From Telmatospirillum sp. (GTDB taxonomy: Bacteria; Pseudomonadota; Alphaproteobacteria; Rhodospirillales; Magnetospirillaceae), in assembly GCA_009712185.1 (NCBI GenBank), contig WASQ01000049.1:1-47799 (forward strand): DNA of 47,799 nt, given 5' to 3'. Under the pieces are notes generated by a model. It was not told the origin of the DNA. It saw only the letters and a program-made list of their open reading frames with translations, and searched no databases. Positions 1-47,799 of the stretch are shown here, piece after piece. The translations under genes were made by a program, and so were the position numbers. Within the stretch, counting starts at the first letter, position 1. Each line of letters opens with the position of its first letter.

Positions 1-2
1 AT

Positions 3-626
3 GGTCAGCCGCAGGCGCCCGCCTACGCTCCGGCCCCCGCCTATGCCCCTCCGCCGCCCGCTTATGCCGCGCCTCAGCCCGCCGCGGGAGGCCCCTGGGG
101 GCAGCCGCAGCAGCCTCAACAGCCGGCCGGCGGCGGATTTCTGCGTAATGCCGCGACCATGGCCGCCGGCGTCGCCGGTGGGGCGCTGATCGCGGAAGGC
201 ATTTCCAGCCTGTTCAGCGGGCATCGCGGCGGCCTGGGCGGTGGTTTCGGTGGTTCCGGTCTCGCCGGCGGCAGCCCCTGGGGCGGCGGGACGGGCAACA
301 CGGTCGAGAACGTCACGGTCAACAACTATTACGGTGATCAGGAGCCCCGCACCGAAGACGCCCGTTACGAGGATGATGGCCGTGGCCAGCAGGACGATAC
401 GCAATATCAGGATGCGTCCTACGAACCGGACAGCTATGACGACGGCGGCTACGACGATACCTCCGACGTCTGCCGCCATCTGATTCCAATCGGGGACCGG
501 GGGGCACCTCGCCGGAAACCGGGGGCCCCCGCCTTGCGACAGCTCCGGCCCTTGCGGCCAACCTTTGTCCGTTTGTCGCCTGGGCGACAGACGTTCCAGC
601 CCTCTCCGGGCAACCCTTGCGCATAA
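3..626 (+). CDS. DUF2076-family protein, 3' part
   Basis: This is the C-terminal part of a gene that begins before the window; the open frame runs from base 3. It shows a Pro/Ala/Tyr/Gln-rich linker, then a helix with AAGVAGGALIAEGI followed by SSLFSG, a Gly-rich stretch and an acidic Asp/Tyr/Gly-rich tail. That layout is typical of the periplasmic DUF2076 family, whose function is poorly known. In such proteins the acidic tail normally ends the chain. Here the frame continues about 50 residues past DDTSDV into an Arg/Pro-rich stretch unlike the rest, ending at TAA 624-626 and running through the candidate CooA operator. A TGA in place of the TGC at 471-473 would give the expected end, so the stop may have been lost or a sequence error is possible. 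Confidence 0.7.
   Translation, partial: GQPQAPAYAPAPAYAPPPPAYAAPQPAAGGPWGQPQQPQQPAGGGFLRNAATMAAGVAGGALIAEGISSLFSGHRGGLGGGFGGSGLAGGSPWGGGTGNTVENVTVNNYYGDQEPRTEDARYEDDGRGQQDDTQYQDASYEPDSYDDGGYDDTSDVCRHLIPIGDRGAPRRKPGAPALRQLRPLRPTFVRLSPGRQTFQPSPGNPCA
574..589. promoter_or_regulatory. Candidate CooA operator upstream of cooS
   Basis: The 16 bases TGTCGCCTGGGCGACA form a perfect 7-bp inverted repeat around a 2-base centre and fit the known CooA half-site pattern TGTCR-N6-YGACA of R. rubrum. The site is centred about 150 bases upstream of the chosen cooS start. No other promoter-like palindrome was seen between the DUF2076 gene and cooS, and cooA is the last gene of the same operon. An AT-richer CATAACAAT at 622-630 could supply the -10 region, but the transcription start is not known. 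The regulatory role is inferred. Confidence 0.75.
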
Positions 627-730
627 CAATAAGTCCGCCGGGCCTTTCGGACCGGGCGGGCGGGATCTCCCGGCCGCGCTCCATGACGGCGGCGCCGGAC
701 CGGCGGGAGCCGATGCAAGGGATGCCCGAC

Positions 731-2650
731 ATGACCAAGATCGATTGCGCGACCTGTTCCGTCGATCCATGCACCACCGAGATGGTGACGATCGCCGACG
801 CCATGGGCGTCGAAACCGCCTTTCACCGTCACGCCAGCCAGAATCCCCGCTGCGGCTTCGGTGCCCAGGGACTGTGTTGCCGGATCTGTCTCAAAGGTCC
901 CTGCCGGATCGCCCCCACCGGGGAAAGCCGTCAACTGGGTGTCTGCGGCGCCGACCGCCACACCATCGTGGCGCGTCACATGGCGCGCATGATGGCGGCC
1001 GGCGCGGCCTCGCATTCCGATCACGGCCGGCATATCGCGCTGGCTCTGAAGCATCTGTCCGAAGGTCATCTGGCGGATTATCAGATCCGTGACGAGGCGA
1101 AGCTGATGAGCGTCGCGGCCCGTCTCGGGATTTCCACCGGCGGACGCGACAACGCCGCCATTGCCGGCGACATCGCGCGGATCAGCCTGGGCGATTTCCA
1201 GAGCCAGGACGACAGCATTCCCTGTTCCTGGCTGAAGGCCTTCCTTCCCGCCCGCCGGGTGGAGAAGCTGGCGGCGCTGGGCATCATGCCGCACAACATC
1301 GACGCCACCGTGGCCCTGACCATGGCGCGGACCCACATCGGCTGCGACGCCGACCCGGCCAATGTGGCGCTGGGGGGGCTCCGGGTCGCGATGGCCGATC
1401 TCGACGGCATGATCCTGGCGACAGAACTGTCGGACATCCTGTTCGGAACCCCGGCGCCGGTCACCACCCGGGCCAATCTCGGTGTTCTCAAACGGGACGC
1501 CGTCAATATCGCGGTCAACGGCCATAATCCCCTGCTGAGCGAGGTCGTCTGCGACGTCGCCGCCGAGATGGCGGAAAAGGCCGTGGCGGCCGGCGCGCCC
1601 GAGGGGATCAACATCGTCGGCATCTGCTGTACCGGCAATGAGGTGATGAACCGCCATGGCGTTCCGCTGGCCACCAATTATCTGTCCCAGGAACTGCCGA
1701 TCCTGACCGGGGCGCTGGACGCGATGGTGCTCGACGTCCAGTGCATCATGCCCTCGCTGCCGCGCATCGCCGAGTGTTTCCACACCCAGATCATCACCAC
1801 CATGCCCCACGCCCGGATCAGCGGTGCGACCCATATCCCCTTCCGCGAGGAGGAGGCGGTCGCGATCGCGCGGCGGATTGTCGCCCTCGCCATCGACGCG
1901 TTCGGCCGGCGCGACAACGCGAAGATTCACATTCCCGATCTCAGCCAGAAGGCGACCGTGGGATTCGGGGCGGAGTCGGTGACGGCTGCCCTGGCGACGG
2001 TCGATCCGGAGGATCCGCTGAAGCCCCTGATCGACGCGATCACCTCGGGCGCCATTCAGGGCGTGGTTCTGTTCGGGGGCTGCAACAATCCGAAGACCGA
2101 ACAGGACAATTCCTATTTCCGGATCGCCAAGATCCTGGCGGAGCGCAATGTCCTGGCGCTGGCGACCGGATGCGGCGCGGGCGCGCTTGCCAAGATGGGC
2201 ATGATGACGTCGGAGGCGACACTTGAACATGCGGGCGAGGGACTGAAGGCGGTTCTGACCGCCATCGGGGCCGCCGCCGGCCTCGATGGGCCGTTGCCTC
2301 CGGTCCTGCATTTCGGCTCCTGCGTCGACAACAGCCGCGCCGTGGCGCTGGCGACCGCCCTGGCCAACCGCCTCGGGGTCGACCTGTCCGATCTTCCGAT
2401 CGTGGTCAGCGCGCCCGAATGCATGAGCGAGAAGGCCGTCGCCATCGGCACCTGGGCGATGACGATCGGCGTTCCCACCCATCTCGGCGCGGTACCGCCG
2501 GTCACGGGAGCGACGGTGGTATCCACCCTTCTGACCGAGACGGTGCGCGATCTGGTGGGGGGATATTTCCTGATCGACACCGACCCCGTCAGCGCTGCGG
2601 ACAAGCTTTATCAGGCGATCCAGGACCGGCGCGCCGCGCTGGGCCTCTGA
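731..2650 (+). CDS. cooS: Carbon monoxide dehydrogenase, Ni-Fe catalytic subunit
   Basis: CooS oxidises CO with water to CO2, two electrons and two protons at a Ni-4Fe-4S C-cluster. From ATG 731 the product is 639 residues, the same length as R. rubrum CooS, and all cluster ligands fall at the same numbers: D-cluster Cys41 and Cys49; B-cluster Cys50, Cys53, Cys58 and Cys72; C-cluster His265, Cys300, Cys338, Cys451, Cys481 and Cys531. This, with an AAGGGA Shine-Dalgarno sequence about 8 bases ahead, decides the start against the longer frame opening at 617. It is the first gene of the coo operon. Unlike R. rubrum, no cooF ferredoxin gene precedes it, so its electron acceptor is unknown. Expression is probably CO-dependent through the palindrome at 574-589. 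Confidence 0.96.
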   Translation: MTKIDCATCSVDPCTTEMVTIADAMGVETAFHRHASQNPRCGFGAQGLCCRICLKGPCRIAPTGESRQLGVCGADRHTIVARHMARMMAAGAASHSDHGRHIALALKHLSEGHLADYQIRDEAKLMSVAARLGISTGGRDNAAIAGDIARISLGDFQSQDDSIPCSWLKAFLPARRVEKLAALGIMPHNIDATVALTMARTHIGCDADPANVALGGLRVAMADLDGMILATELSDILFGTPAPVTTRANLGVLKRDAVNIAVNGHNPLLSEVVCDVAAEMAEKAVAAGAPEGINIVGICCTGNEVMNRHGVPLATNYLSQELPILTGALDAMVLDVQCIMPSLPRIAECFHTQIITTMPHARISGATHIPFREEEAVAIARRIVALAIDAFGRRDNAKIHIPDLSQKATVGFGAESVTAALATVDPEDPLKPLIDAITSGAIQGVVLFGGCNNPKTEQDNSYFRIAKILAERNVLALATGCGAGALAKMGMMTSEATLEHAGEGLKAVLTAIGAAAGLDGPLPPVLHFGSCVDNSRAVALATALANRLGVDLSDLPIVVSAPECMSEKAVAIGTWAMTIGVPTHLGAVPPVTGATVVSTLLTETVRDLVGGYFLIDTDPVSAADKLYQAIQDRRAALGL

Positions 2651-2682
2651 GTCCTGGCCGTCTTATTGGAAAGGGCGGACGG

Positions 2683-3468
2683 ATGAAAATCGCCGTGACC
2701 GGCAAGGGGGGAGTCGGCAAATCGACGCTGACCGGCCTCCTTGCCCGCGCCTTCGCCGATGACGGCTGGGGCGTGCTTGCCATCGATGCCGATCCCGATG
2801 CCAATCTGGCATCGGCCATCGGCGTGCCGCCGGACCGGGCCCGCGGGCTTCTGCCCATATCGGCAATGAGCGCCCTGGCCCGCGAACGGACCGGTGCCGC
2901 CGACACCGGTGGCTCCCACTTCATCCTCAACCCCCGGGTCGACGACCTGCCCGACCGGTTCGCCATCACCCACGAGGGGGTGAAGCTGCTTCTGATGGGG
3001 GCGGTGGAGCATGCCGGGGCCGGGTGCGTCTGCCCTGAGCATGCCCTGCTGCGCAGCCTTTTGAAGCACATCCTGAACCGTCGCCGCGAATGCGTTCTGC
3101 TCGACATGGAGGCGGGGGTCGAGCACCTGGGCCGGGGGACGGCGGGCGATGTCGATCTGCTGATCGTGGTGGTCGAACCCGGCGCCCGCAGCATCGAGAC
3201 CGCGCGTCGCATCGCCCATCTGGCCGGCCAACTGGGCCTGACCCGGATCGCCCATGTGGCGAGCAAGGTGACGGGCGCCGCCGACAGCGCCTTTATCGCC
3301 GAAGCCCTGGGCCGGGAGGTGATCGGTACGCTGCCGTTCGATCCGGACATTGCCGCGGCGGACCGGCGCGGAGTGTCGGCCTATGACCTGAGCCCCGCCT
3401 GCCGGGATCTGGCCGCGTCCCTGCGCGACGCCATTCTCGACCTGCGCCCCGATCCGACAAAGGAGTGA
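2683..3468 (+). CDS. cooC: CODH nickel-insertion ATPase
   Basis: CooC is a MinD/SIMIBI-class P-loop ATPase that helps insert nickel into the CooS C-cluster. From ATG 2683 it has 261 residues, close to the family length. The deviant Walker A GKGGVGKST is at residues 7-15, a second nucleotide-site motif DADPDANLA follows at about 35-43, and the metal-binding CxC is Cys115-Val-Cys117, which in characterised CooC binds Ni or Zn at the dimer interface. The frame is open far upstream inside cooS, but the start at 2683 places the P-loop at the N terminus as in the family. It lies 32 bases after cooS and its stop codon sits within the Shine-Dalgarno region of the next gene. Confidence 0.94.
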   Translation: MKIAVTGKGGVGKSTLTGLLARAFADDGWGVLAIDADPDANLASAIGVPPDRARGLLPISAMSALARERTGAADTGGSHFILNPRVDDLPDRFAITHEGVKLLLMGAVEHAGAGCVCPEHALLRSLLKHILNRRRECVLLDMEAGVEHLGRGTAGDVDLLIVVVEPGARSIETARRIAHLAGQLGLTRIAHVASKVTGAADSAFIAEALGREVIGTLPFDPDIAAADRRGVSAYDLSPACRDLAASLRDAILDLRPDPTKE

Positions 3469-3472
3469 TCCC

Positions 3473-3673
3473 ATGTGCCTTGCCAAAGCGGTTTATCAAC
3501 CGTCAACAGCCGACTTTCCCGACATCGCCGACGTCGTCGCCGTCGCGGTCGACGGGCCCGACCTCGTGATCGAGACCCTGTTCGGTGAAACGTTTCAACG
3601 TCCGTCGTCGCGCATCACCCGGATCGACGCCCGCAGCAACACCATTTTTCTGGCGAGGGAGGACAGCCTGTGA
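3473..3673 (+). CDS. cooT: CooT-family small nickel-binding protein
   Basis: This 66-residue protein begins MCLAKAVY and matches CooT in length, position and pattern. CooT is a small homodimeric protein needed for nickel delivery to CODH, and its Ni(II) site uses the N terminus with Cys2, which is present here. The rest is a short beta-rich fold with the family-like ends VAVAVDGPDLVIETLFGE and RITRIDARSNTIFL. AAGGAG lies 7 bases before the ATG and overlaps the cooC stop, pointing to translational coupling. Its stop overlaps the GTG start of the next gene. Confidence 0.88.
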   Translation: MCLAKAVYQPSTADFPDIADVVAVAVDGPDLVIETLFGETFQRPSSRITRIDARSNTIFLAREDSL

Positions 3674-3897
3674 CCGCCATGACCGCATCGGGAGAACCTC
3701 TCCGTCTGAAGATCCTGTTGTCCCACATGGCCGCTCACAATGCTGATCATGCGGCCGAGATCGCGGCTTTCTCCGGGATGATCGGTACGGACGGCGAGAA
3801 GGCGGCCCGCTTTGCCGCCGCCCTGGCCGATCTGGACCGGTCGAACCGGTCGATCAAGGCTTTGCTTGACCTGTTGACCGAAGGCGGGGAAAGCTGA
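3670..3897 (+). CDS. cooJ: CooJ-like nickel chaperone lacking the His-rich tail
   Basis: This 75-residue product occupies the place of cooJ in the R. rubrum order cooS-C-T-J. It contains His19, His23 and His27 in the run LLSHMAAHNADHAAEI, close to the HWx2Hx3H nickel motif described for the N-terminal helical domain of CooJ, with Met in place of Trp. It ends at EGGES without the long histidine-rich C-terminal tail of R. rubrum CooJ. The remainder looks helical. The start is GTG 3670, overlapping the cooT stop as GTGA; ATG 3679 is an alternative. The CooJ assignment rests on position and motif; the nickel role is inferred. Confidence 0.65.
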   Translation: MTAMTASGEPLRLKILLSHMAAHNADHAAEIAAFSGMIGTDGEKAARFAAALADLDRSNRSIKALLDLLTEGGES

Positions 3898-3933
3898 CCG
3901 GATATCCGGTGCCGACCGCCGACAGGAAAGACA

Positions 3934-4599
3934 ATGCCGCCCAGGTTCAGTATCGCAGACGTTCTGGCGGGGCCCGAGGGGGAGGACTTCCTTCAGGGCT
4001 TCGCCGCCCGTGACTATGGCAAGGGCATGCTGGTCTGTTCGGGGGATCTCGACGACAACGGCGTGTTCGTCGTCACCGGCGGGCGGTTGCGTGTCTTCCT
4101 GGTCGGCGAGGACAATGAGATCACCCTGTTCTATCTCGGGGTGGGCGACATTTTCAGCCTGCATTCCGGTTGTCTGATCGAGGCATGCGAGCCTTCGACG
4201 GTCCGCGTCACCGATATCGTCACCTTTCAGCGCAAGATGTCCTCCTCGCCGCTGCTGGCCTACAGCCTGGTGTCGATTCTGGGGCGGGCGATCACGGCCT
4301 GCATCGGCACGATCCAGAATCTGGCGTTCCATGACATCCGCCAGCGCCTGATCGGCTTTTTCCTGGACTGCGCCCGCTCGGGGGAGGTCACACAGGACGG
4401 GATCGAGGTCCGGACGTCGCTGACCGTGGAGAAGATTGCCCAACTGATCGGATCAGGCCGTCAGGCGACCTCGTCGGCGATCAGCGGCCTGATCCGCGAA
4501 AAGCTGATCGTCCGTCTGGCGCGGGGGCATTATGTGATTCCTGATACCGCCCGCCTGCTGCGGGCCGGACAGGCATCCCGGAAGGACGCCGGGATCTGA
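3934..4599 (+). CDS. cooA: CO-sensing heme transcription activator (Ser75 variant)
   Basis: CooA is a Crp/Fnr-family dimer whose heme binds CO and triggers DNA binding at coo promoters. This 221-residue protein starts MPPRF like R. rubrum CooA, keeping Pro2, the N-terminal heme ligand. The cyclic-nucleotide-like beta-roll comes first, with DNGVFVV and GRLRVFLVGE. The dimerisation helix at about 110-135 and the C-terminal helix-turn-helix LTVEKIAQLIGSGRQATSS follow. His77 (codon 4162-4164), the ferrous heme ligand, is present, but position 75 (codon 4156-4158, AGC) is Ser instead of the ferric ligand Cys75. It sits 36 bases after the cooJ-like gene with AGGAA ahead of the ATG, and is probably co-transcribed and autoactivated. 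Confidence 0.92.
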   Translation: MPPRFSIADVLAGPEGEDFLQGFAARDYGKGMLVCSGDLDDNGVFVVTGGRLRVFLVGEDNEITLFYLGVGDIFSLHSGCLIEACEPSTVRVTDIVTFQRKMSSSPLLAYSLVSILGRAITACIGTIQNLAFHDIRQRLIGFFLDCARSGEVTQDGIEVRTSLTVEKIAQLIGSGRQATSSAISGLIREKLIVRLARGHYVIPDTARLLRAGQASRKDAGI

Positions 4600-4626
4600 G
4601 GCGGTGCGCTGTCACCCGCCGCCGGG

Positions 4627-4654
4627 CCGTCCCGGCCGCGTGACGCCGGGACGG
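4627..4654. terminator. Hairpin between convergent cooA and dgoD
   Basis: The arms CCGTCCCGG (4627-4635) and CCGGGACGG (4646-4654) pair perfectly over 9 bp with a 10-base loop. It lies in the 95-base gap where the coo and dgo operons converge, so it could end transcription from both sides. There is no T-tract on either strand, so it may need Rho. Confidence 0.5.
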
Positions 4655-4694
4655 ATGGTCTGACGGTGCAACAGGCAGGCCGGCGGCCGGTCCC

Positions 4695-5843
4695 TCACCA
4701 CTCCGCGAAGCTGCCGTCGGCGTGGCGCCAGACGGGATTGCGCCAGCGATGGCCGATGGCGGCCTGGCGGATAACCACCTCCTCATCGATCTCGATGCCA
4801 AGTCCGGGACCTTCCGGAATCGCGACGAAGCCGTCACGGTAGTCGAAAACCTTGGGATCCTTCAGATAGTCGAGCAGATCGTTGGTTTTGTTGTAGTGGA
4901 TGCCAAGGCTCTGTTCCTGGATGAAGGCATTGTAGCTGACTGCGTCGATTTGCAGATTGGCGGCCAGCGCGATCGGTCCCAACGGGCAATGGAGGGCCAG
5001 CGCGACGTCATAGGCCTCCGCCATCGACGCGATCTTGCGGGTCTCGGTGATGCCGCCGGCATGGGAGGGATCGGGCTGGATGATGTCGACATAGCCCGCG
5101 TTCAGGATCGCCTTGAAGTCCCAGCGCGAGAACAGCCGTTCGCCGAGCGCGATCGGCGTGCCGCAATGATTGGCGATCTCCTTCAGGGCTTCGGCATGTT
5201 CGGACAGCACCGGTTCCTCAATGAACATCAGCTTGAAGGGTTCCAGCTCCTTGGCGAGGACCTTCGCCATCGGCCGGTGGACGCGGCCGTGGAAGTCGAC
5301 GCCGATGCCGAAATCGGGGCCCATCGCGTCGCGGATCGCCTGGACGCGCGCCAGCACCGCGTCGATCTTGGCGTGGCTGTCGATGAATTGAAGTTCCTCG
5401 GTGCCGTTCATCTTGACGGCGGTGAAGCCCCGGGACGCCACCTCGCGCGCGGCGCTGGCCGTGTCGGCCGGCCGGTCGCCGCCGATCCAGGAATAGACGC
5501 GGATGCTTTCGCGCAGCCGTCCGCCCAGAAGCTGATGGACCGGGACGCCGAGCGCCTTGCCCTTGATGTCCCACAGAGCCTGATCGATGCCGGCCAGCGC
5601 GCTCATATGGACACCGCCGCCGCGATAGAACCCGCCCCGGTACAGGACCGTCCAATGGTCCTCGATCAGAAACGGATCCTTGCCGATCAGATAGTCGGAC
5701 AGTTCCCCGACGGCGGCGGCGACGGTGGCCGCGCGGCCCTCCAGAACCGGCTCACCCCAGCCGGTGATGCCCTCGTCGGTCTCGATTTTCAGGAAGCACC
5801 ACCGGGGTGGCACCAGATAGGGGGTCATTTTGGTGATTTTCAC
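4695..5843 (-). CDS. dgoD: D-galactonate dehydratase
   Basis: DgoD removes water from D-galactonate to give 2-dehydro-3-deoxy-D-galactonate. The 382-residue protein has the family length and aligns by eye with E. coli DgoD along its whole length. It starts [15 protein letters not shown], has [21 protein letters not shown] and the enolase-superfamily barrel segments [13 protein letters not shown] and FIEEPVL. It also has [13 protein letters not shown] and [13 protein letters not shown], and ends in [10 protein letters not shown]. Metal ligands are expected in the D, E, E segments DFHG, IEEP and GER. It is the last gene of the dgoK-dgoA-dgoD operon, 44 bases after dgoA. Confidence 0.94.
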
Positions 5844-5887
5844 GGCTCAATCTCCTTGTCGGCGGAGGCGGATAGGGGGGGGCGGGG

Positions 5888-6514
5888 TCATCGCCCCAGC
5901 GCGCGCCAGGCGTCGGCGAAGGCGCGGGCGCGCTGTCCGGCCAGGGCGGCGTCGATGCCCGGGCTGTAGAGGGCCGATCCCAGGCCGAACCCGCTGGCGC
6001 CGGCGGCCAGGTAATCGGCGATATTGGCGGGCGTCACGCCACCCACGGGCAGCAACCGGATCTCACGCGGGAACACCGCGCGCCAGGCCTTGACCACCAC
6101 CGGGCCGATCTGTTCCGCCGGGAACAGCTTCAACCCGTCGGCGCCGTTGGCCATGGCCGCGAATCCCTCGGTCGGGGTGGCGACGCCCGGCAGACAGAAA
6201 AGACCGGACGCCTTGGCCGCGCGGACCACGGCAGGATCGCTGTGGGGCATGACGATCAGCCGGCCGCCGGCGGCGGCGACCTGGGCGACGGCATCCGGCG
6301 ACATCACCGTGCCCGCCCCGATAATGCAATCGTTGCCCAACGCGTCGGAAAGGCGCCGGATGCTGTCGAGGGCGTCGGGGGAATTCATCGGCACCTCGAT
6401 GACGGAAAAGCCCTCCGCCAGGATGGCGCGTCCGATGGCGACAACCTCGCCGGGGGTCACGCCCCGCAGGATGCCGACGAAGGGAAAACGGTCGAGATGG
6501 GACAGTAGGGTCAT
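5888..6514 (-). CDS. dgoA: 2-dehydro-3-deoxy-6-phosphogalactonate aldolase
   Basis: DgoA is a class I aldolase of the KDPG/KDPGal family that splits the phosphorylated sugar acid into pyruvate and glyceraldehyde 3-phosphate. At 208 residues it has the family length. Visible features are FVGILRGVTPGE near the N terminus, EVPMNSP, IIGAGTV, the Schiff-base lysine in ADGLKLFPAEQ, and the phosphate-binding LPVGGVTPANI. The DgoA assignment over a general KDPG aldolase (Eda) rests on its place between dgoK and dgoD. It overlaps dgoK by 4 bases, consistent with coupled translation. Confidence 0.9.
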   Translation of the reverse strand: MTLLSHLDRFPFVGILRGVTPGEVVAIGRAILAEGFSVIEVPMNSPDALDSIRRLSDALGNDCIIGAGTVMSPDAVAQVAAAGGRLIVMPHSDPAVVRAAKASGLFCLPGVATPTEGFAAMANGADGLKLFPAEQIGPVVVKAWRAVFPREIRLLPVGGVTPANIADYLAAGASGFGLGSALYSPGIDAALAGQRARAFADAWRALGR

Positions 6515-7539
6515 GACAGGGACTCCCGGGACGGGTTGTCTGAGGAAAGACCGGAGGCGATGCGCCAGAGGCCGGTGGTGGCGGCGCCGGAAATGAGAGG
6601 GACGCCGGTGATGCCGGCAAGCGACAGCGCAAAGTCATAGCGCTGGCTGAGGCCGCTGGCGCCGATCACGGCGATGGGGACACCGGCCGGGGCGTCGGTT
6701 CTGGCCGCGCGGATCTCGTCCCCGATCAGCAATCCGGACAGATAATCGAGGCTGTCGATGGCATCGAGCCCGCCCGACAGCACCAGGGAGCGGGTTGAAA
6801 ACAGCAGGGAGGTGATGCCCCGGGACGGCGCCCGGAGCGTGACGGAGACGCCGCGTTCGAAGGCGGCCCGCGACAGGGGGCGGTCGGGCGGCGCCCCGGC
6901 CTCCATCGCCGGGCGGCCCAGGATCGAATGGCGGGACAGAAGCGCGAACAGTTCGCCGGTCAGATAGGTGGTGAACCCCTCGATCCGGCCGCGCCGGATC
7001 CGCACCCATTTGGAATGGGTCCCCGGCAGGACCAGCAGCGACTGCTGCCAGAGCGACGGATAAAGTTCCAGCGCGCCGACGATCTGGGTTTCCTCGCCGC
7101 GCATGACATCGGGCAGCTCGCCACCCTGCCTCACGCCCGGCACGATCCGGAGAGCCGTGCCGGGAACCGGCGGCTGCGCCGCAAGCGTCGCAACCAGATC
7201 GCCGGCCCCGGCGGGGCAGGGCAGATAGGGGACTTCCTGCCAGCCCTGCGCGCTGCCGATCATGCCGGCCGCGATCATCGGCAGTCCCGGGTGGCGGCGG
7301 GTCCAGTCGCCTGTCGCGATATCCAGCGCCTTGGCGAAATCGCCCTCCGGTGTCGCCATGATGCCCCAGGGAAACGCGGTCTCCTCCACCACCAGGCCGT
7401 GACCGTCCGGCCCCCGGGCCATCAGAGAGGCCCTGAGCGAGGAGGTTCCCCAGTCGAGCGCGATCAGGGCGGGTGGGGTGGCGGACGGGGACGTCGGCTC
7501 CGCCGCCTGCGGGGCGGCACCGCGATCGGAAACGGCCAT
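6511..7539 (-). CDS. dgoK: 2-dehydro-3-deoxygalactonokinase
   Basis: DgoK phosphorylates 2-dehydro-3-deoxygalactonate with ATP. The 342-residue protein belongs to the ASKHA kinase fold: ALDWGTSSLRASLM near the N terminus is the first phosphate-binding motif, IVPGVRQGG and VLPGTHSKWVRI are typical DgoK segments, and VLSGGLDAI and VIGASGLSQRY are the C-terminal ones. The first 20 or so residues are Ala/Pro-rich and poorly conserved, so the true start could be internal. It is the promoter-proximal gene of the dgo operon. No galactonate transporter or GntR/IclR regulator gene is adjacent, so uptake and control must be encoded elsewhere. Confidence 0.9.
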   Translation of the reverse strand: MAVSDRGAAPQAAEPTSPSATPPALIALDWGTSSLRASLMARGPDGHGLVVEETAFPWGIMATPEGDFAKALDIATGDWTRRHPGLPMIAAGMIGSAQGWQEVPYLPCPAGAGDLVATLAAQPPVPGTALRIVPGVRQGGELPDVMRGEETQIVGALELYPSLWQQSLLVLPGTHSKWVRIRRGRIEGFTTYLTGELFALLSRHSILGRPAMEAGAPPDRPLSRAAFERGVSVTLRAPSRGITSLLFSTRSLVLSGGLDAIDSLDYLSGLLIGDEIRAARTDAPAGVPIAVIGASGLSQRYDFALSLAGITGVPLISGAATTGLWRIASGLSSDNPSRESLS

Positions 7540-7620
7540 GTCGGTGCGTCCTCTGTCTGTTGTGGGATCTTGTCCGGCACAGTAGCAGAATTCGCAGGGA
7601 GTCTCAATATTTAAGACATT

Positions 7621-7637
7621 ATCCCAATATATGGGAT
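7621..7637. promoter_or_regulatory. Palindromic candidate operator of the dgo operon
   Basis: ATCCCAATATATGGGAT is a perfect 6-bp inverted repeat (ATCCCA/TGGGAT) with a 5-base AT-only centre, 82 bases upstream of dgoK. A further TGGGAT half-site lies at 7563-7568 in the dgoK leader. On the minus strand GATAAT just after the palindrome resembles a -10 element. This is the only clear dyad near the dgo promoter, so a regulator encoded elsewhere may bind it. Which family does so cannot be told from the site alone. Confidence 0.45.
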
Positions 7638-7691
7638 TTATCGTGATGTATGATTCCGTCCGCGGGAACGGACCGGGCGGCCACTCCCAAG

Positions 7692-7740
7692 GTCACAGGG
7701 CGGGTCCGGCCGTCACAGAAACCATTCAGAATTGTCACAG
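7692..7740 (+). repeat. Three phased GTCACAG direct repeats
   Basis: GTCACAG occurs at 7692-7698, 7712-7718 and 7734-7740, with start-to-start spacings of 20 and 22 bases, about two helical turns each. They lie 118 to 166 bases upstream of the muramidase gene. Such phasing suits a protein binding one DNA face, but the copies are short and the finding may be chance. Confidence 0.35.
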
Positions 7741-7857
7741 GCCAGAAAAATACAACCGTGATAAGAGCCTCGGGATCGCGTTTTCCGGTCGGGATGGTTT
7801 TGCCGTGGGGGCGGGCTTCCGGCACCGCACCACTCTCTCCCGGGACGCCTTTCCTGT

Positions 7858-8874
7858 GTGGGGATCGCCATGATTTTCGGTCATCACGTCCTGGACGGAC
7901 AGGCCTGCCGGACCGGCGGGGCCGTCGCCTATTCGACGGCCGCGGTGAGGGAGGTCGCCATTGCCTCCGCCTGCGGTTTCCAACTGGTCGGGTTTCCCAA
8001 TGCGCGTCCGCTGCGGCGTTCTCCCGCGCTGGATCGGGACCGCTATCAGCGTCTCCGCCAGATCCTTTCGTTGAGCGAAGACACGGCCCGCAAGCTGCGG
8101 GCCTACATCGCCAGCCAAACTCCTCATGAACGGGATGGCCGGCGTCCCAGGGTGGTACCGGCCGGTTTCACGATGCCGCGTTCCTATGGCAATGACGAAA
8201 CGGCGCGGATCGGGGCGGCGTTGTTGAGCCAGGGCCTGATCGGCCTGCGCGGCTCGACGCGGCAGGAGGGCGTCGTTCTGCCGTCGACATTCAGTGGTCG
8301 CTTGGCGATGTCCTCTGCCGGATTTCGATTCCTTTTCCAACGCGAAGTACTCAAGGGAGTCAGTGAGCATCTCTATTGGCCGGGCGGGCGTAGCGGCGTC
8401 ACCATTGGGCCTGGTTACGACATGAACGGTGCCGCCGATAGTCAGGAGAAGGTTATTGCCGATCTGGTCGCCATTGGCGTTGATCCTGCGACGGCGAGAA
8501 AAGCGGCGGAGGGTAGAAACCTTTTCAATGAAGTGGCAGACAAATTCGCTCGCGAAAATAGGAATTTAATCACGTTGACGGAGAATCAGCAGGAGCAACT
8601 TTTGGGAAAGCTGATTCCCGAATATGAGGGCAGGGTGAATCAGTCGCTCAGCGGCGATGTTAAGCAAAGACTGTTTGCCCATGAGTATGATGCGCTGGTG
8701 TCGTTCACTTACAACCACGGCAACTTAGGTGGGACAATGCTGGGACGAGCGGTGAACCAGGGGCGATTGGACGATGTTTCGGTCATGACGGGTTTCAATC
8801 AATACCATCCCAGCAAGGACACGAGACGTCGCCCCCTCGAAATTCGCCTGTTCACACGGGGGATATACTCATGA
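7858..8874 (+). CDS. Pesticin/T4-lysozyme-like muramidase, possible effector
   Basis: The C-terminal half (about residues 155-330) resembles the pesticin-type lysozyme domain that cleaves peptidoglycan. A glutamate in FQREVLKGVSEHLYWPGG (Glu163) is followed by GVTIGPGYDM, with Thr182 and Asp188 six residues apart as in pesticin's Thr-Asp pair; further on is EYDALVSFTYNHGNLG, typical of this fold. Residues 1-145 match no family I recognise and have no signal peptide. The first part of the gene is about 65-70% GC, but sampled lines after about 8500 fall to 40-50%, suggesting a swapped catalytic end. ATG 7870 is an alternative start. It overlaps the next gene by 4 bases (ATGA). A toxin role is inferred; a prophage endolysin remnant is the main alternative. 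Confidence 0.72.
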   Translation: MGIAMIFGHHVLDGQACRTGGAVAYSTAAVREVAIASACGFQLVGFPNARPLRRSPALDRDRYQRLRQILSLSEDTARKLRAYIASQTPHERDGRRPRVVPAGFTMPRSYGNDETARIGAALLSQGLIGLRGSTRQEGVVLPSTFSGRLAMSSAGFRFLFQREVLKGVSEHLYWPGGRSGVTIGPGYDMNGAADSQEKVIADLVAIGVDPATARKAAEGRNLFNEVADKFARENRNLITLTENQQEQLLGKLIPEYEGRVNQSLSGDVKQRLFAHEYDALVSFTYNHGNLGGTMLGRAVNQGRLDDVSVMTGFNQYHPSKDTRRRPLEIRLFTRGIYS

Positions 8875-9480
8875 AGGCCGGCTATGCCTCGTTCATTGTC
8901 TTGGCATTGCTGGTCTGCGGTGGCGCCAAGGCGGCCGGGTTGCCGGACTGGTTGCTGGGGCGGTGGATGGTCACCAGGGTTTATCAGGAAAGTCCTGAAA
9001 CGGCCCACTATCTGGTGCCCGGCGCCGAACCAGCGATTTGGGTGGGCGGCAAGACGATGACGGTAGAGGCGGACCGGCTTTCCCTGGCTGGTGAAGTCTG
9101 CACTGATCTCGCCGTCCGGGCGAAGCGCGATACTATCCGCCATCTTGTGAAATCGCGACTTGCAGGTGAGCCGGAGGTGTTTGGCCTGGTTCCGAGACCG
9201 GGGTGGATTCCTTATCTGGACATAAATTGCGGTAAATCTTTGACAGAAGATGGAAATCAGCTCGACGACAGAGGGATAAATTATATCGATTGGATCATAA
9301 TTCCAGACGGCCACGACAAAATTGATCTAATGTTCCTTGGATATTGTTACGTGGAACTGCAAAAAATGGAAAAACCGACTTCATGACATATTTATATTTG
9401 CTAAAGGCATAATTTAAATTTTATTTTGTGACTTGACGAATAATGCCAAACGGTGATGAGTGGTGTTCATTGTTGATTGG
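8281..9480. other. AT-richer island, probable horizontal transfer
   Basis: From about 8281 the base composition departs from the GC-rich surroundings. Hand counts give 70% GC for 8221-8280, about 40% for 8521-8580, 38% for 9241-9300 and 23% for 9361-9420. The stretch covers the catalytic end of the muramidase gene, all of the following small gene and its downstream flank, with AT-rich codons such as AAT, ATA and TTT. No flanking repeats or integrase were found. Confidence 0.65.
8871..9386 (+). CDS. Small secreted protein, candidate immunity to the muramidase
   Basis: I do not recognise the family. The 171-residue product begins MKAGYASFIVLALLVCGGAKA, a clear Sec signal peptide with likely cleavage after AKA, so it should be periplasmic. 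The mature part starts GLPDWLLGRWMVTRVYQ, reminiscent of small periplasmic beta-rich lipocalin-like or inhibitor proteins, and has three cysteines (VCTDL, INCGK, GYCYVE). Its ATG overlaps the muramidase stop by 4 bases, so the two are translated together. A periplasmic partner directly after a lysozyme-type toxin is the usual layout for an immunity protein. That function is inferred from context only. Confidence 0.6.
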   Translation: MKAGYASFIVLALLVCGGAKAAGLPDWLLGRWMVTRVYQESPETAHYLVPGAEPAIWVGGKTMTVEADRLSLAGEVCTDLAVRAKRDTIRHLVKSRLAGEPEVFGLVPRPGWIPYLDINCGKSLTEDGNQLDDRGINYIDWIIIPDGHDKIDLMFLGYCYVELQKMEKPTS

Positions 9481-9801
9481 ATTGCGGTGACAGTTTACTT
9501 GATGGACATGACTGGACATCAGGCAAAGGAGTCCTCATCTCCACTCCGGATCGTCCGGCCGCCCCCGCGATCAAAGCTCGGTCAAGCCGGTCATCGACGT
9601 CCTTGAGGAAGATCGGCTCGCGTCGATTGTCGCGCTGAATGACGTGAGGGGTGTGCGCGGCATCACCGCCCGCGCAATTCGAACCATCGGTAGATCCCTC
9701 TCCCTCCCTGACCTATTTCTGGGTTATCCACGCGCACATTCACCCGGCGTCTCCCGCAAGCGGGCGAGGGAGATGAATTTCGCCTTCCCATCCGCCCACT
9801 G
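9387..9801. other. Intergenic stretch without a recognisable gene
   Basis: The first 90 bases are very AT-rich and belong to the transferred island. From about 9530 the composition returns to GC-rich. One frame (9644-9853) is open but shows no ribosome-binding site or family match. A short dyad TCCCGCAAGCGGGCGA lies near 9751. No tRNA, att repeat or transposase is evident, though the part between 9540 and 9700 could be decayed coding sequence. Confidence 0.5.
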
Positions 9802-9817
9802 TCAGCGGGCGGATGGG
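9787..9817. terminator. Strong hairpin overlapping the end of acvB
   Basis: CCCATCCGCCC (9787-9797) and GGGCGGATGGG (9807-9817) form an 11-bp perfect stem with a 9-base loop. On the minus strand it spans the acvB stop codon. There is no T-tract after it, so it may act as a Rho-assisted terminator or an mRNA 3'-end stabiliser. Confidence 0.5.
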
Positions 9818-10563
9818 ACCCGGCGGAGAATCTGGCTGGCCAGGGCCTCGTAATTGCCGTCGAAATGGTGGCCGCCCGGCAGTCTCAGAACCTCGGCGGT
9901 GCCGGCGGGCAGGGTGGGGCAGACGGAGTTCGCCTCCTCCTCCGCGCCATAGACGCACAACGTGCGCACGCCCTGCACCTTCGCGAGTTCCGGAAGCACC
10001 GGAAGAGCGCTCTTGTGCGGTTCGTCATGCAGCCAGTCGCCCCAGTGAATTTCCCAGTTGGCGTAGGTGTTGCTGCCCAGCATCGTCGCCAGCGCCACCC
10101 GGGATTTCAGGGGGGCGTCCATGCGCGCCAGGATGAAGGGCAGGACGGCGGCGCCGAAGGAAAAGCCGATCAGGACCAGCCGGTCCTTGTGCCAGGCCTT
10201 GAGATAGGCGGCCAGCGTGGCGTTCACGTCGCGCGCCGTCGCGTCGGGGCTGCGGGTGTCCCAGAAGTATTTCATACAGTCGAAACCGAGGACGCTGATG
10301 CCGCGCGCCGCCAGGACGGTGCCAAGCTGGCGGTCGAGATCGGCCCAGCCGCCGTCCCCCGACAGGATCACCGCCAGATCACGATTGCCATCGTCGGGCG
10401 TCCGGTTCTCGATCAGGGTTCCCGCCGGCAGCGCCGGTGTTCCGGGCGTCCCGGCAGTTGCGGCCTGCGTCGCCATCGACAGCGGAGCGAGCAGCGGCAG
10501 GGCCAGAAGCAGGGCCTTCAGTGCCTTTCCCGGCGCGCGCCGGCGGGGCCGTCGGAGGGTCAT
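9802..10563 (-). CDS. acvB: AcvB/VirJ-family lysyl-PG hydrolase-like protein
   Basis: This 253-residue protein has an N-terminal basic/hydrophobic signal sequence (LKALLLALPLLAPLSMATQA) and an alpha/beta-hydrolase domain of the VirJ/AcvB type. Visible are LAVILSGDGGWADLDR, the nucleophile elbow GFSFGAAV with Ser135, and the C-terminal GGHHFDGNYE with the catalytic His. It matches the one-domain VirJ form rather than the longer AcvB. In Agrobacterium and Rhizobium, AcvB/AtvA is a periplasmic protein that removes lysine from lysyl-phosphatidylglycerol and is co-transcribed with lpiA. The same pairing here, with a 4-base overlap to mprF, supports that role. The long upstream open frame is mprF in another frame. 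Confidence 0.83.
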   Translation of the reverse strand: MTLRRPRRRAPGKALKALLLALPLLAPLSMATQAATAGTPGTPALPAGTLIENRTPDDGNRDLAVILSGDGGWADLDRQLGTVLAARGISVLGFDCMKYFWDTRSPDATARDVNATLAAYLKAWHKDRLVLIGFSFGAAVLPFILARMDAPLKSRVALATMLGSNTYANWEIHWGDWLHDEPHKSALPVLPELAKVQGVRTLCVYGAEEEANSVCPTLPAGTAEVLRLPGGHHFDGNYEALASQILRRVPSAR

Positions 10564-13124
10564 TTCGTCACCAGACCTTTCACCCCGCCCGAGATCAGGG
10601 CGGCGACATCGGCGGCGACGCGGGGCAGGGCCAGACCGCCCGGAGACGCCATGAAGCGCGGTTCCCATTCCGGCAGGAACTTTTCCTTGTAGCGGCGCAG
10701 TCCCTGAAAATTGTAGAGATCCTCGCCATGGCGGTAGAGGAAGGCGCCGACGCGGTTCCACAGGGGCGCCAGCGCATTGTCGCGCATGCCGGAAAGCGGC
10801 GCGACGCCGAAACTGAACCAGCGATAGCCCTGCGCCTGCCCCCACAGCATCGCCTCGATGAACAGATAGTCCATCACGCCATAGCCGCTGTCCCGGCTGT
10901 GGCGCATCAGATCGATGGCGATCTCCTCCTGGCCGCCCGACAGCCACAGATTGGCGAAGGCGACGATTTTGCCTTGCCGGCGGACCAGCGCGCAGGGGAA
11001 GTGGGCCAGATAGTCCGGGTTGAAGGTTCCCAGTGAAAAGCCTTTCTCCCGCGTGTGGCGCTGGTCCAGCCAGTCGTCGGACACCGCCCGCAAGTCGGGG
11101 AGCAGCGCCGGTACCGCCTCCGCCGGCACCACCTCGAAACTGGCACCGTCCTTCTGGGCGCGCTTGTGGGCATAGCGCAGCTCGCTGCGGCTGGGGCCCT
11201 GAAGCGAGAATCCGGTCAGCGGGACGCGTGCCTCCTCCCCCAGTTTGACGAAGGACAGGCCGAGATCGAGGGAGTAGGGCAGCGCCTCCGGGCTGCCCTG
11301 ATAGAACACCGGCCAGCCGGCGCCCCGGTCCACCATCTCGCGGAACTGCCAGATCAGGTCCGGCCATTCCGCCCGGGGGCCCACCGGATCGCCGAGCGCC
11401 ACCCAGCTCCGCCCCGAAATGGCGTACATGAGGAAGGCCGTCTTTTCCTCGTTGAACAGGAAACTCTTGTCGCCCAGAAGGGCGATTTGCGCCTCCGCCG
11501 AGGGCGATGCCCGGGCGATGGTGCAGGCGACGGCAATCTGACCGGCGTCGACGGCCTGGGGCCGTTGCCGGGCCGGTGCGAGCAGGCGGGCCAGCATCAC
11601 GACGCCCGCGATCACCGCGACCGCCACCGAGGCCCGGAGAGCGCGCGGCGCCTCCGACGCGAAAGCGAAATGCCACCACATTTCGCGCGTGTAGCGGTGA
11701 TATTGGAACGAGAATCCGGCGAGCCACAGGCTGCCCGCCACCAGGGTGACGATGGCGGCCGCCCAGCCCAGGGTGAAGCGCTGCTGCGTCAGCCGCGCCC
11801 GCCGGTAGAACGCGCGCCGCGCGGGGAGCAGCCCGGCGAGCAGGACGACCAGAAGCGAGGCCTCCTCCCAGTCGAAACCCTTCAAAAGCGAGAACACGAT
11901 ACCGGCCAGCGACAGGGCGCAGGTCAGCCAGTAGGCGCCGTCGATGCGGCGGAACAGGCCGCGCGCCAGCAGCAGCAACCAGACACCGACCACGCTGCCC
12001 AGCAGATGGGAGAGCTCGATGACCGGCAGCGGCACCAGCCCCGACAGCCGCTCCAGCCGCACCGGAACGGCCGGCGTCGCCCCCGACCACAACAGGACGG
12101 CGCCGCCCAGCAGCGCCATGGAGGCGAACAGGCTGGGGGCCAGAACCTCGATGGTGGATCCCAGCCAGCGCGCCGACGCCGCGAAGGCCCGCCCGCGCTG
12201 GAGAAGCTCGATCACCGCCAGCGCCAGCGCCGCGACCAGAAGCGGCAACAGATTATAAATCGCGCGGTAAAGGATCAGCGATCCCAGCACATGGTTGACC
12301 GGCAGTTGCGGCAGCATCAGGACCATCAGGCCCTCGAACACGCCGAGGCCTCCCGGCACATGGCTGACGACCCCGGCGAAAATGGCGACCGCGAACATCC
12401 CGACGAAGGCCAGGAACGACGGCAGCGCGGTCGGCGGCATCAACAGATAGAGCGCGGCGGCGGCGAGGCCGAGATCGAGCACGGCGAGCAATGTCTGCGC
12501 GGCGGTCATCTTCCAGGACGGCAGCGCCACGCTCCAGCGTCCGACCGTGAACCGGCGGCGCCGGCTCATGGTCAGGCCGGCGTAGACCGCGAGCGCCGCG
12601 AGCAGGAGGCCTCCGGCGGAGCGGACAAGCAGGGCGGGCTGGGCAATGGCCAGCCCGACCGGTCGGGGTTCCAGAAGCATGGCCGCCGTGACGACCACTG
12701 CGGCGCCGAGACCGAAGGTCAGGGCGCAGAACGCGACCGCCCGCGCGACGTCGCCCGCCGAGATGCCGGCGCTGGAGTAGAGCCGGTACCGGATCGACGT
12801 GCCGGTCAGCGCCGCGAAGCCGGTGCTGTGGCTGATCGCCTGTGCGATGAAGGAGGCAAGGGCGATCCGGCGGTAGGGAAGTTTGAACCCCGCGTGGCGC
12901 GCGGCCAGACTGTCGAAGCCGGTCAGGGTCCAGTAGGACAGGACCGTGGCTCCGACCGAAAGCGCGATGGCGGGCCAGGGCGTCCGGTGCAGGGCCCGTT
13001 GAATATCGGCAAGACTGAACTGCGCCAGCGACCGGTGCAGGATCCAGAGAGCCGCCGCGAAGACGGCGATACTCGACAGGGCCACGAGGCCGCGCACAAG
13101 CTTCGACAGGGGGGGCGGGGTCAT
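10560..13124 (-). CDS. mprF: Phosphatidylglycerol lysyltransferase/flippase
   Basis: MprF (LpiA in rhizobia) transfers an amino acid, usually lysine, from tRNA to phosphatidylglycerol and flips the product outward, lowering membrane negative charge and raising resistance to cationic peptides and acid. The 854-residue length fits the two-domain family. An N-terminal multi-helix flippase domain covers about residues 1-500, with SHVPGGLGVFEGLM the typical motif. The C-terminal cytosolic GNAT-like DUF2156 synthase covers about 530-850, with KSFLFNEEKTAFLMY, VALGDPVG, VAFANLWL and YGVMDYLFIEAMLWG. It is the first gene of the mprF-acvB operon. Whether lysine or alanine is used cannot be read from the sequence. 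Confidence 0.92.
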   Translation of the reverse strand: MTPPPLSKLVRGLVALSSIAVFAAALWILHRSLAQFSLADIQRALHRTPWPAIALSVGATVLSYWTLTGFDSLAARHAGFKLPYRRIALASFIAQAISHSTGFAALTGTSIRYRLYSSAGISAGDVARAVAFCALTFGLGAAVVVTAAMLLEPRPVGLAIAQPALLVRSAGGLLLAALAVYAGLTMSRRRRFTVGRWSVALPSWKMTAAQTLLAVLDLGLAAAALYLLMPPTALPSFLAFVGMFAVAIFAGVVSHVPGGLGVFEGLMVLMLPQLPVNHVLGSLILYRAIYNLLPLLVAALALAVIELLQRGRAFAASARWLGSTIEVLAPSLFASMALLGGAVLLWSGATPAVPVRLERLSGLVPLPVIELSHLLGSVVGVWLLLLARGLFRRIDGAYWLTCALSLAGIVFSLLKGFDWEEASLLVVLLAGLLPARRAFYRRARLTQQRFTLGWAAAIVTLVAGSLWLAGFSFQYHRYTREMWWHFAFASEAPRALRASVAVAVIAGVVMLARLLAPARQRPQAVDAGQIAVACTIARASPSAEAQIALLGDKSFLFNEEKTAFLMYAISGRSWVALGDPVGPRAEWPDLIWQFREMVDRGAGWPVFYQGSPEALPYSLDLGLSFVKLGEEARVPLTGFSLQGPSRSELRYAHKRAQKDGASFEVVPAEAVPALLPDLRAVSDDWLDQRHTREKGFSLGTFNPDYLAHFPCALVRRQGKIVAFANLWLSGGQEEIAIDLMRHSRDSGYGVMDYLFIEAMLWGQAQGYRWFSFGVAPLSGMRDNALAPLWNRVGAFLYRHGEDLYNFQGLRRYKEKFLPEWEPRFMASPGGLALPRVAADVAALISGGVKGLVTK

Positions 13125-13188
13125 TCTCGATCGGGGCCTGTCATGTCGTGTGATCCGTCCATCCTGCCACCATCCCCCCGATCCGGCA

Positions 13189-13860
13189 TCATTGGCCGGC
13201 TTTCAGGACCTCGTCGCCGACGAAGGGATTGCTCTGGCGTTCCTCGCCGAAGGTGGAGGCCGGGCCATGGCCGGGAATGAAGGTGACGTCGTCGCCCATC
13301 GGCCACAGCCGGGTGGTGATGGAGGTGATCAGGGTGTTGTAATCGCCCCTGGGAAAATCGGTGCGGCCGATCGAGCCGTTGAACAGCACATCGCCGACGA
13401 AGGCGATCCGGCTCGGGGAATGGAAAAAGACCACATGGCCGGGGGTGTGACCCGGGCAGTGCCGGACCTCCAGCGTCTGCGATCCCACCGTGACGGTATC
13501 GCCATCGGACAGCCAGCGGGCGGGCGTGAAGGCGCGGCAGGGCGGGAAGCCGAAATGCCGGCTCTGCTCCGGCAGGCCGTCGATCCAGAAGGCGTCCTCG
13601 CGCTCAGGCCCTTCGATCGGCACCCCCAGCTTTTCGGCCAGTTCGGCGGCGGCGCCGGCATGATCGATATGGCCGTGCGTGACCAGGATCTTTTCGACGT
13701 CGGTGCCCCGGGCGCGAACCGCCTCGATGATGCGGTCGATGTCGCCACCCGGATCGATCACCGCGCCACGCCCGGTTTCCGGATCGCGGATCAGCGAGCA
13801 GTTCTGGGCGAAGGCTGTAACCGGCAGGACAAAAACCTGCAGGGTGTTTTCTTGCGGCAC
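13189..13860 (-). CDS. MBL-fold metallo-hydrolase, glyoxalase II-like
   Basis: The 223-residue protein is a compact metallo-beta-lactamase-fold hydrolase of the YcbL/GloB-like group. The dinuclear metal motif THGHIDH is seen, followed by CPGHTPGH, GDVLF with the bridging Asp, and the C-terminal PGHGP. The length lacks the C-terminal helical extension of full GloB, so it is more likely a YcbL-type thioesterase-like enzyme of unknown substrate. It stands alone in the same direction as mprF, 64 bases upstream of it. Confidence 0.85.
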   Translation of the reverse strand: MPQENTLQVFVLPVTAFAQNCSLIRDPETGRGAVIDPGGDIDRIIEAVRARGTDVEKILVTHGHIDHAGAAAELAEKLGVPIEGPEREDAFWIDGLPEQSRHFGFPPCRAFTPARWLSDGDTVTVGSQTLEVRHCPGHTPGHVVFFHSPSRIAFVGDVLFNGSIGRTDFPRGDYNTLITSITTRLWPMGDDVTFIPGHGPASTFGEERQSNPFVGDEVLKAGQ

Positions 13861-14005
13861 CTGTTTCTCCCTGGTGGCTGGGACGGATCGTCCGAACGGC
13901 GGCTGATGATGGCGCGCCGCCTCGCGGATGTCGACCGGTCATGTGTCTACCCGGCGGTTCTCATCATGGACCGGCGTCAGGATCGCGATCTTCCGGCACG
14001 CCGGG

Positions 14006-14611
14006 TCAGGGGACGTATCCGGGGGACGGCCACCGGGGGTCGCCGCCGGGCAGGGTGGCGGCGAAGGTGGCGGGCCACCAGAACAGGCCGGCGTTGGGCA
14101 TGTCCGGCCATCCCAGGACCCGGCCGACGCCCCGGCTGGTGATCACCAGCGGCAGACAGTGCGGGCCGGCGAGAGCCGCCGCTTCGCGGGCCGCTTCCAT
14201 CACCCGCAGGCGAAAGGTGGCCCGGTCCTCGCCCCCGGGCGGCGTGGCCTCGGACGCGACCAGCTCCCGGGGGATTTCGGTCGGGGTCCGGCCGTTCCAG
14301 TCGCCCAGGCGGCGTTCCAGAAATCCGGGGGCCGCGACGATGTCGTCAGGGCGGATGCGGAGATGGCGGGCGATGATCCGGGCGGTATCCCGGGTGCGCC
14401 TGAGAGGTGCGGCAAGGATCAGGATCCGGCCGGCATCGTCGCCCAGGCGCTGCTTCAACAGCCGGGCGGTCGCGCCCGCCTGATCCCGTCCGCGGGGGCT
14501 GAGCGGGGGATCGGCGTCGCCGCCGGAATGGCGGTCTGCCGCGTTGTCGGCGCTTTCGCCGTGGCGGACGAACAAAAATCCCCGACCGGGTTCAGGACAA
14601 GGTGGCAGCAT
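14006..14611 (-). CDS. Histidine phosphatase family protein
   Basis: The 201-residue product has the phosphohistidine signature FLFVRHGESADN at the N terminus, then LSPRGRDQA, PLRRTRDTA, an acid-containing FLERRLGDWNG and the second catalytic histidine region replaced by VITSRGVGR. In most family members this last segment reads xSHGxxxR; here Ser-Arg stands where Ser-His is usual, so the second His is missing and activity may be changed or lost. The substrate is unknown. It lies downstream of bioB in the same direction, about 105 bases after a GC-rich hairpin, so co-transcription is uncertain. Confidence 0.78.
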   Translation of the reverse strand: MLPPCPEPGRGFLFVRHGESADNAADRHSGGDADPPLSPRGRDQAGATARLLKQRLGDDAGRILILAAPLRRTRDTARIIARHLRIRPDDIVAAPGFLERRLGDWNGRTPTEIPRELVASEATPPGGEDRATFRLRVMEAAREAAALAGPHCLPLVITSRGVGRVLGWPDMPNAGLFWWPATFAATLPGGDPRWPSPGYVP

Positions 14612-14678
14612 CGTCAGGGGCCGTTGTCCGGGCCCCGGGGGGGGCGGGGCCGGGGGCCGCCTCGCCCGGGGCGGGTGT

Positions 14679-14710
14679 CCGGCCCCGGGGGACGGCGTCC
14701 CCGGGGCCGG
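14679..14710. terminator. GC-rich hairpin after bioB
   Basis: CCGGCCCCGGGGGAC (14679-14693) pairs with GTCCCCGGGGCCGG (14697-14710) over 14 bp with one bulged G and a 3-base loop, just downstream of the bioB stop. The whole gap 14612-14716 is almost pure G and C, with a near-repeat of TGTCCGGGCCCCGGGG at about 14626. No T-tract follows on the minus strand. Confidence 0.5.
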
Positions 14711-14716
14711 TTCCGG

Positions 14717-15733
14717 TCAGAGGCCTTCGGGCTTCAAACCCAGCCGGCCGAACAGGGACTGATCCTTGTCGACCGTCGGGTTGCCGGCGGTCAGCAGACG
14801 TTCGCCGCAGAACATCGAATTGGCGCCGGCGAAGAAGCACATGGCCTGCATTTCGTCGCTCATGGCCATGCGGCCGGCCGACAGGCGGACGTGCGAGGTC
14901 GGCATCAGGATGCGGGCCACGGCGATGGTGCGGATGAAGTCGAACGGATCGGTGTCGGGGATGTCGCCCAGTGGCGTTCCCTTCATCTTGATCAGCAGAT
15001 TGATCGGCACGCTTTCCGGCGGCATCTCCATGTTCGCCAGGGTTTGCAGCATGCGGGCGCGGTCGATCTGCTGTTCGCCCATCCCGACGATGCCGCCGCA
15101 GCACACCTTGAGCCCGGCATCGCGCACATGCCCGATGGTCTCCATCCGGTTTTCGAAGGTGCGGGTGGTGATCACCTCCTCATATTTCTCGGGCGAGGTA
15201 TCGATATTGTGGTTGTAGTAGTCGAGCCCCGCGTCCTTCAGCTTGTGGGCCTGATCGCCGTCCAGAAGGCCAAGACTCGCGCAGGTTTCGAGACCCAGCG
15301 CCTTGACGCCCTCGACCATGCGCAGGACATGGTTGAAGTCGCGCGCCGCCGGGCCGCGCCAGGCCGCGGCCATGCAGAACCGGGTCGCGCCCGATTCCTT
15401 GGCCGCCTTCGCGGCGGCCAGCACGGTTTCGACCTCTGCCAGATCCTCCTTCTCGACGTCCGTGCCGTAATGCGCGCTTTGCGAGCAGTATTTGCAATCC
15501 TCGGGGCAGCGGCCGGTCTTGATCGACAGCAGACGGCTGACCTGGACGCGGTTGGGATCGAAATGCTTGCGATGGACCGTGGCCGCGCGATACAGCAGGT
15601 CGTTGAACGGAAGCTCGAACAGAGCCTCGATCTCTTCGGTCGTCCAGGTGTGGCGGGCCTCGTCGGCCGGCATGCCGGCGGCGGAGACGGTCGCGGAAGG
15701 GGTGCTGGTGGCAGGGACATTTGAGACGTGCAT
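14717..15733 (-). CDS. bioB: Biotin synthase
   Basis: BioB is a radical SAM enzyme that inserts sulfur into dethiobiotin. From ATG 15733 it has 338 residues. The motif [14 protein letters not shown] holds the three cysteines that bind the SAM [4Fe-4S] cluster, while [17 protein letters not shown] and the Arg in HVRLSAGR belong to the [2Fe-2S] site region. The frame opens further upstream to 15808, but residues before MHVSNV are unlike BioB and run across the divergent promoter. It faces away from the bioF operon across a 95-base gap. No BioR- or BirA-type palindrome was recognised there. Confidence 0.95.
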
Positions 15734-15828
15734 GACGGAATTCCCGATTTGCCGAACAAAGGTCCAATACCATCTTTGCATCCCGAAAAAAAAGCCTTTA
15801 GAACGCATGGTCGAGATTGGAATGCCGA

Positions 15829-17013
15829 ATGAACGACTTTGATGGCAGATGGCGCCGGACGCTGGACGACCTGGAACGGGAGGGGCGCCGCCGGCGGTTG
15901 CGCCCCGTCGAGAGGGGGGCCGGCAGTCATGTCGGGCTGGACGGGCGGACGCTCGTCAACTTTTCCTCCAATGATTATCTGGGGTTGTCCCGTCATCCGG
16001 AGCTGATCGGCCGGGCAATCGCCTTCGCCGAGCGCTATGGCGCCGGCAGCGGCGCCTCGCGGCTGGTGTGCGGCGATCTTCCCCCTTTCGCCGTTGTCGA
16101 ACGGAAGCTGGCCGCAGCCAAGGGCGCGGAGGCCGCGCTGGTGTTCGTCTCCGGCTATCAGGCCAACTCCTCGCTGTTGCCCGCATTGTTCGACAGCCGT
16201 GTGCTGGGAGGGGAGCCTCTGGTTTATTGCGATCGCCTGATCCATGCCAGCCTGATCCAGGGCTGTCTGGCCGCCGGGGTGCGTCAGATCCGCTTCCGCC
16301 ACAACGACCTCCAGCATCTGGCCGATCTGCTGGCCGCCGACGCCGACAAGGACCGGCCGCGTTTCATCATCACCGAGACGGTGTTCAGCATGGACGGCGA
16401 CCGGGCGGACCTCGACGGGCTTCGCACCCTGGCCGACCGGTATGGCGCGTTCCTGTTCCTGGACGAAGCGCATGCCACGGGGGTTCTGGGGGCCGGCGGT
16501 TTCGGGCTCGCCCACGGATTGGCGGGGCCGCAGTGTCTGGTTCTCGGCACTTTCAGCAAGGCTCTGGGCGGTTTCGGCGCCTATGTGGCGTGCAGCGCAG
16601 CCTTGCGCGACTATCTGATCAACCGCTGTCCCGGAATGATCTATGCGACCGCCCTGCCGCCGGCCGTTCTGGGAGCCATGGACGCGGCCCTTGATCTGGT
16701 TCCCGCTCTGGACGAAGCCCGGGACCGGCTGGCGGCCACCGCCGCCCGGTTCCGCGAGGCCATGGCCGGGGCCGGACTCGATACCGGCGCCTCCTCAACC
16801 CAGATCGTTCCGGTCATGCTGGGCGCCGAGGACCGGGCGCTTGCCGTCGCGCGCGGGCTGGAGGAGGAGGGATTGCTGGGGGTGGCGATCCGTCCGCCGA
16901 CCGTGCCGCCGGGGGGCAGCCGCATCCGCCTCGCTTTTTCGGCCGGACATACCGGGGACGAGGTCGACCGGCTGATCCGGGCCGTGATCCGTCTCGCCGG
17001 GAGGGCCGGGTGA
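15829..17013 (+). CDS. bioF: 8-amino-7-oxononanoate synthase
   Basis: BioF condenses pimeloyl-ACP with L-alanine to make KAPA, the first step of biotin ring assembly. It is a 394-residue PLP enzyme of the alpha-oxoamine synthase family. Visible are [16 protein letters not shown] near the N terminus, [11 protein letters not shown], the cofactor-binding [12 protein letters not shown], and the PLP lysine in [15 protein letters not shown]. The open frame begins at 15817 with TTG, but ATG 15829 is the likelier start. It leads the operon bioF-bioH-like-bioC-bioD-bioA and overlaps the next gene by 4 bases. Confidence 0.94.
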
Positions 17014-17735
17014 GGCCTGTTCTGCTTCTGGTTCACGGCTGGGGTTTCGACGCCACCTTCTGGGATCCGTTACGCGATGCGCTGGCGGGGCCGGACGGGA
17101 TCGAAACCCTGGCCTGGAACCTGGGATTCAGGGGCGTCCCGTCGATGCCCGTCCCGCCGCCGGGTCGCCCGCTGGTGGCTGTCGGCCATTCCCTGGGCTT
17201 CCTCTGGCTGCTGACGCAATGCCCTCGGGAGACCCTGGGCCGGCCTTCGAACGGGCCGTGGGGCCGGCCGTGGGATCGGCTGGTGGCGATCAACGGATTT
17301 CCCCGCTTTACCGCCGCTTCCGACTTTCCCGCCGGTGTCGCGCCGCGTCTTCTTGACCGGATGATCGCCCGTTTCGATCAGGCCCCCCGGGAGGTCTATC
17401 GCGATTTCATGGTGCGTTGCGGCAGCGGCGAGCCCGGCTGCGACGGACTTGATCCTCCGCGTCTGATGGAGGGGCTCAGGGGCTTGCGACATTGGGACGG
17501 GCGGGGCAGGATGGCCGGTCTTGGGGAGGTGTCCCTGGTTCTTGCCGGCACGCATGATCCTATCGTGCCGGAGCCCATGAGCCGGGCCGCCTTCCCGGCC
17601 CGGGACATCGCCTGGCATGACGGCGGCCATCTGCTGCCCAGTCAGGATCCCGTCTGGTGCGCCGGGCATCTCCGCCGGTTGTGCCTCACTCTGGAGGAGA
17701 TCGGACCGGCGCCGGCGGCGCCGGGCGAGGGTTGA
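17010..17735 (+). CDS. Alpha/beta hydrolase, BioH/BioG-like pimeloyl-ACP esterase
   Basis: The 241-residue product starts with GTG overlapping the bioF stop. It shows LLLVHGWGFDATFW (oxyanion-hole HGWG), the nucleophile elbow VAVGHSLGFLW with Ser61, an acid in GTHDPIVPE and the histidine in HDGGHLLPSQ, so the catalytic triad is complete. Its place between bioF and bioC implies that it cleaves pimeloyl-ACP methyl ester to release pimeloyl-ACP, the job of BioH, BioG or similar esterases. Which isozyme family it belongs to cannot be decided by eye, so no symbol is given. It ends directly before bioC. Confidence 0.82.
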   Translation: MRPVLLLVHGWGFDATFWDPLRDALAGPDGIETLAWNLGFRGVPSMPVPPPGRPLVAVGHSLGFLWLLTQCPRETLGRPSNGPWGRPWDRLVAINGFPRFTAASDFPAGVAPRLLDRMIARFDQAPREVYRDFMVRCGSGEPGCDGLDPPRLMEGLRGLRHWDGRGRMAGLGEVSLVLAGTHDPIVPEPMSRAAFPARDIAWHDGGHLLPSQDPVWCAGHLRRLCLTLEEIGPAPAAPGEG

Positions 17736-18512
17736 ATGAACGACAGCAATTCCGAACAGCGTAAACATCGCATCGCCCGGTCCTTCTCGTCGCGGGCGGG
17801 CGGCTATGACTCCGCGGCCGACGTGCAATGGCTGGTCTCCATGCGTCTGGCGGAGCGGATCAAGGCCCTTCCTCTTCCCCCCGCCTGCCGCATCCTGGAA
17901 ATCGGTTGCGGGACCGGGTTCCTCAGTACCCGTCTGGCCGAAGCCTTTCCCGAGGCGGAACTGGTGCTGACCGACATCGCGCCCTCGATGCTGGAACGGT
18001 GCCGGGCCAAGGTCGGCAACCGGCCCCGCTATCGCGTGCTCGACGGCGAACGGCCCCAGGGTCTCGATGGACCGTTCGACCTGATCGCCTCCAATCTCGC
18101 CTTTCAGTGGTTTGTCGATATCCGCGAAGGGCTGGCGCGCCTCAGCGAATTGCTGGCGCCCGGCGGCCGGATCATGTTCGCCACGCTGGGGCAGAAGACA
18201 TTCGGCGAATGGCGCGATGCCCATGATTCCCTGGGGCTCACCTGCGGCACGCCCGAATATCCGGGGGCAGGCGACTTCCCCTGGCCGGCCGGGTCCCGCC
18301 ACGGCATGGAGGAGGAACTGATCCGTCAGCCCTATGACGATGGCCACGACTTCGTGAAGACCTTAAAGGCGCTGGGAGCCGGAGAACCCGCTCCCGGACA
18401 CCATCCCTTGTCGCCCGGCGCCTTCCGGCGCCTGCTGGCATCGCTGGAGGGCGGATTCGCCGCAACGTATCACATACTATATGGCGAGTTGATCGCCGGA
18501 GGACAATCGTGA
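17736..18512 (+). CDS. bioC: Malonyl-ACP O-methyltransferase
   Basis: BioC methylates the free carboxyl of malonyl-ACP with SAM, so that fatty-acid synthesis can build the pimeloyl chain. The 258-residue protein begins with the BioC-typical KHRIARSFSSRAGGYDSAADVQ, followed by the SAM motif ILEIGCGTGFLSTRL, the acidic VLTDIAPSML, and DLIASNLAFQWF. It starts immediately at the end of the hydrolase gene and its stop overlaps the GTG of bioD. Its neighbours leave little doubt about the role. Confidence 0.92.
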   Translation: MNDSNSEQRKHRIARSFSSRAGGYDSAADVQWLVSMRLAERIKALPLPPACRILEIGCGTGFLSTRLAEAFPEAELVLTDIAPSMLERCRAKVGNRPRYRVLDGERPQGLDGPFDLIASNLAFQWFVDIREGLARLSELLAPGGRIMFATLGQKTFGEWRDAHDSLGLTCGTPEYPGAGDFPWPAGSRHGMEEELIRQPYDDGHDFVKTLKALGAGEPAPGHHPLSPGAFRRLLASLEGGFAATYHILYGELIAGGQS

Positions 18513-19120
18513 AAGGTGTATTTGTGACCGGGACCGACACCGGTATCGGCAAGACCATGGTGTCGGCCTGGCTGGTGAAATCCTGGAATGCCGACTACTG
18601 GAAGCCGGTGCAGTCCGGCATCGCCGAGGGTGCGGATGCCGATGTGGTCAGGATCGTGGCGCCGCAGGCGGTCATCCATCCCAGCGCCCATACGCTGACC
18701 GAACCTTTGTCGCCGCATGAGGCGGCCCGTCTCGACGGCGTGACGCTGTCGCTCGACGACTTCCATCTGCCGGTAACCGACCGCCCGCTGGTGGTGGAGG
18801 GGGCCGGCGGCGCGCTGGTGCCGCTCAACGACCACGATCTGATGGCGGACCTGATGATCCGCCTCGGCCTTCCCGTGGTCGTGGTGGCGCGCAGCGGTCT
18901 TGGCACCATCAATCATACGTTGCTGACGCTGGAGGCGTTGGCGCGGCGGTCGGTGCCGGTGATCGGCGTGGTGATGAGCGGGACCCCGAACGACGCCAAC
19001 CGCAAGGCGATCGAGCATTTTTCCAGTCAGACCGTGGTTGGCCAGTTGCCGCTGCTGGACGGGGCCGAGGGGCTCAGGGAGTATCCGCCGCTGGCCTGGC
19101 GGCCGTTTCCCGCCAACTGA
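18509..19120 (+). CDS. bioD: Dethiobiotin synthetase
   Basis: BioD uses ATP and CO2 to close the ureido ring of dethiobiotin from DAPA. The 203-residue product begins with GTG inside the bioC stop (GTGA). It has the P-loop FVTGTDTGIGKTMVSAWLV at the N terminus, YWKPVQSG, and VVEGAGGALVPL, all signature segments of BioD. The C-terminal substrate/nucleotide part is of normal length. Confidence 0.94.
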   Translation: MKGVFVTGTDTGIGKTMVSAWLVKSWNADYWKPVQSGIAEGADADVVRIVAPQAVIHPSAHTLTEPLSPHEAARLDGVTLSLDDFHLPVTDRPLVVEGAGGALVPLNDHDLMADLMIRLGLPVVVVARSGLGTINHTLLTLEALARRSVPVIGVVMSGTPNDANRKAIEHFSSQTVVGQLPLLDGAEGLREYPPLAWRPFPAN

Positions 19121-19191
19121 CCGGCGGCCGGCCCCATTACGGCCCGCCCCTCACGGGTCGGCCGCTTTCCTGTTTGTAAGGAGTAGTCCCC

Positions 19192-20493
19192 TTGTCCGAT
19201 TCCCTTTCCGACAGCGATATCGTCGCCCTTGACCGGCGCCATGTCTGGCATCCCTACACGCAGGAATACACTGCCCCCGAGCCGCTGGTGGCGTCGTCGG
19301 GCCAGGGTGCGCGGATCGTTCTAGGGGACGGCCGGCCGCTGATCGATCTCGTCTCCTCCTGGTGGGTCAATCTGCACGGGCATGCGCATCCGGAGATCGT
19401 GCGGGCGGTCGCGGAGCAGGCGGCGCGTCTCGAACAGGTGATCTTCGCCGACTTCACCCATGCTCCGGCGGCGCGGCTGGCGGCGGGTCTGGCGGCCATC
19501 CTGCCGGGCGATCTCGACCGGGTGTTCTATTCCGACAACGGTTCCACGGCCGTCGAGGTGGCGCTCAAGGTGGCGTTGCAATTTTTCGCCAACCGGGGCG
19601 AGGCGGGCCGGACCCGGCTTCTGGCGTTCGAGGGCGGCTATCACGGCGACACCGTCGGCGCCATGTCGGTGGGGAAAAGTTCCGGCTATTTCCGGGCCTG
19701 GGAAAATCTGCTGTTCCCGGTGAACATGCTGCCCTATCCGGCGACCTTCCTGGGCGACGGGGAAGTCGAAAGCCGCGAGGCGGCGGCCTATGAGGCGCTG
19801 GAGCGGGAGCTGACGGACGATGTCGCCGCCGTGATCATCGAACCCCTGATCCAGGGCGCCGCGGGCATGCGGATGTGCCGGCCGGAGTTCCTGAAAGGGC
19901 TGGCGGAGCGGGTGCGGGCCGCCGGCGCGCTGCTGATCTTCGACGAGGTGATGACGGGGTTCGGCCGCACCGGCGACCTGTTCGCCTGCCTCAAGGCCGG
20001 CGTTCAGCCGGACATGGTGTGCCTGTCGAAGGGCCTGACCGGCGGGTTCCTGCCGATGGGGGCGACCGTGGTCCGGGAGCCGATCCATCAGGCGTTTCTG
20101 GGACAGAGCCTGCGTCAGGCGTTTCTGCACGGGCATTCCTATACCGCCAATCCCCTGGGCTGCGCCGCCGGTCTGGCGTCGCTCGCGCTGTTGCTGGATC
20201 CCGACTGCACCCGCCGGAGGGCCGAAATCGAAGCGATCCATCGCGATCGGCTGGCGGCGCTCGGCGGGCGCTGGGGATTTTTCCGGCCGCGCCTTGCGGG
20301 GACGGTCGCGGCGGTCGATCTGGGTGACGGCGGCTATGACAGCGCCGACGGACCCCGGATCAAGCGGTTCTTTCTGGAGCGCGGCTTCATCATGCGGCCC
20401 ATGGGGCCGGTGGCCTATTTCCTGCCGCCCTACTGCCTGGAGCCGGCCGATCTTCACCGGGCCTGGGACACCTTGGAGGCCGCGGTTTCCTGA
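19192..20493 (+). CDS. bioA: Adenosylmethionine-8-amino-7-oxononanoate transaminase
   Basis: BioA transfers an amino group from SAM to KAPA, giving DAPA. The 433-residue PLP class III aminotransferase shows the BioA opening RHVWHPYTQE, DLVSSWWVNLHGHAHPEI, the SDNGSTAVEVALK pocket, GYHGDTVGAMSVG, the aspartate in LLIFDEVMTGFGRTG, the PLP lysine in CLSKGLTGGFLPM and the HGHSYTANPLGC segment. It starts with TTG at 19192 behind a good AAGGAG about 8 bases ahead; no ATG fits better. It closes the biotin operon, 71 bases after bioD. Confidence 0.95.
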   Translation: MSDSLSDSDIVALDRRHVWHPYTQEYTAPEPLVASSGQGARIVLGDGRPLIDLVSSWWVNLHGHAHPEIVRAVAEQAARLEQVIFADFTHAPAARLAAGLAAILPGDLDRVFYSDNGSTAVEVALKVALQFFANRGEAGRTRLLAFEGGYHGDTVGAMSVGKSSGYFRAWENLLFPVNMLPYPATFLGDGEVESREAAAYEALERELTDDVAAVIIEPLIQGAAGMRMCRPEFLKGLAERVRAAGALLIFDEVMTGFGRTGDLFACLKAGVQPDMVCLSKGLTGGFLPMGATVVREPIHQAFLGQSLRQAFLHGHSYTANPLGCAAGLASLALLLDPDCTRRRAEIEAIHRDRLAALGGRWGFFRPRLAGTVAAVDLGDGGYDSADGPRIKRFFLERGFIMRPMGPVAYFLPPYCLEPADLHRAWDTLEAAVS

Positions 20494-20550
20494 CCCGGGG
20501 GGCTCCGGAATGCCGCTCGCGCCCCGGTGGAAGCATCCGGTCCGAGGCCC

Positions 20551-21864
20551 TCAGGCGGCGGACGGATCCGCCAGCATGTCCCTGAGGCGCGCCAGAGTTT
20601 CCTCGCGGCCGGCGCGGTAGTCGCCCTCCTCCCACCACCGTTCCAGACGGTCGAGGAGGGCGCCGATGGCGGGGCCGTGCGGGACGCCAAGGTCCAGCAG
20701 ATCCTGTCCATGGACCGGCAGATCCACCGGCTGCCAGGTGTCGGCCAGATCGAGAAGTCCGGTCCAGTGACGGGTTTCTCTGCTCTGCACCGCCGCGCCC
20801 GAGGCCCGGTTGGCGGCCCAGGCGAGCAGGACCAGATCGCGAAACAGCGGCACCCCGGTTCGGTGCAGAAGACGCCGCGCCGCCTTGTCATCCATATCGA
20901 GCGTGGGGGCGATTTTCGGTGCCGCCATGGCGACGAGCCGGGCGGCATCGCGGTTCGACAGCTTCAACCGGTCCGCGACCCGATGCGCGCCATCGGCATC
21001 GGGTCCCAGGATCGCCGCCAGATGGCGCAGCGGATCGACGGCGATCCCCGGGCGCACCAGACCGCGCGTCTCCAGGAACACCAGGACCCGCAGCCGGCCG
21101 AAATCACCGGCCTCGGGCAGCAGATGGGGCAGGACCCGTTCGCCCCGCATCAGCACCAGAACGCCCGCCGGATCGGGCGCCTGCAACAGCTTCATGACCT
21201 CGCCGCAGCATCGCTCGCCCGACAGTCCGGCCAGCTTCGGCGCCTGGGCGCGACAGGCCGCCAGGGCATCGATGTCGGCGGGGGGGTGGCCGTAATGGGC
21301 GTAGAAGCGGAAATAGCGCAACAGGCGGAGAACGTCCTCCTCGATGCGCTGCAGGGCATTGCCGACGAAGCGGATCCGCCCGGCGCCAAGATCCGCCAGC
21401 CCCCCGAAGGGGTCGTAGATCATGCGGTCGGGGCGGCAGAACATGGCATTGATGGTGAAGTCCCGCCGCGCCGCATCGGCGGTCCAGTCGTCGGTGAATT
21501 CGACCCGGGCGTGGCGGCCGAAGGTTTCGACGTCGCAGCGCAGGGTCGTGATCTCGAAATGGGCGCGCCCGATGACCGCTGTCACCGTACCATGCGCGAT
21601 GCCGGTTGGAATCGCGCGGATGCCGGCGGCGGCCAGCAGCTCCATGACCCGGTCCGGCGGGCTGTGGGTCGCGATGTCGATGTCTCGGATCGGGCGGCCC
21701 AGGATGGCGTCGCGCACGCAGCCGCCGACGAACCGGGCCTCGGATCCGTCGGCGGTCAGCGCGGCGATGACCGCCCGCGTGGCCGGGGCCTCCATCCAGT
21801 CCTGCGGGGACAACTGGCCGACCGGGGTATCGGGAGGAAGCCCGTCGAGAGGGGAGCCGCCCAT
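20551..21864 (-). CDS. cca: CCA-adding tRNA nucleotidyltransferase
   Basis: This class II nucleotidyltransferase adds or repairs the CCA end of tRNAs. From ATG 21864 it has 437 residues. The catalytic domain shows EARFVGGCVRDAILGRPIRDIDIATH, with the GG and DxD motifs, then RRDFTINAMFCRPDRMIYDPFGGLADL and RIEEDVLRLLRYFRFYA. The C-terminal half is the helical tRNA-binding body. The frame is open upstream to 21936, overlapping the DUF6111 gene, but MGGSPLDGL is the likelier start. The 1-base junction to the preceding gene points to one operon with DUF6111, NUDIX and DUF1285, an order common in Rhodospirillales. Confidence 0.93.
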   Translation of the reverse strand: MGGSPLDGLPPDTPVGQLSPQDWMEAPATRAVIAALTADGSEARFVGGCVRDAILGRPIRDIDIATHSPPDRVMELLAAAGIRAIPTGIAHGTVTAVIGRAHFEITTLRCDVETFGRHARVEFTDDWTADAARRDFTINAMFCRPDRMIYDPFGGLADLGAGRIRFVGNALQRIEEDVLRLLRYFRFYAHYGHPPADIDALAACRAQAPKLAGLSGERCCGEVMKLLQAPDPAGVLVLMRGERVLPHLLPEAGDFGRLRVLVFLETRGLVRPGIAVDPLRHLAAILGPDADGAHRVADRLKLSNRDAARLVAMAAPKIAPTLDMDDKAARRLLHRTGVPLFRDLVLLAWAANRASGAAVQSRETRHWTGLLDLADTWQPVDLPVHGQDLLDLGVPHGPAIGALLDRLERWWEEGDYRAGREETLARLRDMLADPSAA

Positions 21865-21865
21865 G

Positions 21866-22138
21866 TCAGCGGATTCCGCCGGGGACCAGATGTCCCTGCT
21901 CGTCGACATGCGCCGGCTGATAACTACCTGTCGCATAGCCGCCGCGCATGGCGCCGCCGATGGTGATGACCAGCGTCAGGACCACGCCCGCCGCCAGAAG
22001 CCAACTGATCGGTACGCTTTGCCAGCCGGGGCCCGTCTGGCCCAGCCGTCTGGCCCGGCTCTGCGCGAAGATCAGCCACAGCAGCCAGAGCGCCGTCGGC
22101 AGAAAGATCGGCAGGATATATTCGATCAGGATGCGCAT
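21866..22138 (-). CDS. DUF6111-like small membrane protein
   Basis: The 90-residue product begins MRILIEYILPIFLPTALWLLWLIFAQ, a first membrane segment, followed by a basic loop and a second segment at about 44-64 (ISWLLAAGVVLTLVITIGGAM), then a polar GSYQPAHVDEQGHLVPGGIR end. This is the pattern of the alphaproteobacterial DUF6111 family, whose function is unknown. Its start overlaps the end of the NUDIX gene by 13 bases and its stop is next to the cca start, so it is translated within that operon. Confidence 0.78.
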   Translation of the reverse strand: MRILIEYILPIFLPTALWLLWLIFAQSRARRLGQTGPGWQSVPISWLLAAGVVLTLVITIGGAMRGGYATGSYQPAHVDEQGHLVPGGIR

Positions 22139-22809
22139 CGATCGCAGAGCGCCTCGTAGAGATTGACCAGGATGGCGGCTGTGGCGCCCCAGATATAGCG
22201 GTCCTGGTAGGGCATGGCGTAAAAGAATCGCTTTTCACCCGACGGCGTGTCGCGCGAATGCCGCTGATGGTTGGCCGGGTCCAGGATGAAAGAGAGGGGG
22301 ACCTCGAAAACGTCCTTCACCTCGAAACTGTCGGGGGCCAGGGTGAAGGGGGGGGTGATCATGCCGACCACCGGGACGATACGGAAATTCGTGACGGTCA
22401 CGTAATCGTCAAGCCGTCCCAGAATGTCGATCGCTCCGGGCGGCAGGCCGATTTCCTCTTCGGTTTCGCGCAGGGCCGCCGCCGTCGGATCGGCGTCCGC
22501 CTCCTCCTGGCGTCCGCCGGGAAAGCTGATCTGACCGGGATGATGGGCAAGATGGGCGGTTCGCTGGGTGAGAAGAATGGTCAGGCCATCGTCACGGCGG
22601 ACCAGAGGCACCAGGACGGCGGCCGGAACCGGCGTCACGGCGGCCGGCGGCAATCCTCCGTCCCGGCTTTGTGCCAGCCGGGAGGATGTCTCCGCGTCCG
22701 AGCGGGGGTGTGGACGGGGACTGCGGCCGTTCAGCGCGCGGGCGATGGTGTCGCGGGTCAGATCACTGTGTCCAGCCTGCCCAGCGGGAAAAAAAGTCCG
22801 GTACTCCAT
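22126..22809 (-). CDS. NUDIX hydrolase, CoA pyrophosphatase type
   Basis: The Nudix box GGRQEEADADPTAAALRETEEEIGL fits GX5EX7REUXEEXGU, and the preceding LTQRTAHLAHHPGQISFPGG with the downstream LDDYVTVTNFRIVPVVG marks the NudL/CoA-diphosphatase group that cleaves coenzyme A to 4'-phosphopantetheine and 3',5'-ADP. The ATG at 22809 gives 227 residues but overlaps DUF1285 by 52 bases. An in-frame CTG at 22761, within the DUF1285 stop as CTGA, would begin LTRDTIARAL and is a possible real start. Confidence 0.87.
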   Translation of the reverse strand: MEYRTFFPAGQAGHSDLTRDTIARALNGRSPRPHPRSDAETSSRLAQSRDGGLPPAAVTPVPAAVLVPLVRRDDGLTILLTQRTAHLAHHPGQISFPGGRQEEADADPTAAALRETEEEIGLPPGAIDILGRLDDYVTVTNFRIVPVVGMITPPFTLAPDSFEVKDVFEVPLSFILDPANHQRHSRDTPSGEKRFFYAMPYQDRYIWGATAAILVNLYEALCDRCAS

Positions 22810-23315
22810 ACTCCGTACAACCGCTCCTGCCCGACGGCCTCTTCCAGGCCAAGGCCCACCAGCTCATAATAGACCGAACGCGTCAGTCTGGCTTCCAATC
22901 CTTCGCGCACCGTCAGATAGGGCGGCGCTCCGTCCCTGTTACAGACGATCCTCAAGGGATGATCCCGGTCCAGTGGAATGATTTCGTCAACGTTGGTGCG
23001 GAAACTGAACACGCAATCGCGTCCCGATCCACAGGTGAACAGCTCGACCGCCAGGAACGGGACGTCCTCGACCTCGATTTCGCCCTCCTCGGTGGGGGTG
23101 ACCAGCCAGTAGGATCCATCGGACCGGCGGGTCAGCGTCGAGGCGAACAGGCACACCATCTCTTTGCGGGGTATCGGGGTGCCGTGATAAAACCATTTAC
23201 CGTCACGGGCGATCTTCATATCGATCCGTCCGTGGTTGACCCGGTCCGTTCCCGTATCTCCGCCCGCCTGGTCGATGCCCGATTGGATCCGATTCATGCC
23301 TCTGCCATTTCGCAT
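22758..23315 (-). CDS. DUF1285 family protein
   Basis: The 185-residue product contains MKIARDGKWFYHGTPIPRKEMVCLFASTL and SYWLVTPTEEGEIEVEDVPFLAVEL, the hallmarks of DUF1285, a small beta-rich family of unknown biochemical role found in proteobacteria. The start at 23315 has GGGA 6 bases ahead; ATG 23297 is an alternative. It is the first gene of the minus-strand operon leading to cca and is divergent from moxR, only about 11-20 bases away, so the two promoters must overlap or lie inside the coding ends. Confidence 0.83.
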   Translation of the reverse strand: MRNGRGMNRIQSGIDQAGGDTGTDRVNHGRIDMKIARDGKWFYHGTPIPRKEMVCLFASTLTRRSDGSYWLVTPTEEGEIEVEDVPFLAVELFTCGSGRDCVFSFRTNVDEIIPLDRDHPLRIVCNRDGAPPYLTVREGLEARLTRSVYYELVGLGLEEAVGQERLYGVWSTGLFFPLGRLDTVI

Positions 23316-23335
23316 AAGTTCCCGGAGTGATCAGC

Positions 23336-24376
23336 GTGACTTCCCGTCCCCAATCCGCGGCGATAGAGCCTTCCGTCAATACCGTCCCGCCGGACCTGTC
23401 TACTAAAGTGGTGGAGGAGGTCGACCGGCTCAATAGCCGTCTCAAGGAAGCGCGCGAAGTGATCGGACGCGTGATCTTCGGCCAGACAAAAGTTGTCGAT
23501 CAAAGCATTATCACGCTGCTGGCCGGGGGTCACGCGCTGCTGATCGGGGTGCCGGGCCTTGCCAAGACCCGGCTGGTCCAGACGCTGGGCGTCGTCTTCG
23601 GGCTGGATGCGAAGCGCGTCCAGTTCACCCCCGATCTGATGCCGGCCGATATCCTGGGGTCCGAGGTGCTGGAGGAGGCGGCCGACGGCGGCCGTTCATT
23701 CCGCTTCATTGCGGGGCCGGTGTTCTGCCAGCTTTTGATGGCCGATGAGATCAACCGCGCCAGTCCCCGCACGCAGTCGGCCCTGTTGCAGGCCATGCAG
23801 GAACGCAAAGTCAGCATTGCCGGGCAATACCATGATCTGCCGGCGCCGTTTCATGTCCTGGCGACGCAAAATCCGCTGGAGCAGGAGGGGACCTACCCTC
23901 TGCCGGAGGCGCAGCTCGACCGTTTCCTGCTGCAAATCGATGTGGGCTATCCCGACCTGGAGGCCGAACGGCGGATGCTGATCGCGACCACCGGCGTCGC
24001 CGAGGACAGGCCCCATCCGGTCTTTTCCGCCGCCGATCTTGCGCAGGCGCAGCATCTGGTCCGGCAGGTCCCGGTCGGTGACAGTGTGGTCGGGGCGATC
24101 CTGACCCTGGTCCGGGCCGGGCGTCCGGAGGATAGTCCGCTGGATCTGGTGCGCCGCCATGTCGCCTGGGGCCCGGGACCCCGGGCCGCCCAGGCCCTGA
24201 TGCTGGCCGTGCGGGCCCGTGCCCTCCTCGATGGCCGTCTGGCGCCATCGGTGGAGGATGTGATCGCGCTGGCCCAGCCGGTTTTGCAGCATCGCATGGC
24301 GCTGGGGTTTGCGGCGCGGGCCGAGGGTGTCTCGGTCGCCGACGTCATTGCCGCCCTGGTCGCCCTGGTGTCGTGA
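23336..24376 (+). CDS. MoxR-family AAA+ ATPase
   Basis: MoxR ATPases act as chaperones, usually with VWA-domain partners. About 346 residues here include VIFGQTKVVDQSI, Walker A LLIGVPGLAKTRLV, RVQFTPDLMPADILG, Walker B LLMADEINRASPRTQSALLQAMQE and the sensor LATQNPLEQEGTYPLPEAQLDRFLL. GTG 23336 has GGAG about 8 bases upstream and is preferred; GTG 23327 is also in frame. The stop overlaps the start of the DUF58 gene (ATGA-like), forming a moxR-DUF58-DUF4159-membrane protein operon that is common in alphaproteobacteria, with a suspected role in the envelope. Confidence 0.93.
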   Translation: MTSRPQSAAIEPSVNTVPPDLSTKVVEEVDRLNSRLKEAREVIGRVIFGQTKVVDQSIITLLAGGHALLIGVPGLAKTRLVQTLGVVFGLDAKRVQFTPDLMPADILGSEVLEEAADGGRSFRFIAGPVFCQLLMADEINRASPRTQSALLQAMQERKVSIAGQYHDLPAPFHVLATQNPLEQEGTYPLPEAQLDRFLLQIDVGYPDLEAERRMLIATTGVAEDRPHPVFSAADLAQAQHLVRQVPVGDSVVGAILTLVRAGRPEDSPLDLVRRHVAWGPGPRAAQALMLAVRARALLDGRLAPSVEDVIALAQPVLQHRMALGFAARAEGVSVADVIAALVALVS

Positions 24377-25245
24377 TGGCCTTGTCCGGGCGGGACCTGC
24401 TGGAACGGGCGCAAGCCCAGGCCGCCCCGTTGCCGCCGTTGCTGGTCGAGGCCCTGCGGGTGGCCGAGGCGACCCTTCAGGGCGCCCACGGCCGCCGGCG
24501 CAGCGGCCCCGGCGACAGTTTCTGGCAATTCCGACGCTATCAGCCGGGTGATCCGGCGACCTCGATCGACTGGCGCCAGTCGGCGCGTTCCGACGCCCTA
24601 TATGTCCGTGAGACCGAATGGGCCGCGGCCCAGACCGTCATGATCTGGCCGGATCCGTCTCCTTCGATGCAATGGTCGTCGCGGAAGCCCCTGCCGGCCA
24701 AGCGCGACCGCGCCTTGCTGCTGGCGCTGTCGCTGGCGGTGCTGCTGGTCGATGCCGGGGAACGGGTGGGGCTGCTGGGGGACGCGCTGGCGCCGGTAGG
24801 GGGACACCCTTTGCTGCCGCGTCTGGCCGGAGCCCTCGTCGCCCAGGCGGAAAGCCCTTCCTGGCCGGTGGCGGCGACACCGCCACGTCAAAGCCGCGTG
24901 CTGCTGTTGTCCGATTTCCTGGTGGAGGCGGAGGCCCTGGCCACAACCCTGACCACCTGGGCGGGACAGGGGGTGTCGGGTTATCTGGTTCACGTCATCG
25001 ATCCGGCCGAGGAAACACTCCCCTATGAGGGACGGGTCCGGTTCTCGGGGCTGGAGGGGGAAGCCGATTATCTCGCCACCCGGGCGGAGGCGTTGCGCGA
25101 CGCCTACCGGGACCGGTTCGCCCGGCATTGCGAGGATCTCCGCGCCATCGCCCGGCCGCTGGGGTGGGGGATCATCCGCCACCGCACGGACGAACCCGTG
25201 GGCGAGGCCCTGGCCGCCCTGCATCGCATGCTGTCGGGACGCTAA
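24373..25245 (+). CDS. DUF58 domain protein
   Basis: The 290-residue product contains HGRRRSGPGDSFWQFRRYQPGDPATSIDWRQSARSDALYVRE, the DUF58 signature, then VMIWPDPSPSM, a degenerate metal-site motif (DxSxSM) of a VWA-like fold. No transmembrane segment is needed for this type. DUF58 proteins are regular partners of MoxR ATPases. The start is GTG 24373 or ATG 24376, each overlapping the moxR stop. Confidence 0.9.
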   Translation: MMALSGRDLLERAQAQAAPLPPLLVEALRVAEATLQGAHGRRRSGPGDSFWQFRRYQPGDPATSIDWRQSARSDALYVRETEWAAAQTVMIWPDPSPSMQWSSRKPLPAKRDRALLLALSLAVLLVDAGERVGLLGDALAPVGGHPLLPRLAGALVAQAESPSWPVAATPPRQSRVLLLSDFLVEAEALATTLTTWAGQGVSGYLVHVIDPAEETLPYEGRVRFSGLEGEADYLATRAEALRDAYRDRFARHCEDLRAIARPLGWGIIRHRTDEPVGEALAALHRMLSGR

Positions 25246-25250
25246 GGCCT

Positions 25251-27944
25251 ATGTGGACGATCGGCCCGTTGACCTTCGTCTTGCCCTGGGCTTTGGGGGG
25301 CGCGATTGTCCTGCCGCTGCTGTGGTGGCTTTTGAAAACCACGCCGCCGTCTCCACGGCGCCAGATTTTTCCTGCGATCCGGTTGCTGGCGGGGCTTTCC
25401 GTCGCCGAACGGACCGCTGCCAGGACGCCTCTCTGGCTGGTGGCTTTGCGGATTCTGCTGGCGATCCTGGTGATTTTGGCGGCCTCGCATCCGGTGATCG
25501 ACGGTGGTCCGGCTCCGGCCGGGGGATCGCTTCTGCTGGTCATCGACGATGGCTGGGCGGCGGCCCGGTTCTGGGCGGGGCGCGAAACGCATCTTCAGCG
25601 GTTGCTGGCCGACGCCGAAAGATCCGGCCGTTCCGTCCGCTTGTTGCGGACGGCACCGCCCGCCGACGGATCCCCCGTGACCCTGTCCCCGCCGATGGCC
25701 GCCGCCGATGCCAGGGCGCAGCTTCAGGCGGCCGGCCCTCAGCCCTGGCCCGTGGACCGGAGCGGAGCGGCGCGCGCTCTGGCGGCCTTGCCGCCGGGGC
25801 CGCAGCGGGTGGTCTGGATCACCGACGGGCTGGCTTCGCCCGACGACCGGGCGCTGATCTCCCGCCTCCGGTCGGCCGGTCGCCTGGAAATGGTGTCGCC
25901 GCCCTCCGGCGCGGAGGCCAAGGTTTTGCTGCCGCCGTCGCCCGGCGCGCGCGGGGTCGAGGTCCGGCTGCTGCGTGTCCAGGGCCCCGGGGCCGAGGCG
26001 ACCGTCCGGGTCCGTGATGGCGCGGGGCGGACGCTGGGTCTGGCGACGGCCCGTTTCGCCGCTGGCGAGGGGGCTGCCACGGTTTCCGTCGCCATGCCCG
26101 ATGAGTTGCGCAACCGCGCCGCCCGCATCGATATCGACGGTGAGGACAGCGCCGGGGCGACGGTTCTTCTCGACGACCGCTGGCGGCGCCACCCGGTGGG
26201 ACTGGTCGAGGACAAGGCGGGCGGCGGAGCCTCCCCCCTGCTCGACGACCTGTTTTACATGGAGCGGGCCCTGGAGCCCTTCTCCGATCTTCACCGCGGG
26301 ACCGTGGCGGACCTGGTGCGCCGCGATCTGGCGATGATCGTGCTGCCCGACGATGGCGCGCTGTCCGATGAGGATGCCCAAACCCTGTCCGCCTGGGTCG
26401 AGGGCGGGGGCGTGCTGCTCCGGCTGGCGGGCCCGAAACTGGCGCAAAACCCGGACGGTCTGTTGCCTGTCCGGTTGCGGGGCGGCGGGCGGATGCTGGG
26501 CGGCGCGATGAGCTGGACCCGTCCGATGGCGCTGGCGCCGATCGAGGGCAACAGTCCTTTTTCCGGATTGCCGGTGCCGTCCGATCTCAAAGTGGCGACA
26601 CAGCTTCTGGCAGAGCCCGGACCCGACCTCGATCAGCATGCCTGGGCGCGCCTTGCCGACGGGACGCCCCTCGTCACCGGAACGGAGCGGGGAAAGGGCT
26701 GGCTCGTCCTGATCCATACGACGGTCGGGCCGGCCTGGAGCAATCTGGGATTGACGGGGCTCCTGCCCGGAATGGCGCAGCGCCTTCTGGCGCTGTCGCG
26801 CGGCTTTGCCGGGCAGATGGGGGACCATCCGCTGGCTCCCGACGAAGTTCTCGATGGATTCGGCCGGTTGGGCCCTCCCGGAGGCCGCGTCGAGGCCCTG
26901 CTTCCATCCGGCGCGGACGGCCGGCCGGTCGCCATCGGCCCGGCCCACCCACCGGGATATTACGGCGACGCCTCGGCCCGGCGGGCTCTCAATCTGGGGC
27001 CGGCGGTGGCGGCCCTGACGCCCCTGGCCGTTCCCTCCGGCATCGCCCGGTCGGTCCTCGGAAGCCGGGCCGCCGACATCGATCTTCAGCCGCCCCTTCT
27101 GATGGCTGCGCTGTTCCTGCTGTTCATCGATCTTCTGATCGTGCTGGCCCTGCGCGGCCATCTCCGGCTGCCCCGCCGGGGGCTGGGGATGATGGTCGCG
27201 ATTGTCGCCGCCATCGGGGTGATGGCCGGCGACGGCCCGTCGCGGGCCGCGGATCTTGACCGTCAGGCGGCCCTGGAGACCCGGCTGGCCTATGTTCTTA
27301 CCGGTCAGGCGCAGGTCGATGACGAAAGTCGCGCCGGCCTTCTCGGCCTGTCGCAACTGATCCAGCGACGGACCACGGCCTCCTTCGGGGAGCCGGCCGG
27401 CGTCGATGTGGCGCGCGATCCCCTGATGCTGTTTCCGCTTCTCTACTGGCCGGTGACCGACGGCCAGGGCGCTTTGACCGCGGCGGCGCGGGACAGGGTG
27501 AACGATTACATGCGCAAGGGGGGCATGATCCTGTTCGATACCCGGGACCTGGGCCAGGCGGGGCCCGGACGCCTCAGAACGCTGACCCAGGGGCTTGATA
27601 TTCCGCCACTGGCGGCGGTGACCGAGGAGCATGTGCTCAGCCATTCCTTCTACATCCTGCGATCGATGCCCGGGCGCCTGGACGGGGCGCCGGTCTATGT
27701 CGCCGCCGAGGGCGACCCCGCCAATGACAACGTCTCGCCGGTGGTGATCGGCGCCCATGACTGGGCCGGGGCCTGGGCGGTCGACCGTCGCGGCGACCCG
27801 TTGTTCGCGGTGGTGCCGGGTGGCGAGCAGCAGCGCGAGATGGCGTTCCGGTTCGGTGTCAATCTGGTGATGTATGCCCTGACGGGCAGCTACAAGGCCG
27901 ATCAGGTCCATCTGCCCGCCATTCTGGAGCGCCTCAAGCGATGA
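25251..27944 (+). CDS. DUF4159 membrane protein with BatA-like N terminus
   Basis: From ATG 25251 the protein has 897 residues. The N terminus has two membrane helices: FVLPWALGGAIVLPLLWWLL at about 7-26, followed by the RRQIFPAIRLL motif of the BatA/aerotolerance N-terminal domain, and LWLVALRILLAILVILAASHPVI. A long periplasmic-type middle follows. A hydrophobic pair lies at about 610-665 (LLMAALFLLFIDLLIVLAL and MVAIVAAIGVMA). The last 200 residues form the DUF4159 domain, with FPLLYWPVTDG, YMRKGGMILFDTRD and LSHSFYIL. It sits 5 bases after DUF58 and overlaps the next gene by 4 bases. The molecular role is unknown. Confidence 0.88.
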   Translation: MWTIGPLTFVLPWALGGAIVLPLLWWLLKTTPPSPRRQIFPAIRLLAGLSVAERTAARTPLWLVALRILLAILVILAASHPVIDGGPAPAGGSLLLVIDDGWAAARFWAGRETHLQRLLADAERSGRSVRLLRTAPPADGSPVTLSPPMAAADARAQLQAAGPQPWPVDRSGAARALAALPPGPQRVVWITDGLASPDDRALISRLRSAGRLEMVSPPSGAEAKVLLPPSPGARGVEVRLLRVQGPGAEATVRVRDGAGRTLGLATARFAAGEGAATVSVAMPDELRNRAARIDIDGEDSAGATVLLDDRWRRHPVGLVEDKAGGGASPLLDDLFYMERALEPFSDLHRGTVADLVRRDLAMIVLPDDGALSDEDAQTLSAWVEGGGVLLRLAGPKLAQNPDGLLPVRLRGGGRMLGGAMSWTRPMALAPIEGNSPFSGLPVPSDLKVATQLLAEPGPDLDQHAWARLADGTPLVTGTERGKGWLVLIHTTVGPAWSNLGLTGLLPGMAQRLLALSRGFAGQMGDHPLAPDEVLDGFGRLGPPGGRVEALLPSGADGRPVAIGPAHPPGYYGDASARRALNLGPAVAALTPLAVPSGIARSVLGSRAADIDLQPPLLMAALFLLFIDLLIVLALRGHLRLPRRGLGMMVAIVAAIGVMAGDGPSRAADLDRQAALETRLAYVLTGQAQVDDESRAGLLGLSQLIQRRTTASFGEPAGVDVARDPLMLFPLLYWPVTDGQGALTAAARDRVNDYMRKGGMILFDTRDLGQAGPGRLRTLTQGLDIPPLAAVTEEHVLSHSFYILRSMPGRLDGAPVYVAAEGDPANDNVSPVVIGAHDWAGAWAVDRRGDPLFAVVPGGEQQREMAFRFGVNLVMYALTGSYKADQVHLPAILERLKR

Positions 27945-29986
27945 GCCCGCTCCATCTTCTGTTTTCGCCGCTTCTGCCCTGGTGGGCGCTGGCCCTGGCG
28001 GCGGCGCTGGTTCCGCCGTTGCTGTGGTGGGGCGGGCATGGAAGCCGCCGGATGTGGTGGCGTCTGCTGCCTTTCGCCGTTCTGTTGCTGGCGTTGGCGA
28101 ATCCGCGGCTGGCGCGGGAGGAGGCCACCGCCCAGGACGACATCGCGGTGGTCTTGGTCGACGACAGCTCCAGCATGGGCGCGGGAGACCGGCCCGCCCA
28201 ACGCGCCGCGGCGCTGACCGGGGTCCTGGAGCGGCGGGGGCGGATGCCCCATCTGTCGGTCCGGGTCGAGCATTACCGGCCTGCCGCCGGCCATGACGAG
28301 GGAACGCGGCTGTTCGCCGCGCTGGACCGGGTGCTGGCCGATGTGCCGCGCCGCCGGCTGGCGGGCGTGATCGCGATCAGCGACGGCGAGATCCATGATG
28401 TTCCCGACCGTCCCGACGCGGCGGTGCCGTTCCATCTTCTGCTGGCGGGCCATCGCAATGACCGTGACCGCCGTCTGGTGATCGAGCAGGCCCCCGGATT
28501 CGGGATCGTGGGCGGCACCGCCACTGTGACCTTCCGGGTGGACGACCCCGGACAATCGGGATCGACCGACCTCGCCGTCCGGCGTGACGGCGGGGCGCCG
28601 TCGCATGTCAGCGTCCCGCTGAACCATTCGACTTCGGTGGAGGTGCCGGTCGAGCATGCCGGCGCCAATATCGTGGAACTGGAGGCCGCCCCGGTTCCGG
28701 GAGAACTGACCCTGGTCAACAATCGTGCTGCGGTATCGTTAAGCGGGGTCCGCGACCGGCTTCGCGTGCTGTTGGTATCGGGGGAACCCCATGCGGGAGA
28801 GCGCAACTGGCGCAATCTTCTGAAGGCCGATCCCTCCGTCGATCTGGTGCATTTCACGATCCTGCGCCCGCCGGAAAAGGATGACCGCACGCCGCTTCGG
28901 GATCTGGCTCTGATCGCCTTTCCGGTCCGCGAACTGTTCGAGGAGAAACTGCACGATTTCGACCTGATCATCCTCGACCGCTATCGCCGACGCAGCGTTC
29001 TGCCGCCGGTCTATTACCAGAACATCGCGACCTATGTCCGCGACGGCGGCGCCCTGCTGGTGGCCGCCGGACCCGAATTCGTCCTCCCGGATTCCCCCTT
29101 CAACACCGCGCTGGCCGATGTGCTGCCGGCGGCGCCGCGCGGCCGGATGGAGGAGGACCCTTTCCTGCCGACGCTGACAGACGTCGGCCATCGCCATCCC
29201 GTCACCGCCGGGCTTCCGGGGGCGGAGGCCGATCCGCCGCACTGGGGACGAGGGATGCGGGCGATCGCGAGCGAGGTGCGGGGACACGGCACCACGCTTC
29301 TGCAGACGCCGTCGGGGCTGCCTCTGGTGGTGCTGGACCGGGTCGGGGAGGGTCGCGTGGCGCAGGTCATGAGTGACACGGTCTGGTTGTGGGGGCGGGG
29401 CTGGGACGGCGGCGGGCCGCAGGCCGAATTGACGCGCCGGCTGGCCCATTGGTTGATGCGCGAACCGGAACTGGAGGAAGAGCAGCTTGGCGCCGAAATC
29501 CGTGGCGGACGGCTGTTCGTGGAACGGCGCAGCCTGACCCCGGGAGACGCGGATGTGACGGTGACGGCCCCCGACGGAGCCACCCGGACGCTGCATCTGA
29601 CGGCCGGCACGCAGGGGCGCGAAAGCGGCGCCGATACGGTTGATCAGCCCGGTCTGTGGCGCGTTTCCGATGGCACGCATGTCGCCCTGGCCGGTGCGGG
29701 AGCGCTCAATCCGGTGGAGATGTCCGATCTCCGGGCGACACCGGACAAGGTGAAGCCGGTTCTGGAGGCCTCCGGCGGCGGATGGCGCTGGATCGATGAC
29801 GGCCTGCCGGAGATCCGGTTCGTCGGAGCCGATCGGGCGGCTTCCGGGTCCGACTGGTTCGGGCTTCGGGCCAACGACGACAAAGTGGTGACCGCGGTGC
29901 GCGACAGCGCGCTGATTCCGGGGCCGCTTCTGCTGATCCTGGCCCTGGGCGGCCTCGCCCTCGCCTGGTGGCGCGAGGGGCGATGA
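27941..29986 (+). CDS. VWA-like membrane protein
   Basis: The 681-residue product has two N-terminal membrane helices (about 8-28 and 38-55), then IAVVLVDDSSSMGAGDR, which carries a DxSxS metal-site motif of a VWA-type domain. A large extracytoplasmic region follows, in which LRVLLVSGEPHAGERNWRNLL and the following segments resemble the glutamine-amidotransferase-like fold of such proteins. A last helix PLLLILALGGLALAWW precedes the basic end REGR. It closes the moxR operon and probably works with the MoxR and DUF58 partners. No peptidase or catalytic residues were identified. Confidence 0.8.
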   Translation: MSPLHLLFSPLLPWWALALAAALVPPLLWWGGHGSRRMWWRLLPFAVLLLALANPRLAREEATAQDDIAVVLVDDSSSMGAGDRPAQRAAALTGVLERRGRMPHLSVRVEHYRPAAGHDEGTRLFAALDRVLADVPRRRLAGVIAISDGEIHDVPDRPDAAVPFHLLLAGHRNDRDRRLVIEQAPGFGIVGGTATVTFRVDDPGQSGSTDLAVRRDGGAPSHVSVPLNHSTSVEVPVEHAGANIVELEAAPVPGELTLVNNRAAVSLSGVRDRLRVLLVSGEPHAGERNWRNLLKADPSVDLVHFTILRPPEKDDRTPLRDLALIAFPVRELFEEKLHDFDLIILDRYRRRSVLPPVYYQNIATYVRDGGALLVAAGPEFVLPDSPFNTALADVLPAAPRGRMEEDPFLPTLTDVGHRHPVTAGLPGAEADPPHWGRGMRAIASEVRGHGTTLLQTPSGLPLVVLDRVGEGRVAQVMSDTVWLWGRGWDGGGPQAELTRRLAHWLMREPELEEEQLGAEIRGGRLFVERRSLTPGDADVTVTAPDGATRTLHLTAGTQGRESGADTVDQPGLWRVSDGTHVALAGAGALNPVEMSDLRATPDKVKPVLEASGGGWRWIDDGLPEIRFVGADRAASGSDWFGLRANDDKVVTAVRDSALIPGPLLLILALGGLALAWWREGR

Positions 29987-30010
29987 CGGGCGCCCTGGCG
30001 GGCGTTCCGG

Positions 30011-30508
30011 TCAGTTGTCGGCGGGCGGATCATCCCAGGCCGTGACGCTCCACCGTCCATCCGGGGCGCGGTGCAGGCGGAACAGGCTGACCTGACCGGT
30101 GGCGGCCGTCGGCGGGGGCCCGCCGGGATCAACCTCCTGCTGTTCGATCGCCAGTTCCCATCCGTCGGCGGGGGCGGCCGGGTCCGGGCGGCTCGTGACA
30201 AACCGGTAGGCGAGGTCCCTGGCCGGCCCCGAAGGACCGGCGAAAACCTCCGCATACTGGTCTGAGCCGGCGTCGACCAGGCGGCAGAGGTCCGGCCGGT
30301 TCCGTTGAAAGCAGGCCAGAAGAGTGTCGACGGCGCATTGGGGACTGACCGGGCTGCCGATGCAATCGCCGCTTCCACCCGCGGTTCCGCCCTCCGCCGC
30401 AGTGATGCGAAGCCAGGGAGCCGGGGCGTCGGTCTGATCCGCGGCACAGGCGGCGAGCAGTGGAATGATCGCGGTGATCGGAACTAAGCGTCGGAGGCGT
30501 GGCTTCAT
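30011..30508 (-). CDS. Putative lipoprotein
   Basis: From ATG 30508 the product has 165 residues. It begins MKPRLRRLVPITAIIPLLAAC, a lipoprotein signal peptide with lipobox LLAAC, so Cys21 is expected to be lipidated. The mature part is acidic and Gly/Pro-rich, with further cysteines in GDCIGSPVSPQCAVDTLLACF and DLCRLV, and ends DGRWSVTAWDDPP. It resembles NTF2-like or DUF4878-type lipoproteins in its last 80 residues, but no family is claimed. It converges with the moxR operon, with only 24 bases between stops. Confidence 0.7.
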   Translation of the reverse strand: MKPRLRRLVPITAIIPLLAACAADQTDAPAPWLRITAAEGGTAGGSGDCIGSPVSPQCAVDTLLACFQRNRPDLCRLVDAGSDQYAEVFAGPSGPARDLAYRFVTSRPDPAAPADGWELAIEQQEVDPGGPPPTAATGQVSLFRLHRAPDGRWSVTAWDDPPADN

Positions 30509-30713
30509 CGGATCAGGGATGTCCTTGTGACTGTCGGCGTTTTCCCCCACGGCGGTGCGTCGCGGTCCCCGTGGTCAAATCTGACAGAGGAGCCCATGTA
30601 TCAGGAGGAGGCGGGCAGGATGCCCGGCCCGACCCGCAAGGCAACCAAATGTTGGAGTCCGCCCACTAACACAAGGCGGGACGCCGGTCCCCAAGGGCGC
30701 AATGCCCCAGCGG

Positions 30714-31463
30714 TCACAGAAGGCGGAGGCCGGCCGCGGGCAGCGCTTGTGTCTGCTCGTCCGTTGTCCCGCCGGACAGCACCACGCCGGTGGCCCCGTG
30801 AAGGGGGAGGATCGTAAAGGGAGAGGCCTGATCCAGCTTTTCCGTGGTCGCCAGGATCCAGGTTTCCCGGGACTGCCGGGCGATCAGGCGTTTGATCGCC
30901 GCCTCCTCGGCATCGCCGGTGGTGAATCCCCGGTGGGGATGGATGCCGGTCACGCCCATCAGGAACAGATCCGGAGCCAGCAGGGAAATGGCGCCGGCGG
31001 CCTCCGCCCCGACCGTCACCATGGAATGCCGGTAAAGGCGCCCCCCGATCAGCCAGACATCGATTCCGGAATGATCTTCCAGCGCCGACGCAATGGTGGG
31101 GCTGTGGGTGGCGATGGTCAGGCGGAGGTCCGGGGGGAGGCGCCGGATCACGGCCTCGTTGGTCGTGCCGCCGTCGACGAAAACCAGCATTCCCGGCCTC
31201 AACAGGGCGACCGCCCGGTCGGCCAGCGATCTCTTCTCGTCCTCGCAAAGAGTCCGGCGGGTGGCGAAATCCGGAAGGTCCGGCTGACGGGGCAGAGCGC
31301 CGCCGTGCACCCGGGCCAGCAATCCTTCGGCGGCCATGTCCCTGAGGTCGCGCCGGATCGTGTCCTCCGACAGGCCGAGATCCCCGGCGATATCCTTGGC
31401 GACGATGCGACCATCCCGCCGCAGCCGTTCGAGGAGGAGGCGTTTGCGTTCGCTGGTGAGCAT
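30714..31463 (-). CDS. DeoR-family transcriptional regulator
   Basis: The 249-residue protein opens MLTSERKRLLLERLRRDGRIVAKDIAGDLGLSEDTIRRDLRDMAAEGLLARVHGGALP, the classic DeoR winged helix. The C-terminal sugar-phosphate sensor domain includes VFVDGGTTN, IATHSPTIASAL, VWLIGGRLYR and DLFLMGVTGIHPHRGFTTGD. It is likely a repressor responding to a phosphorylated sugar or nucleoside metabolite. The ATG 31463 fits the domain start; the frame further upstream crosses the intergenic operators. It is divergent from the DUF4406-like gene, and two inverted 16-bp sites lie between them, so it probably controls both. Confidence 0.9.
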   Translation of the reverse strand: MLTSERKRLLLERLRRDGRIVAKDIAGDLGLSEDTIRRDLRDMAAEGLLARVHGGALPRQPDLPDFATRRTLCEDEKRSLADRAVALLRPGMLVFVDGGTTNEAVIRRLPPDLRLTIATHSPTIASALEDHSGIDVWLIGGRLYRHSMVTVGAEAAGAISLLAPDLFLMGVTGIHPHRGFTTGDAEEAAIKRLIARQSRETWILATTEKLDQASPFTILPLHGATGVVLSGGTTDEQTQALPAAGLRLL

Positions 31464-31479
31464 GATGATGTCTTGACTC

Positions 31480-31495
31480 TGCACGAAGTTGCACG
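31480..31495 (-). promoter_or_regulatory. Candidate DeoR-family operator, copy 1
   Basis: TGCACGAAGTTGCACG lies 17 bases upstream of the DeoR-family start. It has an internal direct repeat TGCAC-N5-TGCAC with a 10-base period. It matches, in inverted orientation and at 15 of 16 positions, the copy at 31550-31565. Confidence 0.6.
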
Positions 31496-31549
31496 TAACA
31501 AAATGAATGTACTGATTTATGGCGGATTTTGCACCACATAAATCGATTT

Positions 31550-31565
31550 CGTGTAACTTCGTGCA
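31550..31565 (+). promoter_or_regulatory. Candidate DeoR-family operator, copy 2
   Basis: CGTGTAACTTCGTGCA is the inverted partner of copy 1 and lies 13 bases before the DUF4406-like start, overlapping its likely promoter. The centres of the two copies are 70 bases apart, a distance at which a tetrameric DeoR-type repressor could loop the DNA. A further TGCAC at 31530-31534 lies between them. Confidence 0.6.
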
Positions 31566-31577
31566 GCGAGGGAAGTC

Positions 31578-31949
31578 ATGCTGATTTTGATCGCGGGTCC
31601 CTATCGGTCCGGAACGGGCGACGACCCGGTGCGGATGGCCGAAAATCTGAAGCGGCTCGAGGAACCGTCCTATGCCCTGTTCAAGGCGGGCCATGTGCCG
31701 ATGAGCGGAGAATGGGTCGCCCTGCCGGTAGGGGCGGCGGCCGGCGGCCGGGGCGTGGGCGACGACCTCTATGAGGAGATCTTTCATCCGGTGGCCGGCC
31801 GGTTGCTGGCGATCTGCGAGGGCGTTCTGCGGCTGCCCGGGGCCTCCAAGGGGGCGGACAATGATGTCGTGCTGGCCCGGAAAAGGGGCATTCCCGTCTG
31901 GTTCAACCTGGAGGAGGTTCCGGGAATTATCGGCACCGAGAGGCAGTAG
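31578..31949 (+). CDS. DUF4406-like / nucleoside 2-deoxyribosyltransferase-like protein
   Basis: This 123-residue protein starts LILIAGPYRSGTGDD, resembling the N-terminal motif of DUF4406 and nucleoside 2-deoxyribosyltransferase-type folds (IAGPYxS), and contains PMSGEWVALP, a polar central part and GASKGADNDVVLARKRGIPVWF near its end. These match a small family often encoded beside sugar or nucleoside regulators. The substrate is unknown. AGGGAAG is 4 bases ahead of the ATG, and the operator-like site at 31550-31565 sits in its leader, so the divergent DeoR-family protein probably regulates it. Confidence 0.72.
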   Translation: MLILIAGPYRSGTGDDPVRMAENLKRLEEPSYALFKAGHVPMSGEWVALPVGAAAGGRGVGDDLYEEIFHPVAGRLLAICEGVLRLPGASKGADNDVVLARKRGIPVWFNLEEVPGIIGTERQ

Positions 31950-31997
31950 CTCCGGCGTCCCCGCCTGTGGGAAAAGACTCCGGCAGGGACGCCGGAG
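31950..31997. terminator. 12-bp hairpin after the DUF4406-like gene
   Basis: CTCCGGCGTCCC (31950-31961) and GGGACGCCGGAG (31986-31997) pair perfectly with a 24-base loop, directly after the stop codon. Only a weak TCTCTTT follows, so termination is likely but not of the classic type. It may also serve the convergent bacteriohemerythrin gene. Confidence 0.5.
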
Positions 31998-32066
31998 CCA
32001 CTGTCTCTTTCGGTGGCACAGGCGTCCCTTGTCCCGGGGGGCGGTCTCCTCCGCCGCGTGATGCGG

Positions 32067-32477
32067 CTATTTGATGCCTTTGGCGTTCAGATGCGGGCCA
32101 TATTTCTTGTCGCTGCCCTGGATGTGCTTGACCAGCCAGTTCTTGAGGAAGTTCATGACCTCCAGCGACAGGGTGCTGGTGGCGCCGGATTTGTATTTGC
32201 TTTGCACATCGAGAACCTGACGTGTCAGGTCGGCATGTTCCTTTTTATGCGCGGCGGCATCAGGATACCCGGTTTCCTGGAAGAATTTTTCCTCGCGGGC
32301 GAAATGCATCACCGTGTAGCTCACGAGACCGTCCAGAATCTTACCCAGGGCATCCTTTCCATGGCCGCCCTGAATGGCGTCATAAAGTTCGTTCACCAGC
32401 GAAACGAGCTTCTTGTGATCCTCGTCGATCACCGCCACTCCGACGCTCATGGCGTTGTTCCAGGTCATCAACGGCAT
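32067..32477 (-). CDS. Bacteriohemerythrin
   Basis: The 136-residue protein is a single hemerythrin domain that binds O2 at a di-iron site. All seven iron ligands are in place: His21 (IDEDHKK), His58 and Glu62 (YTVMHFAREEKF), His77 and His81 (AAHKKEHADL), and His118 and Asp123 (LVKHIQGSDKKY). There is no membrane segment or fused signalling domain. It may store, deliver or scavenge oxygen. It lies about 100 bases downstream of a soluble chemotaxis receptor in the same direction, which suggests a link to oxygen behaviour but not a shared operon for certain. Confidence 0.93.
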   Translation of the reverse strand: MPLMTWNNAMSVGVAVIDEDHKKLVSLVNELYDAIQGGHGKDALGKILDGLVSYTVMHFAREEKFFQETGYPDAAAHKKEHADLTRQVLDVQSKYKSGATSTLSLEVMNFLKNWLVKHIQGSDKKYGPHLNAKGIK

Positions 32478-32576
32478 CTTGGAATCCCCTTTTCTTTCTC
32501 ATGAGAAATTGCACAGGCCTCTTCTCTTCCCTTTGCTGCGGCGACGGGGGACTGGCGGAAGACATTGTCTTCCGGA

Positions 32577-33848
32577 TCAGCCGACGGCATCGCGCAGGCT
32601 TTCCGTCTGATCGACGGTGCTGCTGGCAATCGAGGCGAAGCGGTCCAGCGCCTGGGCAATGCCCTCGACGCTCGTCGCGGCCTCCTCGATACAACTCATG
32701 ATCGTGTCGAACGATCCTCCCTCGTCCTGAACCGAGGCGGCGATGCCGTCCACCAGTTCGTGAATCGAGACAAAGCCGTCATTGACGGTCGTCACCATGC
32801 GGACGACTTCGCCGGTGGCGTCCCGGATGGTGGACAGGCGCGCGTCGATTTCCTCCGTGGCCTTCGACGTCTGGTTGGCAAGATTTTTCACCTCGCCCGC
32901 GACCACGGCGAAGCCTTTTCCGGCCTCGCCGGCCCGGGCGGCCTCGATGGTGGCATTCATGGCGAGAAGATTGGTGCGATGGGCGATATCCTTGATCAGC
33001 TTCGCGACCGAGGCGATCTGTCCGACCGTTGCCAGCAACTCGGTGATCCGTTCGTTGGTTTTCCGGGATTCGGCCATCGCCGTGGTGGCCCGGTCCTGAG
33101 ACTTGACCACCCGCTCCTTCACTTCACCGACGCCGCGCATGATTTCGCCCATCATGCCGCTGACCATGCGGACATTCATTGCGGCCAGAGAGGCATTTCC
33201 CGACGCGGCCTGGGCCTCCTCATTAATGGACCGCGCCCCGTCGATCACCGACGTCAGGCCGGTGGACAACGACAGCGACGTGGCGGGAACGGGAGGGGGG
33301 GCGACCGTCGCGGCGGCGGCCACGGCTTCCGCGGCTTCCTTGTCCGCCAGGGCCAGCCGGGCGTCGATCAGGGCGCTGCTGACCCGGGCTCCGATCGTCG
33401 CGGCGTGCGGCGGCTGAGGCTGTTGCCGGGCGTCCCGGCGACCGTCCACGCGATCGAGATGATCACGGACCATCGCAAAATTGGCGCTGATGAGAATCGT
33501 CATGGGCCAGCCGTTCGCCTGGCAGGTCCGGATCAGGGTCGCGGCCTCGTCAAGGCCAGACCGGCCGTTGATCACCGTTCGCCACAGAGCCGCCAGCGAT
33601 GGAGCCAGTTGGGCGCCACCAGGACTGTCGGACAGGACTCTGCGCGCCAGTGCGGGCAGATCGTCATCCGCCAGGGACACCGGGGTTTGAGCGCGGGCTT
33701 CCGGACGGAATGCCCGCACGATGCCGAGACACCAGGCGAGACCGGTTTCCAGCAACGGTTCCTCCCAATATTCCGGCGGGAAACGATCAACGGTTTCCCG
33801 TTTACCCGCAGGTTTTATTTTATCATACCGCTGGTACGGTACCCTCAA
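32577..33848 (-). CDS. Cytoplasmic methyl-accepting chemotaxis protein-like
   Basis: The 423-residue protein has the MCP signalling hairpin [42 protein letters not shown] at about 290-335, flanked by long coiled coils with methylation-type helices. No transmembrane segment is visible. The N-terminal 150 residues ([29 protein letters not shown] to [11 protein letters not shown]) are of unknown type, predicted helical. It is therefore a soluble receptor or signalling adapter. The only start in this frame is 33848; the first 20 residues are weakly supported. Confidence 0.87.
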
Positions 33849-33907
33849 GCTTCGCTACCGTGCCGCGCTTGTAACCGTTTCGCAATGATGTGTATCAATT
33901 TTTACGA

Positions 33908-34414
33908 TTACATGCCGGGCGCATCGCGACGGGTCGCCCGCTGCGCGAAATGCCGCGCGATCCGGCGGTGAAAAGGCAAAATCACGGCCAGATAAGCCCG
34001 CCCCAGACGATTGTGGGTGCGGACCAGGGTGGACATCCTGATGGTTGTCTCCGACGCGGTGGGGTGGGCGGCGTCGACGACCACGATGAAATTGAGGTGG
34101 GCGTCATCCATCCCGAGGACGACCCTTGTCCGTGAGGAACTGATCACCGGGAACATGCCGATCGTTCCCGGCCGTCCGCGACCGTCCGCGGCGGTTTTGA
34201 GGCCCAGACCGGCGGCAATGGCGTCGCGCAACGACAGCAGCATGGCAACCCACGGGGCGGGCGGGCGTCCGAAAATGCGCTCCGCCCCCGCCCGTGCGTC
34301 GAGCGAGGCTTCGGGCCATGTCACCGCGTAGCAGTCGGCAAAATCGGCGCCGGGCAGAAGAGAAAACAGATCGGCGGACGGAGGTTCGGAGACCGCACGG
34401 GGCGCAGATGGCAT
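33908..34414 (-). CDS. DUF2867 domain protein
   Basis: The 168-residue product contains LFSLLPGADFADCYAVTWPEASLDARAGAERIFGRPPAPWVAMLLSLRDAI, then GMFPVISSSRTRVVLGMDDAHLNFIVVVDA and TTLVRTHNRLGRAYLAVILPFHRRIARHF. This fits the DUF2867 family, which has no established function. It is not in an obvious operon, and lies 59 bases upstream of the chemotaxis receptor in the same direction. Confidence 0.8.
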   Translation of the reverse strand: MPSAPRAVSEPPSADLFSLLPGADFADCYAVTWPEASLDARAGAERIFGRPPAPWVAMLLSLRDAIAAGLGLKTAADGRGRPGTIGMFPVISSSRTRVVLGMDDAHLNFIVVVDAAHPTASETTIRMSTLVRTHNRLGRAYLAVILPFHRRIARHFAQRATRRDAPGM

Positions 34415-34699
34415 CAGGGACGCTCCTGGAGGGCGGCGATAACGATGCAGACCATTGTCGCCTGTTGCGACACTACCGTTGTCGCCGGGGCGTTTGCAAT
34501 CAACAGGAGGCCTTTTTTACGAACTGAACGTCAGAGTTTAACGGGGCGCTGGGCGGGAGCCTCTGAGGTTTTCTTCGGCGATGAACCTCCGGCAATCGAG
34601 GGGGCGGATTGCCGCAGGTGATCACTCCGGGGCCATTTTCCGGGGCGGGACATCGTGCGATGATCCCCCGCATTGCCGGTGAACGAAGGGGCCTCGCGG
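34415..34699. other. Promoter-containing gap between DUF2867 and the spmAB fusion
   Basis: About 285 bases without a convincing gene. They hold a TGTCG-N7-CGACA dyad at 34456-34472 and a further TGTCG at 34480-34484, then the AT-rich run CCTTTTTTACGAACTGAAC near 34512. Nothing else recognisable was seen. Confidence 0.5.
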
Positions 34700-36001
34700 G
34701 TGAATGTCGTCTTTCTTCTGCTGATCGCGGGCTCGGTCGTCGTGACGGGCTGGCGGCAGTTCGGATCCGGGGCCGATGGGGGCGCGTCCCCCATGGAGGT
34801 GCTGGGACAGGCGGCGTTGAGCGCCGCCGACGGAGCGATCACGCTGGGAATCGGTCTCGCCGGCGGCATGGCTCTGTTCCTGGGGCTGATGCGGATCGCC
34901 GAAATGGCGGGTTTGATGCGGGTCCTGGCGCGCCTGTTGCGGCCATGGCTCGGGCGGTTGTTCCCCGATGTTCCGGCCGATCATCCGGCCATGGGCGCCA
35001 TGGTGATGAATGTCGCGGCCAATGTTCTGGGATTGTCGAACGCCGCCACCCCGTTCGGCGTCCATGCCATGCGGCAACTGAACGCGCTGAACCGGCATCC
35101 CGGCACCGCCACCGATGCCATGGTGCTGTTTCTCGCCATCAACACGGCCAATGTGACATTGCTGCCGATCCATGTCATGGCGCTGCGAACGGCGGTCGGA
35201 TCGCACGATCCCGCGGCTGTGATTCCGACGACCCTTTTTGCAACCCTGGGATCGACCGTCATGGCCGTTCTCGTCGCGAAATGGGGGGCGCGTTTCTTTC
35301 CTGCCGGAGCGATCCCCGCGGACGGCGCCGCGATCGGGTCACAGGCAGAGGCATCGGACGGGAACAGCTCCGCCGCGCCGGCGGAGGACGCGCCCCCGCC
35401 GCCCTATCCGGCCTGGGCCGGTGTCCTGGCGGCCCTGATGATTCTCTCCTTGCTGCCGGTAACGCTGTTGTGGGGACGGCAGATCTCCCCCTGGGTTCTG
35501 CCTGTCCTGCTGGCGGGCATTCCGGCTTACGGCCTCTGGCGGGGCGTTGCCATTTACGAGGCCTTCGTCGAAGGCGCGAAAGAGGGATTGGCGGTCAGTA
35601 TCCGGATCCTGCCCTATCTGGTGGCGATTCTGGTGGCGGTGGGGATGTTCCGGACCAGTGGGGCGATGGATCTGGCGCTGGCGCCCCTCGGGCGGTTGCT
35701 GGGACCGTTCGGTCTTCCGCCGGAAGCGCTCAGCATGGCCGTGTTGCGGTCGCTGTCCGGGTCGGCGTCCTTCGGTTTTCTGGCCTCTCTGCTGAAGGAT
35801 CCCGCCATCGGGCCTGACAGCTATCTGGGCCTTCTCGTGAGCACGGTTTACGGGTCGTCAGAGACGACTTTCTATGTGCTGGCGGTCTATTTCGGCGCCG
35901 CCGGAGTCCGGCGCATCCGCCATGCCCTGCTGGCCGGACTGCTGGCCGACGCCGGCGCGCTGCTGTGCGCGGTCGCGATCTGCCGCTGGCTTTACCGGTA
36001 A
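34700..36001 (+). CDS. Fused SpmA-SpmB-like membrane protein
   Basis: From GTG 34700 (GAAGGGG about 10 bases ahead) the protein has 433 residues; TTG 34673 is an alternative. It joins two nucleoside-recognition (Gate) domains as in spore-maturation proteins SpmA and SpmB. The first contains MGAMVMNVAANVLGLSNAATPFGVHAM and NTANVTLLP. A linker rich in Ala, Pro and Asp separates it from the second, which contains AVSIRILPYLVAILVAVGMFRTSG and STVYGSSETTFYVLAVYFGAAG. Several membrane helices flank each domain. In non-sporulating bacteria such fused proteins are thought to be transporters, but the substrate is unknown. Confidence 0.88.
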   Translation: MNVVFLLLIAGSVVVTGWRQFGSGADGGASPMEVLGQAALSAADGAITLGIGLAGGMALFLGLMRIAEMAGLMRVLARLLRPWLGRLFPDVPADHPAMGAMVMNVAANVLGLSNAATPFGVHAMRQLNALNRHPGTATDAMVLFLAINTANVTLLPIHVMALRTAVGSHDPAAVIPTTLFATLGSTVMAVLVAKWGARFFPAGAIPADGAAIGSQAEASDGNSSAAPAEDAPPPPYPAWAGVLAALMILSLLPVTLLWGRQISPWVLPVLLAGIPAYGLWRGVAIYEAFVEGAKEGLAVSIRILPYLVAILVAVGMFRTSGAMDLALAPLGRLLGPFGLPPEALSMAVLRSLSGSASFGFLASLLKDPAIGPDSYLGLLVSTVYGSSETTFYVLAVYFGAAGVRRIRHALLAGLLADAGALLCAVAICRWLYR

Positions 36002-36026
36002 GGTCCGGGGCCCGGCGGCACCGCCG

Positions 36027-36749
36027 TCACGCCTCCACCGTCGCCCGGACGATGGCGCCGGTGACGGCGCAGGCGGGGGAGGCGAGGTCGACGAACGCCC
36101 GGGTGATCGCCTCCGGCGCCGGATGGCTGGCGGGGTCCTCTCCGGGGAAGGCCTCGACGCGCATGCGGGTGCGGACGACGCCGGGATCGATCAGATTGAC
36201 CTTGAGAGGAGAGACCTGCGCGACTTCGGCCGCCCAGGTCTTCGCCATCGCCTCCAGCGCCGCCTTGCTGGCGGCGTAGGCCCCCCAATAGGGCGGATAT
36301 CCGCCCGTGACGCCGGAGGTGACGAAGAGGGCGCGGCCCGCGTCGGATTGGCGCAGGACGGCGTCGAAACAGCGGATCAGGCGCCAGTTGGCCGTCACAT
36401 TGACCGCCATCACCTGATCCCAGTCCTTGAAGGCGTAATGACCGACGGGGCTCAAACCACCCAGGACGCCGGCATTGCCGACCAGGATGTCGAGGCGTCC
36501 GAACCTCTGATAGAGCGCGAGGCCCATACGGTCGATAGCGTCGAAATCCCGCAGGTCGAGCGTGACCAGGGTGGCCTGCCCTCCGTCGGCCCGGATCTGG
36601 TCGTCCAACTCCTCCAGCGCGCCCTGGGTCCGCGCCAGGGCAATGACATGGGCCCCCTCGGACGCGAAACGCCTTGCGACCGCTGCGCCGATGCCGCGTG
36701 AGGCACCGGTCACCAGGGCGATCCGCCCCGAAAGAGCCTTCTCCGTCAT
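36027..36749 (-). CDS. SDR family oxidoreductase
   Basis: The 240-residue protein has the classical short-chain dehydrogenase layout: the Rossmann motif ALVTGASRGIGAAVARRF near the N terminus, DILVGNAGVLGG (NAG motif), the catalytic VTSGVTGG and YWGAYAASKAALEAMA, with Tyr and Lys in YxxxK. The substrate is not predictable. It is immediately downstream of purF on the same strand, with 5 bases between, and this order is common in Rhodospirillales, so it probably belongs to the purF operon. Confidence 0.88.
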   Translation of the reverse strand: MTEKALSGRIALVTGASRGIGAAVARRFASEGAHVIALARTQGALEELDDQIRADGGQATLVTLDLRDFDAIDRMGLALYQRFGRLDILVGNAGVLGGLSPVGHYAFKDWDQVMAVNVTANWRLIRCFDAVLRQSDAGRALFVTSGVTGGYPPYWGAYAASKAALEAMAKTWAAEVAQVSPLKVNLIDPGVVRTRMRVEAFPGEDPASHPAPEAITRAFVDLASPACAVTGAIVRATVEA

Positions 36750-36754
36750 CGGGG

Positions 36755-38212
<1,458 letters not shown>

Positions 38213-38231
38213 GGGGGCGGCAAACTCCTGA

Positions 38232-38888
38232 CTACTTGCCATTCGTCGATTCGATCAGCCGTTCGAGACTGTGGCTGTCGTAAGCGGGCTGCTTATCGTT
38301 CTGTTGCTGGTCGGCGGCTTTTGGCTTTGGGGTCGCCAGACGCTCGTACATTTCCTTGGCCTGCTGCGCCTGATTGACGGCATTGGCGGCATCCTTGGCG
38401 GAGTCCTCGACGCCTTTCAGGTAGGACGGCACCAGGGACTGGATCATCTGGGCGCCAGCCGACAGCAGGGGCCGTGTCTTGGCCGAGGTCAGCATCTGCG
38501 GTTCGGTCGGGGCCATCAGTTTGGTGACCACCATGAAGCAAAGGCTCGCCAACACCAGCCCGCGCAAAAGACCGAACGCGAATCCCAGCGACCGGTCGAC
38601 GGAGCTGACGGAGCTTTTCTGCACCCGGCGGGAGATGGCGTGGGTCACCACCGAACAGGCCAGCAGCGCCACCAGGAAAATGGCGACGCCCCCCGCGATA
38701 TCTCCCAGCGTCGGGCTCGAAATATATTGATGCACGAAGGGGCGCACCACCGGCACGCCCCAAAGGGCGGCCAGCGCGGCGGCGATCCATCCCGCCATGG
38801 CCAGGACCTCGTAGACGAAGCCGCGCATCAGGGCGAAGACCCCTGACAACAGCAGCACGACCACCACCCCGATGTCGACAGCGTTCAC
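38232..38888 (-). CDS. cvpA: CvpA family membrane protein
   Basis: CvpA is an inner-membrane protein needed for colicin V production in E. coli and often encoded with purF. From GTG 38888 the product has 218 residues, with four hydrophobic segments: NAVDIGVVVVLLLSGVFALMRG, VYEVLAMAGWIAAALAALWGV, GDIAGGVAIFLVALLACSVV and SLGFAFGLLRGLVLASLCFMVV. The soluble tail is rich in Ala and Gln. The start rests on AGGACAG about 6 bases ahead; the longer frame upstream (to 38957) runs into radA. It lies between radA and purF as in most alphaproteobacteria. Confidence 0.9.
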   Translation of the reverse strand: MNAVDIGVVVVLLLSGVFALMRGFVYEVLAMAGWIAAALAALWGVPVVRPFVHQYISSPTLGDIAGGVAIFLVALLACSVVTHAISRRVQKSSVSSVDRSLGFAFGLLRGLVLASLCFMVVTKLMAPTEPQMLTSAKTRPLLSAGAQMIQSLVPSYLKGVEDSAKDAANAVNQAQQAKEMYERLATPKPKAADQQQNDKQPAYDSHSLERLIESTNGK

Positions 38889-38910
38889 GGTTTTTCTGTC
38901 CTGTCCGTCC

Positions 38911-40311
38911 TCACGCCTTGCCGCCCACGCGGAACAAGGACACCAGATCCTGCACATGTCCGATGCGCCGGATCACGATTTCCCCCTCGCCGGTCCCCTG
39001 TCCGGCGGATCCCGCCCGGCCCGCCCGGTGCCGTACCGCCGGCAGCAGGGCCTGGGCAAACCCAAGCTTGCCCGCCTCCTTGAGACGGGCATCCATCTGA
39101 TTCACGGCGCGGACCTCGCCCGACAGTCCGATCTCGCCGAACACCACGAGGTCCGCATCCACCGGCACGTCGCAGGACGAGGACAGCAGCGCCGCGGCGA
39201 CCGCGAGGTCGGCGGCCGGCTCGCCGATGCGAAGACCGCCCGCGACGTTCAAATAAACGTCATTTCCCGCCAAGGCAAGACCGCAACGCGCATCGAGTAC
39301 CGCCAAAATCATCGCGAGGCGGCCACTGTCCCAGCCGATCACCGCGCGCCTGGGCGTGCCGAGCGCGCTAGGCGCCACCAGGGCCTGGATCTCGACCAGC
39401 ATCGGCCGGCTTCCCTCGATGCCGGCGAAAACGCAGGATCCGCTGACATTGCCCCGTCTTTCGGCCAGGAACAGCGCCGACGGATTGACCACCCCGGCGA
39501 GCCCCTTGTCGCTCATCTCGAAAACGCCGATCTCGTCGGTGGCGCCGAACCGGTTTTTCACGGATCTCAGAATGCGGAAAGGATGGCCCCGTTCGCCTTC
39601 GAAATAAAGGACCGTATCGACCATATGTTCCAGAACCCGGGGGCCGGCGATCTGCCCCTCCTTGGTGACATGGCCCACCAGGAACAGGGTGATGCCCCGC
39701 CGCTTGGCGATGCGGATCAGCTCGGAGGCGCAACTGCGGACCTGGGCCACCGTGCCGGGCGCCGAATCCAGGCTGTCGAGATACATGGTCTGGATCGAAT
39801 CGATCACCACCACCGCCGGCGGTTCGCCATGTTCAAGGGTGGCGGCGATGTCCCTCAAGGCGGTGGCGGAGGCCAGCCGGACCGGTGCCCCCGCAAGGCC
39901 AAGCCGCCGCGCCCTGAGGCGCACCTGCTCGACGGCCTCCTCGCCCGAGATGTAGACGCAGTCCGCCCCGGCGGCGAGCGCCGCGACCGCCTGCAACAGA
40001 AGGGTGGATTTGCCGATACCGGGGTCGCCGCCCACCAGAAGGGCGGACCCTGGAACCAGGCCGCCGCCGCAGACGCGGTCCAGCTCCTCGATTCCGGTCT
40101 GCCGGCGCGGTGGCGGATTGGAACCGCCGTCGAGGCCGACGAAATCGATGCGCCGCCCGCCTTTCCCCGACCCCAGCCCTTTCGGCACGGCTTCCGGCGC
40201 CGCTTCCTCGACAATGCTGTTCCAGGCGCCGCAGGATTCGCACTTGCCCGCCCAGCGCAGATGAACCGCGCCGCATTCCTGGCAAACGAAACGGGAGGAT
40301 GGCTTAGCCAA
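38911..40311 (-). CDS. radA: DNA repair protein RadA
   Basis: RadA (Sms) is a RecA-like branch-migration helicase. The 466-residue product has the N-terminal zinc finger CQECGAVHLRWAGKCESCGAW, the Walker A GGDPGIGKSTLLLQ, the RadA-specific SVKNRFGATDEIGVFEM and the C-terminal Lon-like domain with VNVAG-type segments (VYLNVAGGLRIGEPAADLAVAAALLSS) and LVVFGEIGLSGEVR. It is followed by cvpA on the same strand, 22 bases away. Confidence 0.96.
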   Translation of the reverse strand: MAKPSSRFVCQECGAVHLRWAGKCESCGAWNSIVEEAAPEAVPKGLGSGKGGRRIDFVGLDGGSNPPPRRQTGIEELDRVCGGGLVPGSALLVGGDPGIGKSTLLLQAVAALAAGADCVYISGEEAVEQVRLRARRLGLAGAPVRLASATALRDIAATLEHGEPPAVVVIDSIQTMYLDSLDSAPGTVAQVRSCASELIRIAKRRGITLFLVGHVTKEGQIAGPRVLEHMVDTVLYFEGERGHPFRILRSVKNRFGATDEIGVFEMSDKGLAGVVNPSALFLAERRGNVSGSCVFAGIEGSRPMLVEIQALVAPSALGTPRRAVIGWDSGRLAMILAVLDARCGLALAGNDVYLNVAGGLRIGEPAADLAVAAALLSSSCDVPVDADLVVFGEIGLSGEVRAVNQMDARLKEAGKLGFAQALLPAVRHRAGRAGSAGQGTGEGEIVIRRIGHVQDLVSLFRVGGKA

Positions 40312-40392
40312 AAATCCAGACCTTCGCGGGGCTGAAAGCAGGGAGTTCGCCAGAGCGCCACTGCCCCGGGGAACGCTGCGGCGGGTGCCCGG

Positions 40393-41166
40393 TTACCGCC
40401 GCAGCTCCATCTTGATCGGGCCCTCGGCCCGGCCATGGATGAACTGGTCGACATAGTCGTTGCCGGACCGGTCGATGTCGGCGGTGCGGCCGACCCAGAT
40501 CAGCTTGCCGTGGTAGAGCATGGCCAGCCGGTCGCCGATCTTGCGCGCCGAATGCATGTCATGGGTGATGGAGACGGCGGTGGCGCCGACCTCCTTGACG
40601 CATTTGACGATCAGATCGTTGATGACGTCGGCCATGATCGGATCGAGTCCGGTGGTCGGCTCGTCGAAAAAAATGATTTCGGGCTGGCTCGCGATCGCGC
40701 GCGCCAGCGCGACGCGCTTTTGCATGCCGCCCGACAACTCCGCCGGCGACAGATTGGCGATGTCGGCCCCGAGCCCGACCTGGAACAGGCGCTCCATCGC
40801 TGCCTCGCGCGCCTTGCGCCGGTCCATCCGCCGTCCCTGGATCAGGCCGAAAGCGACATTTTCCCAGACCGTCAGCGAATCGAAGAGGGCCGCGCCTTGA
40901 AACAGCATGCCGAACTTGCCGAGGATGCGTTCCCGCGCCCGGGCGCCCAGTCCCACCGTTTCCTCGCCATCCACCAGGATGCTGCCCTGGTCGGGACGCA
41001 TCAGCCCCAGGATGCATTTCAACATCACCGATTTTCCGGTGCCCGACCCTCCGATGACCACGAAGGATTCGCCGGCCGCAATGTCGAGCGTGACGCCGTC
41101 CAGCACCCGCTTCGGGCCGAAACTCTTATGGACGTCGACCAACTGGATTTTGGGATGCGCTGTCAT
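40393..41166 (-). CDS. mlaF: Lipid-transport ABC ATP-binding protein
   Basis: The 257-residue product shows a complete ABC ATPase: Walker A GGSGTGKSVMLK at about 39-50, Q-loop MLFQGAALFDSLTVWENV, signature LSGGMQKRVALARA, Walker B IIFFDEPTTGLDP and SITHDMHSARKI. The wording MLFQGAALFDS and the permease partner are those of the Mla retrograde phospholipid transport system. Its start overlaps the mlaE stop by 4 bases, so the two are translated together. The substrate-binding mlaD gene is not next to them, so the rest of the complex must be encoded elsewhere. Confidence 0.9.
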   Translation of the reverse strand: MTAHPKIQLVDVHKSFGPKRVLDGVTLDIAAGESFVVIGGSGTGKSVMLKCILGLMRPDQGSILVDGEETVGLGARARERILGKFGMLFQGAALFDSLTVWENVAFGLIQGRRMDRRKAREAAMERLFQVGLGADIANLSPAELSGGMQKRVALARAIASQPEIIFFDEPTTGLDPIMADVINDLIVKCVKEVGATAVSITHDMHSARKIGDRLAMLYHGKLIWVGRTADIDRSGNDYVDQFIHGRAEGPIKMELRR

Positions 41167-41936
41167 TTGTTGAAAAACAGTGCTGTCAGCATGTAGTTGG
41201 TGGTCAGGATCAGGATCGAGGCGGACACCACGGCATTGGTGGTCGCCTGGCCGACGCCCTGGGCGCCGCCCTTCGAGTAATAACCGTTGTAGCAGCCCAT
41301 CAGCGAGATGATGAAGCCGAAGACCGAGGCCTTCACAAGACCCGACACCACATCGATCGGTTTCAGGAATTCCCAGGTGCTGTGCAGATAGGTCGCCGGA
41401 TTGTAGCCCAACTGATAGGCGCCGACCACGAATCCGCCGAACACGCCGATGATGTCGGCCACCAGCACCAGGCAGGGCAGCATCAGAAGGCCGGCGATGA
41501 TGCGGGGGGCGACCAGATATTTGAAGGGATTGGTCGACAGGGTGACCAGGGCATCGACCTGTTCCGTCACCTGCATGGTCCCGATCTCGGCTGCCATGGC
41601 GGCACCGATCCGGCCCGCGACCATCAGTCCTGCCATGACCGGGCCCAGTTCGCGGGTCACCGACAGGACGACCACCGTGGCGACCGCGCCTTCGGCGGAA
41701 AACCGGGCGAATCCCGTATGGCTCTGAAGCGCCAGCACCATACCGGTGAAAATGGCGGTCAGGCCGACCACGGGCAGCGAGAAATAGCCGATCTCGATCA
41801 TCTGGCGACCGATCAGCCGGCCGTAAACGGGCGGGCGGACGCAGTGGGACAGCGCCGTCAGCGTGAAAATGGTAAAGCGCCCGGTACGCTCCAGAAACGC
41901 GAGGAACACCCGGCCGACGGCCGCAAGCAGGGTCAT
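41163..41936 (-). CDS. mlaE: Lipid-transport ABC permease
   Basis: The 257-residue integral membrane protein has the MlaE permease pattern: FSLPVVGLTAIFTGMVLALQSHTGF, VLSVTRELGPVMAGLMVAGRIGAAMAAEIGTMQVTEQVDALVTLSTNPFKYLVAPRIIAG and FGFIISLMGCYNGYYSKGGAQGVGQATTNAVV. It would form the channel of the outer-membrane lipid asymmetry system together with MlaF. Its start overlaps alr by 4 bases, so it may be transcribed with alr and dnaB. Confidence 0.91.
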   Translation of the reverse strand: MTLLAAVGRVFLAFLERTGRFTIFTLTALSHCVRPPVYGRLIGRQMIEIGYFSLPVVGLTAIFTGMVLALQSHTGFARFSAEGAVATVVVLSVTRELGPVMAGLMVAGRIGAAMAAEIGTMQVTEQVDALVTLSTNPFKYLVAPRIIAGLLMLPCLVLVADIIGVFGGFVVGAYQLGYNPATYLHSTWEFLKPIDVVSGLVKASVFGFIISLMGCYNGYYSKGGAQGVGQATTNAVVSASILILTTNYMLTALFFNK

Positions 41937-43078
41937 GAGGAGGCACCGTCCAGATAGACGCGATGATAGCGGCGGCCAAGGGCGGTGAGAATTTCGTAAC
42001 CGATGGTGCCGCCGGCTTCGCCCAGATCGTCGGCACCGCTGTCCGGGCCGACCAGGGTGATCATGTCCCCCGGCCGCGCCAGTCCGTCGGGAAGACCGGT
42101 GACGTCGAATACCGTGAGATCCATCGACACGCGTCCAACCAAAGGCACCCGGTGTTCTCCCAAATGGCCCCAGCCGCGATTGCCGAGCGAGCGGAACAGT
42201 CCGTCGGCGTAGCCCACGGCGACAGTGGCAAGCCGCCCCCGCCGCGAGGCCCGGTGCGTCGCACCATAGCCAACGGTCTCTCCAGCGTCAATGTCACGGA
42301 CCTGGACGATCCGGGCGTCCAGCCGGATCACCGGCCTCATCGGATTGGCTTTCCCCTGCTGGGGACGGAGACCATAAAGGGCGGCGCCTGGCCGGCACCA
42401 GTCGGCATGCCAGTCGGGACCGAGAAAGATCCCCGATGACGCCGCGAGACTTCCCGGGAGGCCGGGGAAAAGCCGCCGCGCCGCCTGGAATGCCGCAAGT
42501 TGCCGGCGATTCATCGGGTGATCGGGGTCGTCGGCGCAGGCCAGATGGCTCATCACCAGCACCGGAGCGCAGGCGGCCAGGGTGTCGGCGTCCTCCGACA
42601 GGGATTCTGCCTCGGCGTAGCGCAGGCCGAGGCGCGACATGCCGGTGTCGACATGGATCACCGACGGCAGAGGGCGGTCCAGCCGGCCGGCAAGGCTCCT
42701 CCAGCGCGAGATCTGCTCCAGCGAATTGAGGACGGGGATCAGGCCGGCGCCGGCAAAATCGGCCTCGGATCCATCGAAGGGACCGCTCAGAACGATGATA
42801 TCGGCGACCCGGTCACTCCGGCCGGACAGCAGCGCGCCGAGAGCCAGACCCTCGTCCGGCGTGGCGACGAAAAAGCGCCGGCAACCGGCGTCGGCCAGCG
42901 CCGCCGCGACCCGGGCCGCTCCCAGTCCGTAGGCATCCCCCTTGACCACCCCGGCGGCCCGGGCGCCCGGACCCACCCGCTTGTCGAGGTATCGCCAGTT
43001 GGCGACGATCGCATCAAGGTCAACAGTCAGGATGGCTCCGGCGCGCAGGGCGTCTCCGGCTTCTGGGAATTGGGTCAT
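41933..43078 (-). CDS. alr: Alanine racemase
   Basis: Alr interconverts L- and D-alanine for peptidoglycan with PLP. The 381-residue product has the PLP lysine in AAGVVKGDAYGLGAA near residue 45, VIHVDTGMSRLGLR, the second catalytic tyrosine in VGYGATHR, and RVSMDLTVFDV, with VPLVGR ahead. Its start overlaps the dnaB stop by 4 bases. The dnaB-alr pairing is typical of alphaproteobacteria. Confidence 0.94.
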   Translation of the reverse strand: MTQFPEAGDALRAGAILTVDLDAIVANWRYLDKRVGPGARAAGVVKGDAYGLGAARVAAALADAGCRRFFVATPDEGLALGALLSGRSDRVADIIVLSGPFDGSEADFAGAGLIPVLNSLEQISRWRSLAGRLDRPLPSVIHVDTGMSRLGLRYAEAESLSEDADTLAACAPVLVMSHLACADDPDHPMNRRQLAAFQAARRLFPGLPGSLAASSGIFLGPDWHADWCRPGAALYGLRPQQGKANPMRPVIRLDARIVQVRDIDAGETVGYGATHRASRRGRLATVAVGYADGLFRSLGNRGWGHLGEHRVPLVGRVSMDLTVFDVTGLPDGLARPGDMITLVGPDSGADDLGEAGGTIGYEILTALGRRYHRVYLDGASS

Positions 43079-44592
43079 TCGGTGGGAATCTCGGTTCCGT
43101 GCCAGTTATCAAGGTTGCCGAAGCGGGTGTATTGCCCGTCGAAAAACAGCCTGACCGAGCCCACAGGGCCGTGGCGCTGCTTGCCGATGATCGCCTCGGC
43201 CGTGTTGAACACTTCGGCGCACCGCTTCTGCCAGTCGGCATAACGGGTATTGAACTTGTCTTCGGCCTCGTCGGGGCGGCGGCCGGGTTCGGCGCGCTCC
43301 AGGTAATACTGCTCGCGGAAAACGAACATGACAACGTCGGCGTCCTGCTCGATCGATCCCGACTCGCGGAGATCCGAAAGCTGCGGGCGTTTGTCCTCGC
43401 GGCTTTCCACCTGACGGGAAAGCTGGGACAGGGCGATGACGGGAACGTTCAACTCCTTGGCGAGCGCTTTCAAACTTCGCGTGATGTCTGAAATTTCCTG
43501 CACACGGTTTTCGCTTTTGCGTCCCGTCGTGCCGGCCAGAAGTTGCAGATAGTCGATGACGATCAGGCCAAGGCCGTTGGTCCGCGCCAGCCGGCGGCAG
43601 CGCGTGCGGACCGCGGACACCGACAGGGCCGGGGTGTCATCGATGTAGAGCGGAAGCTGATGCAGCTCCTGCGCGGCGATCACAAGGCGTTCGAATTCCT
43701 CATGGGTCAGTTCGCCCTGCCGGATCTTATGCGACGAGATCTCCGCCCGGTCGGCCAGAATTCGGCTGGCAAGCTGCTCGGACGACATTTCGAGGGAGAA
43801 GAAGGCGACGATGGCACCTTCGACAACCTTTTTTTCGCCGTTGGGCTGGATTTCGGTCCGGAACGCCTTGGCCGCGTTGAAGGCCATGTTGGTGGCAAGA
43901 GCGGTTTTGCCCATCGAGGGGCGTCCGGCCAGGATCAGAAGATCCGAAGGGTGCAGTCCGCCCAGCTTCTGGTCGAGGTCGCGCAGGCCGGTGGTCACGC
44001 CCGACAGCTTGCCTTCGCGCTTGTGGGCGGCTTCCGCCTGGCTGATCGCCTCGATCAACGCATGTTTGAACTCCTTCAATCCGCCGTCGGCCTGACCGGC
44101 CGTGGCGAGATCGAACAGCTTTTTTTCCGCCACCTCGATCTGGGTCTTCGCGTCCATGTCGAGCTCCGGCTCGAAGGCGTCGTTGACCATGTCCTCGCCG
44201 ACGGCGATCAGTTCCCGCCGCAGATGGAGATCGAAGATCAGCCGGGCGTAATCCTCGGCGTTGATGATGGTGGCTGCCGACGCCGCCAACTGGGCCAGAT
44301 AGGAGTCGCCGCCCAGCTCCTGCAGGCCGGTATCGGCGGCCATGAAGGTTTTCAAGGTCACCGGGTTGGCGATCTGGTTGCGCGACGCGAAAAGCTGGCA
44401 GGCGCCATAGATGCGGCCGTGGACCGGATCGGCGAAATGTTCGGGCTGCAGGAATTCCGAAACGCGTTCCAGCGCCCGGTTGTTCATCAGGATGGCGCCC
44501 AGCAGGGCCTGTTCGGCCTCGTAGTTGAGCGGGGGCGTGCGGGGAATGACGCCCTCGGCGGGCATCTCGGTGGGAGGCACCGGTTTCAGCAT
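43075..44592 (-). CDS. dnaB: Replicative DNA helicase
   Basis: DnaB unwinds DNA at the replication fork as a hexamer. The 505-residue protein has the helical N-terminal domain (NYEAEQALLGAILMNNRALERVSEFL), a linker, then the RecA-like core. That core contains the Walker A AGRPSMGKTALATN, FFSLEMSSEQLASRIL, VIDYLQLL as Walker B, ALSQLSRQVESREDKRPQLSDLRESGSIEQDADVVMFVFR and the arginine-finger region at the end. No intein is present. It is followed by alr, and preceded by cfa in place of the usual neighbour rplI. Confidence 0.96.
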   Translation of the reverse strand: MLKPVPPTEMPAEGVIPRTPPLNYEAEQALLGAILMNNRALERVSEFLQPEHFADPVHGRIYGACQLFASRNQIANPVTLKTFMAADTGLQELGGDSYLAQLAASAATIINAEDYARLIFDLHLRRELIAVGEDMVNDAFEPELDMDAKTQIEVAEKKLFDLATAGQADGGLKEFKHALIEAISQAEAAHKREGKLSGVTTGLRDLDQKLGGLHPSDLLILAGRPSMGKTALATNMAFNAAKAFRTEIQPNGEKKVVEGAIVAFFSLEMSSEQLASRILADRAEISSHKIRQGELTHEEFERLVIAAQELHQLPLYIDDTPALSVSAVRTRCRRLARTNGLGLIVIDYLQLLAGTTGRKSENRVQEISDITRSLKALAKELNVPVIALSQLSRQVESREDKRPQLSDLRESGSIEQDADVVMFVFREQYYLERAEPGRRPDEAEDKFNTRYADWQKRCAEVFNTAEAIIGKQRHGPVGSVRLFFDGQYTRFGNLDNWHGTEIPTE

Positions 44593-44677
44593 GGCGGCAT
44601 GCTAGCAGATGACAGCGGCGCCCGGCAGCGGGAAACGCCGGGCCGGCCTGTGGATAACGGGGAAAGTGGCCTGTGGA

Positions 44678-45901
44678 TTATGGGGATAACCTGGGCGGGC
44701 AGCCTTCCGCGGACATGTAGTCCCGCGTGGCCGGGACCACGTCGCCCCTGTGGGCAAATTGCATCTGCCAGGTCATCATGCCCTGGCGGCGAAAGGCGGT
44801 TTCGGATCCCGCCAGATAGAATTCCCACATCCGGCAGAACCGCTCGTCATAGATTTCCGCCACCCTGGCCCGGTGCTGGTTGAAGCGCTGACGCCAGCCG
44901 CGCAGCGTGTCGGCGTAATGGGAGGGACGCAGGATCTCGATGTCGGTGGCGACAAGGCCGCTGCCCTCGATGGCCCGGGTGACCTCCGACAGGGCGGGGC
45001 AATAGCCGCCGGGGAAGATATATTTCCGGATCCAGGCATTGGTGGCTCCGGCGCCGTGGCTGCGGCCGATGGCGTGCAGCAGGGCGACGCCACCGTCGTT
45101 CAGCAGCTCTCCGACCCGCCGGAAAAAGGTGCCGTATTGTCCGATGCCGACATGTTCGAACATGCCGACCGAGACGATGCGGTCGAAGCCGCCCGAGATC
45201 TGCCGGTAGTCCGCCAGTTCGAACGTGACCCGGTGGGACAGTTGCTCGGCCTCCGCCCTCTGGCGCGCGATGGCGAGCTGATGCTCCGACAGGGTGATTC
45301 CCGTGACCTTCACATCCGCCTGACGGGCGATACTGAGCGCGAGGCCGCCCCAGCCGCATCCGATGTCGAGAACGCGCTGGCCGGATTTCAGCAGAAGTTT
45401 ACCGATGATATGGCGCTTCTTGGCCTCCTGCGCCTGCTCGAGAGTCATCCCGGGATCGGCGAAATAGCCGCAGGAATATTGCCGGTCGGGATCCAGAAAC
45501 AGAGCGTAGAAATCGTCGGAAAGGTCATAATGGTGGGCGACGTTGCGCCGGCTGGCTTTGACCGGATTCCACTGCTGAAGATGGCGCAGCAGGAAACCGA
45601 GCCGTTCCTGCACCGAAAATCGGGGATCGGCCCGTCGCATGTTTTCGGCGATCAGCGCCAGGAAATCATCGAGGGTCCCGCCCTCGATGGTCAGAGTCCC
45701 GTCCGTATAAGCTTCTCCAACTGCGATCGACGGTTGAAGCGCTATTCTCCAGTGCAATCTTCGATCGTGAAGCCGCAATATGACGGGAGGGAGGTCCGGC
45801 AGAGGAGTTCCGCCGAAGACATGGGACCGTCCGAGGGCGTCGATCACCGTCAGGCGGCCATACCGCACGAGGCGGTTTAAAAATGGCACGAACAACAGCA
45901 T
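44678..45901 (-). CDS. cfa: Cyclopropane-fatty-acyl-phospholipid synthase
   Basis: Cfa transfers a methylene group from SAM to unsaturated acyl chains in membrane phospholipids. From ATG 45901, with AAGG 5 bases ahead, it has 407 residues; the open frame runs on to TTG 45964, which is less likely. The SAM site VLDIGCGWGGLALS, preceded by HHYDLSDDFYALFLD and YSCGYF, is typical, as are FDRIVSVGMFEHVG and RKYIFPGGYCPALSE. The C-terminal region FYLAGSETAFRRQGMMTWQMQF is also a Cfa hallmark. It lies between dnaB and rplI, separated from rplI by a strong hairpin. Confidence 0.94.
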   Translation of the reverse strand: MLLFVPFLNRLVRYGRLTVIDALGRSHVFGGTPLPDLPPVILRLHDRRLHWRIALQPSIAVGEAYTDGTLTIEGGTLDDFLALIAENMRRADPRFSVQERLGFLLRHLQQWNPVKASRRNVAHHYDLSDDFYALFLDPDRQYSCGYFADPGMTLEQAQEAKKRHIIGKLLLKSGQRVLDIGCGWGGLALSIARQADVKVTGITLSEHQLAIARQRAEAEQLSHRVTFELADYRQISGGFDRIVSVGMFEHVGIGQYGTFFRRVGELLNDGGVALLHAIGRSHGAGATNAWIRKYIFPGGYCPALSEVTRAIEGSGLVATDIEILRPSHYADTLRGWRQRFNQHRARVAEIYDERFCRMWEFYLAGSETAFRRQGMMTWQMQFAHRGDVVPATRDYMSAEGCPPRLSP

Positions 45902-45975
45902 GACAACCTTAACATAGGCGGCAAGGCCGCCGGTTGCCAGTCTGGGGGTGCCATTTTCAGGCAAATAACGGTCGA

Positions 45976-46005
45976 CGCGCCCCCTTCTCGCGAGAAAGGG
46001 GCGCG
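45976..46005. terminator. Strong hairpin between rplI and cfa
   Basis: CGCGCCCCCTTCTCG (45976-45990) and CGAGAAAGGGGCGCG (45991-46005) form a 15-bp stem with one G-U pair on the minus strand; the central bases CTCGCGAG would open a small loop. It lies 36 bases downstream of the rplI stop in the direction of its transcription. It has only a weak T-rich sequence after it, but it is the clearest stem-loop in the window. Confidence 0.65.
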
Positions 46006-46040
46006 CCCACGGTCAGGCAATAGGCGTTGGACAGGCCCGA

Positions 46041-46598
46041 TCAGGCCTCGGCGGTGTCCGCCTGCTCCGTCGCCTCGGGAGCGGCCTCGACCGTCTCCTC
46101 GACCTCTTCCTCGATCACTTCGGCCTCGGCCTTGGCGGCACGCTCCGCCTCCTCCTGGGAACGGGCGACCGTCACCTTGACCATCACCGCGACCTCGGGG
46201 TGCAGGGACACCCGCACCTGCGAGGTGCCAATGCTCTTGATCGGGTGATCAAGGGCAACCTGGCGACGCTCGATGGTGAAACCGGCATCCTTGACCGCCT
46301 CGGCCACGTCGCGGCCGCTGACGGAACCGTAGAGCATTCCGCCCTCACCGGCCTGCCGGATGATCAGAATGGCAAGGCCGTTCAGCTTGGCGGCAACCGC
46401 CTCGGCCTCGTCACGGCGCTGCAAATTCTGGGCCTCGAGCTGGGCGCGCTGCGCCTCAAAACGGGCCTGGTTCTCTTTGTTGGCCCGCAGAGCCTTTTTC
46501 TGCGGCAACAGGTAATTACGGGCAAAGCCGGGCTTGACCTTAACGGTATCGCCCATCTGGCCCAGCTTCTCGATGCGCTCAAGCAGGATGACTTCCAT
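46041..46598 (-). CDS. rplI: 50S ribosomal protein L9
   Basis: The 185-residue product begins [39 protein letters not shown], the L9 rRNA-binding domain, followed by the connecting helix and the C-terminal domain. Past about residue 150 an acidic Ala/Glu tail follows, as in many alphaproteobacteria. ATG 46598 is the conserved start; the frame upstream runs into DUF2232. It overlaps the DUF2232 stop by 1 base. Confidence 0.97.
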
Positions 46599-47530
46599 CA
46601 CTTTTCCTCCTGGCTGCCTTCGACCTGACGCCGACGCAGCCTCGTCCAATGCCTAACCAATCCCAGTCCCGCCACGGCCACCAGGGACCAGCCGAACATG
46701 ACAAAAAACACAACATAGAACAATGCGAGCAGCAGCCCTCCATTGGGCCGTCCCCGCAATGTCTTATGCACAAACGCCAGTCCGGCCAACGTCTGCGGCA
46801 GTATCAGCACCACCGCCGCGTTGCGCGCCAGATACCCGGCACTTCCGCCCAGCGTCATCCCGGCCACCGCGGCCAGAACCAGGGCAAGGGCCAGCCAGGA
46901 CGGCAGATCCAGCCCGGCGTAAGCCGGCGTCGGTCGCATCGCCTGTCCGGCCCTGGCGACGATCCACTGTGCCAGAACGCCGTTCAGGACCGCCATGATC
47001 AGCCATGCGCATCCCAGCATTGCCGGGAACAGGGCCGACCAGAGGGCGATGACGCTGCCCTGCATCTCCGGCGCCACCTGCGGAGCCACCTGACCGAAAG
47101 CCTGGGCCACGAAAGCCCTGGCCTGTTCCTCGATCCCGGCTTCTCCCCCGGTGAACAGCAGCGATCCCGCCACCATTGCCACCGCCGCTGTCGCGGCAAG
47201 CCCCGCCAGGATGTCCCCGGACCCGCTCCACAGAGAGCCGGGACCGGACTGGCGGCGCAACGCCAGGGGCACCAGGGCGACGGCCGGCAGCAGAGCTGTG
47301 ACGGCAAACGCCGGCACGGCCGACGCGGACACCGCGGCCACCAGTGCCAGGGCGGCGATAGCGCCCGGCAAAAGCAGCCCCAGACCGCGACTGAAGCCGA
47401 TCATGACCAGCGGCAGAGGCATCAGATAGGCCAGCAGAAGCCCGGCTCCACCGCCGGTCGAAACCGACAGAAGAACCAGAGCGCTTGCCAGACCCGCCAC
47501 CACCGACAGGCCAATGTCCTTGGACATCAC
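46598..47530 (-). CDS. DUF2232 family membrane protein
   Basis: The 310-residue product is a polytopic membrane protein with about eight hydrophobic segments, from [19 protein letters not shown] to [20 protein letters not shown], and a basic end [14 protein letters not shown]. It matches DUF2232, a family encoded between rpsR and rplI in alphaproteobacteria and related to ribosome-operon neighbours of unknown function. ATG 47527 is the next in-frame start. It is 58 bases downstream of rpsR and is co-transcribed with rplI. Confidence 0.85.
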
Positions 47531-47588
47531 GGTCCCCCGGGACGGACGCGTGGTGGCCCGGCGAACCGGGCCGCCATGGCGTTTGGCC

Positions 47589-47799
47589 TTACTTCACCAC
47601 GTAGGGCAGCAGGCCGAGGAAGCGGGCGCGCTTGATGGCACGGGCCAGTTCACGCTGCTTCTTGGCCGACACGGCGGTGATCCGGCTCGGCACGATCTTG
47701 CCACGCTCGGAAATGAACCGCTGCAGCAGCTTGACGTCCTTGTAGTCGATCTTCGGAGCGCCCTCGCCCGAGAACGGGCAGGTCTTGCGGCGACGGAAG
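47589..47799 (-). CDS. rpsR: 30S ribosomal protein S18, 5' part outside the window
   Basis: The minus-strand frame ends at TAA 47591-47589 and is open to the window edge. It reads [68 protein letters not shown], the conserved S18 body without its first residues. S18 binds the platform of the 30S subunit. It leads into DUF2232 and rplI, the usual rpsF-rpsR-DUF2232-rplI order. Confidence 0.96.

Follow-up and report, generated by a model that had tools for sequence, protein, structure and literature searches.

Position 75 of a Telmatospirillum CooA and the spread of the R. rubrum redox-switch cysteine among its relatives

The coo cluster and its regulator

The stretch of DNA analysed here (the window; 47,799 nucleotides of the Telmatospirillum sp. 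contig WASQ01000049.1) carries the genes cooS-cooC-cooT-cooJ-cooA on its forward strand, in the order found in R. rubrum. cooS (713-2650) encodes the catalytic subunit of an anaerobic Ni-CODH (TIGR01702, 788 bits against a cut-off of 478), and cooC (2683-3468) encodes the Ni-insertion ATPase, a CbiA/ParA-type NTPase. The product of the cooT-like gene (3473-3673) matched PF10133 with an E-value of 8e-4 at 20.1 bits, which is under the curated cut-off of 27, and aligned with its positional equivalent in R. rubrum with an E-value of 1.7e-9. The cooJ-like gene (3670-3897) has 75 codons and its product gave zero matches in Pfam or NCBIfam; in a two-row alignment it was 38% identical to R. rubrum CooJ and had the HxxxHxxxH motif in common, the His-rich tail being missing. 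In tblastn against the R. rubrum locus (L239), identities were 69% for CooS, 63% for CooC, 35% for CooT, and 56% for CooA. This locus was attributed to R. rubrum on the basis of its CooA, which is identical to 1ft9 across 219 residues, and its genes, assigned by place and sequence, are those that we take to bear these names. The gene before cooS encodes a DUF2076 protein, and neither cooF nor hydrogenase genes were found ahead of cooS in window positions 1-713.

A palindrome of the CooA type (TGTCGCCTGGGCGACA; TGTCG-CCTGGG-CGACA) at 574-589 on the forward strand, 124 bp ahead of the cooS ATG, is a putative CooA operator. It is the single place in the 47.8 kb window that fits the CooA consensus TGTCRN6YGACR as printed in PMC6085454. 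By chance the window would be expected to contain 0.97 strand matches to this pattern, and at least two occurred in 27 of 100 shuffles; for the stricter TGTCRN6YGACA the expectation is 0.14, and at least one match occurred in 14 of 100 shuffles. Since so short a pattern can turn up by chance in a stretch of 47.8 kb, the site is suggestive on account of its place before cooS and not of the match numbers. A pattern scan of 480-4800 found no sigma-70-type promoter.

cooA (3934-4599, forward strand) was identified as the gene of a CO-sensing activator of the Crp/FNR family by its match to 1ft9, its helix-turn-helix domain and its position in the tree. The product has 221 amino acids, starts with MPPRF, and contains the Crp-type helix-turn-helix at residues 137-210 (4342-4563; PF13545, 37 bits against a cut-off of 27). 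When searched by phmmer against PDB sequences, it matched R. rubrum CooA (1ft9) over residues 1-218 with an E-value of 2.9e-76 and Carboxydothermus CooA (2hkx) with an E-value of 2.8e-26. The initial annotation had read Pro2, Ser75 and His77 in this protein, with AGC at codon 75, and this reading is correct: Pro2, the N-terminal heme ligand in R. rubrum, is encoded at 3937-3939, codon 75 (4156-4158) is AGC, and codon 77 (4162-4164), at the conserved heme ligand position, is CAT. The single gap in the alignment with 1ft9 lies near residue 148, and the heme loop is ungapped, so that S75 stands opposite C75 and H77 opposite H77. Alignment to Carboxydothermus CooA, which the same annotation had proposed together with R. 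rubrum, again placed Ser75 opposite Cys and kept the His (GDIFSLHSG in the window, GDMFCMHSG in R. rubrum, and GDIFCTHTR in Carboxydothermus); His77 is present in all rows of an 8-row CooA alignment. The cysteines of the protein include Cys35, Cys80, Cys86, and Cys123, with Cys80 and Cys86 near the heme loop. It thus has the helix-turn-helix, the match to a solved CooA, the His77 and the coo neighbourhood of the CooA family, together with a Pro2 as in R. rubrum, which is not universal among CooAs; owing to its AGC codon it does not have the Cys75 of the redox-switching R. rubrum type.

Residue 75 and the neighbourhoods of other CooAs

Relatives were gathered by searches centred on family, order, class, phylum, and lineage, and by one genome-contig scan with a single peptide pattern near residues 53-62, position 75 lying outside it. 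With an HMM made from the 8-row alignment, 120 distinct sequences out of 238 loci scored above 90 bits, giving an alignment of 121 rows with the PDB row. His77 is present in 109 of these rows, and in 108 after the PDB row, a near copy of L166, had been left out along with the 12 rows lacking His77. Of these 108 CooAs, 85 have Ser at position 75, 11 have Ala, 7 have Thr, 4 have Cys, and 1 has Val, counted among the matches listed, which are the best matches per search (for example, the best 30 of 64 places in one) and include near-identical sequences that are not independent. The four Cys75 sequences among them are L032, L166, L167, and L177. L032 is identical to 1ft9 over residues 1-219, and its genome (G210) was therefore taken as R. 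rubrum; L166 and L167 are of the Carboxydothermus type, and L166 differs little from the Carboxydothermus row taken from the PDB. Within this sample of the family Ser75 is the most frequent state, and the Cys75 of R. rubrum is the exception. Cys75 was reportedly described as poorly conserved by Youn in 2004.

With Ser75 in 85 of the 108 CooAs among the matches listed, the idea that Ser75 is unusual was rejected, and a view of the natural Ser75 CooA as a rarity is not supported. The sampling also bears on whether AGC is a sequencing error for TGC. The two codons differ by one base, yet Ser is the majority residue among the matches listed and the relatives L003 and L004 carry the same AGC CTG CAT at codons 75-77, so that a base-calling error is needless as an explanation and its likelihood is negligible.

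A scan of viral contigs found no CooA relative, and a scan of a plasmid collection gave one partial match. One locus outside the His77 set (L035, genome G211) is a 657-residue open frame of which residues 457-652 match the CooA model, with Arg at position 77; its CooA-like portion may serve as the output part of some other sensor.

Gene neighbourhoods were examined at 39 loci together with up to 6 kb of flanking sequence, some flanks being truncated. A cooS match was present in the flank of 16 of the 32 Ser75 loci, 3 of the 4 Ala75 loci, and 0 of the 3 Thr75 loci. The 39 loci are not free of copies, L085 and L086 being counted twice; of the 16, two are copies of a single sequence and one (L071) is a contig-end fragment. 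A Ser75 CooA next to a CODH operon is thus not unusual either. Ser75, a flanking cooS and CooA-type sites occur together in Azospirillum picis (L065), Carboxydocella thermautotrophica 41 (L068), and a Magnetospirillum MAG (L050), the sites of the first two being on the strand scanned. Cys75 was also considered as a mark of hydrogen-evolving CO users; this was unsupported, since Carboxydocella thermautotrophica (L068), which is hydrogenogenic (PMC6085454), has Ser.

Other Ser75 genes have different surroundings. In Shewanella (L054, L055, L059, and L060) a CooA-type site lies several hundred bases upstream of the Ser75 cooA, and the flanks gave no CooS, CooC, CooF, or CooH match. At L061, L063, L064, L069, and L074 the Ser75 cooA lies near a CooH-like gene whose product is 64-66% identical to R. 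rubrum CooH, and no cooS match was found in the flanks.

The 6.1 Mb genome of the window contains a second CooA-like gene (L002; C130:33290), whose product has Thr75, is 38% identical to the window CooA and keeps His77; the second residue counted from its aligned start is not Pro, the true start being uncertain. The 19 kb read for it (L240), searched on both strands for CooA-type sites, contained neither such a site nor a cooS match. The gene lies about 0.3 kb past one that by eye resembles a NifS-type cysteine desulfurase. The best CooF-like matches in this genome are 43-44% identical, as against 67-75% in the genomes G007, G029, and G052. A cooMKLXUH-like hydrogenase operon, with a CooH 68-69% identical, is located on contig C67 (L247), and behind it lie a gene that encodes 5TM-LYT and histidine kinase domains and a pyruvate formate lyase-like one; this arrangement may belong to formate- rather than CO-linked hydrogen metabolism. 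The CooA-pattern site is absent from both strands of the 16.9 kb contig C67, of which less than 0.6 kb precedes the cooM match.

Direction of change and probable heme ligands

Trees were built without column 75, a quick one of 113 rows and a careful one of 42 rows hand-picked from the 113; the careful tree omits the outgroup, L177, L007, and L035, the last two of which were long-branched in the window's clade of the 113-row tree. The window and R. rubrum CooAs are sisters in both, with an SH-aLRT of 99 in the 113-row tree and support of 100/100 in the 42-row tree. Their clade in the 42-row tree comprises ten rows, with Ser in 5 (window included), Thr in 4, and Cys in 1, and the 113-row tree adds L007 (Ala) and L035 (Ile, without His77). 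Among the matches listed, R. rubrum is thus the only member of the clade with Cys75, the other eight rows of the 42-row tree being Ser (4) or Thr (4). By parsimony on the large tree, Ser at the node of the window and R. rubrum requires 16 changes and Cys 17; for the basal node of the CooA rows, the costs are 16 with Ser and 18 with Cys.

Because the two are sisters and the clade has no other Cys, Cys75 would most simply have been gained on the branch to R. rubrum, with a margin of one step. The opposite direction, in which Ser75 arose by loss from a Cys75 ancestor common with R. rubrum and the lineage dropped redox gating, is only that one step worse (17 against 16 changes). We nevertheless regard it as quite unlikely, as none of the other clade rows among the matches listed has Cys (eight in the 42-row tree, ten in the 113-row tree) and two clade rows have the identical AGC CTG CAT. 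Separate gains of Cys75 in Carboxydothermus and in L177 would likewise be most simply assumed. It is about an even chance that the redox lock is a recent local gain, acquired thrice separately in a family whose other members bear Ser, Ala or Thr, and that most CooAs, including that of the window, sense CO without thiolate gating.

In R. rubrum CooA, the ferric heme is held by Pro2 and Cys75, and reduction swaps Cys75 for His77 (PMC6955866, PMC2652392). The initial annotation had proposed that the ferric heme of the window protein has another ligand. This holds to the extent that, with no thiol at position 75, the Cys75 ligand of R. rubrum is impossible; the ferric ligand itself is not fixed by sequence. 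With no thiolate at 75, the same nitrogen pair in both states is the most likely arrangement, and we consider the window protein to be an ordinary CooA with probable Pro2/His77 ligation in both redox states and without a thiolate switch (probability about 0.65). By analogy with Carboxydothermus CooA, the ferric and ferrous heme would both keep His77 and, from the other subunit, Pro2. CO would displace the N-terminal Pro2 ligand, and CooA would then activate the preceding cooS-cooC-cooT-cooJ genes; with the Cys-to-His switch of R. rubrum missing, CO sensing would be less tightly bound to a very low potential. Heme binding, the ligands, the redox potential, and the regulation of the operon are what we infer for the window CooA, and in the parts of the literature searched no spectrum of it or of any Ser75 CooA was found. 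Against this reading as a whole, the ligand set of the homologue, which itself bears a Cys, need not carry over, and the second CooA-like gene of the genome (L002, Thr75) may be an alternative driver of cooS.

Two other ligand arrangements were weighed. The ferric heme might be partly high-spin and bound by water or hydroxide, with redox gating through a different ligand. A residue other than a thiol, including Ala, Thr, and Val besides Ser, occupies position 75 in 104 of the 108 CooAs among the matches listed, and may be no ligand at all, which would leave room for such a state. It is unlikely, however, given that Pro2 and His77 are both there and that the equivalent pair serves Carboxydothermus CooA in both states (PMC6955866). 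Alternatively, Cys80, Cys86, Cys35, or Cys123 could provide the ferric thiolate instead of Cys75, so that a redox switch persists. Cys80 and Cys86 are close to the loop and Cys80 is common to R. rubrum, but Cys80 is missing in 6 of the 8 aligned rows, and R. rubrum uses Cys75 as its ferric ligand although it has Cys80 too (PMC2652392, PMC6955866). This makes a substitute cysteine very unlikely, and Pro2/His77 ligation in both states remains the preferred reading.

Comparison with known CooA systems

The value of the finding lies mainly in the caution that it suggests about extending the redox gating of R. rubrum to other CooAs. The switch has at times been ascribed to other CooAs as well; given the distribution of residues at position 75, the thiolate switch should not be assumed outside R. 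rubrum. In the genome paper on Carboxydocella thermautotrophica, CooA is called CO- and redox-sensing, and this forms the basis of an argument for redox control (PMC6085454); the CooA of this organism that adjoins the CODH genes (L068) has Ser at position 75. As a sister with the same Pro2 and His77, the window CooA is a fair natural comparator for what Cys75 adds, and if the redox lock is a local gain, it would be the nearest natural relative without the lock among the matches listed.

R. rubrum CooA (1ft9; L032, G210) is the closest relative among the matches listed, being 54-56% identical to the window CooA. The two are alike in Pro2, His77, the helix-turn-helix and their place after cooS-cooC-cooT-cooJ, and differ at position 75, which is Cys (TGC) in R. 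rubrum and Ser (AGC) in the window. They also differ just before cooS, where cooF and hydrogenase genes stand in R. rubrum and the DUF2076 gene stands in the window. The ligand mode of R. rubrum CooA has been termed unique (PMC6955866). The CooA-family proteins of Telmatospirillum siberiense (L087) and of the window's own genome (L002) have His77 as in the window CooA but Thr75, and L087, like L002, lacks a Pro2 when counted from the aligned start, its true start being uncertain, whereas the window CooA has Pro2. No cooS was found in the flank of L087. The Ser75 CooAs at L050/L004, L079/L003, L065, and L068 resemble that of the window in His77 and in flanking cooS and cooC, and are 33-40% identical to it; a cooF match lies in the flank at three of these four loci, and none was found for L068 or the window.

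Carboxydothermus CooA-1 (2hkx, 2fmy; L166) belongs to the same family, has His at the ligand position and is 31% identical to the window CooA. Its aligned residue is Cys (GDIFCTH), unlike the Ser of the window, and its ligands are Ala2 and His82, which are unchanged on redox change (PMC6955866). Since Carboxydothermus CooA has the aligned Cys and yet shows no ligand exchange, residue 75 alone does not set the redox behaviour.
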